Positions 1 to 64,000 of a DNA stretch of 64,000 nucleotides are shown piece by piece. Source of the stretch: Chitinophaga vietnamensis (GTDB lineage: Bacteria; Bacteroidota; Bacteroidia; Chitinophagales; Chitinophagaceae); NCBI RefSeq assembly GCF_902167635.1, contig NZ_CABHMS010000004.1, positions 186,001 through 250,000 of the forward strand, read 5' to 3'. Numbering within the stretch: the first letter of the stretch is position 1; every line of letters begins with the position of its first letter. Under the pieces are notes generated by a model. The model was not told where the DNA came from and made no database searches. It saw only the letters and a program-made list of their open reading frames with translations. A program made the translations under genes and the position numbers.

Positions 1-84
1 GCCGGTGGTAAGACTCTCGTGATAAAAACTCTCATAAATTTATTGGCTATTGTTGTAAATTTCGGATATTAATCGAGTGATACA

Positions 85-2082
85 ATGAGAAAAAAACTAC
101 TGACAGCAGCGATGTTGCTGTTATCCTTTGCTGTGGCTGCGCAGGATTTCCCTGCCGTGCAGCAGCTGGCGCAGCGGCGCGTTCCCTGGCTGGCATCTTC
201 CCTTACCCTGAAAAATATTCCTGTCAGCGCCGGAAAAGATGGCTTTGAGATCAGCACCGCCGGCGGCAAGGTGCGGATCGCCGCATCCAGCGCCAGCGCT
301 GCCGCAGCGGGTCTCAACTGGTATCTGAAATATTATTGCCACCGCTCTATGTCGCACATGGGCGACAATCTCTCTCCTGTATCTCCTCTCCCGAAAGTAG
401 ATGGCACGCTGCGCATCCATACTGATTTCGACTACCGCTATGCCCTCAATTATTGCACCATCAGCTATACGATGAGCTTCTACAGCTGGAAAGACTGGGA
501 GCATGAGCTGGATTGGATGGCGCTTAACGGCGTGAATGTGATGCTGGCCACTATGGGCAGCGAGGCCATATGGCAGCGCACTTTGCAAGACCTCGGCTAC
601 AATGCTGAAGAAGTGCGCGCTTTTGTGGCCGGTCCCGGCTTCACGGCCTGGTGGCTCATGGGCAACCTCGAAGGATGGGGCGGCCCCCTTACGCAAGGGC
701 TCATCGACCGCCAGGTGGAACTGGAGAAAAAGATACTGGCCCGCATGCGCGGCCTCGGTATACAACCCGTGCTGCAAGGTTTCTACGGTATGATACCCGT
801 GAACATGAAAGAGAAACTGCACCTCAGCAAAGTGGTGCAGCAGGGCCGCTGGGCTGGCGGCTTTCAGCGCCCCGACTTCCTCCTGCCGGACGACAGCAGC
901 TATGCGCGTATTGCAGGCACTTACTACGAAGAGCTGAAAAAGCTCTATGGCAGCGATATCCGCTTCTTCGCCGGCGATCCTTTCCACGAAGGCGGCAATA
1001 CGCAGGGCGTAGATGTGACTGCGGCGGCGCGTGGCATACAACAGGCCATGCAAGCGCATTTCCCGGGCGCTACCTGGGTGTTGCAAGGCTGGCAGGCCAA
1101 TCCTTCCAGCGCCTTGCTCAAAGGCCTCGATAAATCGAAAGTGCTGGTACAGGAGCTTTTCGGAGAAAATACCGCCAACTGGGAAAAGCGCCAGGGCTAT
1201 GAAGGCACGCCTTTTATCTGGTGTTCTGTTACCAATTTCGGGGAGAAGCTGGGCCTGTATGGCAAGCTGCAACGCTTTGCCAGTGAAGTGTACCGCGCCG
1301 CCAATGGCCCTTACCAACAGCTGATGCGCGGTGTGGGCATCATGCCGGAAGGTATTCATAACAACCCCGTGATCTACGACCTGCAGCTGGAACTGCCCTG
1401 GCATCAGGATAGCGTAGATGTAAAGGCATGGATAAAATCATATGTACGTGCCCGTTATGGGGTGGATAACCCGGCTATACAGGAAGCCTGGCAAGGGCTG
1501 GTAGCCACGGCCTACAGCAGTTTTCCACAATACCAGGAAGGGCCTACGGAATCGGTGTTCACTGCACGCCCCACACTGGAAGACCGCCCCGTATCCACTT
1601 GGGGCACACGCAAGCGAAACTATGATACGGCGCAGTTCCGCCTTGCTGTGCAGCGTTTCCTGCAAGCCGGGAATAAAAATCCTACCTATATCATCGATGC
1701 GATAGATTTCCGCCGGCAGGTGATCTCCAATGAGGGAGAAGCCGTATATGCCGCCATGGTACAGGCTTTCAAGCAGAAGGACAAAGACGCTTTCAGAAAA
1801 ACATCTGCCCGTTTCCTCGCCCTGATGCGCCAGCAGGATGCCTTGCTCAGCAGCAATTCACATTTCCGCCTCAATACCTGGACCGATGCCGCCCGCGCCA
1901 TGGGCCACACGCCCGCCGAGCAACAATTGCTCGTGAGGAATGCCCGCACACAAATCACTTATTGGGGTCCTGACAATCCCGACACCGAGCTCCATGAATA
2001 CGCCAACAAAGAATGGGGTGGCCTCTTCCGCGAATATTATATCCCCCGTTGGAAAAAGTTCATAGATGCACTAAAGATGTGA
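85..2082 (+). CDS. Alpha-N-acetylglucosaminidase, GH89 family
   Basis: Predicted secreted or periplasmic exo-enzyme that removes terminal alpha-linked GlcNAc, as NAGLU does in heparan sulfate breakdown. The 665-aa protein opens with a signal peptide (cleavage near AVAA-Q, residue 19-20). The GH89 core has WxxELDWMALxGVN around residues 140-155, then GDPFHE with Glu302 and MPEGIHNN with Glu422. These two Glu match by eye the catalytic acid and nucleophile of human NAGLU (E316, E446). Length is close to the family's usual 700 or so residues. The start is the first Met of the signal peptide. It stands alone, with a long inverted repeat directly after the stop. A sulfatase lies 7 kb downstream, but no SusC/SusD pair is present, so a glycosaminoglycan locus is not shown. 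Family call is firm; substrate is inferred. Confidence 0.93.
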   Translation: MRKKLLTAAMLLLSFAVAAQDFPAVQQLAQRRVPWLASSLTLKNIPVSAGKDGFEISTAGGKVRIAASSASAAAAGLNWYLKYYCHRSMSHMGDNLSPVSPLPKVDGTLRIHTDFDYRYALNYCTISYTMSFYSWKDWEHELDWMALNGVNVMLATMGSEAIWQRTLQDLGYNAEEVRAFVAGPGFTAWWLMGNLEGWGGPLTQGLIDRQVELEKKILARMRGLGIQPVLQGFYGMIPVNMKEKLHLSKVVQQGRWAGGFQRPDFLLPDDSSYARIAGTYYEELKKLYGSDIRFFAGDPFHEGGNTQGVDVTAAARGIQQAMQAHFPGATWVLQGWQANPSSALLKGLDKSKVLVQELFGENTANWEKRQGYEGTPFIWCSVTNFGEKLGLYGKLQRFASEVYRAANGPYQQLMRGVGIMPEGIHNNPVIYDLQLELPWHQDSVDVKAWIKSYVRARYGVDNPAIQEAWQGLVATAYSSFPQYQEGPTESVFTARPTLEDRPVSTWGTRKRNYDTAQFRLAVQRFLQAGNKNPTYIIDAIDFRRQVISNEGEAVYAAMVQAFKQKDKDAFRKTSARFLALMRQQDALLSSNSHFRLNTWTDAARAMGHTPAEQQLLVRNARTQITYWGPDNPDTELHEYANKEWGGLFREYYIPRWKKFIDALKM

Positions 2083-2180
2083 GAATTTATGGATTTACGG
2101 ATTTACGGATTTACGAATTTGTGGCGGATCTGAAGCATGCCACAAATTCGTAAATCCGTAAATCCTTAAATTCGTAAATC
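2083..2180. repeat. Long inverted repeat at 3' end of the GH89 gene
   Basis: It begins at the base after the GH89 stop codon. The left arm is built of GGATTTACGGATTTACG-like steps, the loop is about 13 nt (GGATCTGAAGCAT), and the right arm is the near-perfect complement (AATCCGTAAATCC steps). The stem is about 42 bp with few mismatches. This is the short form of a family seen ten times in the window, always touching a gene 3' end. A role as transcription terminator or 3' RNA stabiliser is inferred. Confidence 0.85.
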
Positions 2181-2191
2181 AAAAAATCCCC

Positions 2192-2199
2192 TACCTTTG
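2192..2199 (+). promoter_or_regulatory. Predicted -7 box TACCTTTG
   Basis: TACCTTTG matches the Bacteroidota primary-sigma -7 consensus TAnnTTTG. It lies 37 nt before the preferred ATG of the GT39-like gene and just after the inverted repeat. No clear -33 TTG is visible. Its position also argues against a start at 2201, which would fall almost on the transcription start. Confidence 0.5.
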
Positions 2200-2236
2200 T
2201 GTGCCTACCACAACTGCGCTGTCACAATTAATAATT

Positions 2237-3727
2237 ATGAAGTCGGGGAATAGCTTGAGTACCTATCTGTACAAGCATCGATGGATAGCGCTTTCCATCA
2301 GCGTAGTCACTATTTTAAGGTTACTGTTCATAGGCCTGATGGGCCTGATGCCGCAGGATGCCTATTATTATTTTTACGGGCAACATCTGGCCTTGTCGTA
2401 TTTCGACCATCCGCCGGCGATCGCATGGTTGCTGAGAGGCGCCACAGACCTGCTGGGGCGGCATGCTTTTGTGGTGAAGCTCACCGATACGGTGATCACC
2501 TGGTTTACCTTGCTGGCCTTTTACCGGCTGGCGCAAAAGTTCCTCAGTCCGCATCGCAGCTGCCGCGCGCTGCTATGGCTCTACTCCACGCTGATGGTCA
2601 CCATCCTCTCGCTGGTATCTACGCCCGATGTGCCGCTGCTGCTCTTCTGGGCCATCGCATTGAACTGCCTGTATAAGGCCCTGTTCGAAGAAAAGCCACA
2701 GTGGTGGATATGGACAGGCGTCGCCATGGGCCTCGCATTCGACAGTAAATACACTGCAATATTTTTACCTTTTGGCACCGTGTTATTCCTGTTGCTGTCT
2801 GACCGGCACCGGAAGCAATTCTTATCTCCCTGGCCTTATCTCGCCGTATTATTTTTTCTGCTCACCATCTCGCCGGTGGTGATCTGGAATGTATCCAACC
2901 AGTTTGCTTCTTTCCGGTTCCAATCCTCGCAAAGGGTGGGTGGTATTGAATTACACGTCATGGATATCTTTGGCGTGATCGGGCATCAGTCGGGGATATT
3001 GATACCGGTATTGTTTTTCGGGTTATGTTATTTTATTTACCGCTCCTTTCGTAAGTACGGGCTGCGGTGGCGTCGCATCCCGGCGCGGCAGCTCTTCCTG
3101 TTGTCTTTCTTCGCACCGCTGTTCTTTGGTTTTCTGATCATCTCTCCCATCTACTGGGTAAAACTCAACTGGATGATGCCTGCCTATATCACCGGTATCA
3201 TATGGGTGAGCACCTGGCTGGGAACAAAGTGGCTGCGCTGGCAGTGGATTATCTCCATGGTGATACATCTCGCGCTGGCTGTGGAGATACTCTTCTACCC
3301 GGCGCCGGTAAAGTCTGATGATACCTGGGTAGGATGGGAAGATTTTGGTAAACAGGTGGCTGCTATACAGCAGCAGTATCCGCAGGATTTTATTTTTTCG
3401 GCAGATGATTACAAGACCAGCGCCATCCTTAATTTCTATCTCGGCAGGATGGTATATGCAGAAAATATTATCGGCCGGCGCGCCCTGCAATTCGATTTCG
3501 TTGGTACCAATGTGCAAACAATGAAAGGCAGGAATGCCATCTTTATTAATTCTCTCACAGATGTAAATGATGATAAAGATGAACAGCGGGAGATCAATGA
3601 CCTGCGGCCTTTCTTCAGTGATATCACGCCATTGCCGCCAGTGGTGGTAGTGCAGCATGGGCGGGTGGTGCGTAAGTTCCTCGTGTTCCGCTGCATTGGC
3701 TACCGGCCTCCGCAGCAGCCATCATGA
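2237..3727 (+). CDS. GT39-like (PMT_2) membrane glycosyltransferase
   Basis: Integral membrane glycosyltransferase of the ArnT/PMT_2 class (GT39/GT83 superfamily), which moves a sugar from a polyprenyl-phosphate carrier to a periplasmic acceptor. The 496-aa protein has about ten or more hydrophobic segments, an early acidic loop with PQDAYYYFYG and YFDHPPAIAWL (family-typical DxYYY and DHPP features), and a soluble C-terminal part from about residue 370. I take ATG 2237 (MKSGNSL) because an upstream in-frame start at 2201 would sit only 2 nt past the -7 box. The acceptor (lipid A, glycan or protein) cannot be read from the sequence. It stands alone, with a hairpin at its 3' end. Confidence 0.85.
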   Translation: MKSGNSLSTYLYKHRWIALSISVVTILRLLFIGLMGLMPQDAYYYFYGQHLALSYFDHPPAIAWLLRGATDLLGRHAFVVKLTDTVITWFTLLAFYRLAQKFLSPHRSCRALLWLYSTLMVTILSLVSTPDVPLLLFWAIALNCLYKALFEEKPQWWIWTGVAMGLAFDSKYTAIFLPFGTVLFLLLSDRHRKQFLSPWPYLAVLFFLLTISPVVIWNVSNQFASFRFQSSQRVGGIELHVMDIFGVIGHQSGILIPVLFFGLCYFIYRSFRKYGLRWRRIPARQLFLLSFFAPLFFGFLIISPIYWVKLNWMMPAYITGIIWVSTWLGTKWLRWQWIISMVIHLALAVEILFYPAPVKSDDTWVGWEDFGKQVAAIQQQYPQDFIFSADDYKTSAILNFYLGRMVYAENIIGRRALQFDFVGTNVQTMKGRNAIFINSLTDVNDDKDEQREINDLRPFFSDITPLPPVVVVQHGRVVRKFLVFRCIGYRPPQQPS

Positions 3728-3759
3728 TCAGCATCATGGGGGATGATGACCATGATCAT
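3721..3759. terminator. Stem-loop over the GT39 stop codon
   Basis: ATCATGATCAGCATCAT and GATGATGACCATGATCAT form an imperfect stem around GGGG, starting within the last codons of the GT39-like gene. There is no T-run, so a factor-independent terminator is only a possibility. Confidence 0.4.
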
Positions 3760-3781
3760 TGATCGTGTAAATGCAGGTGCC

Positions 3782-3789
3782 TATATTTG
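3782..3789 (+). promoter_or_regulatory. Predicted -7 box TATATTTG
   Basis: TATATTTG fits TAnnTTTG exactly and predicts transcription from about 3796. This makes a start at 3787 impossible for the downstream gene and leaves a leader of about 120 nt that contains a 26-codon ORF. Confidence 0.55.
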
Positions 3790-3833
3790 CGCGAGCGTCA
3801 TTTACAGGTATCCAATCCACCTGGGTTCAAAAA

Positions 3834-3914
3834 ATGGATTTCATGTTTCAGTCCAAAGATTGGTCACCGTTGTTTGCCAGCGGTGGAATTTTTCTCTTCA
3901 GAAAAAACGTGTGA
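3834..3914 (+). CDS. 26-codon upstream ORF, possible leader peptide
   Basis: ATG 3834 to TGA 3912 encodes 26 residues starting MDFMFQSKDW and ending LFRKNV. It lies wholly inside the predicted leader of the next gene, and its stop is separated from the next ATG (3916) by one base, a layout that permits translational coupling. Its ribosome binding site is weak. It could be a true small protein, a coupling device or chance. No homologue is recognised. Confidence 0.3.
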   Translation: MDFMFQSKDWSPLFASGGIFLFRKNV

Positions 3915-3915
3915 T

Positions 3916-4581
3916 ATGTTAGATCTATTCTCAACAGCCATCCAGAAAAAATTCTGCGAAGGGTTTCTCTTTTTCCCTTTCAAACGCCTGAAAAAATCGG
4001 GAGCCTTTATTTACAAACAGTATGCACAGCGTTCAGGTATCCGTACCATCCTGAATTTACGCCGCGACACCTACGATTTTCACTGTCATTATGCGACTGT
4101 GTTGCACGACAAGATCGCTACACAGGCGCTGCCACAAAGCATGGCCGTATTGAAGCAACTCGAAGGCCTATACGAAACGGCCGACAGGGAGATACTCAGC
4201 GGCGCCGAATTGTATACCGAGTTCAATGATGTGATGACCAACTATTACAAAGAGTTGAACAATTTCCAATCCATCGTGATGCTGCGTTTGCAACATGAGT
4301 TGCGGCCGCTGGTGCGCCGCGTGCCGGACGATCATTACATGGTGTCGGGCCGTCACAACGAGTTGCAGCGTTTGATCAAACTCTTTATCTCGCAAGGCAA
4401 TATGGTGATCAGCTTCCTGCAACATTGTATCGACAGCGGCGCTGCCAGTCAGCAACCGCAGCTGGAAGAGATCATCACTGCCATCCAGCGCATGAATGGC
4501 GTACATGATGAGATGGTAGCGCAGTTACAGCAATGGGAGCTGATACAGGCGCAACACACCCGGCAGGTCTATTTCAACTAA
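3916..4581 (+). CDS. Unknown protein, helical, 221 aa
   Basis: I do not recognise this protein. From ATG 3916 (MLDLFSTAIQ) it has a hydrophobic, basic N-terminal stretch (CEGFLFFPFKRLKK) and then long stretches of predicted helix rich in Leu, Gln and Glu, with no signal peptide or obvious catalytic motif. An in-frame TTG at 3787 falls inside the predicted -7 box, so the Met start is preferred. The next gene (4611) follows 29 nt later on the same strand and is also small and helical, so the two probably form one transcription unit. Confidence 0.7.
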   Translation: MLDLFSTAIQKKFCEGFLFFPFKRLKKSGAFIYKQYAQRSGIRTILNLRRDTYDFHCHYATVLHDKIATQALPQSMAVLKQLEGLYETADREILSGAELYTEFNDVMTNYYKELNNFQSIVMLRLQHELRPLVRRVPDDHYMVSGRHNELQRLIKLFISQGNMVISFLQHCIDSGAASQQPQLEEIITAIQRMNGVHDEMVAQLQQWELIQAQHTRQVYFN

Positions 4582-4610
4582 TACCTATAACGCCGAAAAA
4601 CCCTAACAGT

Positions 4611-4970
4611 ATGAGCCGTGAGGAACAATTACAGGCGTGTCAGTTATGGATTTCCGGACTGGAATCCTTGCGGGAGGAGAACGCCCTGCTGATACACTTG
4701 CTGGCCGGGGCTTTGAGCGATGCTACCAATACGCAATTTATTGAGAGCGCCGAAAACTATCAGGGTAAGCTGTTGCTCAAAGAAGAGGCGCTGGTGCTGC
4801 TGCGCCACGAGGTGAGGGAACAACTGTTATGGCTAAACGCCGGACATGCCGGCCAGGCGCCGCATGTGCATGCATCGCTGGCCGGCGACATCCGCAGGAT
4901 GGAAGAGGAGTTCATGCAGCTGCGCCAGCATTTTCTCATCTTCCTGGAAAATGAAAAAGAAATTAGTTGA
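4611..4970 (+). CDS. Unknown small coiled-coil-like protein, 119 aa
   Basis: Not recognised. Starting at ATG 4611 (MSREEQLQAC), the protein is almost entirely predicted helix with Leu/Glu heptad-like spacing, ending in a charged tail (LENEKEIS). It has no membrane segment or signal peptide. It follows the 221-aa unknown gene by 29 nt and probably shares its transcript. Its 3' end overlaps the convergent receiver-CRP gene by 8 nt, so there is no room for a separate terminator. Confidence 0.65.
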   Translation: MSREEQLQACQLWISGLESLREENALLIHLLAGALSDATNTQFIESAENYQGKLLLKEEALVLLRHEVREQLLWLNAGHAGQAPHVHASLAGDIRRMEEEFMQLRQHFLIFLENEKEIS

Positions 4971-5979
4971 TCAGGCCGGCCAGCTTGTGCCGGTCGTTGA
5001 GCAGAATATTGCCTTCTCTTAAACGGATGAGCGCCTCATCCCGGAAATCGCTCAAAGTACGTATGAGCGACTCTTTCGCCACACCGGCCACCGCTGCGAG
5101 ATTTTCGCGGCTAATATCTATCTCATAGGCGGTATCGCTGCCAGGATTGTATTTTTTGTCGAGCATCAGTAATGCTTCCGCTACTTTTTTCCGCAATGAA
5201 TTATACGCGAGGCCGATCAGCTGCTGCTCTTTGTCGAGCATATTTTTAGTGAGCAATTGCACGAGCTGTTTGAGCACTTCGGGACTGTGCGTTGTCAGCT
5301 GCTCAAAGTCTTCCCGCGGGATCACGGCCAGGGACGCGTTTTCCAGGGCTTCGGCATATTCCTGGTAGCAGCCGTCTTCCAGCAAGGCATAATAGCCAAA
5401 GAAATCGCCTTCATTGTAAAGGCCGGTGATGAGCTCTTTACCTTCGTTGTTCCTGCGATAGGTTTTTACTTTACCATTCAGTACATAATACAGCGCAATA
5501 GGCCGTTGGCCTGCATTGTAGATGGTTTGTTTCTTTTTACAGTGATGGATGTTACGGTTATCTTTCAGTGATTCCAGCAGGTCTTTGCTGGAGATGTCCG
5601 GCCGTATATCGGTATGCCGTTTCAGGCGACTGTCGATAGCGCTGAGTAGTTCGGCGCCTTCAAAAGGTTTGGTGATGTAGTCGTCTGCGCCCATTTCCAT
5701 GCCTTTTCGTATATCCGTTCTTTCGGACCGGGAGGTGAGGAAGATGAAGGGAATGTTTTGCAGCGTGGGTTGTTTTTGCAGGAGGTGCAGTACGCCGTAG
5801 CCGTCGAGCACGGGCATCATGATATCGCAAACAATGAGATCGGGCGTATGCTCCAGCGCCATTGCCACGCCCTCTTTGCCGTTGGTGGCGCGGATCACAG
5901 CGTAGTTGGCCATCTCCAGTATCTCCGATATATTATCCAGTATCTCTTCATTATCTTCTATGAGGAGTATTTTTTTCAT
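4963..5979 (-). CDS. Receiver-CRP/FNR fusion transcription regulator
   Basis: Response regulator with a CRP-type output, likely the partner of the kinase directly upstream. The 338-aa protein has a receiver domain (residues 1-125: acidic EDN near 8-10, VCDIMMP with the phospho-acceptor Asp, LTS, and KPF), a cyclic-nucleotide-binding-like barrel (about 150-260, with a GDFFGYYALL segment) and a CRP-type winged helix (about 285-335; ISRENLAAVAGVAKESLIRTL). Start MKKILLIEDN at 5979 is 2 nt after the kinase stop. An upstream extension to 6045 runs into the kinase gene and lacks homology. The fusion uses phosphorylation rather than, or as well as, a small ligand. Targets are unknown. Confidence 0.9.
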   Translation of the reverse strand: MKKILLIEDNEEILDNISEILEMANYAVIRATNGKEGVAMALEHTPDLIVCDIMMPVLDGYGVLHLLQKQPTLQNIPFIFLTSRSERTDIRKGMEMGADDYITKPFEGAELLSAIDSRLKRHTDIRPDISSKDLLESLKDNRNIHHCKKKQTIYNAGQRPIALYYVLNGKVKTYRRNNEGKELITGLYNEGDFFGYYALLEDGCYQEYAEALENASLAVIPREDFEQLTTHSPEVLKQLVQLLTKNMLDKEQQLIGLAYNSLRKKVAEALLMLDKKYNPGSDTAYEIDISRENLAAVAGVAKESLIRTLSDFRDEALIRLREGNILLNDRHKLAGLIN

Positions 5980-5981
5980 GG

Positions 5982-7514
5982 TTAATTTTTGGGAAAGGGA
6001 AGGGAGACAATAAATTCTGTTCCGGCGCCAATACTGCTGTTGCACGTAACAGTGCCATTCATCAGCTCTGCATAGCGTGCCACGATGTGCAGCCCGAGGC
6101 CTGTGCCCTGGATATGCGTGGCGTTGGCGCCGCGGAAGAACCGCTCAAAAAGGTATGGGCGGTCTTCTTCGGAAATACCGATTCCTTTGTCTTTCACCGA
6201 TAATACCAGTCCGTCGTTATTACATTGTGTACGTACAGAGATGACGGCGCCCTCGGGCGAAAATTTGATAGCGTTGGAAACCAGGTTCATCACGATATGT
6301 TTTAACAGTGTAGGATCCAGCCGTGCTGTGGGATTGCCGTGGTGGGCATAGTAGATGTTCTGTGATTTTTTCTGCAATCCCTGCATCTCGCTGATGATAG
6401 TGCCGATATGTTTACCAGTCTCGAAAGTAGCGGTGCGCACATGTATCTTGCCTTCTTCAATTTTACCGACAGAAAGAAAATCGTTGAGGATATCGGTTAG
6501 CATGTTTACGGAAGATATGATGCGCCGTATATGTTTAGCCCTCCTGGGCTGATCAGCGGTATGATCAAATTTAGAGATCAGATAGGTGGAAGACAGGATG
6601 GTGCTCAGCGGCGTACGGAATTCATGCGAAGCCAGTGATACGAAGCGCGACTTCAACTCATTGAGTTCCTTTTCTTTTTCCAGCGCGCTGCGTAACTCTG
6701 TTTCGGCGCTTTTCCTTTTTGATATATCGATGGCGATGCCTACATACCCGGTGATAGTAGTTGCATCGCGTATAGTCGATACCGTTAGTGACACCGGCAG
6801 CCGGGAGCCGTCTTTACGGATATACCACCATTCATATTCATTGGGGAGGTCGAGTTGCGCTTTGATGGTGAGTGTTTCGAGGCCCGCTTCTACAGGCTGT
6901 TGCAGCTGCCTGGAAAATTCTTCCGCTCTTTTTGCGATCTCTTCCGGATCATGGAAGATGAGGGCGGAGTAGATATCGATCACTTCAGTGGCTTTATAGC
7001 CCAGTGTTTTTTCGGCGGTGGGATTGAACCATTTGATATATCCTTCGGGGCTTACTACTATGATGATGGCGTCGGCATTGTTCCAGATGCTGTTGAGGAA
7101 GCTGTTCATGCGTTGCAGGGTGCTGTCTTTCACTTCTGCTTCGCGTACGCGTAGTTTGAGTTGTTCCAGTGCGTTTTCATTGGCTTTGCGGTCGGAGATA
7201 TCGGTAACAAAGGCGATCACGAAATGCCCTTTGTTATTGGCGTGGGCGCTGAGGTTTACTTCCGCCGGAAACTCGCTGCCATTGCTGCGGATGGCTAACA
7301 GCTCCTGGCTTGTAGTGGCAGCACTGCAATATAATGGCAGCAGCTTTTTTACGGGTTCTCCAGTGATCTCTCCGGCCGTATAACCGAATTGCTGTAAGAG
7401 GAAAGGATTTGCCAGCAGGATGTTGCCCTGGTCGTCCGCCAGCAGGATACCCGTGGTGGCATGATCGAAGAGCACTTCAAATCCTATGTTGTGATCTTTG
7501 TTTCCGCTGGTCAT
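5982..7514 (-). CDS. PAS-PAS sensor histidine kinase
   Basis: Sensor kinase of 510 aa with no membrane segment, so probably cytoplasmic. Two PAS domains (about residues 10-115 and 140-270, the second with a PAC-like tail ending GIAIDISKRK) precede the HisKA domain (SLASHEFRTPLS with the phospho-His) and HATPase_c (NLVSNAIKFS N box, DKGIGI, FERFFRG, GTGLGL). PAS domains suggest sensing of redox state, light or a small ligand. No cofactor residue can be assigned. The receiver-CRP gene starts 2 nt after its stop, so they form a transcriptional and translational pair. Confidence 0.92.
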   Translation of the reverse strand: MTSGNKDHNIGFEVLFDHATTGILLADDQGNILLANPFLLQQFGYTAGEITGEPVKKLLPLYCSAATTSQELLAIRSNGSEFPAEVNLSAHANNKGHFVIAFVTDISDRKANENALEQLKLRVREAEVKDSTLQRMNSFLNSIWNNADAIIIVVSPEGYIKWFNPTAEKTLGYKATEVIDIYSALIFHDPEEIAKRAEEFSRQLQQPVEAGLETLTIKAQLDLPNEYEWWYIRKDGSRLPVSLTVSTIRDATTITGYVGIAIDISKRKSAETELRSALEKEKELNELKSRFVSLASHEFRTPLSTILSSTYLISKFDHTADQPRRAKHIRRIISSVNMLTDILNDFLSVGKIEEGKIHVRTATFETGKHIGTIISEMQGLQKKSQNIYYAHHGNPTARLDPTLLKHIVMNLVSNAIKFSPEGAVISVRTQCNNDGLVLSVKDKGIGISEEDRPYLFERFFRGANATHIQGTGLGLHIVARYAELMNGTVTCNSSIGAGTEFIVSLPFPKN

Positions 7515-7549
7515 TTACTTGAGGTTGGCTGCTATATAAATTTAGCCAC

Positions 7550-7643
7550 TTTATTTGATTATTTGGTTATTTGGTTATTTGATTATTGACCAATAACCAA
7601 ATAACCAAATAGCCAAATAATCAAATAACCAAATGACCAAATG
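7550..7643. repeat. Inverted repeat of TTATTTGGTTATTTG steps
   Basis: The left arm of ATTTGGTTATTTGGTTATT-type steps faces a right arm of AATAACCAAATAACCAAAT-type steps across a short GACC centre. It sits 7 nt beyond the stop of the DUF3829 gene on the minus strand. It is the TTATTTGG sequence class of the window's 3'-end hairpins, also seen at 39121. Terminator function is inferred. Confidence 0.75.
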
Positions 7644-7649
7644 GTCTTT

Positions 7650-8585
7650 TTAGGAATTAAAAAGATTATAGGTAGATACGAGGCTGTTCAGGTCACTATC
7701 CAGTGAGTGGATATCGCTTTCAGTGAGCGTGCCTTTTCCTTCGGCATCGCGTAATACCCTTTTGGCGGTGAGCAGGAAATTATGCAGTTGTTCGTAGAAA
7801 CGTTTGAAGGAGCGTTCTTTGTCTGCTTTCTTTGCATCATCGGTATCGATGGCGGCGTGTTTGGCCTGCGCGGCTTCGAGCGCATTGTAGGCTGCCTGCG
7901 CCTGCGCGCTGATCTTGCTATAATCTGCGCTGTTATCATCGAGGAGGTCAATGAGCTGGCGCACACTTTTCAGATCGGCTTTCATGGCGAGCACGTAATC
8001 GCGGAGGGGACTGTCTTTCAGCACAACGGCCTCGCTGGCATCTGCCACCTCGCTGATCTTCTTCAGCAGGGCCGCCCTTTCGGTATAGATCAATTGCGCG
8101 GTGCTTCGGATAGAATCCACGAGAGCAAAGCCTTTCGCGCCTTTATCATCTTTATAGTCCTGCGCTTTTACGTAGTCGTCCAGCTGTTTGTATTGCGCCT
8201 GGAAACGGGCGAAATCACTTTTGTACTGCGCTACCGCTTTCCCGAAGAAGGCACGGTCCGCCGGGCTCATCTCTTCTGCGGGCTTGTCGATATTCGCTTT
8301 GGTCATCGGGTGCGGACGGAAAAACGGGGTGGTGGTCATCACACCGGCAAAGGCATAGGACTCATTCGGATGTTTCAGATCGCGCTCGATCACCTGAACG
8401 TTGTTCATCGCACTACGGAGATAGTTGTTCTGGTCATTAGACATATCCACAATGAGGTTGGTATATTCGATGACATGACTGGCAGCTTCCACAGCGCCAT
8501 CTTTACCACCACCAAGATTGTTACAGGATACGGTTGTTGCCAGCAAAGCGGTGCTGCAAGCGGCAATCAGGATGTTTTTTTTCAT
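7650..8585 (-). CDS. DUF3829 (YiiG-like) lipoprotein
   Basis: Predicted outer-membrane or periplasmic lipoprotein of unknown function. From ATG 8585 (MKKNILIAAC) the 311-aa product has a lipoprotein signal with acceptor Cys near residue 21 (VSC-NN), then an all-helical DUF3829 region typified by VIEYTNLIVDMSNDQNNYL. I prefer 8585 over 8645 because the signal peptide begins there. It is monocistronic. An inverted repeat follows its stop, and a divergent promoter region of 144 nt separates it from the epimerase-like gene. Confidence 0.8.
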   Translation of the reverse strand: MKKNILIAACSTALLATTVSCNNLGGGKDGAVEAASHVIEYTNLIVDMSNDQNNYLRSAMNNVQVIERDLKHPNESYAFAGVMTTTPFFRPHPMTKANIDKPAEEMSPADRAFFGKAVAQYKSDFARFQAQYKQLDDYVKAQDYKDDKGAKGFALVDSIRSTAQLIYTERAALLKKISEVADASEAVVLKDSPLRDYVLAMKADLKSVRQLIDLLDDNSADYSKISAQAQAAYNALEAAQAKHAAIDTDDAKKADKERSFKRFYEQLHNFLLTAKRVLRDAEGKGTLTESDIHSLDSDLNSLVSTYNLFNS

Positions 8586-8729
8586 ATTATATAAAGATAT
8601 TTTCCGGTTTATATATTTGCCAGGGACTGTAAACGGGTCAAACAATCACAGTACTGGGGGTTATACTGGCGCAAAGATATTTTAAAGCAATAAAGAAACA
8701 ATACTTTCTTATCTTTCCGTTACAGACTT

Positions 8730-9401
8730 ATGAAGATCAAGGCCATCATAACAGGCACTACCGGAATGGTCGGGGAAGGCGTTTTACATGAATGCCTGCA
8801 ACACCCTGAGGTAGCATCCGTGCTGGCGATCAACCGCAAACCTTGCGGGGTACAGCATCCCAAGCTCACCGAGATCATTCACAATAACTTTTTCGACCTG
8901 AGCGCGATAGCCGATCGCCTGTCGGGCTACAATGCCTGCTACTTCTGTCTCGGCGTATCATCTGTGGGCATGAAAGAAGAGATCTACCGTCATCTCACCT
9001 ATGATCTCACCATCTACATGGCGGGCATACTGGCAAGCCGTAACCCGGATATGACCTTCTGTTACGTATCTGGCGCGGGTACCGACAGCACAGAGCAAGG
9101 CCGCAGCATGTGGGCCCGCGTAAAAGGCAAAACCGAAAATGACCTGCGGAAGCTGGCATTCAAAGCCGTTTATCTTTTTCGTCCGGGCTATATCCAGCCT
9201 ACCAAAGGTCTCCGCTATGCGCACCGGTTCTATTACGCTTTCTCCTGGCTTTATCCCGTATGGAAGCTGTTTTTCCGTAACTACGTATGTACCCTGGCCC
9301 AGATAGGGCTGGCCATGATAGCCGTTTCCCGCGATGGCTATGATAAACAGATCATTCATGTAAAAGATATGCTGATACTCTCGGCACGCGCACGCCACTA
9401 A
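8730..9401 (+). CDS. NAD(P)-binding epimerase-like protein
   Basis: Rossmann-fold protein of 223 aa in the NAD-dependent epimerase or atypical SDR class. The N-terminus has the nucleotide-binding loop TGTTGMVGEGV. The conserved SDR Tyr/Lys pair is not evident, though CYVSGAGTDS occupies the Ser strand position. The substrate is unknown. The sulfatase gene begins 10 nt after its stop, so they are probably co-transcribed. A TATCTTTC sequence just before the ATG resembles a -7 box. Confidence 0.8.
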   Translation: MKIKAIITGTTGMVGEGVLHECLQHPEVASVLAINRKPCGVQHPKLTEIIHNNFFDLSAIADRLSGYNACYFCLGVSSVGMKEEIYRHLTYDLTIYMAGILASRNPDMTFCYVSGAGTDSTEQGRSMWARVKGKTENDLRKLAFKAVYLFRPGYIQPTKGLRYAHRFYYAFSWLYPVWKLFFRNYVCTLAQIGLAMIAVSRDGYDKQIIHVKDMLILSARARH

Positions 9402-9411
9402 TGTGAACAAT

Positions 9412-10914
9412 ATGAAAAAAAAATTTCTTTTGCTCTGGGCCTGCGGACTGCTCTGTTCCGCTGCCATGGCTCAATCCAGGCCTAATATCATTGTTTTCCT
9501 TGTAGATGACATGGGTTGGCAGGATACCTCGGTCCCTTTCTGGGATCAGCTGACAGCCCTCAACAAACGTTACCGCACACCCAATATGGAAAGGCTGGCC
9601 CGCGAAGGGATGAAGTTCACCAACGCCTATGCCACGCCAGTTTGCACGCCTTCCCGCGTGAGCATGATCACCGGCATGAATGCCGCCCATCACGGCGTTA
9701 CCAACTGGACTTCCCCGCAGAAAGACAAAAGCTCCGATGCGCCCGATAGCGCACTGCTGCCCGCCCCCTGGAAATACAATGGCTTCAGCCCTGTAAAAGA
9801 TATTCCCAACACCGTATATGCGACACCGTTACCCGCCCTGCTGCATGCGGCTGGATACTATACCATCCATGCCGGAAAGGCGCACTGGGGCGCCATCGGC
9901 ACGCCTGGCGCCAATCCGTACAACATGGGTTTCCAGGTGAATATCGCCGGTCATGCCGCCGGTCATCCGCAGAGCTACCTCTCTGAAGAGAACTACGGCA
10001 ACCTCCCTGGTAAAAGCACGCCGCAAGCGGTGCCCGATATGGAAGAATATTATGGCTCCGGCACTTTCCTCACGGCAGCGCTCACCCGCGAAGCCCTGAA
10101 AGCGCTCAACGATCCTGTGAGCCGCCACCAGCCTTTTTACCTCTACCTGGCGCATTATGCGGTACACGTACCTTTGCAGGCCGACAAAGACTACGTTCAC
10201 CACTATACGAATCTGGAAGAGCCCGAAGCCCGCTACGCCAGCATGATCGAAGGGATGGATAAAAGCCTCGGCGATGTGATGGACTACCTCCGGGAGAAAA
10301 AGATCGACAAAAATACCATCATCCTTTTCATGAGCGACAACGGAGGCCTCAGCCTGGCGCCCCCGCGCGGCGGACGGCCACACACGCAGAACCTGCCGCT
10401 GCGCGCGGGCAAAGGCTCGGTATATGAAGGCGGTATCCGCGAGCCGATGATGGTGAAATGGCCCGGCGTTGTACAAGCAGGTACCAGCACCAGCCAATAC
10501 ATTATCATCGAAGATTTTTTTCCTACCATCCTCGAGATGGCAGGTATCCGTCAATACCATACCTCCCAAACCATCGACGGGCGCAGCTTTGTAAAGGTAT
10601 TACAACATCCCGCCACACAGGATACCACCCGCAGCCTGGTATGGCACTTTCCCAACAAGTGGATCGCAGAAGATGGTCCGGGCATCAATTACAAAAGCGC
10701 TATCCGCCAGGGCCGCTGGAAGCTCATCTACAACCAGCGCGATGGCAGCGCCGAACTCTACGACCTCCAATCCGATATCGGCGAAGAACATAATCTCGCT
10801 GCCACCTTCCCTGCCAAAACACATGCACTGCTCCAACAGCTGTCCTCCCAACTGCAACGCTGGCAAGCGCCGATGCCGGTACCCCGCGCGAAGGGCTTTA
10901 CTCAGGATTTTTGA
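9412..10914 (+). CDS. Secreted S1-family sulfatase
   Basis: Formylglycine-dependent sulfatase that cleaves sulfate esters, probably from host or algal glycans, outside the cytoplasm. The 500-aa protein has a signal peptide (MKKKFLLLWACG to AMAQ), the metal-binding VDDMGWQD strand, and the CTPSR motif whose Cys78 would be converted to formylglycine. GKAHWG and MSDNGG are further S1-family sites. I choose ATG 9412 over GTG 9403 because the signal peptide starts there. It follows the epimerase-like gene by 10 nt. No anaerobic sulfatase-maturase gene lies in the window. The stop codon lies within the left arm of an inverted repeat. Confidence 0.92.
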   Translation: MKKKFLLLWACGLLCSAAMAQSRPNIIVFLVDDMGWQDTSVPFWDQLTALNKRYRTPNMERLAREGMKFTNAYATPVCTPSRVSMITGMNAAHHGVTNWTSPQKDKSSDAPDSALLPAPWKYNGFSPVKDIPNTVYATPLPALLHAAGYYTIHAGKAHWGAIGTPGANPYNMGFQVNIAGHAAGHPQSYLSEENYGNLPGKSTPQAVPDMEEYYGSGTFLTAALTREALKALNDPVSRHQPFYLYLAHYAVHVPLQADKDYVHHYTNLEEPEARYASMIEGMDKSLGDVMDYLREKKIDKNTIILFMSDNGGLSLAPPRGGRPHTQNLPLRAGKGSVYEGGIREPMMVKWPGVVQAGTSTSQYIIIEDFFPTILEMAGIRQYHTSQTIDGRSFVKVLQHPATQDTTRSLVWHFPNKWIAEDGPGINYKSAIRQGRWKLIYNQRDGSAELYDLQSDIGEEHNLAATFPAKTHALLQQLSSQLQRWQAPMPVPRAKGFTQDF

Positions 10915-11015
10915 ATTTATGGATTTTCGGATTTATGGATTTAATTGAAGCGAAGATGACAACATCTCCGCTTCAATTAAATCCATAAATCCGAAAATCC
11001 ATAAATTCAAAAATC
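10905..11015. repeat. Long inverted repeat at 3' end of the sulfatase gene
   Basis: Arms of about 52 bp made of GGATTTTCGGATTTATGG-type steps and ending in TTAATTGAAGCG are separated by a few bases (ACAA region). The left arm overlaps the last codons and stop of the sulfatase gene. It shares the ATTGAAGCGGAGATG core with the elements at 25744 and 43138. Confidence 0.85.
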
Positions 11016-11063
11016 CCGAGCTAAATTCCTTACTATTATGCACAAATTTAAACGTGCCGCAAG

Positions 11064-11810
11064 ATGAATATAAGAACAGCTACCTGGGTGATCGGCGATA
11101 TCCACGGCGGCCTCAAGGCTTTACAGCAAGTAATAGAACGTATCGGTCCGGAAAGCATGGACCGCCTCATTTTCCTCGGCGATTTCGTAGATGGATGGTC
11201 TGAATCGGCGGCGGTGATCCGCTACCTGATGGAGCTGGATCAGCAATATGCATGCATCTTCATCAAAGGTAATCACGATGCCTGGTGCGAATCCTGGCTG
11301 GATGGTACAATGCCGGGAGATGTAGAAGCGCACTGGCTTTTACAGGGTGGCCTTGCCACCGTACAAAGTTATCTGCAGCTGTCTCCCGAAGAAAAGTTGC
11401 TGCATCTGTCCTTCTTTCAACGCATGAAAGATTATTATGAAGAGGAGGAACGTTTGTTCATACATGCGGGCTTCACTTCGCTGCATGGCCCGGCGCATGA
11501 CCGTTTCGTAGGTACGCACCGCTGGGACAGGACCCTCTGGGAAATGGCGCTCGCCATGGACCCGCGCATCCAAAAGGATTCCAGGCTATACCCGCGGAGA
11601 TTGCTGCTGTATAAGGAAATATTCATCGGTCATACTATCACGCTCAAATTCGGGTCAACGCTGCCTATGCAGGCCTGTAATGTATTCAATGTAGATACCG
11701 GCGCTGCCTATGACGGAAAATTATCCGCGATGAATATCGATACCAAAGCCGTGGTGCAGAGCGATCCGCTGCCGTTACTGTATCCAAATGAAAAAGGCCG
11801 GAATGCTTAG
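11064..11810 (+). CDS. Metallophosphoesterase (Ser/Thr phosphatase-like)
   Basis: Calcineurin-type phosphoesterase, 248 aa, with all core metal motifs: GDIHG (residues 12-16), GDFVDG, GNHDAW, a later HAGF and GHT. The set resembles bacterial PrpA/ApaH-like protein phosphatases. The natural substrate is unknown. It has no signal peptide, so it is cytoplasmic. It stands alone, with a clear hairpin terminator overlapping the stop. Confidence 0.88.
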   Translation: MNIRTATWVIGDIHGGLKALQQVIERIGPESMDRLIFLGDFVDGWSESAAVIRYLMELDQQYACIFIKGNHDAWCESWLDGTMPGDVEAHWLLQGGLATVQSYLQLSPEEKLLHLSFFQRMKDYYEEEERLFIHAGFTSLHGPAHDRFVGTHRWDRTLWEMALAMDPRIQKDSRLYPRRLLLYKEIFIGHTITLKFGSTLPMQACNVFNVDTGAAYDGKLSAMNIDTKAVVQSDPLPLLYPNEKGRNA

Positions 11811-11840
11811 GGGCCCGTCCCTTCGCATTCCGGCGCTTTT
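11797..11840. terminator. Hairpin terminator, GCCGGAATGC/GCATTCCGGC
   Basis: GCCGGAATGC (11797-11806) pairs perfectly with GCATTCCGGC (11825-11834), followed by GCTTTTAC. It covers the stop codon of the phosphoesterase gene and lies between two convergent genes, so it could serve both. Confidence 0.75.
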
Positions 11841-11868
11841 ACTATTGCTGTGTATTGCCGTGTACTGA

Positions 11869-14418
11869 CTATTGCACTACTTCAGACATGCCCTGCATAC
11901 CTGCGCCCATGTTCTTGCGCTTGAAGAGGGTGGCATCCATCTTACCGAAGCGGTAAGCGAAGTTCAGTCGGATCATCTGCGGATCTTTCAACCTGCTGTA
12001 ATCCTGTGTGAAGAAGCTGCTTTCAGAGTACTGATCTGTAATACGGCTTCTGAAGATATCGCTGAAGGCCAGCGTTACAGAAGCGGCATTGTTTTTCAGG
12101 AAGCTCTTCTTGATAGCGATATCCACGCCATAGAAAGATTTGATATAACCCTGTGAAGCGCTCAGTGCAGATTGCATCGGCGGTCCGAACTGGCCCTGGT
12201 TGTTATTGATCGGCAGGTTGGTTTTCGACTGGTAAGTACCGGTGAGCTGCACTTCAAAGTTCTTCGGCAGCTTGAAAGTACTATTCAGTTTTCCAAACCA
12301 GCTCCACATCGCATCCTGCTGCTGTTTCACGCTATCGGTATTGATCTTCGAATTGTAAAAATTCACGTTGGTAGTAAGGTTCCACCATTTGGTGATATTG
12401 TTCATCGCAGTGATCTCAACACCGGTAGAGTAGCTGGAATTAGCATTGATGTAAGAGTTGATCAGCAGTTCTGTGCCACTAACCGGATCTTTTTCCTTGT
12501 CGAGGTAACGGGTGATCAGGTTGTTGGTATGCTTGTAGTAAGCAGACACCAACAGGGTATTGTTACCTTTAAAGGTTTTCAGGTAAGATGCTTCCAGTGA
12601 TTGCGTGAACTCTGGTACGAGGTCAGGATTACCTTTGGTGATATTCAGTTTATCGGTAGAATCCACGTAAGGTATCAGCTGGAAGAAGTTAGGCCTGTTG
12701 ATACGGCGGGTATAGCTCAGTTGCAGTTCCTGTTGATTCTTCAGTTTCTGGCTGAGGAAGACAGACGGGAACAGGCTGATCGGATAGCTGTTTTTGAACT
12801 CCTGGTTGGTGGTAAGCAGCGTACCGGTGTAGTTGGAACTTTCACCGCGCAGGCCCACTTTATAACTGAAGTTTTTGATCGTATGTGAGATGCTCACATA
12901 GGCAGCATATACGTTATCGTTGTTCTTGAACTTGCTGCCGGCGCCAGTGATCAGCACATATTTGCCGGTAGCAGGGTCGAGGATAAAATTGTCGAAATCT
13001 GTTTTTGTTGTTCTGGCAGATACGCGGAGACCAGTTTCCAGTTTCAGGGTTTTGGTGAGCGGATTCACATAGTCTGTTTGCGCAGTGAAGAAGCCGATGT
13101 TGCCACTACCGCTGATCTTCTGGATCATCTGGTTATCTACCGCGCCGCCTTTGTAGTAGCTGGTAGTGTACAGTGAATTGTTATCACTGTTGGCGCCGAA
13201 ATAGTTCGCATCTACGGTCAGCTCTTCTCCTTCTTTCGGGAAGAGGTGTTTCATGCCAAGCACAAGACCGTTGGCGGTGAACTGATGTTTGGCATCGGTA
13301 TGGCGCTGGCTGAAGCTGCGTACGCGGTCTGTTTTGTAGATACTGTCGGTGTTGATATCGATATCTTCATTAGGTTTGAAGGTACCGTGCACCTTGATAC
13401 CGGAGATAGAGAACGTAGTACGTGCGGTAGCGAAATAGTCTACACCTACTTTACCGAACAGGAAGCCGCCATTTGTTTTGTTGTAGTTCGACTGATCGAT
13501 GTACGTCGGGATGTTATCACCGAAGTTGCTGCGTGTAGTCGTTCCCGTAGTAACGCTCTTCATCTGGTTACCCATGCCGCTGGCGGAGATATTGAATTTG
13601 CCCTGGCGCAGGTTGAGGTCGATGCCGCCATTAAGGGCGCCGCGTTTATCAACACCGGCGCGGATGTTACCGTTATAGCCGGTTTTGCGGTTTTTCTTCA
13701 ATACGATATTGAGCACGCCGGCATTACCACCGGAGGCATCGTATTTAGCGGATGGGTTGGTGATCACTTCCACGCTTTCGATCGCATCGGCGGGGATCTG
13801 GTCCAGTGTGAGGGTGGTAGGGCGACCATCGATGTACAGTTGCGGCGGGCTGTTGCGCACCGTTACATTACCGTCGATGTCTACGTTCACGGAAGGAACG
13901 TTCTTCATCACGTCCACGGCGGTACCGCCGGTGCTGGTGAGGCTTTTTTCTACGTTGAACACTTTTTTATCGCCATCGAGTTGTATCAGCGGTTTGGTGC
14001 CGGCAACGGTTACACCTTGCAGCTGGCTTACGCTGGTAGCCAGTTTAACATTACCCAGGTCTTTATCAAAAGGAGGGAAGGTGAGCGGGATATCAAGATT
14101 TTTATAGCCGGTGGCGGTTACGCGCACTTTCATATGGCCTTTTGCGGGAACATCTTCCAGTACGAAATCGCCATTACCTTTGGTGAGGGCGCCCTTTACG
14201 AGCACTTCTTTCATTTTTTTGGTGGCGGTATCCATACGGTTTTGCAGGATGATCACGGAGGCATAAGGGATGGCTTTTCCGTCGGCGTCGGTAATTTTAC
14301 CGTAGATGTGGGCATTCATGGACATTCCCATACCCCGGCCGCCCATACCGGCGGGCGCCTGGGCCTGTGCCTGGAGGGTCAACAGGAAAAGGGCAATGAA
14401 CAGGTAAATTTTTTGCAT
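11869..14418 (-). CDS. Outer-membrane beta-barrel receptor-like protein
   Basis: TonB-receptor-like outer-membrane protein of the OMP_b-brl_3 type, 849 aa. A signal peptide (to AQAQA, about residue 20) precedes a carboxypeptidase-regulatory-like domain (about 35-130), a plug domain (about 150-235; VDVMKNVPSVNVDIDGN and QLYIDGRP) and a long C-terminal barrel rich in alternating aromatic strands. The ligand is unknown. No SusD partner is adjacent. The neighbouring LytS/LytTR pair and two direct repeats upstream of its -7 box suggest this gene is a target of that pair. Annotated alternatives would be TonB-dependent receptor or outer membrane beta-barrel family protein. Confidence 0.9.
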   Translation of the reverse strand: MQKIYLFIALFLLTLQAQAQAPAGMGGRGMGMSMNAHIYGKITDADGKAIPYASVIILQNRMDTATKKMKEVLVKGALTKGNGDFVLEDVPAKGHMKVRVTATGYKNLDIPLTFPPFDKDLGNVKLATSVSQLQGVTVAGTKPLIQLDGDKKVFNVEKSLTSTGGTAVDVMKNVPSVNVDIDGNVTVRNSPPQLYIDGRPTTLTLDQIPADAIESVEVITNPSAKYDASGGNAGVLNIVLKKNRKTGYNGNIRAGVDKRGALNGGIDLNLRQGKFNISASGMGNQMKSVTTGTTTRSNFGDNIPTYIDQSNYNKTNGGFLFGKVGVDYFATARTTFSISGIKVHGTFKPNEDIDINTDSIYKTDRVRSFSQRHTDAKHQFTANGLVLGMKHLFPKEGEELTVDANYFGANSDNNSLYTTSYYKGGAVDNQMIQKISGSGNIGFFTAQTDYVNPLTKTLKLETGLRVSARTTKTDFDNFILDPATGKYVLITGAGSKFKNNDNVYAAYVSISHTIKNFSYKVGLRGESSNYTGTLLTTNQEFKNSYPISLFPSVFLSQKLKNQQELQLSYTRRINRPNFFQLIPYVDSTDKLNITKGNPDLVPEFTQSLEASYLKTFKGNNTLLVSAYYKHTNNLITRYLDKEKDPVSGTELLINSYINANSSYSTGVEITAMNNITKWWNLTTNVNFYNSKINTDSVKQQQDAMWSWFGKLNSTFKLPKNFEVQLTGTYQSKTNLPINNNQGQFGPPMQSALSASQGYIKSFYGVDIAIKKSFLKNNAASVTLAFSDIFRSRITDQYSESSFFTQDYSRLKDPQMIRLNFAYRFGKMDATLFKRKNMGAGMQGMSEVVQ

Positions 14419-14440
14419 AAGAAAACCAAATTAAACGATA

Positions 14441-14448
14441 CAAAATTA
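14441..14448 (-). promoter_or_regulatory. Predicted -7 box TAATTTTG of the barrel gene
   Basis: On the minus strand TAATTTTG matches TAnnTTTG and lies 23 nt before the ATG of the outer-membrane barrel gene. Direct repeats of LytTR type begin 27 nt further upstream. Confidence 0.55.
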
Positions 14449-14475
14449 TTAGCCGCCGACGTATTATAATAATAA

Positions 14476-14508
14476 ATGCGACGAGCGTGAGAAATCATGC
14501 GACGAGCG
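14476..14508 (-). promoter_or_regulatory. Two direct repeats, likely LytTR binding sites
   Basis: ATGCGACGAGCG occurs at 14476-14487 and again at 14497-14508, an exact 12-bp direct repeat with a 21-bp period, two helical turns. LytTR regulators bind pairs of short direct repeats with this spacing. The site lies between the LytTR regulator gene and the barrel gene, about 28-60 bp upstream of the latter's -7 box, an activator position. Binding is inferred. Confidence 0.6.
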
Positions 14509-14535
14509 GCAAAAAATAATCATGACAGGAGATAT

Positions 14536-15246
14536 TCAGAAGCCGGATTTACCTGTGATCTGTTGTAGCGACTCGCGGAAAGTATCGCCCACAGGGAGTT
14601 CCAGCTCGTCAAGAAATATGCTGTTTTTACGTATGGCAGTGATAGAAGATATAGCAACAATATATGATTTATGAATCCTGATAAAGCGGCCGGACGGCAA
14701 TTGTTCTTCCAACCCTTTAATGCTGACACGCGTTACAACAGGCTTATGGTTACTTTTCAGGTAAATACGCACATAGTCTTTCAGTCCCTCTATCCAGATG
14801 ATATCTGAAAATACTACTTTCAAAAGGCTGTAGTCTACATTTACAAAGAAGAAATCGGTCTGGTCGCGCTGCCCTTTGCTGGCGGATTTCAGCTGCCACA
14901 ACTCCCAGGCTTTATTGCAGGCCTTGATGAAACGCTCCAAAGATACGGGCTTTACGAGGTAGTCTGTTACGTCCAGGTTGAAGCCTTGCAAAGCATATTT
15001 TTCGTAGGCCGTAATGAGGATTACCATGGGCTTGTGCGCCATGGATTGCAAAAATTGCAGGCCGGTGAGACCAGGCATCTGTATATCGAGGAAGATAAGG
15101 TCTACTGCCTGTTGTTGCAACACCTGGATGGCTTCGAAGGCATTATTGCATCTGGCCACCAATTGCAGGTAAGGCACCATACTGATATTATCTTCCAGCA
15201 GGTCCAGCGCCAGTGGTTCATCATCTATGGCTATACATCTGAGCAT
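14536..15246 (-). CDS. LytTR-family response regulator
   Basis: Response regulator of 236 aa. The receiver domain (1-115: DDEP, FLDIQMPG with phospho-Asp, ITAY, LVKP) is followed by a LytTR DNA-binding domain (about 140-236; FFFVNVDYSLLKV, IEGLKDYVRI, IRIHKSYIV). The start ATG 15246 overlaps the kinase stop by one base (TAATG), giving tight translational coupling. A longer ORF start at 15276 lies inside the kinase gene. Likely target: the adjacent outer-membrane barrel gene, through the direct repeats at 14476. Confidence 0.92.
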   Translation of the reverse strand: MLRCIAIDDEPLALDLLEDNISMVPYLQLVARCNNAFEAIQVLQQQAVDLIFLDIQMPGLTGLQFLQSMAHKPMVILITAYEKYALQGFNLDVTDYLVKPVSLERFIKACNKAWELWQLKSASKGQRDQTDFFFVNVDYSLLKVVFSDIIWIEGLKDYVRIYLKSNHKPVVTRVSIKGLEEQLPSGRFIRIHKSYIVAISSITAIRKNSIFLDELELPVGDTFRESLQQITGKSGF

Positions 15247-16280
15247 TAATGCAGGTTTAGTTCCAACGAAACACAAAACCAGCCGTCTTCTTTTTTGATA
15301 TCCAGCCGGTGTTGTTGTCCGTACAACAGGTTCAGCCTCCGTTTCACATTCGGCAGGCCGATACCGCTTGTCTTGTCTTTGATTTCTTCGGAAAGATAAC
15401 TGTATTTATTTCTTACTGAAAAAAATAATTTATCATCTTTTGTATGCAGGTTGATCGCGATCATCGCCTGTGGAATCATACCGGTACCGTGTTTGAAAGC
15501 ATTCTCCACAAAAGGTATCAGCAACATCGGTTCTATTTCGGAGCCGTTGTCCGGCACATCCAGCAGCACGTTGATAGATACATTGTTGCCGAAGCGCTGT
15601 TGCTGTAAATCAATATAACTTTGCAGGTACTCGGTTTCCTGCTGCAAAGGTACTTTTTCTTCGTCTGTTTCATACAGCATGTAACGCATCAGCGACGACA
15701 GCTTGATCAGCGAAGGTTCCAGCGCATCCGACTTTTTTCTCGCCAGCGATACCATGTTGTTCAGCACATTGAACATGAAATGCGGACTTACCTGCGAACG
15801 CAGCAGGGATAATTCCGTTTTCAGGTTCTCGTTCACCTTCTGCGTAGCGATCCTCTCCATCTTCAGCCGGTCGCGGACCATCCGGTAAGCCGTACTGGTA
15901 GAGAGTATGAAGAAATAAGTGAAAAAAGTGAACAGCACGGCAGGCCTTACATCCACTTCATGTGCGGGTAAAAATACCACCTCAAAAACATACCGGACGC
16001 TGTACATCACCAGGAATACCGTAATGATAGATGCCGTATATTCCAGGTATCTCTTTTTATAAACCATCCGGGGAATGTACAACAGCGCATTGAGATAGAA
16101 GAAGGCCACCAGCATAGCATAGTGCGCCATAATAAAACCAAACCAGGCGCGGGAATTCGGCTCCTTATGCTGTTCGTGGTAGCTGGGTTTCAACAGGAAT
16201 GGCAAGGAAAAAAGCAGCACCCACGCAAAAGTATGTATGGCCACAATGGCCCATTTCTTATTATACCATTCCTGTTTCAT
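15246..16280 (-). CDS. LytS/YehU-type sensor histidine kinase
   Basis: Inner-membrane sensor kinase of 344 aa, the usual Bacteroidota partner of LytTR regulators. Four predicted membrane helices occupy residues 10-140. A short linker leads to the His_kinase domain (LRSQVSPHFMFNVLNN, with the phospho-His) and a truncated HATPase (PMLLIPFVENAFKHG, GIGLPNVKRRL). Its stop overlaps the regulator start. There is no extracellular sensor domain, so the signal is probably sensed in the membrane. Confidence 0.92.
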   Translation of the reverse strand: MKQEWYNKKWAIVAIHTFAWVLLFSLPFLLKPSYHEQHKEPNSRAWFGFIMAHYAMLVAFFYLNALLYIPRMVYKKRYLEYTASIITVFLVMYSVRYVFEVVFLPAHEVDVRPAVLFTFFTYFFILSTSTAYRMVRDRLKMERIATQKVNENLKTELSLLRSQVSPHFMFNVLNNMVSLARKKSDALEPSLIKLSSLMRYMLYETDEEKVPLQQETEYLQSYIDLQQQRFGNNVSINVLLDVPDNGSEIEPMLLIPFVENAFKHGTGMIPQAMIAINLHTKDDKLFFSVRNKYSYLSEEIKDKTSGIGLPNVKRRLNLLYGQQHRLDIKKEDGWFCVSLELNLH

Positions 16281-16407
16281 GGGGGAAAATTAAGGATATT
16301 TCCGCCGCTGCAGCCGCCTTTGCGACTAACCGCCGAAAAGTTACGACGAATGGGTGGGGAGATGAAGAGGGGAATCTTTAAATTTGGAGATTGAAATGGA
16401 TGTTATG

Positions 16408-16499
16408 GCTACCGGGCTTTCGCCCCTACGGGGCGGAATATGGGTAGATGAAACGCGGGCTACCAATATTCCGCCCCGTAGGGGCGAAAGCCCGGTAGC
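16408..16499. repeat. Inverted pair of REP-like palindromes
   Basis: Two head-to-head copies of a unit GCTACCGGGCTTTCGCCCC-TAC-GGGGCGGAATAT, the second as reverse complement, are joined by about 10 bp (ATGAAACGCG region). The GCTACC clamp and CGCCCC/GGGGCG stem match the repeat arrays around the transposase at 36 kb. The pair resembles a BIME/REPIN unit. Mobilisation by that transposase is inferred. Confidence 0.8.
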
Positions 16500-16636
16500 T
16501 GTTACAAGGCACACGCCAGGCTGTCAGGAAACTGATAGAGAAAAGGGCAGCCAGTAATGACGAGCTGATAGTGGCTGATAAAAATGGCAATCCTGTCAGC
16601 GTTCCCGCGAAAGAATTACTCAAGACACTGAAATAA
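16499..16636 (+). pseudogene. 3' remnant of an unknown gene
   Basis: Directly after the REP pair, an open frame without any start codon encodes 45 residues and ends at TAA 16634. It includes KLIEKRAASNDELIVADKNG and ends KELLKTLK, a composition that looks protein-coding. An in-frame TAG at 16496, inside the REP element, precedes it. I read it as the C-terminal stub of a gene cut off at the repeat. The parent gene is not recognised. The rest of 16281-16668 holds only the kinase promoter region and the REP pair. Confidence 0.4.
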
Positions 16637-16668
16637 GCGCTCCGTTACTCGCCACCCTTTCTCTTTAA

Positions 16669-17997
16669 TCAAACTTTCTTCCCCTCCACCAGCGCCTGAA
16701 TACGCCCGCGGCCAGTGACCACATTGGCTTTCAGGTCACTCAAAATAGAATAGAGGCCGAAATAAGTCCTGTTTACGTATAGGCTATGACGTGAGCCTCT
16801 CGCCACTTTGGATTCACGTATCTCCTTCATATTGTACAACTCATCCATGTAAGCATAGATCTCATTGAAATAGGCCTCGTCGCCGAAATCGAACTGCTCC
16901 ACCGTAAAGGGCAGCGTAAGCAGATCGATCATATGCTGGAAGAGGCCGGAGAAGAAAGCTACCTCTTTAGGGGTATCAGTAGGGTGGATCATTTCCAGGT
17001 TGGTATAGATCTCATGGCGCCGCTGTTCATCTTTCAGCACCTCTTTATCTACCAGCAGAAAATAGTTTACATAGAAATCTTCCGGTATCTCTTTCACACA
17101 GCCAAAGTCGAAGATGCCGACCGTACCATCCGGCCGCATGAGGAAGTTGCCGGGATGCGGGTCTGCATGCACCTGGCGCAGCTTGTGCACCTGGAACTGG
17201 TAAAAGTCCCACAGCGCCTGGCCTATCTTGTTGCGCACCTCCTGCGAAGGATTGGTTTGCAGGAACTCCTTGAGATGCTGGCCATCGAGCCAGTCCATGG
17301 TGATGATCCTTTCGGACGACAGCTCCGGGTAATACAGCGGGAACAGCAGGTTGGGGATGTGGGCGCATTCATGGGAGAGGGCCATGGAGCGCGCCAGTTC
17401 CAGCTGGTAGTCGGTTTCTTCGAGTAGTTTGGATGCGATCTCGTCGAAATATTTGTCCATATCCACTTCATTCATGCCTACGATGCGGATGGCAAAAGGT
17501 TTTACGATGCGGAGGTCCGACTGTACGCTGTTGGCTACGCCGGGATATTGGATTTTTACGGCCAGCGGCTGCCCGTTTTTCCAGGCGCGGTGTACCTGCC
17601 CTATGGATGCGGCATTGGAGGCGTGCATCTCAAATTTATCGTAGAGCTGCGCAGGCGTTTTGCCGAGCGTTTTTACGAAAGTATTCACTACCAGCGGGCC
17701 GGAGAGCGGTGGTGCACTGTATTGCGACATCGCAAACTTTTCCGTATAGGCCTTGGGCAGCATGCCCTTGTCCATGCTGAGCATCTGCGCCACTTTCAGG
17801 GCGCTGCCTTTCAGGTTGCTGAGCGTATCGTAGATATCGGCGGCATTATCCTGATGCAGCGCTTCCTTGCTAACAGAAGGGTCCAGCAGTTTGCGCGTAT
17901 AGTGTTTGATATAATTGCTGCCTACTTTGAGGCCGGTCGCGACGAACCGCCCGGCACGTTCTACTTTGCCGGTGGGTATGTTGGATTGTTCTTTCAT
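16669..17997 (-). CDS. ABC1/UbiB-family atypical kinase (AarF-like)
   Basis: Atypical protein-kinase-like ATPase of the ABC1/ADCK/UbiB family, 442 aa, whose members support quinone or lipid metabolism. Visible features: a KxGQ-like segment reading LKGSALKVAQMLSMD near residues 60-75, NAASIGQVHRA and AVKIQYPG (nucleotide-binding strand and Lys), VHADPHPGNFL (catalytic loop) and IFDFGCVK (metal-binding DFG). It starts 2 nt after the TetR-type gene, so they form an operon. The client lipid or quinone is not known. Confidence 0.88.
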   Translation of the reverse strand: MKEQSNIPTGKVERAGRFVATGLKVGSNYIKHYTRKLLDPSVSKEALHQDNAADIYDTLSNLKGSALKVAQMLSMDKGMLPKAYTEKFAMSQYSAPPLSGPLVVNTFVKTLGKTPAQLYDKFEMHASNAASIGQVHRAWKNGQPLAVKIQYPGVANSVQSDLRIVKPFAIRIVGMNEVDMDKYFDEIASKLLEETDYQLELARSMALSHECAHIPNLLFPLYYPELSSERIITMDWLDGQHLKEFLQTNPSQEVRNKIGQALWDFYQFQVHKLRQVHADPHPGNFLMRPDGTVGIFDFGCVKEIPEDFYVNYFLLVDKEVLKDEQRRHEIYTNLEMIHPTDTPKEVAFFSGLFQHMIDLLTLPFTVEQFDFGDEAYFNEIYAYMDELYNMKEIRESKVARGSRHSLYVNRTYFGLYSILSDLKANVVTGRGRIQALVEGKKV

Positions 17998-17999
17998 GG

Positions 18000-18626
18000 C
18001 TATTTCCGTGTAAAGATGAATTTACCGAAGTCGAAAAGGCTGTCCAGTGTGTTGGAGCCTATAAGCTGGAAACTCAGGTTCACGGCTTTTTCAATGGCGG
18101 CATCGGTCATTTCGAAATTGTGGCTGCTATCATCGAGCCAGTATTTGAGCACAAAAAGGGCTTGCACCCAGAACCCGTGCACGTACTGATCGGAGATGAA
18201 TTTCCGCTCTTTGATCTCGTTGGACTGGTAGCCTTCTTTCACCAGCTCGGCGGTATATTCATAGAAGGCGCGTTTGAATGTTTCCAGCTTGCTCCGGTAG
18301 ATGACCGGGATGTGGAAAATATCTTTCTGAAGCAGGAAATAACTGCGGTCTTCTCTCAGTTTGGATACCCAGAGGAAATAAAATGCGAGCAACTTTTCCT
18401 GTGCGGCATACTGGTGGTAGGTTTCATCGCTTTTCAGCTGTTCCAGTGTTTCCTGGAAAACAGAAAGCCAGATATCTTTTTCGATGGCTTCCAGTGAGCT
18501 GTAATGTTCATAAAATGCAGTTTCCGGCATATCAAGCGTTTTGCAGAGTGCATACACAGACACCGGGGCCTTGCCGTTTTCCAGCCAATACAATTTGTAC
18601 GCGTTACGGATCTTTTGTTTGTCCAT
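18000..18626 (-). CDS. TetR-family regulator paired with ABC1 kinase
   Basis: Predicted repressor of 208 aa with an N-terminal helix-turn-helix (about residues 20-45; VSVYALCKTLDMPETAFYEH) and a helical ligand-binding C-terminal domain. It is the first gene of a two-gene operon with the ABC1-family kinase (2-nt gap). A perfect 10-bp palindrome next to its -7 box suggests autoregulation. The ligand is unknown. Confidence 0.82.
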   Translation of the reverse strand: MDKQKIRNAYKLYWLENGKAPVSVYALCKTLDMPETAFYEHYSSLEAIEKDIWLSVFQETLEQLKSDETYHQYAAQEKLLAFYFLWVSKLREDRSYFLLQKDIFHIPVIYRSKLETFKRAFYEYTAELVKEGYQSNEIKERKFISDQYVHGFWVQALFVLKYWLDDSSHNFEMTDAAIEKAVNLSFQLIGSNTLDSLFDFGKFIFTRK

Positions 18627-18698
18627 AAAAATGAGGTTTTACAGTGTTGGAATAACCCCGTTGCAGCTGGCCGCCGGAATTGCCGCAGCGAGGTAAAA

Positions 18699-18716
18699 TA
18701 GACGTCTACAAATTTA
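18699..18716 (-). promoter_or_regulatory. -7 box with adjacent palindrome TAGACGTCTA
   Basis: On the minus strand a perfect -7 box TAAATTTG (18709-18716) is followed directly by the 10-bp perfect palindrome TAGACGTCTA (18699-18708), which would cover the transcription start. This is where a TetR-type repressor of the gene at 18000-18626 would be expected to bind. The operator call is inference. Confidence 0.5.
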
Positions 18717-18774
18717 CGCCAGGATCAATTACAAACATCAAATTTTAAAGGAGAGAAATGTTAAAAAACGAATC

Positions 18775-19935
18775 TCATTTTTCCTCATCGATCTTGCTCA
18801 CCATCCAAACGATGAGCGCGCCGCAGAGCGCCATAATGGCGAAAGATGCACGCAGGCTGAAAGCCTGTGCCACAAAGCCGATCAGCGGCGGCACTACCAG
18901 GAAGCCCAGGTAGCCGATGGTAGAAATGGATGCCAGCGTTTGCCCGCTGTTCGTATTTTTTGATTTACCTGCCAGACTGAAAACCAGCGGCACCACACAG
19001 GCTACGCCCAGCCCGGCACAGATGAACCCTACAACTGTAGTGGCAGTATGTGGCAGCAATATGGTGAGCAGCAAGCCGCAGCCGATAAGCCATCCGCTGT
19101 AACGCAGCATGGCCTTGATGCCCAGCCGTCCTACAAATCTGTCGCCCACAAAACGGCCCAGGGTCATCGATACCATGTATACCACGAAAGCCGCTGTGGC
19201 TGCGGACCTCGTGCCATGCACCACCTTCTCGAAATAAATACTGCTCCAATCGTACATGGTATTTTCCGTGGCCATACACGCAAAACAGATCACGGAAAAT
19301 TTGACAAGTGATTTATCAGGAAGCGAAAATGCCGGTTTCTTCTCCAGCTGCGGCACGGGCGTATCTGGATAGGTTTTGGGATAATACAGCAAAGTGAATA
19401 ACAGCAGGAGAATGCTGATCATCAGCATATGCCAGGAAGGCGCAATATTGCATTTCACCATCAGGTAGCCGATGGCCGCCCCTGTGAAACCCGCCACACT
19501 CCAGATGCCATGGAAAGTAGTGATGATCGACTGTGGGAAAAGCCGCTGCACCTGCACCGATTGCGCATTCATGCTCAGGTTGAGCAGATTGCGCGCAGAA
19601 CCGAAACAGAACAGTACCAGCGCCAGTTGCCAGATATTGGTGGTAAATCCCGGCAGGCTGATCACCGTATTAAAAAACAGGGCGCCGAAGATCATGATCT
19701 TGCGGCTGCTGTATTTGCCAAGCAAAGTACCCGTAAGCGGCATGGTAAGCATCAGCCCGATGGGGAGCGCCAGCAAAACCGCGCCCAGCTGGGCCTCGTT
19801 GAGATGTAATTGTTGCTGTATCGAAGGTATCCGGGATGCCCAGGTGGAGTAGCCCAGGCCGGAGATAAAGAAGAATACCGATGTGGCGATCCTGTATTGT
19901 CGTGCATTAGCCTCGCTGTGAATATCTATGAACAT
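18775..19935 (-). CDS. MFS transporter, YbjJ/FucP-like
   Basis: Major facilitator transporter of 386 aa with 12 predicted membrane helices. The N-terminal half carries FISGLGYSTWASRIPSIQ, the pattern typical of YbjJ-like MFS proteins that sit near the FucP branch, and the A-motif-like loop GTLLGKYSSRKIM. The substrate is not evident. It is monocistronic. Its promoter region is shared with the divergent unknown gene at 20008 (72 nt apart). Confidence 0.85.
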   Translation of the reverse strand: MFIDIHSEANARQYRIATSVFFFISGLGYSTWASRIPSIQQQLHLNEAQLGAVLLALPIGLMLTMPLTGTLLGKYSSRKIMIFGALFFNTVISLPGFTTNIWQLALVLFCFGSARNLLNLSMNAQSVQVQRLFPQSIITTFHGIWSVAGFTGAAIGYLMVKCNIAPSWHMLMISILLLLFTLLYYPKTYPDTPVPQLEKKPAFSLPDKSLVKFSVICFACMATENTMYDWSSIYFEKVVHGTRSAATAAFVVYMVSMTLGRFVGDRFVGRLGIKAMLRYSGWLIGCGLLLTILLPHTATTVVGFICAGLGVACVVPLVFSLAGKSKNTNSGQTLASISTIGYLGFLVVPPLIGFVAQAFSLRASFAIMALCGALIVWMVSKIDEEK

Positions 19936-20007
19936 GGCAGCGCAAAATTAGAGAGAAAAACGCCCCGTTTTGTAGTTTAACTGTAATAAATCCACGAATT
20001 TAGTGGT

Positions 20008-21312
20008 ATGAAGAACCTGTTTGAGTTGATCCCCATGGTAGATGCGGTGGCGCGTTATCACGTCCACAAAAAGATCTACGAAGGTGAGTCCGATTTCAAC
20101 GGCCTCATAGAACCGGATAGCTACTGGTATGTACATGAAGGCGACCTGCTGCTGAATGAAGATTTCATCCTCGATACCGACGAACTGGCGGATGCCAGCC
20201 CGGATAAATGGGTGGCGGGATATATCATCCACGGCAACCTGATCGTGAATGGCAGCGTGCTCAATGAAGAGGGCGACTATGGCCCGGCCCTGCTGGTGAC
20301 GGGCAGTCTCGTATGCCGCCACCTGCTGATCGGCGGTTCGCCGGTAAATGTAGAAGGCGATATCACCGCTGAAGAAGTGGTGATGCTGCATTACAATCAT
20401 AGCTGGATGGCCTGTGGCGGCCTTATCAAGGCGCCGGTATTCATTGCAGACGATTTTCATTTTGTTCCCAAAAGAAAGAAGATCGCCGACTTCTATTATA
20501 ATTCAAGAGATGTGACGAGCCCGGAGGAGAATGCCTGTTATGAAGATGAGTATGGAGATGAGCATATCGCAGAGACGCTGACGGCACTGCTGAAAAACCC
20601 GTCTATCACCACTTTCGAGGAGTTGCGGCGCCGCCTCGCCACTGGCGAATCGGTGTTGAAATCCGCCGCTTCCGAACCGCATGATGTGACTTATTTCCGC
20701 AACATTGTTCAGAAAAATTACCGCGACCTGAAAACTGTTCCTCCTGAATTTCTCACCAAAGAGCTATGCATGCTGGCCTTGCAGCAAACCGTGTTTGCGT
20801 TGCAATTTTTTCCATCTTCTTTTATTGATGAAACGATTGTGCGCAAGGCAGTAGAGAAAGATGGCATGGCGCTGCGTTATGTACCGGAACACCTCATCAC
20901 GAAAACGCTTTGCTACCAGGCTGTGAACAATGGCGGTCTTCTCGGCATCGATATCCCGGAACAGTTCTATGAACCGGGGCTTTTGCTGGCTGCCATCCGC
21001 AAAAAAGATTTCCAGATGGAAAAGGTGCCTGCCAACTACATCACAGAAGACTTGCTGGTAGAATACGTGAAAGCCGGCAGGGGCGCGTATCTCGACCGCT
21101 ATTGCGAATCCTGCGGCATCTCCAAACAAGCAGTATTGCACCGCGTGATCGATGCAGATATTGCCTACCTGCAAAATATTTTCGGCTGGCATCTTTCTGA
21201 GGGTACTTACCAATATGCAAAACTGAAATACGATAAGGAGGCCTACGCCCCGCAATGGGCGGCGTTTTCGGAGCAATATGCCGCCAAGATCAAGCGGGTG
21301 TTGAAAACCTAG
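20008..21312 (+). CDS. Unknown composite protein, beta-solenoid-like plus helical repeats
   Basis: Not assigned to a named family. The N-terminal part (about residues 1-150) has a run of short strands of the type GNLIVNGSVLNEEG and LLVTGSLVCRHLLIGG, like bactofilin/polymer-forming solenoids. The C-terminal part (about 225-400) has repeating helical units such as ALRYVPEHLITKTLCYQAV and VPPEFLTKELCMLAL, resembling DUF4116-type repeats of about 25-30 residues. It has no signal peptide or membrane segment. Such composites are probably binding or scaffold proteins. The 3' end overlaps the convergent FNR-like gene by 4 nt. Confidence 0.75.
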   Translation: MKNLFELIPMVDAVARYHVHKKIYEGESDFNGLIEPDSYWYVHEGDLLLNEDFILDTDELADASPDKWVAGYIIHGNLIVNGSVLNEEGDYGPALLVTGSLVCRHLLIGGSPVNVEGDITAEEVVMLHYNHSWMACGGLIKAPVFIADDFHFVPKRKKIADFYYNSRDVTSPEENACYEDEYGDEHIAETLTALLKNPSITTFEELRRRLATGESVLKSAASEPHDVTYFRNIVQKNYRDLKTVPPEFLTKELCMLALQQTVFALQFFPSSFIDETIVRKAVEKDGMALRYVPEHLITKTLCYQAVNNGGLLGIDIPEQFYEPGLLLAAIRKKDFQMEKVPANYITEDLLVEYVKAGRGAYLDRYCESCGISKQAVLHRVIDADIAYLQNIFGWHLSEGTYQYAKLKYDKEAYAPQWAAFSEQYAAKIKRVLKT

Positions 21313-21977
21313 CCGATCAGCTTCTGTAATTTCTTTTCGTGCAGGATGGTGATGGTTTTGCCTTCAGCAGCGATCAATTGTAATTGGATAAACTCCTGCA
21401 AAATGCGGTAGATGGTTTCGTAAGTAGTGCCCGCAAAAGCGGCGAGGTCCTGCCGGCTGATAGTGAACTTTTTATTGCCTTGCTGCTGGTTGATTTCCAG
21501 CAAAGCTGTTGCCAGCCTGCTTTTTACATCCATGTGCACCAGGTTGCGCATTTTCTTTTCTGCTTCCTGTAATTCATCTGCATAAAATTGCATCAGCTTG
21601 TAGGTGAGCTTTCCATTCACTTTCAGCGAGGCTTCAAAAAAATCGATATCAATATAACACACGGTGGTATCTTCCAATGCGGTGGCGGATACGGGGTACA
21701 CGCGCTGGCTGCTGCCGAGGCCGCGGTGACCAAGGATATCGCCGGGGCGGGCAAAACGGATGATGAGGTCTTTCTCTTCTCCCCATTGTTTATGCACCTT
21801 CACACTGCCTTCATATAAAAAATAAATTCCTTTGGCGGGAGAACCTTCTGTGAAAATGGTTTCGCTCTTTTTAAAAGCGAGGTGCTGCCGGCTGGCTTCC
21901 ACGGCTGGCTTCCATTCGGGCATACAATATTGACACAAGAAACAGGTTTGCAGATCGCAGTGGCCAGCTTTTTTCAT
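21309..21977 (-). CDS. CRP/FNR regulator with N-terminal four-Cys cluster
   Basis: Transcription regulator of 222 aa with a cyclic-nucleotide-binding-type barrel (about 30-140; GSPAKGIYFLYEGSVKV) and a CRP-type winged helix (about 150-215; ISRQDLAAFAGTTYETIYRIL). The N-terminus has Cys7, Cys12, Cys15 and Cys18 (C-x4-C-x2-C-x2-C), a spacing suited to an Fe-S cluster and similar in principle to oxygen-sensing FNR. It is divergent from the ClC gene. A perfect 8-4-8 palindrome at 22028-22047 lies between them and is its likely operator. O2 or NO sensing is inferred from the cysteines. Confidence 0.85.
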   Translation of the reverse strand: MKKAGHCDLQTCFLCQYCMPEWKPAVEASRQHLAFKKSETIFTEGSPAKGIYFLYEGSVKVHKQWGEEKDLIIRFARPGDILGHRGLGSSQRVYPVSATALEDTTVCYIDIDFFEASLKVNGKLTYKLMQFYADELQEAEKKMRNLVHMDVKSRLATALLEINQQQGNKKFTISRQDLAAFAGTTYETIYRILQEFIQLQLIAAEGKTITILHEKKLQKLIG

Positions 21978-22027
21978 GATTGCAATAGTAATACTTTTTT
22001 GAGTTTTTGATGATAAAATTAGAGTTT

Positions 22028-22051
22028 AATATGATTTAGATCATATTTTTG
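22028..22051 (+). promoter_or_regulatory. FNR-like palindrome overlapping a -7 box
   Basis: AATATGAT-TTAG-ATCATATT (22028-22047) is a perfect inverted repeat with a 4-nt centre. It resembles the FNR/CRP site TTGAT-N4-ATCAA. Its right half overlaps the -7 box TATTTTTG (22044-22051) of the ClC gene. No -33 TTG is seen at the right distance. This layout suits control by the divergent FNR-like regulator. The palindrome's proximity to -7 would favour repression unless the true start differs. Confidence 0.55.
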
Positions 22052-22085
22052 CATTGTTTTAATCATCGAACAAAGAAAATTTTAT

Positions 22086-23909
22086 ATGTCAGGTCATACA
22101 AACGGCAGGCAGCAACTGCCGGGAAATGTATCACGCAGAGTATTTTACCTGAGCGTGCAGGCATTTGTAAATGCCGTAGCAGTAGGCTTCGTAGCCAAAG
22201 TATTGGTTTGGTTGATCAGTCTTATTACCAACATTGCTTTTTACGGGAAATGGTCATTTGAAGAGAGCAGTCCTGCGGGCAACCATCTCGGCTGGATTGT
22301 TGTGCTGGTGCCCATTGCGGGCAGTCTTGCTGTAGGAGTGATGGCGCGTTTTGGCAGCAAGGCCATACGCGGGCATGGCATCCCGGAGGCGATGGAGAAT
22401 ATTATTTTGAATGAGAGCCGGATACCGCCGGCGATCACCTGGCTGAAACCTTTGTCTGCCGCCATTTCCATCGGTACGGGCGGCCCCTTCGGGGCAGAAG
22501 GTCCGATCATCGCCACGGGTGGCGCATTGGGATCATTCACCGGGCAGGTGATACATATTTCCGCTGCGGAGCGTAAAGTGCTGCTGGCGGCGGGCGCCTG
22601 CGCGGGTATGTCGGCCATCTTCGGTAGTCCGCTGGCGGCGGTATTGCTGGCGATAGAGCTGTTGCTATTTGAATTTTCGCCGCGTACAGTGATACCTGTG
22701 GCGATCGCCTGCATCACGGGCGCAGGCATGCATCTCCTGTTGTTCAGCAGCGAGCCGGTATTTGCGATGCCGGCCATCCCGGCGGTATCCACTCAGGCGC
22801 TGGCCATTTATGCAGGGATGGGCGCCCTGGTGGGCGTGGTGGCGGCATTGGTATCGCGCTCGGTATATTATGTAGAAGACCTATTCGAGAAGCTCCCTAT
22901 ACACTGGATGTGGTGGCCTGCGCTGGGCGCTGTAGTGGTGGGCATTACCGGTTATTTTGCTCCGCGTACGATGGGCGTGGGATATGATAATATCCGGTTT
23001 TTGCTGACTGGCAGCGCTCCGCTTGCCATCATTTGCTCGCTTTGCGTACTGAAATATATTTCCTGGGTATGGTCGCTGGGCAGCGGCACTTCCGGTGGAA
23101 CGCTGGCGCCTTTGTTCACCATCGGCGGCGCGCTGGGCGCCTTGCTGGGCACAGGCGTGCTGCTATTGTTCCCTGGCTGCGGCATTAACCTGGCTACCGC
23201 GGCGCTCATCGGGATGGCGGCGATGTTTGCCGGCGCTTCCCGCGCACTGCTCACCGCGATCGTATTTGCGCTGGAAACAACCGGACAACCAAATGGGCTG
23301 CTGCCCTTGATCGGCGCTTGCACCACCGCTTATTTTGTGTCTTTCTTTTTAATGAAAGGCAGTATCATGACCGAGAAGATCCGCCGCAGGGGCGTATCTG
23401 CACCGGAGGAATACATGCCGGACCTGATGCGGCTGATCACCGTTTCCGGTGTGGCTGTACAAGCGCCCCTCGTTATGGATTCGTATAGCCATGCCCGTGT
23501 GCAATTGCTGCTCGACAATACTGCTGATTACTTCCATCAATATCTCCCCGTTGTAAATGAAGCGCATGTGTTGGTAGGGTATCTCAACAGGGCACGTTTA
23601 ACCGATAGTGAAACGCCGGTAACAGATATCATCGAAAAGCGTGCGCCTTATGTGTATAACAGCGATGACATGAATACCGTTACGGAATTACTGGAGAAGT
23701 ATGCGCCGGATGTGCTGGCGGTGGTTGAAAACCCGCAACAGAAGCGGGTGACAGGCATCGTAAGTGCAGAGGGGATAGTGAAAGCATACACCAGTATGCG
23801 TAACAAGGATGCTAAATATCATTCTGCTTTTTATGGCAATACAAGGCTGCTCCGCCTGATGGCAAGAGGAAAGAGGCTGCTACCGGGCTATCGCCCCTAC
23901 GGGGCTTGA
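22086..23909 (+). CDS. ClC-family chloride channel/transporter with CBS-like tail
   Basis: Inner-membrane ClC protein of 607 aa. Membrane helices span about residues 20-420, with selectivity-filter motifs GHGIPE, GPFGAEGP (gating Glu retained) and GSGTSGGTLAPLF. The segment aligning with the CLC-ec1 proton Glu (IEE) reads IEL here, which hints at channel rather than exchanger behaviour, though this was aligned by eye only. A soluble CBS-like region (about 450-580) follows. The last ten codons (LLPGYRPYGA) are supplied by a REP-like element, so the native C-terminus was probably different. It is likely controlled by the divergent FNR-like regulator. Confidence 0.9.
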   Translation: MSGHTNGRQQLPGNVSRRVFYLSVQAFVNAVAVGFVAKVLVWLISLITNIAFYGKWSFEESSPAGNHLGWIVVLVPIAGSLAVGVMARFGSKAIRGHGIPEAMENIILNESRIPPAITWLKPLSAAISIGTGGPFGAEGPIIATGGALGSFTGQVIHISAAERKVLLAAGACAGMSAIFGSPLAAVLLAIELLLFEFSPRTVIPVAIACITGAGMHLLLFSSEPVFAMPAIPAVSTQALAIYAGMGALVGVVAALVSRSVYYVEDLFEKLPIHWMWWPALGAVVVGITGYFAPRTMGVGYDNIRFLLTGSAPLAIICSLCVLKYISWVWSLGSGTSGGTLAPLFTIGGALGALLGTGVLLLFPGCGINLATAALIGMAAMFAGASRALLTAIVFALETTGQPNGLLPLIGACTTAYFVSFFLMKGSIMTEKIRRRGVSAPEEYMPDLMRLITVSGVAVQAPLVMDSYSHARVQLLLDNTADYFHQYLPVVNEAHVLVGYLNRARLTDSETPVTDIIEKRAPYVYNSDDMNTVTELLEKYAPDVLAVVENPQQKRVTGIVSAEGIVKAYTSMRNKDAKYHSAFYGNTRLLRLMARGKRLLPGYRPYGA

Positions 23910-23964
23910 TCTCTAGCAAACGTCTTTGGAAACCTGTAGCCCGGTAGGGGCGATAGCCCGGTAG
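23879..23964. repeat. Inverted pair of REP-like palindromes
   Basis: GCTACCGGGCTATCGCCCC-TAC-GGGGCT (23879-23906) and its near-exact reverse complement (23936-23964) flank about 29 bp. The left copy encodes the C-terminal residues of the ClC protein, and its TGA stop follows immediately. It is the same element type as the pair at 16408, with one mismatch between the arms' central stems. Confidence 0.8.
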
Positions 23965-23980
23965 CCGGATATGCATTCAA

Positions 23981-24011
23981 AAAGTTCCGCCCCCAACGGG
24001 GGCGGAACTTT
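23981..24011. terminator. Perfect 14-bp stem-loop between convergent genes
   Basis: AAAGTTCCGCCCCC (23981-23994) pairs perfectly with its complement (23998-24011) around AAC. A T-rich run (ATTTTTTCG) follows at 24018 onward on the plus strand. It sits between the converging ClC and LLM oxidoreductase genes and could end both transcripts. Confidence 0.7.
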
Positions 24012-24040
24012 GTATAAATTTTTTCGTTTATCCTTCACTG

Positions 24041-25039
24041 TTAGAACAGGTTAGCTACCAGTTCCATTGATTTTTTAGTGGCGTCGAGGTCGTCGTTGAA
24101 GGTAGATAATATGATTTCGTCGGTGCCGTATTCTTCTGCGAGCGCTTTCACACGGGCGCGCATTTGTGCCGGGGTACCGAACACCATGCGGCGGCGATTG
24201 AAGTTGATGCGTGCCTGGTGGGCCGGTGTATATTCGATCTTGCGGATCTCTTCGTAGGAAGGGTATTCGCCTTTGGCGCCGGTTTCGATCCAGAGCATAC
24301 GGAAATCCATTTCGGTGAGCCAGCGTTGCAGGGCTTCTTCATCTTCCGAGCAGAAGCCGAAGATGCCTACGTTTACGCGGGGTTCTGGCAGCTGCAAAGA
24401 GGGTTTGAAATAGTGGCGATATTGTTTTACGGCCTGTGCGCCACCGTCGGGGTTGATGAAATGCGCGAAGGAGAGGGCCATGCCCAGGTGAGCTGCAAAT
24501 TGGCCACTGCCGCCGCTGGAGCTGAGTATCCACATTTCGGGCGCGGTTTCGGCTTCGGGAATGGCGCGGATATGATCATATTGCGAGCCGCCTTCGCGGT
24601 GGTCGGTAAGGAAAGAACGCAGGTCGATGAGCTGCTGCATAAAATCCCTTTCACTGAAAGTATTGGAGGGGTTGAGGATGGAAGATGTTTCGCGGTCGCC
24701 GCCTGGCGCGCGGCCGATGCCCAGGTCAATCCGGCCAGGGAAGAGGGTTTCCAGCATCCTGAAATTTTCCGCCACTTTGAGGGAGCTGTGATTCGGCAGC
24801 ATGATGCCGCCGGATCCTACGCGGATGCGTTTGGCCTCTCCGGCCAGGTGCGCGATGAGCACTTCCGGTGTGGAGCCGGCGATCCTGGGCAGGTTGTGGT
24901 GTTCTGATACCCAGAAGCGGGTGTATCCCAGTTCGTCCGCTACTTTCACCAGTTCAGCGGTGCGTAATACCGCAGTGGTGGCGTTGCCGCCTCTTGGTAT
25001 GATAGATTGATCCAGTACGCCAAATTTTATCTTTTGCAT
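24041..25039 (-). CDS. LLM-class flavin-dependent oxidoreductase
   Basis: Luciferase-like monooxygenase-fold flavoprotein of 332 aa in the group-1 LLM class. The N-terminus LGVLD-like strand (KFGVLDQSII), WVSEHHN, the GSGGIMLPNHS segment and the GRIDLGIGRAPGGD loop are typical. The substrate is unknown. It lies 61 nt downstream of a TetR-type gene, and both genes carry the same AACG-N4-CGTT palindrome in front of their start codons, so this enzyme is probably induced when the repressor binds its ligand. Confidence 0.88.
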   Translation of the reverse strand: MQKIKFGVLDQSIIPRGGNATTAVLRTAELVKVADELGYTRFWVSEHHNLPRIAGSTPEVLIAHLAGEAKRIRVGSGGIMLPNHSSLKVAENFRMLETLFPGRIDLGIGRAPGGDRETSSILNPSNTFSERDFMQQLIDLRSFLTDHREGGSQYDHIRAIPEAETAPEMWILSSSGGSGQFAAHLGMALSFAHFINPDGGAQAVKQYRHYFKPSLQLPEPRVNVGIFGFCSEDEEALQRWLTEMDFRMLWIETGAKGEYPSYEEIRKIEYTPAHQARINFNRRRMVFGTPAQMRARVKALAEEYGTDEIILSTFNDDLDATKKSMELVANLF

Positions 25040-25065
25040 GTCTCCTTTTTTATCTTAATGAGTAT

Positions 25066-25088
25066 GTTTAACGAAAGCGTTAGTTTAC
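25066..25088 (-). promoter_or_regulatory. Putative TetR operator before the LLM gene
   Basis: GTTTAACG-AAAG-CGTTAG contains the inverted half-sites TAACG/CGTTA around 4 nt and lies 27 nt before the LLM start codon. The same architecture (AACG-N4-CGTT) occurs in front of the TetR gene at 25706, so the two are a likely operator pair. Confidence 0.55.
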
Positions 25089-25100
25089 ATTTAAAAAAAT

Positions 25101-25703
25101 TTATTTCACGAAGAGCCGCTTCAGTATGAGTGCTTTGCGGTCGGCCACGATCTTCTGGTAATTACGGTCGCTGATATTGAGCATATTTTTATACAAGGGC
25201 GCAATGATGATAGGATAGGTGACCAGGGAAAGCAGGTCCATCATGAAGTTGAGCGGTTCTGTTTTGTAGATGGCGCCTTTGTCCATCTCCTGTTTCACCT
25301 CCTGCAGGAATTGCCGGAACTGTTTCACTTTATAATCTTCGGGGTGTGAAAAGGTTTTGCAGTTCATCTCGATCACAATAAAGGCATCGAGGAAGGGATA
25401 TTTGATCTTTTCGCAGAGGATATCCTCCACCAGGTTACCAACTTTTTCTTTGAAGGGGGCATCGGAATGGCTCATGGCTTCAAATTTTTCACTGAGGCAT
25501 CCGATAGAATCCTTGTAAAGTTGTTGAAAGAGCGCGTCCCGCGAGCGGAAGTAGTAGTTGATGAGGGTCCGGTTCACACCAATCTCGTCTGCAATATCCT
25601 GCAAGGTAGCATGCAGCCTGCCTTCCGTATAGAACATACGGCGGGCGGTATCTTTGATCAATTGCTCGGTACCGGTATCTTTTGCTACTACTTTTTTACG
25701 CAT
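25101..25703 (-). CDS. TetR-family regulator of the LLM gene
   Basis: Predicted repressor of 200 aa. The N-terminal TetR helix-turn-helix (LIKDTARRMFYTEG, then TLQDIADEIGVNRTLINYYF) is clear, followed by a helical ligand domain. I choose ATG 25703 (MRKKVVAKDTG). The longer frame to 25730 would begin at TTG inside the operator. It is followed by the LLM oxidoreductase, with matching palindromes before both genes. The ligand is unknown. Confidence 0.87.
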   Translation of the reverse strand: MRKKVVAKDTGTEQLIKDTARRMFYTEGRLHATLQDIADEIGVNRTLINYYFRSRDALFQQLYKDSIGCLSEKFEAMSHSDAPFKEKVGNLVEDILCEKIKYPFLDAFIVIEMNCKTFSHPEDYKVKQFRQFLQEVKQEMDKGAIYKTEPLNFMMDLLSLVTYPIIIAPLYKNMLNISDRNYQKIVADRKALILKRLFVK

Positions 25704-25705
25704 TT

Positions 25706-25723
25706 GTTTAACGAGTTCGTTAG
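25706..25723 (-). promoter_or_regulatory. Putative TetR operator before its own gene
   Basis: TAACGA-GT-TCGTTA is a perfect 14-bp palindrome that ends 2 nt before the ATG of the TetR gene. It shares AACG-N4-CGTT with the site before the LLM gene. Autorepression is inferred. Confidence 0.55.
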
Positions 25724-25743
25724 GGAACAAAGATAGGTACTCT

Positions 25744-25918
25744 TGATTATATGATTGAAAGGATTAGCAGGATTTTGGAATTTATTGATTTACGGATTTA
25801 CGGATTTAATTGAAGCGGAGATGAACAATGTTGTCACATCTGCTTCAATTAAATCCGTAAATCCGTAAATCAATAAATTCCAAAATCCTGCTAATCCTTT
25901 CAATCATTATAATCCTGA
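25744..25918. repeat. Long inverted repeat at 3' end of the FMN-reductase gene
   Basis: Arms of about 80 bp with outer steps GATTGAAAGGATTAGCAGG and an inner core of GGATTTACGGATTTAATTG-type steps ending AAGCGGAGATG. The loop is about 11 nt (AACAATGTTGT). The right arm encodes the last codons and stop of the FMN-reductase gene on the minus strand (tail DYND). Confidence 0.85.
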
Positions 25919-26460
25919 GGCCGGAATTTTACGTCTGTTAACAGATTTATCAGGAGGTCGAATTTTTTGCGGTACTCTTCTGTGATGCTATGATCGGCGG
26001 CGATGAGGTGCCCGCGAACGGCTGGTACGGAGTAGGGCAGTACCCAGGCGCGAAGTGATTTGGCAACGGCCTCCATGGCGTTGATGCCTTGCATGGCGTG
26101 GCCGCCTTCGGCCCAGCAGATCATGCTCACAACTTTGTTGGTGAGATAGGGAACGGGTTGTTTGGCGCTGGTTTCGATCCAGTCGAGGCAGTTTTTCATG
26201 GCGCCCGTCATGCAGCCATGGTACAGTGGCGTAAGCCATATATGAAGGTCCGCATCGCGGAATATAGCGGTCATCAGTTCAGCAGATTTCGGCACATTGC
26301 TCAGCGAAGTGTCGAAAAACGGTATGCTGGCTTCCGAGAGATGGAAAATGTTGAGGTCTATACCTTTCTCTTCCAGTTGCTGCTTCAGGTAGTTGATGAT
26401 GGCAAAGGAAGTGCTGGTGGGCCTCTTCTCTAATGATCCATTAAATATTAATACTTTCAT
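25900..26460 (-). CDS. NADPH-dependent FMN reductase-like flavoprotein
   Basis: Flavodoxin-fold oxidoreductase of 186 aa. It has the FMN phosphate loop near the N-terminus (LIFNGSLEKRPTSTS), TPLYHGCMTGAMKNCLDWIE (family-typical PxYHGxxxGxLKN pattern) and a WAEGGHAM loop. It probably supplies reduced flavin or reduces quinones. It is divergent from a Cys-rich HTH regulator, with a 75-nt shared promoter region holding a possible operator. Its last residues and stop codon lie in an inverted-repeat arm, so the C-terminus may have been altered. Confidence 0.87.
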   Translation of the reverse strand: MKVLIFNGSLEKRPTSTSFAIINYLKQQLEEKGIDLNIFHLSEASIPFFDTSLSNVPKSAELMTAIFRDADLHIWLTPLYHGCMTGAMKNCLDWIETSAKQPVPYLTNKVVSMICWAEGGHAMQGINAMEAVAKSLRAWVLPYSVPAVRGHLIAADHSITEEYRKKFDLLINLLTDVKFRPQDYND

Positions 26461-26497
26461 GAGCCCGGGATTAATTTTTTCTTTGCGGCAAAGTTAT

Positions 26498-26536
26498 TAC
26501 TTTTGTGAATAAACCAAATAAATACTTTGTTTATTA
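26498..26536. promoter_or_regulatory. -7 box and AT-rich palindrome in a divergent region
   Basis: TACTTTTG (26498-26505) matches TAnnTTTG on the plus strand. Directly after it, AATAAACCAAA and TTTGTTTATT form an imperfect inverted repeat ending at the ATG of the HTH gene. The repeat is a candidate operator for autoregulation and for control of the divergent FMN-reductase gene. Confidence 0.4.
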
Positions 26537-27165
26537 TGAAAAATAATTTACCCGACAATGAGCAGGCCGTGTGGATCATCAAAACCAGCGGGCCTATGCC
26601 GCTGGCAGCACTGGCGGAAGCATTGCAGGTAACAACGGAAGGTGCGCGCCACCAGCTGCAAAGGCTGGCAGCGGAAGGCCTCGTACAGGCCGCCACCGCC
26701 GTAAAGGGCCGTGGCCGCCCGCAACAGATATGGTCACTCACTGAAAAAGGAGAAGCCCGCTTCCCCGACACCCATGCAGACCTCACCCTGAGATTGATCG
26801 CCACCATCCGCGACACGCTCGGTGTAAGCGCCCTGCAAAAAGTAATTGACGCACAACAACAGCACAGCGCACGTAAATATACCCAGGAGCTGAAACCCTT
26901 TGCCAGCCTGCAAGAGCGGGTGAAGGCCCTCGCCGGCATCCGCAACAGGGAAGGTTATATGGCCGCCTGCGAAACGGATGAAGAAGGCTTCCTCCTCATC
27001 GAAAATCATTGCCCCATCTGCACCGCCGCCAAAGCCTGCCAGGGATTCTGCAAAGCTGAACTGGACACCTTCAAAGAGGTGCTGGGCAAACATGCGAAAG
27101 TGAAACGCATCGATCATATCGTTCAGGGCGCCAGAAGATGCGCCTACCGGATCACTCCGCGATGA
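26536..27165 (+). CDS. COG2345-type HTH regulator with Cys-rich C-terminus
   Basis: Predicted transcription regulator of 209 aa. An N-terminal winged helix (about 10-75; LAEALQVTTEGARHQLQRLA) is joined to a C-terminal domain with CPICTAAKACQGFC and a late RRCAYRI Cys. The first and fourth Cys of the cluster are 12 residues apart, as in the SufR group of Fe-S regulators, though the SufR third Cys position is His here. Start ATG 26536 is preferred to TTG 26527. Aconitase follows 59 nt downstream on the same strand, a suggestive pairing of an Fe-S-type regulator with an Fe-S enzyme. Fe-S binding is inferred. Confidence 0.82.
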   Translation: MKNNLPDNEQAVWIIKTSGPMPLAALAEALQVTTEGARHQLQRLAAEGLVQAATAVKGRGRPQQIWSLTEKGEARFPDTHADLTLRLIATIRDTLGVSALQKVIDAQQQHSARKYTQELKPFASLQERVKALAGIRNREGYMAACETDEEGFLLIENHCPICTAAKACQGFCKAELDTFKEVLGKHAKVKRIDHIVQGARRCAYRITPR

Positions 27166-27224
27166 ACAAATTGTGTTGCCGGCTGTTCTATGATATTGTT
27201 TGTTCAGTTTCATAACACGTCACT

Positions 27225-29951
27225 ATGCAACCTCGTATCGCCTCTCTCAGCAAATTAGAAAAAGAAGGAAGGAACATCGCCCGCTTGCCATTCTCCATCC
27301 GCATCCTGCTGGAAAATGTATTGCGTAACCACGACCAGTTTGCCATCACCGATGAGCATCTCGACACCTTGATCAACTGGGCACCGGAGCCGACAGACAA
27401 AGAAATTCCTTTCAAGCCCGCACGTGTGCTGATGCAGGATTTCACCGGCGTGCCCGCCGTAGTGGATATCGCCTCTATCCGTGCGGAAGTGATCCGCCGC
27501 GGAAAAGATGGCAGCCGTATCAATCCCGCCATACCGGTAGACCTGGTAGTGGATCATTCTGTACAAGTAGACTTCTTTGGTACCGATTACTCCTATACGA
27601 AAAATGTTGCCTACGAATATGAACGCAATAAAGAGCGTTACCAGCTGCTCAAATGGACGCAGCAGGCCTTCGATAACTTCACGGTGGTGCCGCCGGGGAT
27701 GGGCATCTGCCATCAGGTGAACCTGGAATACCTTGCCCATGGCGTGATCGACCGCGATGGCTGGTTGTTTCCCGACACCCTGGTAGGCACCGATTCCCAC
27801 ACGCCTATGGTGAACGGTATCGGCGTATTGGGCTGGGGCGTAGGCGGCATCGAAGCGGAAGCCGCCATCCTCGGACAACCCATTTATTTTTCCTGTCCGC
27901 AAGTGATCGGTCTCAAACTCAGCGGGCAACTCACCGAAGGGGTAACCGCCACTGATATGGTGCTTGCCATCACGGAAATGCTACGCAAATACGGCGTGGT
28001 GAACAAGTTCGTGGAAGTGTTCGGCGATGGCCTCGATCATCTCTCTGTGCCCGACAGGGCCACTATCTCCAATATGTCGCCCGAATTTGGCTGTACGGTC
28101 ACCTACTTCCCGATAGATGCGCAAACCTTGCAATACATGCATCGCACTAATCGCCCCAAAGCCTTGATAGAAAAGGTGGAATCTTATTGCAAAGAGAATA
28201 TGTTATGGCGGCATGGTAATGAGAACATCACTTACTCCGATGTGCTGGAGCTGGACCTATCCAAAGTTGTAGCCTCCGTTGCCGGCCCGAAACGCCCGCA
28301 GGACCGCATCGCCGTAAAAGAGGTGAATACCCGCTTTGAAGAGCTGTTGCATAAAGAGTTCCTGCGCATGTACACGCCCGAAGGCAAGCGCCGTGATACC
28401 GCCTGGCTCTCGGAAGGCGGCTCCGGCACCACTTTCACCTACGAGGTACAAAAGCCGATCGGAGAAGTGGAAATAGAAACGGAGAGCCTGAAATCAGTAC
28501 GTATCAAATTAAGCAACCAGGAATATGTGCTGAGTGATGGCGCCGTGGTGATCGCCGCCATCACCAGCTGCACCAATACTTCCAACCCGACAGTAATGAT
28601 AGGCGCCGGTTTGGTGGCCGCCAAAGCGGTGAGCCGCGGCCTCGCTGTAAAGCCCTGGGTGAAAACCAGTCTGGCCCCGGGTTCCAGGGTAGTCACCGAA
28701 TATCTCAAGCGTGCAGAAGTGCTCACGGATCTCGAAGCTTTGCGCTTCCACGTGGTAGGTTATGGTTGCACTTCGTGTATAGGTAACAGTGGTCCGCTAC
28801 CAGCGCATATCGGGGAAGCGGTGGATAAAGGCAATCTTGTGGTAGCTTCGGTGCTCTCTGGCAACCGTAATTTTGAAGCGCGGGTACATCCGCAGGTGAA
28901 AATGAACTTCCTCGCCTCGCCCTTGCTGGTAGTGGCTTACGCGCTGGCGGGCCGGGTGGATATCAACCTGTATGATGATCCGCTGGGCTACGATCCCAAC
29001 GGCGAGCCCGTATACCTCCGTGATATATGGCCCACGCAAGATGAGATCAACGCCGCCGTAGGCAAGGCTTTGCGGCAATCGGATTTCGAACAGGTATATA
29101 AAGTGATATTCGATGGCGATGAGCAATGGCAAGGACTGCTGGCCCCCTCCGGTAAAGATTATCATTGGAGCAAAGAATCTACCTACATCAAAGAAGCGCC
29201 TTTCTTTTACGATCTGCCCGAAAAGCCGCAACCAGCGCAGGATATCACGCATGCGCGCGTGTTGCTGATGTTGGGAGATTCCGTTACCACCGATCATATT
29301 TCGCCCGCCGGCTCTTTCAAAACAGATTCGCCGGCCGGCAAATACCTGCTGGATCATGGCATCGATGCACGCATGTTCAACTCCTATGGCTCCCGCCGCG
29401 GCAATCATGAAGTGATGATACGCGGTACCTTCGCCAATGTGCGCATCAAGAATGCGTTATCGCCCAAAGAAGGCGGCTACACTACTTTGATGCCTTCCGG
29501 CATGGTGATGTCTGTTTATGAAGCGGCCACCCAATATGCTGTCAGCAAAACGCCGCTGATCATACTGGCCGGCAAGGAATACGGCAGCGGCTCCTCGCGC
29601 GACTGGGCCGCCAAAGGCACTTTCCTGCTGGGCGTTCGCGCGGTGATCGCTGAAAGTTATGAACGTATCCACCGCAGCAATCTCGTAGGCATGGGCGTAC
29701 TTCCCCTCGAATACACCAAAGGCCAGAACGCAGCACAGCTGGGCCTCACCGGCCACGAAACTTACAGCATCAGCGGCATCGCCGACAATATCACTCCGGG
29801 CAAACTACTAACGGTAACGGCTACACCGGCATCCGGCGCCCCTATCATTTTCAAGGCCAAATGCCGCCTCGATTCCGCTATCGAAATTGCGTATTATAGT
29901 AATGGCGGGATTTTGCAGTATGTGTTGCGCGATTTCCTGACCAGGATTTAA
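27225..29951 (+). CDS. acnA: Aconitate hydratase A
   Basis: TCA-cycle enzyme that interconverts citrate and isocitrate, cytoplasmic, with a [4Fe-4S] cluster. The 908-aa protein has the AcnA/IRP1 layout. Cluster ligands are in SCTNTSNP and GYGCTSCIGNSG. Substrate and swivel-domain motifs include GTDSHTPMVNG and GSSRDWAAKG. The N-terminus begins at LxxLEKEGRNIARLPFSIR and lacks roughly 20-25 residues present at the start of many AcnA proteins. No better in-frame start exists upstream, so this may be native. A long inverted repeat begins 17 nt past the stop. Confidence 0.96.
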   Translation: MQPRIASLSKLEKEGRNIARLPFSIRILLENVLRNHDQFAITDEHLDTLINWAPEPTDKEIPFKPARVLMQDFTGVPAVVDIASIRAEVIRRGKDGSRINPAIPVDLVVDHSVQVDFFGTDYSYTKNVAYEYERNKERYQLLKWTQQAFDNFTVVPPGMGICHQVNLEYLAHGVIDRDGWLFPDTLVGTDSHTPMVNGIGVLGWGVGGIEAEAAILGQPIYFSCPQVIGLKLSGQLTEGVTATDMVLAITEMLRKYGVVNKFVEVFGDGLDHLSVPDRATISNMSPEFGCTVTYFPIDAQTLQYMHRTNRPKALIEKVESYCKENMLWRHGNENITYSDVLELDLSKVVASVAGPKRPQDRIAVKEVNTRFEELLHKEFLRMYTPEGKRRDTAWLSEGGSGTTFTYEVQKPIGEVEIETESLKSVRIKLSNQEYVLSDGAVVIAAITSCTNTSNPTVMIGAGLVAAKAVSRGLAVKPWVKTSLAPGSRVVTEYLKRAEVLTDLEALRFHVVGYGCTSCIGNSGPLPAHIGEAVDKGNLVVASVLSGNRNFEARVHPQVKMNFLASPLLVVAYALAGRVDINLYDDPLGYDPNGEPVYLRDIWPTQDEINAAVGKALRQSDFEQVYKVIFDGDEQWQGLLAPSGKDYHWSKESTYIKEAPFFYDLPEKPQPAQDITHARVLLMLGDSVTTDHISPAGSFKTDSPAGKYLLDHGIDARMFNSYGSRRGNHEVMIRGTFANVRIKNALSPKEGGYTTLMPSGMVMSVYEAATQYAVSKTPLIILAGKEYGSGSSRDWAAKGTFLLGVRAVIAESYERIHRSNLVGMGVLPLEYTKGQNAAQLGLTGHETYSISGIADNITPGKLLTVTATPASGAPIIFKAKCRLDSAIEIAYYSNGGILQYVLRDFLTRI

Positions 29952-29967
29952 TGATTAAAAAAGGATT

Positions 29968-30201
29968 CGCGTATGTTGTCTTACTCAGGATTATACTGAT
30001 TGAAAGGATTACCAGGATTTTTTTTACAGGATTAATAAAGATTAAAAAAGATTGGCGGGAAGATATTCGCGACGATAGCCCTTGAAGGGCTGAAACCTCG
30101 TTGATCTTCTCGTCAATCTTTTTTTAATCTTTATTAATCCTGTAAAAAAAATCCTGGTAATCCTTTCAATCAGTATAATCCTGAGTAAGACAACCTACGC
30201 G
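29968..30201. repeat. Long inverted repeat between convergent acnA and antiporter genes
   Basis: Arms of about 95 bp: outer CGCGTA-GTTGTCTTACTCAGG, then GATTGAAAGGATTACCAGG, then AAAGATTAAAAAAGATTGG-type steps. The centre carries a nested AGCCCTTGAAGGGCT hairpin. The right end overlaps the antiporter stop codon. This is the core-B version, also seen at 60922 and 62971. Confidence 0.88.
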
Positions 30202-32429
30202 TGGGTGAATTCCGTTATCTTCTTCCTATCCCCTACCAGCCACACAACATCTTCCCATTCGAATACGGTATCGGAGGAGGGGTTAAGCATTTTTTCGCCG
30301 CCGCGGGCGATGCCAACAACGAGGGCCTGTGTTTTTTCACGGATGCCGGAATTGCGGAGGGTCTTGCCTTTGAGGCCATTGTGTTCATCCACTACGATGC
30401 TGATAAGTGCGATGTTTTCGCCATCATCTTCATGATCTTTTTTGGTGACGAAGGTGCTGAGCATCTTGCTGAATTCCTCCAGTTGCTGCTCATTGCCGAT
30501 CACGGTGATCTTGTCGTAGGGGAACAACTTTTCGTAACGGGAAGGGGTGTAGATGATCACATCGCCGCGACGGATGGCGCCGATGTTGATACCATATTTT
30601 TCGCGGAGCTGCAAGGCTTCGAGGGGCTGATCTATTAATGATGACCAGGGATCTATTTCCACTTCGGATACCTGCGCATCCCAGGGCAGCGACACGGGCT
30701 TGGGCACGTGTTGGGCTGCAGCAGCGGTTTCGCGGGCATTGAGGTTGGTAAGGAAGCGGTGCTCGATGCGGTCGTAGAATTTTTGTAATTGTCTTCTTAC
30801 CAATACCAGTACGATCAGCATGATGATAGCGGTGCCAATGAGGGTAGGCCATAGCGGGAAGAACTGGTGTACGAGGAAACCTACGAGCAGCACGGCGATC
30901 ACGCTACGGAGGATTTCTACCGTCACGAGCGGGCCGCGGTTGTATTTGGAATCAAGCCACAATGATTTATAGGCATTGCTTTGTATCTTCTGCACCATCA
31001 ATGCCCAGATGAAGGGCGACATCGCCGCGATGCCCAGCACCACGGCTGCGAGCTTGGCCCACAGCTGGTTATCGAGGTATCTGATGAGGAAAGGCGATAC
31101 ATAATATTTACACAGCAGGATGATGGCGAGCATCAATACCGTGTTGAGCAATATCACGCGGATATAAGAGCGCAGCACGAGGCGCCAGTCGCTTTCGCCT
31201 TGCAGGGTTTGGGAGCTGGCGCTGTAGCGGTTCAGGCCAGCGAGCCATTTGGCGGGCAGCACTTTCTCCAGCCAGTTGTACAGGGGCGTGGAGAACTTGA
31301 TCATATACGGCGTGGTGAAAGTGGTGATGGCGGAAGTGCCTACCGCTACGGGGAAGAGGAAATCGCTTGTTACGCCCAGGGTTACGCCCAGGGTAGCGAT
31401 GATGAAAGCAAATTCACCCACCTGCGCCATGCTCATGCCTACCTGCACGGATTGTTTCAGGGGCTGGCCGGATAGTAAAGCGCCGAGCGAGGTACTGAGA
31501 AATTTACCGGCAATGGTAAGCAGCGTTACCCATAGCACCGGCCATTTGTAGGCAATGATCATCTGCGGATCGATCAGCATGCCTACCGATACGAAAAAGA
31601 TAGCGCCAAAGAGATCTTTTACAGGCTGTATCAGGTGTTCCACTTTTTCGGAGGAGGTGGTTTCTGCGATGATGGAGCCCATGATAAATGCGCCCAGCTC
31701 GGCGGAGAAGCCCACTTTGGTAGCCAGCAGCACCATGCCGAAACACAGCGCTATACTGAGGATGAGCAAGGTTTCACTGTTCATGTATTTTTCCATCTTC
31801 TTCAAAAAAGTAGGCAAGAGGAAAATACCTGCCAGGAACCATACTGCCAGGAAGAATAATAATTTGAGGATGGTAAGCAGCATGTCCATTCCCTGGAATT
31901 GCTTGCTCACGGCCATGGTGGAGAGTAACACCATCATCAATATTACCACGATATCTTCAATGACCAATACCCCGAAAACGATACGGGTAAAAGGCTTTTT
32001 CTTCACGCCCAGTTCTTCAAATGCCCGGATGATGATGGTGGTGGAGGAACTGGCGAGCAAGCCGCCAAGGAAGACGCTGTCCATATAAGACCATCCCATC
32101 CACTGGCCTACGAAAAAGCCGGCTACGGTGATACAGGCGATCTCTGTAAATGCAGTGATGGCGGCCGTTCCGCCTACCCGCATCAGTTTTTTGAAACTGA
32201 ATTCCAGTCCCAGTGAAAACAGGAGAAATATCACCCCGATCTCCGACCATGTTTTGATCCCTACGGGATCGCCGATGGAAGGGAATAGTTTGAAATGAGG
32301 GCTTACAATAAATCCCGCGATGATATAACCCAATACCATGGGCTGTTTCAGGCGCCGGAACAATAAGGTAATGATCCCGGCGGCCCCGAGTATCAATGCG
32401 AGGTCGATAATAAGTTGAGGTACATGCAT
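30195..32429 (-). CDS. KefB-type cation:proton antiporter (CPA2) with TrkA-C
   Basis: Monovalent cation:proton antiporter of 744 aa. About 12-13 membrane helices of the Na_H_Exchanger fold (residues 1-390) include LGYIIAGFIVSP, FLLFSLGLEFS, SAELGAFIMGSIIAET and MAQVGEFAFIIATLG. A second membrane block (about 430-560) and a C-terminal TrkA-C domain (about 600-744) follow. There is no TrkA-N NAD-binding domain, unlike E. coli KefB. ATG 32429 (MHVPQLIIDL) starts the first helix and is preferred to 32474. It probably handles K+ or Na+. Confidence 0.9.
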   Translation of the reverse strand: MHVPQLIIDLALILGAAGIITLLFRRLKQPMVLGYIIAGFIVSPHFKLFPSIGDPVGIKTWSEIGVIFLLFSLGLEFSFKKLMRVGGTAAITAFTEIACITVAGFFVGQWMGWSYMDSVFLGGLLASSSTTIIIRAFEELGVKKKPFTRIVFGVLVIEDIVVILMMVLLSTMAVSKQFQGMDMLLTILKLLFFLAVWFLAGIFLLPTFLKKMEKYMNSETLLILSIALCFGMVLLATKVGFSAELGAFIMGSIIAETTSSEKVEHLIQPVKDLFGAIFFVSVGMLIDPQMIIAYKWPVLWVTLLTIAGKFLSTSLGALLSGQPLKQSVQVGMSMAQVGEFAFIIATLGVTLGVTSDFLFPVAVGTSAITTFTTPYMIKFSTPLYNWLEKVLPAKWLAGLNRYSASSQTLQGESDWRLVLRSYIRVILLNTVLMLAIILLCKYYVSPFLIRYLDNQLWAKLAAVVLGIAAMSPFIWALMVQKIQSNAYKSLWLDSKYNRGPLVTVEILRSVIAVLLVGFLVHQFFPLWPTLIGTAIIMLIVLVLVRRQLQKFYDRIEHRFLTNLNARETAAAAQHVPKPVSLPWDAQVSEVEIDPWSSLIDQPLEALQLREKYGINIGAIRRGDVIIYTPSRYEKLFPYDKITVIGNEQQLEEFSKMLSTFVTKKDHEDDGENIALISIVVDEHNGLKGKTLRNSGIREKTQALVVGIARGGEKMLNPSSDTVFEWEDVVWLVGDRKKITEFTHA

Positions 32430-32645
32430 ACAGTCTAAATCGTTTAATACGCGTGATGAGTCTGGTGCCGGCACGAAGTGCTATATTGAGCAAAGCCAGT
32501 TTTCTGTTTCTCTGATGTGTGCTAATATATTCTTTTTTTGCCGGAGCGGTGCATCTTTTTTTCAGGATGATGACTGTAAACAGGCTGTGAGAGAAGATTT
32601 GCGGGAACTATTGTGTGTGATGAAGGGGTTTCACTATCTTCGTGT

Positions 32646-33542
32646 ATGCGCTGGAAACCATTCCTGTTAACATTTAAAACAGCATTCCGGGAGCTGATGG
32701 TCAACGATCCGTTGCGGCTTGCCGGTGCTACCGCTTTCTTTACCACCTTTGCATTACCAGCAATATTGGTGATCCTTATTCAGTTGCTGAAGATGATCTT
32801 TCGTATCCCGCATTCGGGCCGCCGCCTGCTGGAGCAGCTGGAAGGCGTGATCGGAAGGGAAACAACGGAAATGATCGTTGGCACGCTGCGCGCCATTCGT
32901 GGCATCGCACAAAATGAGATCATCACGATATTAGGATTCCTTTTCCTCTTGTTTGTGGCCACTACCTTGTTTAAAGTGATACGCAGTTCTCTGAATCAGC
33001 TGTGGGGTATCCGCATCCATGCACGCCAGCATTTCGGGCATATCATGTTGTCCAGGTTAAAAGGAGTACTGGTCATTTGTTTTATAGGCGTATTGTTTGT
33101 GTTAGATCTGGTGGCGAGTGCTGCGCAGGCCTATGTGGCAAAATTCATCGACCTGTATGTGCCGGCCATCGGCGGATATTTTAACAGCGCATTGAATTAT
33201 GGTATCTCTGTGGCCACGGTAACGTTGTGGTTTGTACTGGTATTTTACTTTTTGCCAGATGGACGACCTACCAGGAGAGTGCTGATCACCGGCGCTTTTG
33301 TAACAAGTATTTTGTTCAATATCGGAAAGCTTGTGTTGCGCTGGGCGCTGAACTACAGTAATATCAACAGTATCTACGGCGCTTCTGCTTCTACGGTGCT
33401 CTTGCTGTTGTTTGTATTCTATACGGCAATGATCTTTTATTTTGGCGCGGCATTTACGAAAGCCTGGGCCTATGCCAGTGGCAGCAGTATCAAGCCTTTG
33501 CCGCATGCTACCCGTTACAAGCTTACGGCTACTGATGAGTGA
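32646..33542 (+). CDS. YihY/BrkB-family inner-membrane protein
   Basis: Membrane protein of 298 aa with six predicted helices and the YihY/BrkB signature (RLAGATAFFTTFALPAIL near residue 22; LWGIRIHAR; NSIYGASASTVLLLLFVFY). Function of the family is unsettled; a lipid-transport or envelope role has been suggested. ATG 32646 is preferred to 32613. The patatin-like gene overlaps its stop by 4 nt, so the two are likely translated in a coupled manner. Confidence 0.87.
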   Translation: MRWKPFLLTFKTAFRELMVNDPLRLAGATAFFTTFALPAILVILIQLLKMIFRIPHSGRRLLEQLEGVIGRETTEMIVGTLRAIRGIAQNEIITILGFLFLLFVATTLFKVIRSSLNQLWGIRIHARQHFGHIMLSRLKGVLVICFIGVLFVLDLVASAAQAYVAKFIDLYVPAIGGYFNSALNYGISVATVTLWFVLVFYFLPDGRPTRRVLITGAFVTSILFNIGKLVLRWALNYSNINSIYGASASTVLLLLFVFYTAMIFYFGAAFTKAWAYASGSSIKPLPHATRYKLTATDE

Positions 33543-35599
33543 TCAATATCGTCAACAAAAAAATCGGTAAATTACTATCGTCATTGCAGTCCATATCCTG
33601 TGATGAAAGAGCCATGGTTACCAACGACTATCCTGAAACACCTTTTGATGATATCGCCTTTTCTCTTTCTGGTGGCGGATTCCGGGCGGCGGCGTACGGT
33701 CTCGGTGTGATCTCCCTGCTGCACTACATCCGCCTTGATGCGCATCATGATGCGGAGGAGCCTACCTTGCTTCACAAGGTGCGCTTTATGTCATCCGCCT
33801 CCGGCGGTACTTTCACGCTGTTGCTATATGCGGCAGCCTTGCGGAAAGGCATTTCTTTTGAGGCTTACTACCATCATCTCAATCAACAGATCAGTGGCGA
33901 AGTGCTGCTGCAGGAGGCGATCCGCATCCTGAAAGCAGATGATGAGTGGAAAGAGGCAGGCAAGACCCGCAACCTGATCAACGCATTTGCCAAAGCATAT
34001 CATCAGCAATTGTTGTCATTTATGGGAGAGGAAGATACCCGTATCCTGGCGTCGTTGATGGCTCCTGCCATGCAGGTCGCCACCAGCCAGCATTTGCAGG
34101 AGGTGTGTTTCAATGCCACCGATTTTTATTCGGGGCTGTCGTTCCGCTTCCAGGTGGGGGTCAGCGGCGAGGATACGCATCCCGGCCGTTTTGGCAATAA
34201 CAGCATCTCCCTGAATGTAAGCACGGAAGTGCCCGGATCATCGATGGAGATCATCAGCAAGATCAGGCTGGCAGATGTGTTGGCGGCTTCCTCCTGCTTC
34301 CCCATTGGATTTGAGCCGATCGTATTCCCGAATGATTTCCTGTATCCGTCGGGGCCCTCAGCTCCTGAACTGAAACAGGCACTTTACCTGCGCACTTATA
34401 GCTGGGATGATCGAAAGACGGCCGCTGAAAACGCCCTCAGCACGCGCGCGCCGAAAGAAAAGGCTTTTGTGGATAATGGCGTTTTCGGTTTGATGGATGG
34501 TGGTATCTGCGATAACCAGGGTATCTACAGCATGATACTGGCCAATGAACGCCGTATCCGCAATGATCATAAAGGTTTCGACCTGATGATGGTGAGCGAT
34601 GTGAGCAGCTATCTGATGACGCCCTTCAAAATCCCTGAAGTGCAAACAAACCAGCCGTGGATGAAGCAATCCCCTGATTATTATTTCCAGAAAGTGACGC
34701 ATTGGTGGTGGCTGGTGAAAGACCGCGGCAATTTTGTGCTTTCGGTAGTGATATTACTTGCCTTGCTTATGATGGTACCTGTATTCATAGAAGGGCCGCG
34801 TTTGTCGTCCATCATGCTGCTGGTGATCGGCCTTGGACAGCTGGCTGCGGCTATCTACGCCGGGCGTGTATTCCGCCGTTTCCGGGATAAAAATATATTG
34901 GTGGAAAAAGTGTTAGAGAAAAAAGACCTGTATGATGTGATCACCTCCCAATGGCCGCCGGAGAAAAATTTCACGAACAACATGGTGGGCAAAGTCACGG
35001 AATATATGCAGCATGTGCAGCTGGGGCCTATCCTGCAGATGCTCAACGCCCGCCTGCAATCCGCCATCAGCATGACCAGCGACGTTTTCCTGAAGCAGGT
35101 ACGCCGCCTGATCTACGATGAATTTTATGACGACCGGAGCTTCCGTTTCAAACGTATTTCCAGTCTGATCTATACCCTCACCTATACGAACGATAAACGC
35201 CGCCGCACACGTAAGCCCACCCTCGATTCCAGCGATACCACCCCCGAAAAAAAAGCGGCCTTCCTGAAAGAAGCTGCGCGGCATCTGGCGGTAACGCCTG
35301 CTTTACAATCCGCAGCAGAACTGGCCTACAGCACCGGCACCACCCTGTGGTTTGAAGTGAAGCCCGATGCGCCGCCCAACAAAGACAAGCGCCGCGCCGT
35401 AGTGGCCTGCGGGCAATTCACTACCTGCTTCCGCCTGCTCGAATATGCCTTGGCATTAAAATATACCCGCTATTTCGATTCCCTGGAAAGCCGCTACCAG
35501 AAAAGGATTGAGCTGATGATAGGTCAGCTGGCGCCGCTCGCGGATGCATTCAGGGAAGATCCGTATTATTTGTATGAGAAGATGGAGAAGGGGCAATAA
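33539..35599 (+). CDS. Patatin-like phospholipase, membrane-anchored
   Basis: Patatin-fold lipid hydrolase of up to 686 aa. Oxyanion-hole motif SGGGFRAA is at residues 44-51. The nucleophile motif reads SASGG (Ser88), a deviation from GxSxG, where the first Gly is Ser. The dyad Asp lies in MDGG (Asp320). Two membrane helices (about 390-440) split the catalytic part from a helical C-terminal region. The GTG start at 33539 overlaps the YihY/BrkB stop (GTGA). An alternative ATG is at 33614, which would still keep the whole catalytic domain. Coupling to a BrkB protein suggests an envelope-lipid role. Confidence 0.85.
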   Translation: MINIVNKKIGKLLSSLQSISCDERAMVTNDYPETPFDDIAFSLSGGGFRAAAYGLGVISLLHYIRLDAHHDAEEPTLLHKVRFMSSASGGTFTLLLYAAALRKGISFEAYYHHLNQQISGEVLLQEAIRILKADDEWKEAGKTRNLINAFAKAYHQQLLSFMGEEDTRILASLMAPAMQVATSQHLQEVCFNATDFYSGLSFRFQVGVSGEDTHPGRFGNNSISLNVSTEVPGSSMEIISKIRLADVLAASSCFPIGFEPIVFPNDFLYPSGPSAPELKQALYLRTYSWDDRKTAAENALSTRAPKEKAFVDNGVFGLMDGGICDNQGIYSMILANERRIRNDHKGFDLMMVSDVSSYLMTPFKIPEVQTNQPWMKQSPDYYFQKVTHWWWLVKDRGNFVLSVVILLALLMMVPVFIEGPRLSSIMLLVIGLGQLAAAIYAGRVFRRFRDKNILVEKVLEKKDLYDVITSQWPPEKNFTNNMVGKVTEYMQHVQLGPILQMLNARLQSAISMTSDVFLKQVRRLIYDEFYDDRSFRFKRISSLIYTLTYTNDKRRRTRKPTLDSSDTTPEKKAAFLKEAARHLAVTPALQSAAELAYSTGTTLWFEVKPDAPPNKDKRRAVVACGQFTTCFRLLEYALALKYTRYFDSLESRYQKRIELMIGQLAPLADAFREDPYYLYEKMEKGQ

Positions 35600-35608
35600 T
35601 ATAATTTT

Positions 35609-36115
35609 CATATCTGTCGCCCCATGGGGGCGGTATATTGGTAGCAAAAAATGTGATCTCCATATCTGTCGCCCCATGGGGGCGGTATATTGGTAGCAAA
35701 AAAATGTGATCTCCATATCTGTCGCCCCATGGGGGCGGTATATTGGTAGCAAAAAATGTGATCTCCATATCTGTCGCCCCATGGGGGCGGTATATTGGTA
35801 GCAAAAAAATGTGATCTCCATATCTGTCGCCCCATGGGGGCGTCATATTGGTAGCCAATAATGTGATCTCCATATCTGTCGCCTCATCGGGCGTCATATT
35901 GGTAGCCAATAATGTGATCTCCATATCTGTCGCCTCATCGGGCGGTATATTGGTAGCCAATAATGTGATCTCCATATCTGTCGCCCCATAGGGGCGATAT
36001 ATTGGTAGCCAATAATGTGATCTTCATATCTGTCGCCCCACAGGGGCGGTATATTGGTAGCCAATAATGTAATCTTCATATCTGTCGCCCCATAGGGGCG
36101 ATATCTTTCTATATT
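35609..36115. repeat. REP-like array A, ten units of 51-53 bp
   Basis: Ten units begin at 35609, 35661, 35714, 35766, 35819, 35871, 35922, 35973, 36025 and 36077. Each has CATATCTGTCGCCCC, then a 2-4 nt turn, GGGGCG, then TATATTGGTAGC and an A-rich spacer. Units 1-4 are almost identical and alternate between six and seven A, giving periods 52/53/52/53. Units 5-10 diverge towards the transposase gene. Read on the minus strand the unit is GCTACC-AATATA-CCGCCCC-turn-GGGGCG, the same orientation as that gene. The last unit touches its stop codon. Confidence 0.93.
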
Positions 36116-36567
36116 GGTTTAAAAATATATCGTTCATCAAATGCTATTTCAAATTTTTGGAGCATATCGACATATTCTTCAATGAAGGATTTTTTTGAAT
36201 GATGTTTTTCCTGATTCTTGATATATTTAATAACATTGTCTAAATGCGACCTGGAATAGGAAAATACACCGAAGCCTTCCTGCCATTCAAACTTTCCGCG
36301 TACTAAACGCCGACCATTAATCCATTTTGTAGAGCATGATTTTATTTGATTAACTAGTGTGGATATCGCTTCCGTGGGCCGCATCCCAATGAGAATATGT
36401 ACATGATCTGGCATACCGTTGATTATACACAGTTTATGACCACGATTTTGAATAGTTCCTGTAATAAACTTATATAATTCGTCTTTTAAAATTGGAGTGA
36501 TGAGTGATTGTCTGTTTTTGACCGCAAATACAATATGCAAATGGATCTGAGAATAGGTATTACTCAT
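36109..36567 (-). CDS. IS200/RAYT-like Y1 transposase
   Basis: Single-strand DNA transposase of the HUH Y1 family (IS200/IS605 or REP-associated type), 152 aa from ATG 36567; the frame extends to a TTG at 36591. The metal-binding motif is His55-Val-His57, and the catalytic Tyr is Tyr115 in KYIKNQ (Y-x3-Q with Gln119). It has no TnpB or IS-type partner and sits between two arrays of palindromic repeats that point away from it. This is the arrangement of REP-associated tyrosine transposases. Base composition is visibly more AT-rich than its neighbours, suggesting transfer. All key residues are intact, so it may be active. Confidence 0.9.
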   Translation of the reverse strand: MSNTYSQIHLHIVFAVKNRQSLITPILKDELYKFITGTIQNRGHKLCIINGMPDHVHILIGMRPTEAISTLVNQIKSCSTKWINGRRLVRGKFEWQEGFGVFSYSRSHLDNVIKYIKNQEKHHSKKSFIEEYVDMLQKFEIAFDERYIFKPI

Positions 36568-36610
36568 TTTGATTAGTTTTTGGGTTAACAAATTTTATTG
36601 TATTTAGATT

Positions 36611-36975
36611 ACGAACATTCCGCCCCGCTGGGGCGGAGTTGGTAGATTACATTTTTTGCTACCAATATGTCGCCCCGCTGGGGCGGAGTTGGTAGATTAC
36701 ATTTTTTGCTACCAATATTCCGCCCCGGTGGGGCGGAGTTGGTAGATTACATTTTTTGCTACCAATATTCCGCCCCGGTGGGGCGGAGTTTGTAGGTCGC
36801 ATTTTTTTTGCTACCAATATATCGCCCCGCTGGGGCGGAGTTTGTAGATCACATTTTTGCTACCGATATTCCGCCCCGCTGGGGCGATGTTTGTGGCTCG
36901 CATTTTTTTGCTACCAATATGTCGCCCCGCTGGGGCGATAGAATAGATATGAAGATCACATTGTTTACCAACATG
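36611..36975. repeat. REP-like array B, seven units of 49-52 bp
   Basis: Hairpins CGCCCC-GCT/GGT-GGGGCG begin at 36621, 36671, 36721, 36771, 36823, 36872 and 36923. The unit reads GCTACCAATAT, hairpin, GAGTTGGTAGATTACATT, T-run on the plus strand, so the array points opposite to array A and away from the transposase gene. The distal end (36935-36975) switches to a GATATGAAGATCACATT spacer like that of array A, then decays. Confidence 0.92.
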
Positions 36976-36992
36976 GTGCTTCGGCGATGACA

Positions 36993-39119
36993 CTATTCTG
37001 CTATAATATTAAACCCCGCATCCATCACTATCTTCCCTTCTTTCTCGCTACCATCGGGCATTTTAAGGCCTTTTATCTTCATGGTTTTGCCTTTGGTGAT
37101 GAGGTCGGATAATTGTTTATCGCTGAGTTTTTTGCCGAATAATTCAAAGGGTATTTTGAAACCGCAAATGTTGAAGTTGGCGCAGCCGTAGGCGGTGTGG
37201 CCTTTCTTCAGGGGATGGGCTTTGCATTTCGGGCATTGCAGGGTATCCGGCGCGGCAACTGGCGGCTTGGGAGCGCGTGGCTTGCGTTCTTTTTTGGGCG
37301 CTTCTTCTTTCGCTGGCGGCGGCGCTTCCGGCGCGATAGTGATCACTTTGTAGGCATTGGTTTTCACTTCCTGCGTGAGGTCCACCACCATTTGTATGAG
37401 CTCCTGTTTGAAGGTATCGAGGGTGTATTCCCCTTTTTCGATGAGGCGCAGTTTGCGTTCCCACTGGCCGGTAAGCTCGGGGCTTTTGAGTATTTCTGTT
37501 TGTATGGTATCGATGAGGTCTATACCGGTTTGAGTGGCGTAGATGTTCTTTTTCTTTTTGTCGATGTATTTTCTTTTGAACAATGTTTCGATAATATTGG
37601 CGCGGGTGGAGGGACGGCCGATGCCGTTATCTTTCAGCAGTTCGCGCATCTCTTCATCATCCACCTGCTTGCCGGCGGTTTCCATGGCACGGAGTAAAGT
37701 GGCTTCTGTAAAGGGTTTGGGCGGTGTGGTTTTACCCTGGTGCACGCGTGGTTCGTGTGGGCCGCTTTCTCCCACTATAAATACGGGAATGATCTTTTCT
37801 TCTTCTTCTTCGCCTTCTTTTTTAGCCGTCTGATCGTTGGCGTACACTTCTTTCCAGCCGGGCTCGATGATCTGTTTGCCGGTGGCTTTGAATTCCACCT
37901 GGCCTACCTTGCCGAGTACGGTGGTGTTGGATATCTTACACTCCGGATAGAAGGCGGCGATGAAGCGGCGTGTAACGAGATCGTATATACGTTTTTCTTC
38001 GAGCGGTAAGCCTTCCGGATATACGCCTGTGGGGATGATGGCGTGGTGATCGGTTACCTTTTTATCGTCGAAAACGGTTTTGAGCTTGGGGATGGGCTTC
38101 GCCAATATGGGCGCGGTGAGCGCGGCATAGGGCGTGAGGTCCTGCATGATGCCGGCGATCTTGGGGTGCAGGTCTTCCGAGAGGTAGGTGGTATCTACTC
38201 TGGGGTAGGTGACCAGTTTCTTCTCGTAGAGGTTCTGGATATATTTAAGTGTATCGTCGGCGGAGAAGGCGTAGCGTTTGTTGGCGTCTACCTGCAGGGC
38301 GGTGAGGTCGTACAGGCGCGGGTTTCCTTCTTTGCCTTCTTTTTTCTCGAAGGAGGTGATTTCGAAGAGATGTTCTTTGAGATAGGCGAGGCCTTTGTTG
38401 GCCTTCTCTATATTTTTGAGCCGCTCGATGGTGGCGGTAAATTCAGTTTCGCGGTAGATGGTTTTGAGTTCCCAGTATTCCTCTATCACAAATGCGTTGA
38501 TCTCTTTCTGGCGGGCTACGATCATGGCGAGGGTAGGGGTTTGTACGCGTCCGATGGAGAGCACTACTTTTCCTACGGCAAATTTTTTAGTGAAGAGACG
38601 GGTAGCGTTCATGCCAAGGAGCCAGTCGCCGATGGCGCGGGCGCTGCCGGCGGCGTACAGGTTATTGTACTGGTCTGCCTCTTTGAGATGCTGGAAACCA
38701 TTGCGGATGGCTTCTTCCGTGAGGGAGGATATCCACAGTCTTTTTACCGGGGCGGTGCATTTTGCTTTGAGCAGCACCCAGCGTTGTATCAGTTCGCCTT
38801 CCTGGCCGGCATCGCCGCAGTTGATCACTTCCTCACATTGTTGTACCAGCTGTTCAATAACTTTGAACTGCTTTTCCACGCCATTATTTTCTATGAGTTT
38901 GATACCGAAGCTGGGCGGGATCATGGGGAGGTCTTCCAGCCGCCAGTATTTCCATTGTTCGTAGTAATCGTGCGGTTCTTTGAGGGTACAAAAATGCCCG
39001 AAGGTCCAGGTTACCTGGTAGCCATTACCTTCGTAATAGCCGTCCTTACGTTGTTTTGCTCCTATCACTGTTGCAATATCCCTTGCCACGCTGGGTTTTT
39101 CTGCAATGCAAACCCTCAT
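36993..39119 (-). CDS. topB: DNA topoisomerase III (type IA)
   Basis: Type IA topoisomerase of 708 aa that cuts and passes single strands, resolving recombination and replication intermediates. The Toprim domain has Glu7 in AEKPS and DAGQEGE (103-109). The catalytic Tyr305 is in VTYPRVDTTYL. QTPTLAMI (193-200) is typical. The C-terminus holds a basic, Pro/Lys-rich linker and one four-Cys zinc ribbon (CPKC...C...C). No conjugation genes are nearby, so it need not belong to a mobile element. An inverted repeat lies just upstream. Confidence 0.92.
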   Translation of the reverse strand: MRVCIAEKPSVARDIATVIGAKQRKDGYYEGNGYQVTWTFGHFCTLKEPHDYYEQWKYWRLEDLPMIPPSFGIKLIENNGVEKQFKVIEQLVQQCEEVINCGDAGQEGELIQRWVLLKAKCTAPVKRLWISSLTEEAIRNGFQHLKEADQYNNLYAAGSARAIGDWLLGMNATRLFTKKFAVGKVVLSIGRVQTPTLAMIVARQKEINAFVIEEYWELKTIYRETEFTATIERLKNIEKANKGLAYLKEHLFEITSFEKKEGKEGNPRLYDLTALQVDANKRYAFSADDTLKYIQNLYEKKLVTYPRVDTTYLSEDLHPKIAGIMQDLTPYAALTAPILAKPIPKLKTVFDDKKVTDHHAIIPTGVYPEGLPLEEKRIYDLVTRRFIAAFYPECKISNTTVLGKVGQVEFKATGKQIIEPGWKEVYANDQTAKKEGEEEEEKIIPVFIVGESGPHEPRVHQGKTTPPKPFTEATLLRAMETAGKQVDDEEMRELLKDNGIGRPSTRANIIETLFKRKYIDKKKKNIYATQTGIDLIDTIQTEILKSPELTGQWERKLRLIEKGEYTLDTFKQELIQMVVDLTQEVKTNAYKVITIAPEAPPPAKEEAPKKERKPRAPKPPVAAPDTLQCPKCKAHPLKKGHTAYGCANFNICGFKIPFELFGKKLSDKQLSDLITKGKTMKIKGLKMPDGSEKEGKIVMDAGFNIIAE

Positions 39120-39120
39120 T

Positions 39121-39212
39121 ATTTGATTATTTAGTTATTTGGTTATTTATTTATTCATTTATTTCTGCGGTAGCAAAATAAATAAATAACCAAATATCCA
39201 AATGACTAAATA
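39121..39212. repeat. Imperfect inverted repeat of TTATTTGG steps
   Basis: The left arm ATTTAGTTATTTGGTTATTT pairs with a right arm of AAATAACCAAAT-type steps ending GACTAAAT, with a 30-nt or so centre. The right arm contains the stop codon of the CheY-like gene on the minus strand. Same sequence class as 7550. Confidence 0.65.
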
Positions 39213-39616
39213 TGAAAGAGATGTTTCCATTTATTCTCCAGGATATTCCGGATACCATCGCAGAGATCGGTGAAGGAGCTGGGTTTGGTCATGAAAAACT
39301 GGGCGCCGAGTTTTTGCGCGTCGGAGAAATCTTCCCGGAGGGCAGAGGTAGATAACATCACGATCTGGGTGAGTTTCAGGTGCGCCATTTTTTTGAGTGC
39401 GGTAAGGCACTCTTTGCCGTTCATTACCGGCATGTTCAGATCCAGGAATATGTAGTCAGGTACAGTGATCTTTTTTTCTTTCAACAGGCGGACGGCTTCT
39501 ACGCCGCTTTCGCAGGTGAGCGCTACACTGCCTGGTGAGACTTCACGGATAGCATCACAAAAAAATTGTCTGTCATCTGCATCGTCGTCGATCATTAAGA
39601 TAGTTTGTGCTTGCAT
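39206..39616 (-). CDS. Single-domain CheY-like response regulator
   Basis: Stand-alone receiver of 136 aa: DDDADD acidic pocket (residues 10-15), FLDLNMPVMNG with phospho-Asp, LST, and TKPSSF with the conserved Lys. It has no output domain, so it acts by protein interaction or in a phosphorelay. The partner kinase is not adjacent. Its stop codon is in the arm of an inverted repeat. Confidence 0.88.
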   Translation of the reverse strand: MQAQTILMIDDDADDRQFFCDAIREVSPGSVALTCESGVEAVRLLKEKKITVPDYIFLDLNMPVMNGKECLTALKKMAHLKLTQIVMLSTSALREDFSDAQKLGAQFFMTKPSSFTDLCDGIRNILENKWKHLFHI

Positions 39617-39785
39617 AATGGTTACATTTATAGGTGCAGATAATAGGCGGTTCCCCTTGTTTGTCTTAGTTCCTCTGATACGGTCCGTTAAAGATAATCA
39701 AATGATCATTAATAACACATTAATTTATATCGTATGTGGGAACATCTAATAATGCCATATGGGAAGGAATGACAACTATCATGTT

Positions 39786-39813
39786 TTGCAAAAGTATTTT
39801 ATCACTACCTTTG
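39786..39813 (+). promoter_or_regulatory. Predicted promoter of the copper-related operon
   Basis: TTG (39786-39788) and TACCTTTG (39806-39813) with 17 nt between them match the Bacteroidota -33/-7 consensus. The start codon of the first operon gene is 27 nt after the -7 box. Confidence 0.6.
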
Positions 39814-39839
39814 CGCGGAAACACTGATACTATAGCAAA

Positions 39840-40226
39840 ATGCGGAAACACCTGATCACGGCCTTCTTCTTGCTGCTCTGGCTTTGCCAGCTGTCGGGCC
39901 GTTACCTGGTGATGCTCGAATTTTACATCAATCAATCCTATGTTGCGGCCAATCTCTGCGAAAACCGCGATAAACCACAACTGCATTGTAACGGTAAATG
40001 TCACCTGAGAAAGCAATTGAGCGAAGAAGAAAAGCGTAACCAGGAAAGCCCGGAACGCCGCGCAGAAAATAAGAGCGAAATATTCTACGCTTCCTGCTTT
40101 ATCGATCATCTCTTTCAACCCGCACAATTTGAAACATCAAATACTTATACTATTCCCAATAATGTTGGAAGCCCTGTAGATCAACCCCAGTCTATATTCC
40201 ATCCTCCCGGCATCACCTGCTGCTAA
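39840..40226 (+). CDS. Small Cys/His-rich envelope protein (CHLRKQ type)
   Basis: Unnamed family seen in Bacteroidota, 128 aa. A hydrophobic N-terminal segment (residues 4-18) probably anchors or exports it. The signature NLCENRDKPQLHCNGKCHL carries Cys40, Cys50, Cys54 and His55, and the protein ends in Cys-Cys. These suit a soft metal such as copper. It leads the operon with MbnP, a di-heme peroxidase-like protein and a CDICGC outer-membrane protein. The metal role is inferred from motif and context. Confidence 0.72.
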   Translation: MRKHLITAFFLLLWLCQLSGRYLVMLEFYINQSYVAANLCENRDKPQLHCNGKCHLRKQLSEEEKRNQESPERRAENKSEIFYASCFIDHLFQPAQFETSNTYTIPNNVGSPVDQPQSIFHPPGITCC

Positions 40227-40348
40227 TATCTTCTTTCCTGAAATTTATTTTTTCTGACAGACGAATAAACGTCTGACCACCACCTTTTTATTGTGTTGCT
40301 GCTGATGAAATTTCAGCGGCAGGATCACTATTGTCTAAAAAAAAACTT

Positions 40349-41161
40349 ATGCGATCATTTAAATATATACCCGCCATCCTCTGCATTTTATTTTTAGCTG
40401 CCTGTTCAAAAAAAGATGACCCGACGCCTTCCAATACCAATACCATGGCCACTTTGTCGATACAGTTCGACAATATCGCCGGCAGCAAAAACCTCCAACT
40501 GAATACCGGCACTTATGTAAATGCTTCCGGCGAGAGCTTTAAAGTGTCCTTGTTACAATATTATATCAGCAATATCAAAGTAACGAATGCTAACGGCAAC
40601 GTATACACGGTACCGCAAGATAGCAGCTACTTCCTCGTGAAAGAGGCCGATGCCGCTTCACAATTTGTGAAAGTGCGCGTGCCTGCGGGCGATTATACAT
40701 CGCTGAGCTTTATCCTCGGCGTGGATAGTTTGCGCAACACGATGGATATCAGCCGCCGCACGGGCGTGCTGGATCCCGCCACCGGCATGGATAATGGCAT
40801 GTACTGGGGCTGGAACAGTGGCTATATCTTTTTCAAGATGGAAGGCACGGCTGATGCTGCGCCATTGGACCCCAGCGGCCAGCATAAGTTCCGGTATCAC
40901 ATCGGCGGCTTTGGCGGCTATTCCGCGCCAACGATCAATAATATCCACACGATCGCCATCGACCTCAATACCGGCGGCATCCCGAAAGTGCGCCAGGGCC
41001 GCGAAGCTAATGTGCACCTGATGGTAGACGTGCTCAAGATGTTCAATGGCAGCACCAATGTGAGCATCGCTAAAAACCCTACGGTGATGTTCAGCGATTT
41101 CAGCGTGCTGGTAGCCAATAATTTTTCAGGGATGTTTAGTCACGATCACACGGAAAATTGA
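40349..41161 (+). CDS. MbnP-family lipoprotein
   Basis: Predicted copper-associated lipoprotein of 270 aa. The lipobox is FLAAC with Cys19. The core shows the MbnP pattern YYISNIKVT, then NGMYWGWNSGYIFFKMEG, whose Trp residues are of the kind converted to kynurenine by the partner MbnH in methanotroph MbnP. ATG 40349 starts the signal peptide; a TTG at 40331 is less likely. The MbnH-like gene begins 5 nt after the stop, so they are co-translated. Copper binding is known for the family but inferred here. Confidence 0.83.
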   Translation: MRSFKYIPAILCILFLAACSKKDDPTPSNTNTMATLSIQFDNIAGSKNLQLNTGTYVNASGESFKVSLLQYYISNIKVTNANGNVYTVPQDSSYFLVKEADAASQFVKVRVPAGDYTSLSFILGVDSLRNTMDISRRTGVLDPATGMDNGMYWGWNSGYIFFKMEGTADAAPLDPSGQHKFRYHIGGFGGYSAPTINNIHTIAIDLNTGGIPKVRQGREANVHLMVDVLKMFNGSTNVSIAKNPTVMFSDFSVLVANNFSGMFSHDHTEN

Positions 41162-41166
41162 TCGTC

Positions 41167-42204
41167 ATGACCCGGAAACATGCTACCATACTGATGGCGA
41201 TCGTACTGTGTGTTGCGGCATGCAGCAAAAGCAATGATATCATTGCAAAGTTTACCGGCTTCCAACAGCCGGTAAACTTTCCCGCGCCGGTGTATAATAT
41301 GTCCGCCAATCCGCTTACCCAGGCGGGTTTTGAGCTGGGGCGCAAGCTGTTTTATGAGCCGCGTCTCTCCCGTAATAATACCATCTCCTGCGGGGATTGC
41401 CATATACAAACATCTGCCTTCACGCATCACGGGCATGATGTGAGCCACGGCATCGACGACCGTCTCGGCAGCCGCAATGCGCCACCGGTGATGAACCTGG
41501 CCTGGCATAACACCTTTATGCTCGATGGCGGCGTGTTTGATCTCGACCTGCTGCCCATTGCGCCCATCACCAATCCGGTGGAAATGGATGAAACGCTGGA
41601 TAACATACTGAAGAAACTACGTGCCCAGCCTGCCTATCCGGCCCTGTTCAGGAAAGCGTTCGGCACGGAAGAGATCACCAGCGCACGCATGATGAAAGCC
41701 CTATCGCAGTTCATGATCATGCTGGTGAGCGACCAGTCGAAATACGACCATGTGATGCGCCACGAAGGCGCCTCCTTCACCGCCGATGAACAGGCAGGAT
41801 ATGAGTTGTACAAAGCTAAATGCAGCAGCTGCCATGCAGAACCATTGTTTACCGACAATTCTTTCCGCAACAATGGCATCGGCATAGGGCCTAACAATGA
41901 TGAAGGCAGGTACCTGGTTACGCTCAAGGCGGCCGACAAATACAAGTTCAAAGTGCCTAGTCTGCGCAACCTGCGCTACACCGCGCCGTATATGCACGAT
42001 GGCCGCCTTCGTACGCTGGATGCCGTGCTGGATCATTACACCTCCGAAGTACAGGACGGGCCTACACTCGATCCGCTGCTGAAACAGAACGGTCAGCCCG
42101 GCATCTCCCTCACCGCAATGGAGAAAACCAGGCTGCTGGCCTTTCTCAACACTTTGAACGATTCTTCTTTTATCCGTGATAAAAGATTTTCAGAACAACC
42201 TTAA
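41167..42204 (+). CDS. Di-heme cytochrome c peroxidase-like (MbnH-like) lipoprotein
   Basis: Periplasm-facing lipoprotein of 345 aa in the bacterial CcP/MauG family. Lipobox ends at Cys19 (VAAC). Two c-type heme motifs, CGDCH (75-79) and CSSCH (219-223), are present, with the C-terminal pattern PSLRNLRYTAPYMHDG. Next to MbnP, the family is expected to use peroxide-derived high-valent heme to modify a Trp of that protein. A generic peroxidase is the alternative. ATG 41167 gives a proper signal peptide. It lies 5 nt after MbnP and 10 nt before the next gene. Confidence 0.87.
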   Translation: MTRKHATILMAIVLCVAACSKSNDIIAKFTGFQQPVNFPAPVYNMSANPLTQAGFELGRKLFYEPRLSRNNTISCGDCHIQTSAFTHHGHDVSHGIDDRLGSRNAPPVMNLAWHNTFMLDGGVFDLDLLPIAPITNPVEMDETLDNILKKLRAQPAYPALFRKAFGTEEITSARMMKALSQFMIMLVSDQSKYDHVMRHEGASFTADEQAGYELYKAKCSSCHAEPLFTDNSFRNNGIGIGPNNDEGRYLVTLKAADKYKFKVPSLRNLRYTAPYMHDGRLRTLDAVLDHYTSEVQDGPTLDPLLKQNGQPGISLTAMEKTRLLAFLNTLNDSSFIRDKRFSEQP

Positions 42205-42214
42205 GCCAGGAAAA

Positions 42215-43138
42215 ATGAAAAAGATACTTTTAGTGATACTATTGTCCGCTCTAACGGTAATGGATACACGTGCCTGTGATATCTGCGGCTGTGGGGTAGG
42301 CAGTTATTACATCGGCCTGCTGCCGGATTTCAAGAAACGCTTTATTGGCCTGCGTTACCAATATAAAACCTTGCGGTCGCACCTTGGGCCGGGCGGCGCC
42401 ACTTCTTATCTCACCACTGATGAAACCTATCAAACTGCGGAGCTATGGGGTGGGTGGAACATCGGGCAACGTTTCCGCGTGCTGGGTTTCCTGCCAGTCA
42501 ATTTTAACCAGAAAGATAACCAGGGCGTGAGGCAGCACCAGTCAGGCCTTGGGGATATCGCGGTGATAGGTTACTACCGCCTGCTCGACAAACAACACAT
42601 GCTAGGCAACAAACTACTCGTTCATTCTCTCTGGCTGGGCGCTGGCGTCAAGCTGCCTACGGGCCGTTACGAGCCTGCCGTAAAGAAAGAAAATGAAGAT
42701 ACGCCCAACAATTTCCAACTGGGCACCGGCAGTACCGACTTCACCCTGAATGCCATGTACGATATCCGTTTGATGGACTTTGGCATCAATACTAACCTGA
42801 GTTATAAGATCAATACCAACAACCGTTACGATTATCAATACGGCAACAAATTCACGGCCAACGTACTGGCCTACTACAAAATACGGCTGGCGAACAAAAT
42901 AAGCATCGCGCCCAATGCTGGTATCCTCTACGAAACCGCGAAGAAAGACACCGACGGCAAAACCGTTACTGTCGATATTTCCGGAGGCTACTCGGTCATG
43001 GCCACCGCCGGCCTCGAAGCTACCATCGGCCGCATATCCATCGGCGGCAACTTCCAGCCAGTGCTCTCCCAACAACTCGCCGATATGCGCGTTAAAGCCG
43101 GTAACAGGGGCATGGCGCATGTGACGTATTTATTTTAG
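42215..43138 (+). CDS. CDICGC-type outer-membrane protein
   Basis: Predicted outer-membrane beta-barrel of 307 aa. A signal peptide (cleavage after TRA, residue 20) exposes Cys21-Asp-Ile-Cys24-Gly-Cys26 at the mature N-terminus. The rest has alternating amphipathic strands ending in MAHVTYLF, a C-terminal aromatic typical of barrels. It could carry copper or another metal across the outer membrane, given its MbnP/MbnH neighbours. ATG 42215 has AGGA upstream and is preferred to 42176. A perfect inverted repeat starts at its stop codon. Confidence 0.75.
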   Translation: MKKILLVILLSALTVMDTRACDICGCGVGSYYIGLLPDFKKRFIGLRYQYKTLRSHLGPGGATSYLTTDETYQTAELWGGWNIGQRFRVLGFLPVNFNQKDNQGVRQHQSGLGDIAVIGYYRLLDKQHMLGNKLLVHSLWLGAGVKLPTGRYEPAVKKENEDTPNNFQLGTGSTDFTLNAMYDIRLMDFGINTNLSYKINTNNRYDYQYGNKFTANVLAYYKIRLANKISIAPNAGILYETAKKDTDGKTVTVDISGGYSVMATAGLEATIGRISIGGNFQPVLSQQLADMRVKAGNRGMAHVTYLF

Positions 43139-43346
43139 CGAATGTTGTCTTTGCTCAGGATTATAAGGATTGAAAGGATTACCAGGATTTTCGAATTTAT
43201 TGATTTTCGGATTTATTGATTTAATCGAAGCGGAGATAGGTTGTTCATCTCCGCTTCGATTAAATCAATAAATCCGAAAATCAATAAATTCGAAAATCCT
43301 GGTAATCCTTTCAATCCTTATAATCCTGAGCAAAGACAACATTCGC
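43138..43346. repeat. Perfect 100-bp inverted repeat between convergent genes
   Basis: Arms 43138-43237 and 43247-43346 are exact reverse complements by my reading, around a 9-nt loop (AGGTTGTTC). Outer part: GCGAATGTTGTCTTTGCTC, AGGATT, GATTGAAAGGATTACCAGG; inner part: TTATTGATTTTCGG-type steps ending CGAAGCGGAGAT. Both flanking genes end at its edges. It is the most perfect member of the family in the window. Confidence 0.9.
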
Positions 43347-43347
43347 G

Positions 43348-43674
43348 CTACTCCCGGTCTTTCTTGAACAGGTATACCGGGTCGTTGTCCACCACAAATG
43401 CTGTAACGAGCTTCCAGCCCTGGCGGCCGATGTAGTTGAGGGCATCGGTGGGGGAGTCGAAGTACATGAGGTGGCCGGTGCTATCGCGTACCGGGTTGGG
43501 ATTCAACAGCGATTTGATAGGCTGGCCGTAGTCGGCTTGCATGGCTACTCTTTTCTTGAAGGAATTGGACCTGATAGTAACATGGCAGTAGCGTTCTGAT
43601 GTTTGAGCGGAAGATTGGGCTTTGGCAACTACAGTAAGGCATAGCAGTGTAGTTAATGTGAGCAATGAGCGCAT
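43348..43674 (-). CDS. Small secreted protein, unknown
   Basis: Secreted protein of 108 aa with a signal peptide (cleavage after VAKAQ, about residue 20) and a C-terminal segment DALNYIGRQGWKLVTAFVV followed by YLFKK, which resembles DUF4177-like small beta proteins. No catalytic motif is visible. It sits between an inverted repeat at its 3' end and a shorter one upstream, and looks monocistronic. Confidence 0.7.
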   Translation of the reverse strand: MRSLLTLTTLLCLTVVAKAQSSAQTSERYCHVTIRSNSFKKRVAMQADYGQPIKSLLNPNPVRDSTGHLMYFDSPTDALNYIGRQGWKLVTAFVVDNDPVYLFKKDRE

Positions 43675-43688
43675 GGTTTTATATTTAT

Positions 43689-43744
43689 GAATTTTTGGAT
43701 TTTCGAATTTAGGGATTTAAACAAATCCGAAAATCCAAAAATTC
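43689..43744. repeat. Short inverted repeat, GAATTTTTGGATTTTCG arms
   Basis: GAATTTTTGGATTTTCG (43689-43705) pairs exactly with 43728-43744 around about 22 nt. It lies 17 nt beyond the stop of the receiver-TrxR gene on the minus strand. It is the smallest member of the 3'-end hairpin family. Confidence 0.75.
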
Positions 43745-43760
43745 TCACATTCTCACATTC

Positions 43761-45425
43761 TCACTTCACTTCTGCCAGGTATTTATGTACGAAGCTGATG
43801 GCCATAGAGCCTTCACCAACGGCGGCGGCTACACGATTCATGGCGGTGGCGCGTACGTCGCCGGCGGCAAAGATGCCAGCACAGCTGGTTTCCAGCAGGT
43901 AGGGGTCGCGGGATTGCTTCCATATTTTGTTGAAGGTGTCGTATTTTTTCAGTTCGCGGCCTGTTTCGATAAATCCTTTTTCATCGCGTATGATGTTGCT
44001 GGATATCCAGTCGGTGAATGGTTTGGCGCCGATGAAGATATACAGTGCGCCGGCGGCTTCGGTGGTGGTGTTGCCGGTATTGATGTCGCGCACTATCAGC
44101 TGTTCCAGCCTTTCTTTTCCGAGGGCTTCCGCTACCTCTGTTCCGGGCCTCACTTTGATGTTGGTGGTGGCATTGATCTGATCTATCAGGTAAGACGACA
44201 TCGTGCTGCTCAGATCATCTTTGCGGATGAGGATATAAACCACTCTGGCAAATTTGGAGAGGTACATGGCGGCTTGTCCGGCAGAGTTGCCGCCGCCAAC
44301 GATGAAAACGTCTTTGTCTTTGCAGGCGGTGGCTTCGGTCATGGCTGCGCCATAATAGATGCCGGCTCCGGTGAAATCCGCTATCCCTTTGGTGTCCAGC
44401 GTTCTGTAGTCTACGCCGGTGGTGATGATCACACTGCGGGTGTTCACGGTGGAACCATCTTCCAGCTGTATCTTTTTATAGCCGTCTACCTGTTCGATGC
44501 TGTTCACGGCCTGTGGCGTGATAAATTCGGTGCCGAGCCTGGTAGCTTGTGTGATGGCTCTGCGCGTGAGTTCTGAGCCACTGAGGCCTGTAGGGAATCC
44601 GAGATAGTTTTCGATGCGGGAGCTGGTGCCTGCCTGTCCGCCAGGGGCGCGCTTTTCGATGAGCAATGTTTTCAATCCTTCGGAAGCGCCGTACACGCCG
44701 GCGGCGAGCCCTGCGGGCCCTGCGCCGATGATCACCACATCATACACTTCATGTTTGATCTGCGGGTTGAGGCCTACTTTGCGGGCCAGCTCAATGATAG
44801 AAGGAGCAGAGGCCCAGGTGCCGTCTTCAAAAAATACCAGCGGCAGCTCTTTGGTAGAGCGTTTATTGAGTGATAACAACTGCTGGCCTTCTTCGGATAC
44901 CTGTACATCCAGCCATTGATAGGGAATGAGGTTGCCGGCAAGAAAATCCTTGATGGCATGCGATTGCTGCGAATACTGGTAACCTACTACTTTGATGCCT
45001 TTGAAATCAGGATGGTAGCCGTTTTGCCAGTCGTCGAGCAGTTCGTCGATGATGGGATACAGTTTTTCTTCCGGCGGGTCCCAGGGCTTCACCAGGTAAT
45101 AGTCCAGCTGTACGGTGTTGATGGCCCTGATGGCGGCTTCGGTGTCGGAGTAGGCGGTGAGCAATACCCGTTTGGCTTCGGGATAGTATTTACGTGCGCG
45201 CTCCAGGAAACTGACGCCATCCATTTCGGGCATGCGTTGGTCGGAGAGGAAGAGCGCGATGGTCTCTCCCTTGTTTTTGAGTTCGAGCAAACTGCTCTCT
45301 GCTTCTTTTACGGACGCAGTGCTGATGATCCTGTAGTGTTCACGGTATTTGTTCCGGAGGTCCCGGACGATAGCGCGTAACACCTGCGGGTCGTCATCTA
45401 CACATAATATAATGGGTTGTGTCAT
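43761..45425 (-). CDS. Fused response regulator/thioredoxin reductase-like flavoprotein
   Basis: Three-part protein of 554 aa: receiver domain (1-125; VDDDP, FLSDQRMPEMDG with phospho-Asp, LVKPW), a thioredoxin/glutaredoxin-like segment (about 140-220) without CxxC, and an FAD/NAD(P)-binding thioredoxin-reductase-like module (about 228-554; IIGAGPAGLAAGVYGASEG, GGGNSAGQAAMYLS, GIFAAGDVR). The TrxB redox CATC is absent (the region reads YYGAAMTEA), so it cannot act as an ordinary TrxR; it may use another acceptor or signal by FAD state. The upstream kinase and Usp genes are in the same operon. Phosphorylation by that kinase is inferred. Confidence 0.9.
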   Translation of the reverse strand: MTQPIILCVDDDPQVLRAIVRDLRNKYREHYRIISTASVKEAESSLLELKNKGETIALFLSDQRMPEMDGVSFLERARKYYPEAKRVLLTAYSDTEAAIRAINTVQLDYYLVKPWDPPEEKLYPIIDELLDDWQNGYHPDFKGIKVVGYQYSQQSHAIKDFLAGNLIPYQWLDVQVSEEGQQLLSLNKRSTKELPLVFFEDGTWASAPSIIELARKVGLNPQIKHEVYDVVIIGAGPAGLAAGVYGASEGLKTLLIEKRAPGGQAGTSSRIENYLGFPTGLSGSELTRRAITQATRLGTEFITPQAVNSIEQVDGYKKIQLEDGSTVNTRSVIITTGVDYRTLDTKGIADFTGAGIYYGAAMTEATACKDKDVFIVGGGNSAGQAAMYLSKFARVVYILIRKDDLSSTMSSYLIDQINATTNIKVRPGTEVAEALGKERLEQLIVRDINTGNTTTEAAGALYIFIGAKPFTDWISSNIIRDEKGFIETGRELKKYDTFNKIWKQSRDPYLLETSCAGIFAAGDVRATAMNRVAAAVGEGSMAISFVHKYLAEVK

Positions 45426-45442
45426 ATATTTAAATATACAGA

Positions 45443-46849
45443 TTATCCATTGATCGGCAGCGCTACGGTAAACTGTGTGCGGCCCGGTACAGCGCTCACT
45501 TTCAGGTTACCTTTGTGTTGCCGTTTCACGATCTGCGAAGTGATATCGAGGCCAAGGCCCGTACCCTGGCCGATAGCTTTGGTGGTGAAGAAGGGATCAA
45601 AGATCCGGTCAATGATATCGGGTGGGATACCCGGCCCGTCATCGATGATATCTACCGCCACACAGTTGTGGCCATCTTTGCGGGTGATGATCTCCAAAGT
45701 GCCTTTGCCATTGGCTTCCATGGCATCGATGGCGTTATCGATGATATTGGTCCATACCTGGTTCAGCTCACCGATATGGGCATTAACGGGCGGGAGAGTA
45801 GTATCGAATTGTTCTTTCACTGTAATATTGCCTTTCCTCAGTTTGTGTTGCAGCATCACCAGCGTGTTGTGAATGCCGCTGTGAATATCCGCGAATTGTT
45901 TGTCGTGGCCCTGGTCCATATGCGTGAATGTTTTCACAGAGCCCACCAGGTCGGCAATGCGGCGAGAGGCAGCTTCTATATCAGTCACCATTTTTTCGGT
46001 GATGAGGTTATTGTTGATCCAGTTGAAGACGGGAGAAGCGAATTTTTCCGGGACGTGTTGATGTACCTGCTCGAGATGAGCAACCGTAAAACCAAAGTCG
46101 ACAAGGTTTTCCGCCAGTTCCAGGGCATTGTTGATGTGATGGGCATCGAGCCAGTCGGTGAGCGCATCTTCTCTCTCTGAACGCTCCATCATCGACAGCG
46201 CCGCTACGGGACCCTGTGCGATCATCTCAAATAATATTTTATTCACGGCGTCTACGTCGTCCGGTGGAATATCCATAGACAGTATCTGCTTGAAGGCTGC
46301 CGGCACGAGTTGCAGATGATTTTTTAAAGATACGGCGCCGCGCACTACGGCGGCAGCGGGATTGTTCAGCTCATGTGCCAGTCCGGCGGAGAGCTTGCCC
46401 AGCGCCATCATTTTCTCATTCTGTTGTTGTTGGGAGGTGAAAGTGCGCACGCGGTTGGTCATCACATGCACCAACGCCTGCGTGAGCTCATAATGGTGAT
46501 GGATCAACTCAGACATGCGCGCTACCGGGAAACGTAGCAGCTTCAGGTCTTCCAGCACTTCGCAGGTGCCGAGGGTTTTTTTCATGCGGGAGAAGGGAAG
46601 CACGCCAGTGATGGATGGCGCTTCCATCATCAGTATTTCTCTTTGTTCATTGTTCTGCACGGCATATACACGGGCGCGGCCACCGAGAACGATTACCATA
46701 AACTCCGCAGGGTCGCCGGCACGAAAATAGATATCTCCTTGCGGCACGAGAAGGCATTCGCTATTGTCTATCAGCCACTGTAGCTGGTCTTCGGGCACAT
46801 TGCCGATCTCTTCGATCGCTTGCAGCTGGCGGGTGGTAACCTGTTCCAT
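45443..46849 (-). CDS. Histidine kinase with N-terminal cNMP-binding domain
   Basis: Cytoplasmic sensor kinase of 468 aa. A cyclic-nucleotide-binding-type barrel (about 10-125; GDIYFRAGDPAEFMVIVLGG) precedes a HisKA domain (SAGLAHELNNPAAAV with the phospho-His) and HATPase_c (NIIDNAIDAM, DDGPGIP, GTGLGLDI). The receiver-TrxR gene follows 17 nt later and the Usp gene precedes by 30 nt, forming a three-gene operon. The fusion receiver is its likely phospho-acceptor. The ligand of the N-terminal domain is unknown. Confidence 0.9.
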   Translation of the reverse strand: MEQVTTRQLQAIEEIGNVPEDQLQWLIDNSECLLVPQGDIYFRAGDPAEFMVIVLGGRARVYAVQNNEQREILMMEAPSITGVLPFSRMKKTLGTCEVLEDLKLLRFPVARMSELIHHHYELTQALVHVMTNRVRTFTSQQQQNEKMMALGKLSAGLAHELNNPAAAVVRGAVSLKNHLQLVPAAFKQILSMDIPPDDVDAVNKILFEMIAQGPVAALSMMERSEREDALTDWLDAHHINNALELAENLVDFGFTVAHLEQVHQHVPEKFASPVFNWINNNLITEKMVTDIEAASRRIADLVGSVKTFTHMDQGHDKQFADIHSGIHNTLVMLQHKLRKGNITVKEQFDTTLPPVNAHIGELNQVWTNIIDNAIDAMEANGKGTLEIITRKDGHNCVAVDIIDDGPGIPPDIIDRIFDPFFTTKAIGQGTGLGLDITSQIVKRQHKGNLKVSAVPGRTQFTVALPING

Positions 46850-46879
46850 GATAGTAAAGTGTGACCGCTAATTTACACT

Positions 46880-47704
46880 TTACCGTGGAAAAATGAGCAG
46901 CGGGATGGTGCTGTTCCAGGCCAGTTTCTGCGAGATACTTTTTTGGAAGATAGACAGGATACTGTTCTTTTGTTTGTGCAGGGTGATGATGAGATCGGCC
47001 TGATGGGTGGCGGCAAAATCGTTGATAGTGCCGGCGATATCTTTGTCTGTATCATAATGATAAGCAGGCTGGTATTTGTCGAGCAGCTGGTGTAGCAATG
47101 CGATCTGGTCTTTAACTTCAGGTGTGTAGCGGTCGTTGTTGGCGATGTTGAGCACCAGCAGTTGCAAGTGCAGCATATCCAGCAGTTGCAGCAGTTGGTC
47201 TTTCGGCGCTTCCTCGATATTGTCGAGGTCTACAGCCAGCACGGCTCTCTTGGGCAGGGCGAGGCTGCTATCGCCGGGAATCAGCAGCAGTGGCAGTTCG
47301 CAGGTGTTCATGGTGCGGATGGCGGTACTGCCGATGAGCACTTTTTCCAGGTTGGATTTGCCTTTCATGCCCATCACTACCACATCGGCCTGTTCTTCAT
47401 TGCCGACAACGTTCACCACGTCTGTAACAGGCAGCTCGCTGCTGACGTAGTGAATGGTTACATCAGGGCCGGTGATGGCGGAGAGGTTCCTTCTTAATTG
47501 CTCGAGATAGTCGTTGCTGTCTTTCTGAAGATCAGGAAGACCTACTACAGCCACGGGTTCCGGGGCAAGGGCGGTAGGGTTTACAAAGTAGCTGTTCAAC
47601 AGGATCAGTTGGCGGCTCTTGTAATGTTTGGCAAGGAAAGCGGCATATTCCGCTGCATGAAAGGCGGCATCAGAGAAATCGGTCAGTACGAGAATGGTCT
47701 GCAT
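46880..47704 (-). CDS. Tandem universal stress protein
   Basis: UspA-type protein of 274 aa with two Usp domains (about 1-145 and 150-274). The first has the ATP-binding-like GMKGKSNLEKVLIGSTA. The second is more degenerate. It is the first gene of the operon with the cNMP-binding kinase and the receiver-TrxR fusion, which links it to a redox or low-oxygen stress response by context. Confidence 0.87.
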   Translation of the reverse strand: MQTILVLTDFSDAAFHAAEYAAFLAKHYKSRQLILLNSYFVNPTALAPEPVAVVGLPDLQKDSNDYLEQLRRNLSAITGPDVTIHYVSSELPVTDVVNVVGNEEQADVVVMGMKGKSNLEKVLIGSTAIRTMNTCELPLLLIPGDSSLALPKRAVLAVDLDNIEEAPKDQLLQLLDMLHLQLLVLNIANNDRYTPEVKDQIALLHQLLDKYQPAYHYDTDKDIAGTINDFAATHQADLIITLHKQKNSILSIFQKSISQKLAWNSTIPLLIFPR

Positions 47705-47710
47705 AAAAGA

Positions 47711-47718
47711 TAGATTTG
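47711..47718 (+). promoter_or_regulatory. Predicted -7 box TAGATTTG
   Basis: TAGATTTG matches TAnnTTTG on the plus strand, 65 nt before the quinone-oxidoreductase start, within the region shared with the divergent Usp operon. Confidence 0.4.
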
Positions 47719-47783
47719 TGTCTGATGCTAGAACAAACGAACAGGATTATAGTTTTATGTAATTTTCATTTAAATATTAAATT

Positions 47784-48752
47784 ATGCAAGCCATTGTTAT
47801 TACGATGCCCGGCGCGCCGGATGTGTTACAGTACCAGGAGCGGGAAGTGCCGGTGGCAGGGCCTGGCGAAGTATTGATAAAGGTGGGCGCTGCCGGGGTG
47901 AACCGTCCGGACGTGGCGCAACGCAAGGGTCATTATGCACCGCCTCCGGGTGCGCCGGTGGATATACCCGGACTGGAAGTGGCCGGTGTAATAGAAGCCT
48001 GTGGCGAAGGCGTGCGCCAATGGCAGGCAGGCGATAAAGTATGCGCGCTGGTGGCAGGCGGCGGTTACGCAGCATATGTGACAGCGGTAGCTGAGCATTG
48101 CCTGCCGGTGCCGGCAGGCTGGAATTTCGTGCAGGCGTGCACGTTACCCGAAACCGTTTTCACGGTATGGCACAATGTTTTTCAGCGTGGCGGTCTGCAA
48201 GCGGACGAGCGCCTGTTGGTGCATGGCGGCAGCAGCGGCATCGGCATCACAGCGATCCAGCTGGGCAAGGCTTTCGGCGCTAAAGTGTTTGTGACCGCAG
48301 GCAGCGCCGCCAAATGCGCGGCCTGTGAGGAACTGGGCGCTGATATCGCCATCAACTATCATGAGGCCGATTTCGAAGCAGTGCTGCACGCCGAAGGTGT
48401 TGATGTGATATTGGATATGATCGGCGGTGATTACATCCCCAAAAATATCCAGCTGCTCCGCACGGATGGCCGCCTGGTATTTATCAATGCCATGCGTGGC
48501 GCCACAGCTACCCTCGATGCCATCGCGGTGATGCGCAAACGGCTTACCATCACAGGCAGCACCTTGCGCAACAGGGAGCATGCCTTCAAAGCTGCGCTGG
48601 CAGCGGAAGTGAAAGCCAAGGTATGGCCGCTGATCGAGGAAGGCAAGTTCAAACCAGTGATCTACCAGACCTTCCCATTGAAGGATGCCGCCAAAGCCCA
48701 TGCCCTCATGGAAAGCAGCGAACATATCGGGAAAATTGTACTGGAAGTGTAG
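47784..48752 (+). CDS. PIG3-type NAD(P)H:quinone oxidoreductase
   Basis: Zinc-independent medium-chain dehydrogenase/reductase of 322 aa in the PIG3/QOR group, which reduces quinones with NADPH. It shows GVNRPDVAQRKGHYAPPPG near residue 39, the cofactor-binding loop VHGGSSGIGITAIQL (about 150), and DVILDMIGGDYI. No zinc-binding Cys cluster is visible. It is divergent from the Usp operon, and a membrane-protein gene follows 35 nt later. Confidence 0.9.
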   Translation: MQAIVITMPGAPDVLQYQEREVPVAGPGEVLIKVGAAGVNRPDVAQRKGHYAPPPGAPVDIPGLEVAGVIEACGEGVRQWQAGDKVCALVAGGGYAAYVTAVAEHCLPVPAGWNFVQACTLPETVFTVWHNVFQRGGLQADERLLVHGGSSGIGITAIQLGKAFGAKVFVTAGSAAKCAACEELGADIAINYHEADFEAVLHAEGVDVILDMIGGDYIPKNIQLLRTDGRLVFINAMRGATATLDAIAVMRKRLTITGSTLRNREHAFKAALAAEVKAKVWPLIEEGKFKPVIYQTFPLKDAAKAHALMESSEHIGKIVLEV

Positions 48753-48787
48753 GACTTTTATTTACTTTGACGCCAAACAACACCCTG

Positions 48788-49627
48788 ATGAACACCGACT
48801 GGAACTGGTTCTTTAGCTCCTTTTGCCAGAGCGCGGCCGCGCTCATCGGCATCATCGCGGCATTCCTGATATCAAGGCTCATCGGTCTTAATGAAAAGGT
48901 ACATGCCATCATCTCCGGCTTTGAAGAACTGGTGATAGACCGTAACAAGATCCTGCACAGCCTTGGCCAGCGCCGTTTCCGCTGGTATAACTCCACTCTC
49001 ATGCAGGTCAGCACGCACCTGCGTGACGAAATCCGCGCCGGCGAATTTGATGATCTTTCCGATATCGATATCCTCGAAAAAATCTATTCAGAAGACGACC
49101 GCCTCTATAAAGCCAACGACGTAGTGCTGAAAACATTTCATGAGTTGTATGAGAGATACCGCCACCCGCAGGCCACAGAGCTGCCGCTTACACATGCGCT
49201 CTCCGAAAACATCCGCAAGGAAAGGGAATTGATAGAACAGCTGGAAGTGGAAACGCGCAAACTGATACTGCTCTTCAAAAAGAACGAACAGGAACTGCGG
49301 GTGTTCAGCGATACTTTCAAACCGGTGAGCCTGATCATTATCGTGCTGATGATCGCTTTTCCCGTTACCGTGATCTATCCCCTGCACTTCCTGCCGGTAA
49401 CAGGTAACAAGATGCCTGATGCCGACTGGTATCCGCTGCCGGTGTTGTCATCCCTGTTCAGCCTGAAGAATTTCCTTCTGCTCTTCTTCTTCATCACCAT
49501 AGAAGGCATCTTCCTGCATTTCCTGAATATGAACTACAAGATGAGCCGGGAGATCACTGCCGCGCTGGGCAAGCATTCCCGCGATTTTCAACAGATAGAA
49601 TGGTATTCGCCTTATCTCGGATCCTGA
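48788..49627 (+). CDS. Unknown membrane protein, 279 aa
   Basis: Not recognised. One N-terminal membrane helix (about residues 10-30; CQSAAALIGIIAAFLISRLI), a long soluble helical region rich in charged residues (about 35-195), and two C-terminal membrane helices (about 200-265). ATG 48788 is chosen; the frame open from 48623 overlaps the quinone-oxidoreductase gene and would put a hydrophilic extension before the helix. It may be co-transcribed with that gene. Confidence 0.75.
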   Translation: MNTDWNWFFSSFCQSAAALIGIIAAFLISRLIGLNEKVHAIISGFEELVIDRNKILHSLGQRRFRWYNSTLMQVSTHLRDEIRAGEFDDLSDIDILEKIYSEDDRLYKANDVVLKTFHELYERYRHPQATELPLTHALSENIRKERELIEQLEVETRKLILLFKKNEQELRVFSDTFKPVSLIIIVLMIAFPVTVIYPLHFLPVTGNKMPDADWYPLPVLSSLFSLKNFLLLFFFITIEGIFLHFLNMNYKMSREITAALGKHSRDFQQIEWYSPYLGS

Positions 49628-49718
49628 TGCGTAACTGGACTACCAAACAGGTGGATTCTGGACTAGTAAAGTGTGCCAGTAAGTTTCGACTTTTGTATCG
49701 TTAAAACAATATTTGGAT

Positions 49719-50171
49719 ATGAACACTACGACTAGCAAATCCACCGCTATTGCACAATTATATCTCCGCCTGGCATTGGGCATCGACTTCCTGGTAATTG
49801 GCCTGGACCGTGTGGGCGCCTGGGGGCCTTACGGCGCAAAATATGTAAGCTGGGGCGATTGGGAACATTATTTCGCCTATGCCAAAACGCTGATGTTCTT
49901 TCTGCCGCTGCCACTCGCCAAACTGCTTGCCGCTACCGCCACTGTATGTGAAATTGTTTTCGGGGCCTTGCTGGTAACGGGTTTCCTTACCCGCTGGGCG
50001 GCTATCGGCAGCGGCATACTCACCCTCTGTTTTGCCCTGTGTATGGCGGCGGCCAATGGTATCACCTCTCCAATTGGTTACTCCGTATTTGTGGTGAGCT
50101 CCTCCAGTTTCCTGCTGGCCACCTTGCCTTATCATAAATGGAGCATCGACACTTTTTTGAAAAACCGATAA
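49719..50171 (+). CDS. DoxX-like membrane protein
   Basis: Four-helix membrane protein of 150 aa in the DoxX superfamily (LRLALGIDFLVIGLDRVG at the N-terminus, then FGALLVTGFLTRWAAIGSG). DoxX proteins take part in quinone-linked or thiosulfate redox reactions; its own substrate is unknown. ATG 49719 is preferred to a TTG at 49713. The MFS gene starts 11 nt after its stop. CTGGACTA occurs twice upstream (49635 and 49658, period 23), a possible operator. Confidence 0.8.
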   Translation: MNTTTSKSTAIAQLYLRLALGIDFLVIGLDRVGAWGPYGAKYVSWGDWEHYFAYAKTLMFFLPLPLAKLLAATATVCEIVFGALLVTGFLTRWAAIGSGILTLCFALCMAAANGITSPIGYSVFVVSSSSFLLATLPYHKWSIDTFLKNR

Positions 50172-50182
50172 ACGATCAGTAA

Positions 50183-51388
50183 ATGTTATTGAAGATTGCC
50201 AGAACCTACCGCACCTCTTTCACCGGCCTTAGCAGGGAATCGTGGTTACTCAGCCTGGTGCTGTTGGTGAACCGTTGCAGCACGATGGTGGTGCCTTTCC
50301 TGAGTATGTACCTCACACAAAGCATGCACCGCAGTATCGCGGATGCCGGCCTCGTGGTAACATTATTTGGCGTGGGCGCCGTACTGGGATCCACGGCCAG
50401 CGGCTATTTCATCGACAGGCTGGGATTCAGGGCCGTGCAGATCGCCACCTCGCTGATCGGCGGGCTGCTCTTCATTGCATTTGGTTATATCTCCAATTTC
50501 TCGGTGCTCTGCGGCATGACCCTGCTGCTGGCCTTTGTGGCAGAGGCTTTCCGGCCGGCTAACGTGGCGGCAGTATCGGCCTACTCCACACCGCAGAACC
50601 TTACCCGTTCTTTTTCGCTCAACAGGCTGGCCATGAACCTGGGCTGGGGCCTGGGCAGCTCCCTGGGCGGTATGCTTGCCGCTATCAACTATCACCTGCT
50701 CTTCTGGGTGGAAGGCGGCGTATATATTATCGTGAGCCTGATGATCGTTACACTGTTGCCTGATACGCATCTTCCCAAAAAAGAAAAAGTAGCGGCCTTG
50801 CCCGCAGCCGATACATCATCTCCCTGGAGAAACCCTTTCCTGCTGCGTTTCCTGTTGTTGATGGTATTATATAGTTCCTGTTTTATACTGATGTTCCGCC
50901 TGGTGCCGGTGTTCTGGAAAGAAAGCCTGCATATCAATGAATCCGTGATCGGCTTGCTGCTGGGATTGAACGGGATCATCATTGCCTTGTTCGAGATGGT
51001 GATGGTGAAATACCTCGAAACCCGCCGCAGTGGCACTTATTACGTGATTGCGGGATTGGTGGCCACCGGTATCGGTTACGCTTTCCTCGCCATGCCGGCC
51101 TTTGCGCCGATGGTGATGGCGCTGGGCGCCGTGCTTTTCATCACCATCGGGGAGATGCTGGCCCTGCCTTTCGTGAACACCATCGTGATGGGCAATGCAC
51201 AGGAACATAACCGTGGCAGTTATGCTGCGGCCTATTCCCTCACCTGGTCCATCGCGCAGATCATTGGACCCGGCGGCGGTGCGCTGGTGATCGAAAAATA
51301 TGGCTACGTTCCGCTCTGGGCCTTGCTGGCATTGATCTGTATGGCCTGCGCCGGCGGTATGCGTCTGTTGTTGAAAAAGGAAGCATAA
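50183..51388 (+). CDS. MFS transporter
   Basis: Major facilitator of 401 aa with 12 predicted helices, resembling MdtH/YceL-type drug exporters: SMYLTQSMH near helix 1, an A-motif-like SGYFIDRLGFRAVQ, and a charged central loop (about 200-215). The substrate is not readable. It follows the DoxX-like gene by 11 nt and is followed by an AraC-type gene 37 nt later, which may belong to the same unit. Confidence 0.87.
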   Translation: MLLKIARTYRTSFTGLSRESWLLSLVLLVNRCSTMVVPFLSMYLTQSMHRSIADAGLVVTLFGVGAVLGSTASGYFIDRLGFRAVQIATSLIGGLLFIAFGYISNFSVLCGMTLLLAFVAEAFRPANVAAVSAYSTPQNLTRSFSLNRLAMNLGWGLGSSLGGMLAAINYHLLFWVEGGVYIIVSLMIVTLLPDTHLPKKEKVAALPAADTSSPWRNPFLLRFLLLMVLYSSCFILMFRLVPVFWKESLHINESVIGLLLGLNGIIIALFEMVMVKYLETRRSGTYYVIAGLVATGIGYAFLAMPAFAPMVMALGAVLFITIGEMLALPFVNTIVMGNAQEHNRGSYAAAYSLTWSIAQIIGPGGGALVIEKYGYVPLWALLALICMACAGGMRLLLKKEA

Positions 51389-51425
51389 TCGCTTATCTTT
51401 ACCGGTAGCTGCAAACCTCTTACGC

Positions 51426-52265
51426 ATGGACAGGAGCATACCGGTGAACGATAAGATCAGCGCGGATCAGCACATCAAGGCGGCGGAGTTCCGCAAGGAC
51501 ATCCGTGTTACGCGCCCTCATCGTCATAAACAATACTTTGAAATTGTATACCTGTCGCAGGGCAGGGGCCATCACTGGATCGACGGCGTTTGCTATGAAG
51601 TGAAGCCTCCCGTGCTGTTTTTCATCAACCGCGAACAGGTACATTACTGGGAACTGGACCACGAACCTGAGGGCTATGTGGTGATACTCAAAAACAGTTT
51701 CCTGCAACAATCGCGCGATGAATCGCTGAAACAATTGCTGCATCAATTATGGCATGCGAACTGCCTTTACCTGAAAAAAGATACGGTGCCGGAAGTCTTA
51801 TTCCCGCTCTTATGCGCGCAGGCGGGGGAGCGTCATGCCTATCAGCCTTATGCGATGGATGGCCTGCTGAAGGCGCTGGTGGCGCATCTGCTACAGGCCG
51901 GGCGCGGGCATTTCAAGCATAGCGGCCTGCAAACGCAATTGTACGCGCGGTATATCGATCTGCTGCTGGCACATCCCGCTGCGCAAAACCCGGTGAACCA
52001 TTTTGCGGCGCAATTAAATACTTCCTCACAAAACCTGAATGCGGCCTGCCGCAAGGCGGTGAATAAATCTGCCAGTGATATCCTCGATGATTTTATCATC
52101 AATGAAGCCAAACGTTTGTTATTATATACAGATGAACATGTGGGAGAGATCGCCTACCGGCTGAATTTCAAAGACCCTTCGTACTTCACGAAATATTTTA
52201 AAAAACATCTTTTTACAACGCCGGAAGAGTACCGGAAAGCGGGTTTTCAAAATTACCATTTATGA
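51426..52265 (+). CDS. AraC-family transcription regulator
   Basis: Regulator of 279 aa with an N-terminal cupin-like effector domain (about 20-100; RPHRHKQYFEIVYLSQGRGHHWIDG) and a C-terminal pair of helix-turn-helix motifs (about 190-275; VGEIAYRLNFKDPSYFTKYF). It lies 63 nt before the TolC-RND-MFP efflux genes on the same strand and is their likely regulator. The inducer is unknown. Confidence 0.88.
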   Translation: MDRSIPVNDKISADQHIKAAEFRKDIRVTRPHRHKQYFEIVYLSQGRGHHWIDGVCYEVKPPVLFFINREQVHYWELDHEPEGYVVILKNSFLQQSRDESLKQLLHQLWHANCLYLKKDTVPEVLFPLLCAQAGERHAYQPYAMDGLLKALVAHLLQAGRGHFKHSGLQTQLYARYIDLLLAHPAAQNPVNHFAAQLNTSSQNLNAACRKAVNKSASDILDDFIINEAKRLLLYTDEHVGEIAYRLNFKDPSYFTKYFKKHLFTTPEEYRKAGFQNYHL

Positions 52266-52328
52266 TCCGGTATTTACCATAAAAAATAGTGGAAAGCAAC
52301 GTTCTTTACAGCCAATATCGCATCGGTC

Positions 52329-53720
52329 ATGAGCCTCTTCTCTTTTTTTCATTTTTGCCGTCGTACTATGCTGGCAGGTTGCAGCCTGGTTATTTTCGGT
52401 CAGGCTATAGGCCAGCAGCGGCTCATCTCTATGAAGGAGGCTATTACGCTGGCTACGCAGCAGCAGCAGTTGCAGGCCATGCAGGGCCAGGCGCTGGCCA
52501 GCAGCTATGAGGCTGCCCTGGCGAAGAATTCGCTCATGCCTGACCTCAGCGCTGGCTACCAGGCGGGCTATGCTACTTATAACAATATCACCGGCATGAA
52601 TTACCCCGGCCTGATGATGCCGATCACCGGTCCGCCATCCAGCGGCAACCGTTATGATCCCGTGGCAGGTACCGCGGCCGCTTTGTTACTGAAGTGGAGC
52701 CCTGTTACCTTCGGGCAGCGCAAAGCCGCGGTAGACAAGGCCATGGCGCAGTTCCATCTCTCCAACAGTCAATACAACAGTGAAGCATTCCGCCAGCAAT
52801 ACCTGGCGGCCTATACCTATCTCGATGCAGTGTACCTGCAAAGCCTGCTGCATAGCATGGATGCGAACATTGTCCGCACAGAGGCCGGATTGGCGCAATC
52901 GCTGGTACTGGCGCATGAAGGCCTGCGTGCAGGCATAGATACCATCCAGTTTCAATCAGTGCTGGCGCAGGCCCGCATGGACCGCATCAACACCCTCCGC
53001 CAATATCAGTCGCAGCTGCTGGAGCTGGCGCGCCTCGCAGGATTGCAGCAGTTGCCGGAAGATATTGCGTTGACAGACACCTTGCTCATTACTAAGGTTC
53101 CCGCCTATACGGACACCGTAAGCAGTTATGCACAAAACCCTGTATATAATTATTACACCGCCCGGAAAGCTGTGAGCATGGCCGCTTTGCATGAAGTGAA
53201 CACCGCCTGGCGGCCTCGCCTGGATATATGGGCCAATGCCTATTCCCGCGGTTCCGGCGTAGCGGCCGATGGCGCCGCACATGCGGCAGATGGCTGGTCG
53301 CTCACCCGTAATAATTTCGGCGCAGGCGTGCAGGTGAGCTTTCCCCTGTTACAATTTTCACAGGTGAATATCAGGAAGAAGCAGTTCAAAGCCTTGCTGA
53401 AGGCCGATGAGCAGCAGTTGTCGCAGGTATCCTTCAACCTCCGGCAACAGTTGCAGACAGCGCAATATAATTACCGTCAGAACGCACAGGCCGCGCAATT
53501 GGCGCCTGTGCAAACGAAAGCGGCATCCCTGGCCTATGAGGGATTGAAGGTGAGCTATGCTGCCGGTCTTACGGATTATTCGCGGCTGATACAAGGGCAG
53601 TACGATCTGCTGAAAGCAGAAACAGCTGCAGCCGCAGCCAACCTGCAAGTGTGGCGCTCCCTGCTGGAAATCGCCACGGTGGCGGGCGACATGCACCTAT
53701 TTACCGATCAATTGAAATAA
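52329..53720 (+). CDS. TolC-family outer-membrane efflux channel
   Basis: Outer-membrane channel component of 463 aa. A signal peptide (to about residue 29, FGQAIGQ) precedes two TolC/OEP domains with long amphipathic helices (ALASSYEAALAKNSLMPDLS; LRQQLQTAQYNYRQNAQAAQ). The start at 52329 is followed by a second possible Met (residue 14), which gives a shorter signal peptide. The RND gene starts 5 nt after its stop. Confidence 0.88.
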   Translation: MSLFSFFHFCRRTMLAGCSLVIFGQAIGQQRLISMKEAITLATQQQQLQAMQGQALASSYEAALAKNSLMPDLSAGYQAGYATYNNITGMNYPGLMMPITGPPSSGNRYDPVAGTAAALLLKWSPVTFGQRKAAVDKAMAQFHLSNSQYNSEAFRQQYLAAYTYLDAVYLQSLLHSMDANIVRTEAGLAQSLVLAHEGLRAGIDTIQFQSVLAQARMDRINTLRQYQSQLLELARLAGLQQLPEDIALTDTLLITKVPAYTDTVSSYAQNPVYNYYTARKAVSMAALHEVNTAWRPRLDIWANAYSRGSGVAADGAAHAADGWSLTRNNFGAGVQVSFPLLQFSQVNIRKKQFKALLKADEQQLSQVSFNLRQQLQTAQYNYRQNAQAAQLAPVQTKAASLAYEGLKVSYAAGLTDYSRLIQGQYDLLKAETAAAAANLQVWRSLLEIATVAGDMHLFTDQLK

Positions 53721-53725
53721 AAGAG

Positions 53726-56700
53726 ATGAAAATAATTGTTGCAGCCCTGAGGCATCCGGTAACGATATTGGTAGCAGTGATGGCTATCGGGCTGTTCTCG
53801 TTTTTGTCGGTCCGCAATGCGAAGGTGGATATCTTCCCGAAGATGGGCCTGCCCACGGTGTACGTGGCGCAGCCCTATGGTGGCCTTTCTCCCGAGCAGA
53901 TGGAGGGCTTCGTTACTTCTTACTATGAATACCACTTCCTTTATATCACCGGCGTGAAATATGTGGAGTCGAAAAATATACAGGGCGCGGCGCTGATCAG
54001 GATCGTATTCAACGAAGGCACTGATATGAGCCAGGCCATGGCAGAAGTGGTGGGCTATGTAAACCGTGCGCGCGCCTTTATGCCGCCCGGCACCGTACCG
54101 CCTTTTGTAACCCGTTTCGATGCCGGCAGCGTGCCCGTAGGACAATTGGTGTTCAGCTCTGAAAGCCGCTCCCTCAGCGAGATTTCAGACCTGGCCTTAT
54201 TCCGGGTGCGACCCATGTTTGCTACTTTGCCCGGCGTGTCGGCGCCGCCGCCATTTGGCGGTAACCAGAAAACAGTGCTGGTGACGATAGATCCGGAGAA
54301 GCTGCGCAGCTATAATCTCTCGCCCGACCAGGTGGTACAGGCGCTGGTAAAATCCAACAGCATCACGCCGGCGGGCAACCTGCGCATGGGAGATTCTACT
54401 TTTCTCACGCCGCAGAACAGTGTGATAGAGACCTTGCAAGACCTGCAAAATACGCCACTGCAGAGCGTTAGCGGCGCTGCTGTTTATATCCGCGATGTGG
54501 CGGCGGTGAGTATGGGCGCTGATGTGACAACGAGTTATGCTTTGATCAACGGCAAACGTTCCGTTTACATACCCGTTACTAAAAGAGCCGATGCTTCCAC
54601 CTGGGATGTAGTGCAGCGGGTAAAGGCCGCCCTGCCTGATATGCAGGCGGCTATACCAGCGGATATCAAAGTATCGTATGAGTTTGATCAGTCGGGATAT
54701 GTGATCAACGCGATCCGCAGCTTGTTGTTTGAAGGCGGTCTCGGCGCGCTGCTCACGGGTTTCGTGGTGTTGTTATTCCTGCACGACCGCCGCAGCGCAT
54801 TGATCGTGGTGCTCACGATCCCTTTGGCATTGTTATCGTCTGTCACGATATTATATCTCTGCGGGCAAACCATCAACATCATGACGCTGGGAGGTTTAGC
54901 TTTATCGGTGGGGATATTGGTAGATGAAGCGACGGTAACGGTGGAGAATATCCACCGGCATATGGAAACGGGCAAACGCAAAGCGAGAGCGATTGCAGAT
55001 GCCTGCCGGGAGATCGCGGCGCCCAAGCTCCTGATATTGATCAGCATACTGGCAGTGTTTGTACCGGCATTTTTTATGAGCGGCGTGCCGCGGGCCATGT
55101 TCCTGCCGCTCTCGCTGGCTGTGGGTTTCGCGATGATCGCGTCGTTTATCCTTTCGCAAACATTTGTGCCGGTGATGGCGGCTTGGCTGTTGAAAGATCA
55201 TCTCCCAGCAAAAACTTCTTCTCCTGATAAAATAAAAAACAGGTATCTCCATATCATCAGTAAGAGAGAAAAAAATTATCGTCTTCCGGCAATCGCATTC
55301 CTGTTGCTTTCTTTTTGCCTGATGATCCTCTTCTTCCGTTTAACCGGCGCCGCCTTGTTCCCGTCTGTAGATACAGGACAAACGCAAGTTCGTTTACGCA
55401 TGCCCGTAGGAACGCGTTTTGAACGGACGGAAGATGCCACCCGGCGCTTGTTACAGCTGACGGACAGTATCGCGGGGAAAGGTAATGTAGAGATCACCTC
55501 GGCGTTTATCGGCACGCAGCCATCGAGTTACCCGGTGAACTATATTCACTTGTGGACCAGCGGCCCGCATGAATCTGTGACGAGGATCCGGCTGCGCGAA
55601 GGCGCCATCCGTATCGCTGATTTCAGGGAGCAGTTGCGCGCTGCTGTCAAACGCGATATCCCCAAAGCCAGGATATCTTTTGAGCCTGGCGACCTGGTGG
55701 AACAAGTGCTGAACCTCGGTACCACCAACCCGGTGGAGATTGCGGTGCTGAACCGCAACCTGGCCGAAGGCCGCAAAACGGCGCAGCTGCTGGTACAAAA
55801 ACTATCCGGCATCTCTACGCTGCGCGATCTGCAGATCGCCACACCGCTGGACTATCCCGCAGTGAGAATGGAGATAGACCGCGTAAAAGCAGGACAGCTG
55901 GGCATCAGCGCCGATCAGGCCGCGAAGGCCCTGGTAACGGCCACCACTTCCAGCCGTTTCACTGCACCCTCATACTGGCTGGATAAAGCCACTGGCACGG
56001 CTTACCAGGTGCAGGTACAATATCCCGAATATCGGATGAACAGTACCGCGCAACTGGAAATGGTTCCCGTGTCTGGCGGAGTAGGCGCCACTCATTATCT
56101 CAGCGAGATCGCCAGCTGGAAACGGGTGAACATGCCCGGTGAATATGACCGTCTTAACCAACAGCGCTATATTACCATCACCGCCAATATTGCCACTTCA
56201 GATGCGGGCAGCGTATTCAAAGCAGTACAGCAGCAGATCGATTCGTTGGGCAAATTGCCCAATGGCGCCAAAGTATTGCTGCGCGGGCAACCGGAGCTGC
56301 TGGCGCAAACGCTGGATAGTTTACAGTTCGGACTCCTGATTGCTATTGTGGTGGTATTTCTGGCGATGGCGATATACTTTCAGTCATTTCGTATAGCCCT
56401 TACCGTATTATCTGTATTGCCGGCGGTGGTAGCGGGATCGCTGCTGCTGTTGTGGCTTACGGGGCAGTCGCTGAATATACAGTCGTATATGGGAGCGATC
56501 ATGGCGGTGGGGGTATCGGTAGCGAATGCCGTATTATTTATCACCAGCGCTGAAACCTGGCGGCGGCAGTCGGCCGCGGAGCCGCTGTATCATGCTGCTG
56601 GCATGCGTTTCAGGCCTATCATCATGACGAGCATTGCGATGATTGCGGGGATGTTGCCGATGGCGCTGGGCCTCACGCGAGGAGGCGATCAGGCGGCGCC

Positions 56701-56860
56701 CCTGGGCATTGCCGTGATAGGAGGCCTCGTCGCCTCTCTTGTCAGCGTATTATTCTTCCTGCCGCCGGTATACCAGTGGATCATCGGCCGCAGGCCTTAT
56801 CAATATATCTCCCTTGATCCGGATGATGCAAACAGCCCATATTATGAAGCATCCTTATAA
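53726..56860 (+). CDS. RND efflux permease (AcrB/CusA superfamily)
   Basis: Inner-membrane proton-driven pump of 1044 aa with 12 helices in the RND pattern: one N-terminal helix (about 12-32), a porter loop, six helices (about 330-530), a second loop and five helices (about 860-1020). Helix 4 has GGLALSVGILVDEATVTVEN, with the acidic proton-relay residues in the DEA stretch. It resembles HAE-1/MFP-dependent multidrug pumps. A heavy-metal pump is less likely as no Met-rich pores are evident. ATG 53726 is the start, 5 nt after TolC. The adaptor gene overlaps its 3' end by 17 nt. Confidence 0.92.
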   Translation: MKIIVAALRHPVTILVAVMAIGLFSFLSVRNAKVDIFPKMGLPTVYVAQPYGGLSPEQMEGFVTSYYEYHFLYITGVKYVESKNIQGAALIRIVFNEGTDMSQAMAEVVGYVNRARAFMPPGTVPPFVTRFDAGSVPVGQLVFSSESRSLSEISDLALFRVRPMFATLPGVSAPPPFGGNQKTVLVTIDPEKLRSYNLSPDQVVQALVKSNSITPAGNLRMGDSTFLTPQNSVIETLQDLQNTPLQSVSGAAVYIRDVAAVSMGADVTTSYALINGKRSVYIPVTKRADASTWDVVQRVKAALPDMQAAIPADIKVSYEFDQSGYVINAIRSLLFEGGLGALLTGFVVLLFLHDRRSALIVVLTIPLALLSSVTILYLCGQTINIMTLGGLALSVGILVDEATVTVENIHRHMETGKRKARAIADACREIAAPKLLILISILAVFVPAFFMSGVPRAMFLPLSLAVGFAMIASFILSQTFVPVMAAWLLKDHLPAKTSSPDKIKNRYLHIISKREKNYRLPAIAFLLLSFCLMILFFRLTGAALFPSVDTGQTQVRLRMPVGTRFERTEDATRRLLQLTDSIAGKGNVEITSAFIGTQPSSYPVNYIHLWTSGPHESVTRIRLREGAIRIADFREQLRAAVKRDIPKARISFEPGDLVEQVLNLGTTNPVEIAVLNRNLAEGRKTAQLLVQKLSGISTLRDLQIATPLDYPAVRMEIDRVKAGQLGISADQAAKALVTATTSSRFTAPSYWLDKATGTAYQVQVQYPEYRMNSTAQLEMVPVSGGVGATHYLSEIASWKRVNMPGEYDRLNQQRYITITANIATSDAGSVFKAVQQQIDSLGKLPNGAKVLLRGQPELLAQTLDSLQFGLLIAIVVVFLAMAIYFQSFRIALTVLSVLPAVVAGSLLLLWLTGQSLNIQSYMGAIMAVGVSVANAVLFITSAETWRRQSAAEPLYHAAGMRFRPIIMTSIAMIAGMLPMALGLTRGGDQAAPLGIAVIGGLVASLVSVLFFLPPVYQWIIGRRPYQYISLDPDDANSPYYEASL

Positions 56861-57923
56861 ACTGGCGCCGCTGCTGCTATTGCTGGCAGCGTGCCACCAA
56901 AGCACTTCGCCGCCGGCAGCGCAGGCCAACGCAAAAGATACCATAGCGGTATTCCTGCTGAAGGCTGATACAGTGCGCAAAAACACCGAGCTGCCCGCGG
57001 AGCTGATACCCTTGGAGCAGGCTGATCTGTCGGCCAAGGTGCCAGGCTACGTTAAAGAGATAAAAGTGGATATAGGCGATCACGTTAGTAAAGGTCAGCT
57101 GCTGGTACTGCTGGATGCACCGGAAGTGCGCAGCCGCTATGCCGAATCGGAGGCGGGCCTGCAAAGCGCCAAAGCGCGCTGGGCCAGCAGTACTGACAAC
57201 TATGAACGACTGCTCCGTGCATCGCAGGCCAATACGCCCGGTATAGTGGCGCCGGTGGATTTGCAACGCAGCCGTAACCAGATGCTGGCCGACAGCGCCG
57301 CCTACCTGGCGGCCGTGAGGCAATCGCAATCTTATAATGATATTTCCGGCTACCTCACGCTGCGTGCGCCTTTCGACGGGGTCGTCACCGCGCGCAAGGC
57401 CGATCCCGGCGCGCTGGTAGGCCCCGGCGCCACCATCCTCACCGTGCAGAACAATCGTACGCTTCGTGTACGCGTGCCCGTGCCCGAGATATACGCCGGC
57501 ACTGCCGCCATCAGCAAAGAGATCACTTTCCGGGTAGATGCCTATCCTACGAAGTTGTTCCATGCGGCGCCAGCACGGAAAACGGCCGCCATCGATCCGG
57601 TCACCCGCACAGAGCTGTGGGAGTTCCGGTATGATAATGCTGCTCAGGAGCTGAAGGCCGGCGCCTTCGCCTTTGTGAAACTGCGCATGGAAAGGCCAGA
57701 ACCCTCGATGATGGCGCCTTTCAGCGCCGTAGCCACCACACAGGAGCGCCGCTTCGTAATACGTGTGAAAGATAACCAGTTACAATGGATAGATATCCGG
57801 CAGGGCATGACGAATGACAATGGTATAGAGATATTTGGAGACCTTCACCCGGGCGATACTTTGGTGGTGAAAGCCAGCGATGAGCGAAAGCCCGGCAGCA
57901 GCGGGTATTGGAAGTTGCAGTAA
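56844..57923 (+). CDS. RND periplasmic adaptor (MFP), lipoprotein
   Basis: Membrane-fusion adaptor of 359 aa. The lipobox ends at the Cys of LLLAAC (about residue 17). The lipoyl-like halves VPGYVKEIKVDIGDHVSKGQ and LTLRAPFDGVVTARKADPG flank a coiled-coil hairpin. A beta-barrel domain follows. It starts inside the 3' end of the RND gene. The operon order TolC-RND-MFP differs from the common MFP-RND-TolC. Confidence 0.9.
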   Translation: MKHPYKLAPLLLLLAACHQSTSPPAAQANAKDTIAVFLLKADTVRKNTELPAELIPLEQADLSAKVPGYVKEIKVDIGDHVSKGQLLVLLDAPEVRSRYAESEAGLQSAKARWASSTDNYERLLRASQANTPGIVAPVDLQRSRNQMLADSAAYLAAVRQSQSYNDISGYLTLRAPFDGVVTARKADPGALVGPGATILTVQNNRTLRVRVPVPEIYAGTAAISKEITFRVDAYPTKLFHAAPARKTAAIDPVTRTELWEFRYDNAAQELKAGAFAFVKLRMERPEPSMMAPFSAVATTQERRFVIRVKDNQLQWIDIRQGMTNDNGIEIFGDLHPGDTLVVKASDERKPGSSGYWKLQ

Positions 57924-58001
57924 TTTTCGTGTATTCGTTGCCGTAATATCCGGAAAAGAGTTGTATATTTCCTATACGACCAACGCGAACGTTATAAAGC
58001 T

Positions 58002-58256
58002 ATGACCATCGAAGAATTTGTACACCAAACTATCCGGCGGATAGCGGAAGGTGGCTATTACCATGAAATAGAGCGGATATTGAGGGATGCCATTCTTTCT
58101 CTGGAAACTGACAACAAGCAAGAATATCTTAACAGCCTGCAAATAGCGCTGGAAGGCGCTGTGCCGGTTTCAGAAAATGTCAGCTATTATTACGCGATGA
58201 TGTGCCTGCGGAATTTTTCGCTGATGCAACGCGAGAGTAAAGCGCACCTAAACTGA
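58002..58256 (+). CDS. Small unknown protein, 84 aa
   Basis: Not recognised. All-helical, acidic-basic mix, with no signal peptide: MTIEEFVHQTIRRIAEGGYY at the start, a second half with YYYAMMCLRNFSLM. Codon pattern and a 78-nt upstream gap suggest it is real. Its 3' end overlaps the convergent acetyltransferase gene by 9 nt. Confidence 0.6.
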   Translation: MTIEEFVHQTIRRIAEGGYYHEIERILRDAILSLETDNKQEYLNSLQIALEGAVPVSENVSYYYAMMCLRNFSLMQRESKAHLN

Positions 58257-58796
58257 GCGGCGATACTCTTCTCTCAGCAAGGCAAACATGTTGATATCAA
58301 AGAATTTTCCATTCCAGAGCATCCACTGCTTCAGCAGGCCTTCGTGATGAAAGCCGCTTTTAGCCAGGATGCGCTCTGAAGCTGTATTGCCCGGCATTAC
58401 CTCCGCCTCGATACGGTTCAGGTCCAGCACGTCAAAACCAAATCTGACGGCGGCCTGCAGCGCTTCTGTCATCAGACCTTTGTTCCAGTGTTCATACGCC
58501 AACGCATATACGAGCACGCCTTTGTGCCCGTTGGTGAAAGTATTGTAACCGATGGTGCCTATCATAGCGCCGGTATCTTTTAGCCGGATGCCCCAACGCA
58601 GGCCCAGCCTGTCTTTGAAGCGGCGTGAAAACCAGTCGATCACCGTGATCAGGTCTTCTTTCTGCGTCATCGGCATCACGTTATAATATTCCGTTACGCG
58701 CGGGTCTGTCATCAGGGTAAACAGCTCCGCGCTATGTTCGTGCGTGAGCTCGATCAGGTCAAGCCGGGCCGTATGTAGTGTAGGAAAACTGGTCAT
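58248..58796 (-). CDS. GNAT N-acetyltransferase, RimJ/RimL type
   Basis: Acetyl-CoA-dependent N-acetyltransferase of 182 aa. It begins with the ATARLDLIELT-like strand (HTARLDLIEL), then has the acetyl-CoA loop region (GTIGYNTFTNGHKGVLVYAL) and EAEVMPGNTASERILAKSGF, the family's RxxNxxSxxxLxKxGF element. The substrate is unknown. It is divergent from the thiolase gene (58 nt apart). Confidence 0.88.
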   Translation of the reverse strand: MTSFPTLHTARLDLIELTHEHSAELFTLMTDPRVTEYYNVMPMTQKEDLITVIDWFSRRFKDRLGLRWGIRLKDTGAMIGTIGYNTFTNGHKGVLVYALAYEHWNKGLMTEALQAAVRFGFDVLDLNRIEAEVMPGNTASERILAKSGFHHEGLLKQWMLWNGKFFDINMFALLREEYRRSV

Positions 58797-58854
58797 ACTG
58801 TAAAGTAGAATTTTTCAGGGAGATAATGATGTAACTTTAATAAAACCTCCTGTG

Positions 58855-60120
58855 ATGAAAAAAGTAGCCATTATCGGCGGCCAACGTGTACCCTTTGTAA
58901 AATCCTTTACGCACTACGCCCGTGTTTCCAACCAGGATATGCTCACCGCCTGCCTGCAATCGCTCACAGATCGTTTCGGCCTTTCCGGCGAAAGGATCGG
59001 CGATGTAGCGCTGGGCGCCATCATGAACCGCTCCACCGATTGGAACCTCGCAAGGGAATGTGTGCTGGGCACCACGCTTGATCCGCATACGCCAGCCTAT
59101 AGCGTGGTACGCGCCTGTAGCAGCAGCCTCGATGCTGCCGTACAACTGGGCCACCGCATCGCAACCGGACAAATAGATACCGCCATTGCCGGCGGCAGCG
59201 ATACCAACAGCGATCTGCCGATACTCTTCTCCAAACAGTTCAGCTGGAAGATGATAGACCTGCGCCAGGCGCGCACTTTCGGGGAGAAGCTAAAAGTGCT
59301 GTCGGGCTTTCGTTTCAAAGACCTGAAGCCACAATATCCTTCTATCGTAGAACCACGCACTGGCTTATCGATGGGACAGCATACCGAGAAGATGGTGAAG
59401 GAATGGAACATCTCCCGCGAAGCGCAGGACGAGCTGGCATATCATAGTCATATGAACGCTGAAAAGGCTTACCAGGAAGGCTTTTACGATGATCTCGTAT
59501 TTCCGTTCAAAGGTGTGAAGAAAGATACGATCATCCGTCCCGGCACCTCTATGGAGCAATTGGCGAAGCTGAAGCCGGCCTTCGATTTCAGCGGGCAGGG
59601 CTCACTTACCGCCGGTAACAGCACTTTATATTCTGATGGTGCGGCTGCCGTATTGCTGGCGTCGGAAGAGTATGCGCAATCCCGCAACTGGCCGGTGCTG
59701 GCCTATCTCGCCGATGCTGAATCTGCTGCGGTGGATTATGTACATGGTGAAGGATTGCTCATGGCGCCCACCTATGCCGTAGCCCGCTTGTTGAAACGCA
59801 ATGGCCTGCGCTTGCAGGATTTTGATATTTACGAGATACATGAAGCCTTCTGCGGGCAGGTGCTTTGCACCCTCAAAGCCTGGGAAGATGCGGACTATTG
59901 CCGCAGCAAACTGGGCTGGGACGGGCCTTTGGGCAGTATCGACCGCAGTAAGCTGAATATCAAAGGCGGCAGCGTAGCGATCGGTCATCCTTTTGGTGCT
60001 ACCGGTGCGAGGATATTGGCGCAAACCGTCAGGATACTCCACCAGCGCGGCGGCGGACGTGCATTGATATCTATCTGCACGGCCGGCGGCATGGGGCTCG
60101 TTGCCATCGTGCAACGTTAG
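58855..60120 (+). CDS. Acetyl-CoA C-acyltransferase (thiolase)
   Basis: Thiolase of 421 aa, probably of the FadI/trifunctional-beta type, which cleaves 3-ketoacyl-CoA in beta-oxidation. Active-site features: ACSSSLDA (the nucleophilic Cys; most thiolases have CGSG here), GHPFGATGAR and CTAGGMG at the C-terminus, with EIHEAF. ATG 58855 is preferred to GTG 58852. No FadJ/HAD partner is in the window. Confidence 0.88.
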   Translation: MKKVAIIGGQRVPFVKSFTHYARVSNQDMLTACLQSLTDRFGLSGERIGDVALGAIMNRSTDWNLARECVLGTTLDPHTPAYSVVRACSSSLDAAVQLGHRIATGQIDTAIAGGSDTNSDLPILFSKQFSWKMIDLRQARTFGEKLKVLSGFRFKDLKPQYPSIVEPRTGLSMGQHTEKMVKEWNISREAQDELAYHSHMNAEKAYQEGFYDDLVFPFKGVKKDTIIRPGTSMEQLAKLKPAFDFSGQGSLTAGNSTLYSDGAAAVLLASEEYAQSRNWPVLAYLADAESAAVDYVHGEGLLMAPTYAVARLLKRNGLRLQDFDIYEIHEAFCGQVLCTLKAWEDADYCRSKLGWDGPLGSIDRSKLNIKGGSVAIGHPFGATGARILAQTVRILHQRGGGRALISICTAGGMGLVAIVQR

Positions 60121-60150
60121 TATTTGCGTACCTTTATACAAATTACCTTT

Positions 60151-60957
60151 ATGGGATCACAAGCTGTACAAGGACCGCTGTGGGACCGTCACGCCAAAGA
60201 CTGGGCCAGCATCCAGGAAGCCACTGCTATGCCGGGCTACCGTTATGTATTGGATAAGCTGCATCTTCAAAACACCGACCGGCTCCTTGATATCGGCTGT
60301 GGCTCCGGCCTGTTCTGCCACCTGGCTGCCGGCGCCGGCGCATTGGTAAGCGGCATTGATGCCAGCGAAGCGCTCATCGATGCGGCTATGCACCGCGACA
60401 ATACCATCGATTTCTTCGTCGCCGATATGGAAGAACTGCCATTTGATGATCATACCTTCGACATTATTACCGGTTTCAACTCTTTCCAGTTTGCCGCCGA
60501 TCCGCACCACGCGCTGGCGATAACGCACCGCATATTAAAAAATGATGGCCGGATCGTTGTGATGATCTGGGGCAATTATTCCGATTGCGAGGCCAGCGCC
60601 TACTTCCAGGCACTCGCCCGTCTGTTACCACCGCCCTCACCCGGAACACCAGGCCCATTCGCCCTTTCCGAAGACCGCTCATTGGAAAACCTGCTCGAAT
60701 CCGTTGGCTTCATCATCACAGAACAGGAAGACATTCCCATTGTATGGCACTACGAAAATACTGATATCGCACTCCGGGGCCTGCTCTCCGCTGGTCCCGC
60801 CACCAGAGCCGCTGACCATGCCGGCGCCGAGGCCGCCCGCCATGCCATAGCTGCGGCTATTAAACCTTTCACACAAGCCAACGGACATGTGGTAATGCAT
60901 AACAAATTCAGAGTAGTGTTCGCGCGAAGGCTGTCTGGCTCAGGATTTAATGATTGA
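60151..60957 (+). CDS. SAM-dependent methyltransferase
   Basis: Class I methyltransferase of 268 aa. SAM-binding motif I LLDIGCGSGLFCHLA (about residues 47-61), GIDASEALI acidic loop and LPFDDHTFDIITGFNSFQF follow the Methyltransf_11 pattern. The substrate is unknown. ATG 60151 is chosen; an upstream TTG (60124) is poor. The final residues SGSGFND and the stop are encoded by an inverted-repeat arm and match those of the TMEM175 protein at 62992, so they are not native to the family. Confidence 0.85.
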   Translation: MGSQAVQGPLWDRHAKDWASIQEATAMPGYRYVLDKLHLQNTDRLLDIGCGSGLFCHLAAGAGALVSGIDASEALIDAAMHRDNTIDFFVADMEELPFDDHTFDIITGFNSFQFAADPHHALAITHRILKNDGRIVVMIWGNYSDCEASAYFQALARLLPPPSPGTPGPFALSEDRSLENLLESVGFIITEQEDIPIVWHYENTDIALRGLLSAGPATRAADHAGAEAARHAIAAAIKPFTQANGHVVMHNKFRVVFARRLSGSGFND

Positions 60958-61170
60958 AAGGATTGCAAGGATTTTTTTGCAGGATTAAAAAAGATTAAGG
61001 GAGATTGGCGGGAAGATCAACGAGGTTCCAGCCCTTGAAGCGCTCAAAGCGCTTCAAGGGCTATCTTCGCAAATATCTTCCCGCCAATCTCTCTTAATCT
61101 TTTTTAATCCTGCAAAAAAATCCTTGCAATCCTTTCAATCATTAAATCCTGAGCCAGACAAACTCCGCGC
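60922..61170. repeat. Long inverted repeat at 3' end of the methyltransferase gene
   Basis: Outer arms GCGCGAAGGCTGTCTGGCTC / GAGCCAGACAAACTCCGCGC (imperfect), then GATTGAAAGGATTGCAAGG and AGATTGGCGGGAAGAT-type steps. The centre holds a nested AGCCCTTGAAGCGCT hairpin pair. Core-B version. It overlaps the stop of the methyltransferase. Apart from this, 60958-61212 holds nothing else visible. Confidence 0.87.
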
Positions 61171-61212
61171 AAATCCGTTTAATCTTGCTATATTTCCGGG
61201 AAATGTTTAACA

Positions 61213-62001
61213 ATGATCAATCATCAGCATCAGTTGCGTACCGTTAACGTAACCCGTTACGTGACGCCGCTGAGGGAGGGAGGCTCGATGCCGGCTATTG
61301 CCGAGGCGGACGATGGCTTTTTATATGTGCTCAAATTCCGTGGGGCCGGACAAGGTATTAAAGCGCTCATCGCCGAATTGATAGGTGGTGAAACCGCGCG
61401 TGCGCTTGGCCTCAAAGTGCCGGAGCTGGTATTTGCCAGTCTGGATGAAGCTTTTGGCAGAACGGAACCCGACGAAGAAATACAGGATCTCAACAAAGCC
61501 AGCGTAGGCCTTAACCTGGCGCTGCATTACCTGATGGGCTCCATCACTTACGATCCTTCCGTTGTGAAAATAGATCCTTTGCTCGCATCGAAGATCGTAT
61601 GGCTCGATTGCCTGCTCACCAATGTAGACCGTACGCCGCGCAATACCAATATGCTCATGTGGAACCGGGAGCTGTGGCTGATAGACCATGGCGCCTCCCT
61701 GTATTTTCATCACAACTGGAGCAATTGGGAAGAGCAGGCCAAACGCCCTTTCGTGCAGGTAAAGGACCATGTGCTGTTGCCGCAGGCATCCCGCCTGGAA
61801 GAAGTGGATACTACTTTCCGTCAATTGCTCACAGAAGAAAAGATCCGGGCTATCGTAGCGCTGGCGCCCGACGAATGGCTGACCGCAGAAGATACGCCGG
61901 AAGCCACCCGCGAGGTATATATCCGTTTTTTGATGACACGTATTGCTAACGCAGATATTTTTGTAAAAGAAGCACAACATGCAAGAGAAGCACTTATTTG
62001 A
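61213..62001 (+). CDS. HipA-family kinase (HipA_2)
   Basis: HipA-like kinase-fold protein of 262 aa. A nucleotide-binding stretch (YVLKFRGAGQGIKALIAELIGG), the catalytic-loop-like LLTNVDRTPRNTNMLMW and a metal-binding LIDHGASL are visible. It lacks a HipB-type HTH partner. Instead the next gene encodes DUF3037, overlapping by 23 nt. This HipA_2-DUF3037 pairing suggests a two-protein module, possibly toxin-antitoxin-like or regulatory, which is not established here. Confidence 0.83.
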   Translation: MINHQHQLRTVNVTRYVTPLREGGSMPAIAEADDGFLYVLKFRGAGQGIKALIAELIGGETARALGLKVPELVFASLDEAFGRTEPDEEIQDLNKASVGLNLALHYLMGSITYDPSVVKIDPLLASKIVWLDCLLTNVDRTPRNTNMLMWNRELWLIDHGASLYFHHNWSNWEEQAKRPFVQVKDHVLLPQASRLEEVDTTFRQLLTEEKIRAIVALAPDEWLTAEDTPEATREVYIRFLMTRIANADIFVKEAQHAREALI

Positions 62002-62362
62002 GTATGCCGTAATACGCATCGTGCCAAGAGTTGAGCGGGAAGAATTTCTCAATGTTGGTGTGATCCTTTATTCCCGTCAGCAACGTTTCCTGCAAACGCT
62101 GATCACGCTGGATGAGGCACGGCTGCGGGCCTTCAGCGCTGCGGCAGATATTGCCGAAATAAAATCCTACCTGCACGCCTTCGAACAGATCGCAGCAGGC
62201 AACTACGCTTATGGACCTATCGCACAGCTGGATGCCGCGGCCCGTTTCCGCTGGCTTACCGCCACCCGCAGCACCGTGATACAAACATCCAAAGTGCATC
62301 CCGGCTTCTGTGGCGATACGCAGGCGGCCCTGCAAAAACTACATGCGGAGCAGGTATTGTAG
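61979..62362 (+). CDS. DUF3037 protein, partner of HipA-like kinase
   Basis: Small protein of 127 aa matching DUF3037 (FEYAVIRIVPRVEREEFLNVGVILYS). Its role is unknown. It starts 23 nt inside the HipA-like gene, a coupled layout, and ends shortly before the TMEM175 gene. If the module is toxin-antitoxin-like, this would be the candidate partner or antidote, but no direct evidence exists. Confidence 0.8.
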   Translation: MQEKHLFEYAVIRIVPRVEREEFLNVGVILYSRQQRFLQTLITLDEARLRAFSAAADIAEIKSYLHAFEQIAAGNYAYGPIAQLDAAARFRWLTATRSTVIQTSKVHPGFCGDTQAALQKLHAEQVL

Positions 62363-62383
62363 GCTATCAAAATTTTTTACCCT

Positions 62384-62992
62384 ATGGAGAAAAACCGCCT
62401 AGAAGCATTTTCCGACGGCATCTTTGCGATCGTTATCACCTTGCTCATCCTCGAAGTAAAAATACCGGAGGTAAGCGACGACGCCCTCTGGCCGGCGCTC
62501 CAAGCGCTCGCACCCCGACTGGCCAGTTTCCTGCTCAGCTTCGTGATCATCGGCAGTTACTGGGTGGCGCATCACAGCCTGCTCGTATACGTAGAACGTA
62601 CCGACCGAAACCTGCTATGGTTAAATATTCTGGTATTGCTCACCGTTGTATTCCTGCCGTTTCCGGCAGCATTACTCGGCCAGCATCCCGGCAAACTGGC
62701 CACCATTGTCATATACAGCGTGTCGCTCAGCCTGGTGAATACCACCGATACCCTCCTGTGGCGCTATGCCACGAAGCACCCGAAGCTCCTCAAAAGGAAG
62801 CTGTCGACCCGTTTCATACGCAACATCACCCTGATTCACATGAGTCCTGTTATCGTATATGCGTTAGCGATAGCCGCTTTCTTTATCAGCCCGGTCATTT
62901 CTTATTTGCTTTACGCGGCTGTGCCGCTATTTTTCATGGTGCCCAACCCGGTGATGAAGCGGATTTTATCTGGCTCAGGATTTAATGATTGA
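62384..62992 (+). CDS. TMEM175-family (DUF1211) potassium channel-like protein
   Basis: Bacterial TMEM175-type membrane protein of 202 aa with six predicted helices and the signature RLEAFSDGIFAIVITLLILE (residues 5-24), where the FSDG motif lines the pore. Bacterial members are weakly K+-selective leak channels. It follows the DUF3037 gene by 21 nt. The last residues SGSGFND are encoded by an inverted-repeat arm, as in the methyltransferase at 60957. Confidence 0.88.
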   Translation: MEKNRLEAFSDGIFAIVITLLILEVKIPEVSDDALWPALQALAPRLASFLLSFVIIGSYWVAHHSLLVYVERTDRNLLWLNILVLLTVVFLPFPAALLGQHPGKLATIVIYSVSLSLVNTTDTLLWRYATKHPKLLKRKLSTRFIRNITLIHMSPVIVYALAIAAFFISPVISYLLYAAVPLFFMVPNPVMKRILSGSGFND

Positions 62993-63195
62993 AAGGATTA
63001 CCAGGATTTTTTTACAGGATTAAAAAAGATTAAAAAAAGATTGAGGAGAAGATCAACGAGGTTTCAGCCCTTGAAGCGCTTTGAGCGCTTCAAGGGCTAT
63101 CATCGCGAATATCTTCCCGCCAATTTTTTTTTAATCTTTTTTAATCCTGTAAAAAAATCCTGGTAATCCTTTCAATCATTAAATCCTGAGCTAAA
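62971..63195. repeat. Long inverted repeat between convergent TMEM175 and lantibiotic dehydratase genes
   Basis: Outer arms TGGCTCAGGATTTAATGATT / AATCATTAAATCCTGAGCTA, then GATTGAAAGGATTACCAGG and AAAAAAGATTAAAAAAAGATT-type steps, with a nested AGCCCTTGAAGCGCTTTGA hairpin centre. Core-B version. It holds the stop codons of both flanking genes. Confidence 0.87.
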
Positions 63196-64000
63196 CAACC
63201 TTCGCTTTCTTCGCTATTGCCAACTGTGAATCGTAATATTTCTGGAGGAAATGATAGATCACCAGTTCGTGTTTGCGTTGGTTGGATACTATCATGCGGT
63301 TCAGGAACATGTGGATGTAGCTGGAGAGGAGGTCATTGCGGAGCAGGAGCTTATTGCCGGAATGTGCGTCTATGGCGGATTGTATCCTTTGGGAGCGGAT
63401 GGTGAAGAGGGCGATGGCCTCTTCGATGCCGTTGGCTTCGTCCTGGGATGGGTCCATGATGCTGGCAATGCGGCGCATTTCTGCGCGGTATTTATCATTG
63501 AGCTGGTTGTGTAAAGGTTTGCCGCCACCAAATTCTTCGAAGAAGTTTTTTTGCAGCAGTTGCAGCAGCTTGCTTTTGGCGGGGAGGTCATAGCCGAAAT
63601 CCCGCAGCAGCATGTCGATGCCGCGTGCGGCAAGGAGCCAGCGGTATTGTTCGCCTTCTTCGCCATCGAGGAGGTCGAGGAAGGAGATGACGCTTTCGCT
63701 GTCGTAGTGGAATACGGACTCGCTGAACAGCATGGTGTCGGCGCCGTAGCGCTCTATCTCTCTTTCGTAAGTATCTGTTTGTATGCGATAGGAGAGGCCC
63801 TGGTCTGCCAGCGGTTGCAGGCAGCTGTAAAGGGCGTCCAGCGTGGCTTTCCAGAAATCTTTGTTGCTGCCGTGGTGGAAGCGGATGCGTATGTGGTTAT
63901 CAGGATCGCCGTAGCGGAGGAAGAACCATTGGTCGATGATGCCGGCTTCCATCAGTTCGGTGGTGAGCGGCCGCAGGGCCTGTTTCAGGATACTTTCCGC
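63191..64000 (-). CDS. Lantibiotic dehydratase C-terminal part (SpaB_C type), partial
   Basis: The frame is open to the window edge, so this is the 3' end of a longer gene; 269 residues are visible. It matches the thiopeptide-type bacteriocin biosynthesis/SpaB_C elimination domain: DQWFFLRYGDPDNHIRIRFH, YEREIERYGADTM, and helical C-terminal part with HMFLNRM. In class I lanthipeptide dehydratases this part removes glutamate after tRNA-dependent glutamylation of Ser/Thr. It points to a RiPP cluster just past the window. Its stop codon lies at the edge of an inverted repeat. Confidence 0.85.
   Translation of the reverse strand, partial: AESILKQALRPLTTELMEAGIIDQWFFLRYGDPDNHIRIRFHHGSNKDFWKATLDALYSCLQPLADQGLSYRIQTDTYEREIERYGADTMLFSESVFHYDSESVISFLDLLDGEEGEQYRWLLAARGIDMLLRDFGYDLPAKSKLLQLLQKNFFEEFGGGKPLHNQLNDKYRAEMRRIASIMDPSQDEANGIEEAIALFTIRSQRIQSAIDAHSGNKLLLRNDLLSSYIHMFLNRMIVSNQRKHELVIYHFLQKYYDSQLAIAKKAKVV

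Follow-up and report, generated by a model that had tools for sequence, protein, structure and literature searches.

In a 64,000-nt stretch of the Chitinophaga vietnamensis genome (the whole stretch that was analysed, hereafter the window), the transposase locus probably houses a REP/REPIN-like system operated by an IS200-type Y1 transposase that carries the signature of subclass 1.2. The gene lies within outward-pointing hairpin units, which are dispersed in its own genome and not in the other genomes of the genus examined, and its close relatives, mostly from Bacteroidota, adjoin units of equal anatomy but with different stems. We infer that the window transposase disperses the units.

Transposase, flanking arrays and dispersed repeats

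An earlier note on this DNA had described an intact 152-aa HUH/Y1 transposase, which was borne out: the translation of 36109-36567 on the minus strand holds the catalytic residues H55-V-H57 and Y115, together with DHVH, WQ and the motif Y115IKNQEKHH at the tyrosine, and matched Pfam Y1_Tnp with 99.8 bits (cut-off 23). The protein also passed the NCBI IS200 model (74.8 bits, cut-off 55), its structure was predicted with a pLDDT of 91.4, and the nearest solved structures, both by profile and by fold (VIA-align), were those of IS200/IS605 (IS608, ISDra2). Assignment to the class 2 RAYTs was rejected on a score of 31.1 bits with the NCBIfam RAYT model NF047646 (cut-off 80) and on the absence of Y..NP from all 116 proteins of a set picked by similarity to the window transposase, of which 114 had Y...Q..HH; at E ≤ 0.001 the same model was matched by 46 of 46 aligned members. 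The earlier designation as a REP-associated tyrosine transposase was therefore not supported in its family sense.

The GC content of the gene was 33.8%, compared with 51.0% for the window, which hints at a foreign origin without proving it. The nearest tree rows to the window transposase were from other genera and families, and a single clade with seven congener homologues was not rejected in the tree test of horizontal transfer (p-AU 0.143). The neighbours of the locus are a patatin-like gene and a topoisomerase III gene (topB). An empty site was not found in 29 congener loci, in which the patatin gene was absent within 1.5 kb downstream of topB, and no movement of units was seen. The final codons of the transposase, AAA CCA ATA TAG (window 36101-36120), resemble the unit tag ACCAATAT; this may be a coincidence, since K-P-I ends are found in several relatives.

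Both arrays of about 50-bp units reported before, ten units in array A and seven in array B, were recovered with regular spacing (Table 1). Exact CGCCCCnnnGGGGCG hairpins number 17 in the window, of which array A accounts for 8 and array B for 7, with 2 more at 16421 and 16472; together with 2 one-mismatch copies the total of 19 compares with 0.31 expected from shuffles. The earlier statement that every unit carries a CGCCCC/GGGGCG hairpin inside a GCTACC/GGTAG clamp had to be narrowed: in array B a GGTAG arm follows the hairpin on its 3′ side in several units and is clear in the first ones, while on the minus strand of array A GCTACCAATAT stands 5′ and ACAGATATGGAGATCAC or a similar sequence 3′ of the hairpin, the GGTAG arm is lacking, and the stems are altered in two of the ten units (CGCCCGATGAGGCG). 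A spacer end resembling GATYACATTTTTTGCTACC is common to several units in both arrays. The CTACC-hairpin order reads on the strand of the gene in array A and on the opposite strand in array B, so that the units point outward, as had been noted. One array-B unit folded with a z-score of −3.3 and two units with −8.9. A CRISPR-like array was rejected on account of spacers that repeat within the array and of the patatin-like protein and topoisomerase III encoded at its flanks, and a known RNA family on account of 0 Rfam matches at gathering score between 33000 and 40000.

Table 1. Coordinates of the features in the window
Feature	Position	Strand	Basis
Array A: ten head-to-tail units, minus strand GCTACCAATAT-n2-hairpin-spacer, period 51-53; 3′ of gene	about 35609..36108	-	
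Y1 (HUH) transposase gene, 152 aa from its ATG, Y115-IKN-Q-EK-HH	36109..36567	-	ORF, profile match
Array B: seven head-to-tail units GCTACCAATAT-n2-CGCCCC-n3-GGGGCG, period 49-52; 5′ of gene	36610..36945	+	
92-bp inverted unit pair (REPIN): GCTACCGGGCTTT-hairpin-GAATATGGGTAG-spacer-CTACCAATATTC-hairpin-AAAGCCCGGTAGC	16408..16499	.	sequence, fold
Second inverted pair, degenerate, CTACCGGGCTATCGCCCC at its bounds on both strands	23880..23964	.	

In the 6.3-Mb genome the exact CGCCCCnnnGGGGCG hairpin occurs in 221 copies, with 0 copies of the mirrored control. The arrangement of units was read from the window, fifteen places (part of the full listing) and 100 kb of contig C4, and in these sampled places the dispersed copies were single units, inverted neighbours and head-to-tail arrays, the longest with 13 units. 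Several arrays end in one or two reversed units; arrays are thus not special to the transposase gene. Among 12 inverted neighbours called in these places, 9 were spaced 49-54 nt and the rest 36, 37 and 74 nt. As single-stranded DNA, the REPIN of Table 1 was predicted to form a single long hairpin (−52 kcal/mol, z −13.7), and the outer-arm tag CTACCGGGCTNTCGCCCC gave, with up to 2 mismatches, 74 matches at 42 places and 0 in the control. At L214, L217, L221, L238 and L242 a further palindrome, CCCCGGGTTTCACCCGGG or near-identical, precedes some outer tags, which suggests a longer composite element.

By a simple ORF caller, 17 of 20 repeat places lay between ORFs (10 tandem, 4 convergent and 3 divergent, with repeats overlapped by some ORF ends) and 3 inside one; in two of the latter the frame extends across the arrays, and in the remaining case a unit lies near the uncertain start of a long ORF. 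Such a placement would suit ordinary functional intergenic hairpins kept by selection, that is, terminators, mRNA stabilisers or gyrase/chromosome sites, with the transposase placed among them fortuitously or exploiting their site. We regard this explanation as very unlikely, given that the repeat population is confined to the species and that relatives with different stems are flanked by one tag geometry at a density far above that of distal DNA, which a chance neighbourhood fails to explain.

Hairpins at loci of related transposases

In total, 282 relatives of the transposase were confirmed, mostly from Bacteroidota with a few metagenome bins labelled otherwise, and the best 80 were used. 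Tagged hairpins were counted in a near zone within 700 bp of the gene and in a larger distal control at 1.5-3.5 kb, with shuffles that kept only single-base content. The tag had been derived beforehand from six of the 80 loci and from L098-L133, and a recount therefore leaves out the six; the set L017-L096 may share species with L098-L133 and L256-L284.

Among the best 80 of 282, CTACC-tagged hairpins numbered 116 near the gene (1.095 per kb, 40 loci) versus 10 in distal DNA (0.037 per kb, 5 loci), and TTACC-tagged hairpins 49 (0.463 per kb) versus 7 (0.026 per kb). Other tags in the same 80 loci had few matches, and their density near the gene exceeded that in distal DNA by a factor of about 1 to 7, as for GGTAG with 10 (0.094 per kb) versus 10 (0.037 per kb) and CAACC with 18 versus 11; CTCAC had 9 versus 1. 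Of the 116 CTACC hairpins, 111 had a linker of 7 or 8 nt. In the 74 loci that had not been inspected, YTACC hairpins with a 7-8 nt linker numbered 130 near the gene (39 loci) and 10 in distal DNA (6 loci), a 33-fold difference in density, and the relaxed tag [CT]TA[CT][CA] gave 215 (60 loci) and 24 (16 loci), a 23-fold difference; hairpins with any five-base tag were 3.6-fold denser near the gene, and the reversed tag GGTA[GA] at 7-8 nt gave 0 near versus 2 distal. At least one relaxed-tag hairpin was present in the near zone of 64 of the best 80 of 282 loci, compared with 16 of 80 in the larger distal control, which sustains the earlier view that the repeats belong with the transposase and that arrays are not absent at its relatives; in 30 of the 80, no CTACC or TTACC hairpin lay within 700 bp.

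The same geometry appeared when hairpin and tag were sought separately: near the gene, 4-bp pairing after YTACC was highest where the unit anatomy places the stem, a peak that distal DNA did not show, and at YTACCRAYAT sites, taken with no hairpin required, a hairpin of at least 4 bp was in place at 58 of 63 near sites versus 4 of 11 distal ones. The unit at relatives consists of a 5′ tag YTACC, a linker of 7-8 nt (consensus RATAT), a GC-rich stem and a loop of 3-4 nt, with stem sequences varying from locus to locus. The nearest unit pointed outward in 39 of 49 cases downstream and 30 of 35 upstream (114 loci, two short ones dropped), and in the 74 uninspected loci in 28 of 35 and 23 of 25, respectively. 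The covariation between base 1 of the tag and the linker positions that a guide model predicts was looked for, and no clear case was found. In a small control by class, relaxed-tag hairpins occurred at 0 of 4 class-1.1-like loci and at 16 of 23 subclass-1.2 loci, many of the 23 being genes already in the family homologue set. Two unclassified control loci had such hairpins, one at L257 (a gene with 8 equal-scoring copies) and two at L275.

Among 98 pairs of same-strand neighbours within 160 nt of each other, 60 were spaced 40-59 nt (43 of 116 loci), and the earlier impression that long arrays are unusual in Bacteroidota was accordingly not supported. The spacers between units were alike within a locus (0.80) and at random between loci (0.40, shuffled 0.39) in the 27 loci compared, as local duplication would give. 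This, together with the IS200 model score and the nearest structures reported above, would agree with local multiplication, through replication slippage, of the end hairpins of a simple IS200/IS605 insertion sequence, with old decayed ends as the dispersed copies. Free slippage would not, however, fix the 40-59 nt step among unrelated spacers, 221 hairpins stand against one gene copy, and the dispersed copies are often inverted pairs with outer tags at their bounds; moreover, IS200-like genes elsewhere in the family show multiple matches of equal score (8 in G189 and 10 in G116), ordinary insertion sequences by copy number. We therefore hold this explanation to be unlikely.

Distribution among genomes of the genus and family

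Across 79 genus genomes, the CGCCCCnnnGGGGCG hairpin was found 221 times in the genome of the window, 0 times in 73, once in each of four and 9 times in G250, while its mirrored control occurred once in each of seven of the 79. The nine copies of G250 are scattered and have mixed loops (five GAA or TTC), and a transposase homologue was not detected there. Among the 194 other family genomes, 18 had 1-6 copies; in another genus of the family, six identical CGCCCCATCGGGGCG hairpins lie within about 11 kb (G021:C1:1864922-1876075). A homologue of the transposase was present in 13 of the 79 genus genomes, including that of the window, the other twelve having 47-55% identity, and in 107 of 195 family genomes. 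Hence the expectation that the repeats would not be equal in genomes without the gene stood as far as the 221 copies versus 0-9 in the 78 congeners go, and this difference speaks for species restriction more than for gene dependence, because all other genomes are without the expansion, whether they have a homologue or not.

To follow one tag type through the family, the pattern CTACCRATATN{1,4}YCCN{3,5}GGR was used, in which some overlapping matches are counted twice. At least 5 matches were found in 11 of 195 genomes (313 in the genome of the window and 5-42 in the others; control ≤3), and all 11 had a homologue versus 107 of 195 overall (Fisher p 0.0012, kinship ignored). The flanks of six of the 11 had suggested the pattern, and with these six left out the figures were 5 of 5 versus 101 of 189 (p 0.062). 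One of the five, G047, has a homologue at only 36% identity, and in the five most of the matches listed sit on contigs apart from those of the listed homologues. Fewer than 5 matches occurred in 96 of the 107 gene-bearing family genomes, the pattern covering one tag type only.

A second unit type of the genus, CTACAAACAN{3,4}GRCTCCTNRCGGAG, adjoins homologues in four genomes; it was present in 9 of 79 genus genomes with 6-100 copies and absent from 70, with 0 in the controls. Its hosts, in which it reads CTACAAACA-n3/4-GRCTCCTNRCGGAG, are G209, G210, G211, G215, G225, G247, G259, G262 and G263. Five of them have a homologue and 10-100 copies; in four (G210, G225, G247 and G262), with 6-23 copies, a homologue was not detectable, which qualifies the expectation above and would fit gene loss with repeats left over. 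The type was missing from 8 of 13 gene-bearing genus genomes, and its association with the homologue had p 0.0049, or p 0.48 minus four pattern-defining genomes (kinship ignored in both).

Units that flank the gene are thus dispersed in several genomes, and the genome-level association between gene and repeat is weak once the pattern-defining genomes are removed. That weakness, and the four of nine second-type congeners lacking a detectable homologue, could mean that another enzyme moves the units and that the subclass-1.2 gene is a passenger among them. This seems highly improbable to us, as a Y1_Tnp profile search of the 6.3-Mb genome found the one copy and no further Y1_Tnp, the tag geometry tracks the gene across many loci, and the congeners without the gene have fewer copies of the second type than those with it (one-sided p 0.056).

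Proposed mechanism and comparison with known systems

If the units are moved by the window transposase, the enzyme would bind the single-stranded hairpin of a unit and nick at the tag, probably at YTAC|C, by analogy with IS608 TnpA at its left end. In its simplest form the model has an IS608-like cut at YTAC|C, made on the strand that carries the tag ahead of the hairpin; a Y115-DNA link would then form and the unit would be moved or copied, with the enzyme working in trans as RAYTs do. Arrays may have lengthened through replication slippage or through cuts at consecutive YTAC|C tags, which lie about 50 nt from each other; with successive tags one unit apart, we conjecture, cuts at two of them would free exactly one unit.

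A broader reading, which we put forward tentatively and think somewhat less probable than its opposite, is a second origin of REP systems from IS200-type (class 1) enzymes. Subclass 1.2 would then be a widespread Bacteroidota REP family that keeps the left-end logic of IS608, with a YTAC|C cut 5′ of the hairpin in place of the GTAG guide of RAYTs, and moved units would stack head-to-tail. A unit that carries its own target tetranucleotide would insert beside an older unit, thus giving steps of about 50 nt with any spacer.

In the titles and abstracts of the open-access literature searched, no link of subclass 1.2 or of Bacteroidota IS200-type enzymes to such repeats was found. An orphan transposase subclass, called free of REPs and of IS properties in 2018, would gain a likely role and substrate from the present reading, and the repeats could be missed earlier because the published search, in the available text, demanded GT[AG]G within 0-2 nt of the stem (PMC6006769). 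A second REP system, built differently, would have a tag, linker and stem comparable with IS608 and RAYT biochemistry, allow a direct test of how an enzyme of insertion sequences turns into a REP mover resident in the genome, and offer an outgroup for REPIN population studies.

As far as the available text of Quentin 2018 goes (PMC6006769), TnpAY1 subclass 1.2 has the signature Y---Q--HH, DH[VI]H and WQ in about 148 aa, belongs to Bacteroidetes at low copy number with REP given as 'no', and in general lacks both terminal IS200 secondary structures and IS properties. The window transposase, compared by signature only, fits this printed description with its 152 aa and low copy number; the entry 'no' for REP differs from the REP-like units that flank most loci examined here.

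IS608 TnpA, by the accessible part of its account (PMC5934647), binds a hairpin and cuts 3′ of TTAC with C preferred next; in an in vivo set, some 70% of the insertions were at TTAC|C. The YTAC|C of the units resembles this left cleavage site, with the hairpin likewise 3′ of it. IS200/IS605 elements nevertheless differ from the present locus: they have one left and one right end with one subterminal hairpin each, as against one gene copy with many units, 10 and 7 in opposed orientation, and several near-identical copies of the gene-bearing element are usual, though not obligatory, whereas it is single here. Unlike in IS608 and ISDra2, no guide/cleavage covariation was found, and the neighbours are the patatin-like and topoisomerase III genes rather than tnpB.

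With RAYTs the system shares inverted hairpin repeats on either side of a Y1 gene and in abundance throughout its own genome, inverted pairs and species-specific stems, as the available texts describe them (Nunvar 2010, PMC2817692; PMC8266576; PMC6006769). The marks of class 2 in the same texts are the Y..NP motif and GT[AG]G at 0-2 nt from the stem, in contrast to Y...Q..HH with a score below the RAYT cut-off and to a tag 7-8 nt 5′ of the stem in the present system, CTACC in the units of this genome and YTACC at relatives. A further mark of class 2 is the cleavage of single-stranded REPs at CT.

The inverted pair at 16408-16499, with its paired outer tags and its long hairpin fold, has the form of a REPIN and belongs to a genome-dispersed population; it differs from known REPINs in enzyme class, in tag type and in tandem growth. 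REPINs, in the description of Bertels and Rainey from 2011, are reportedly inverted pairs that fold into one long hairpin and are dispersed between genes.
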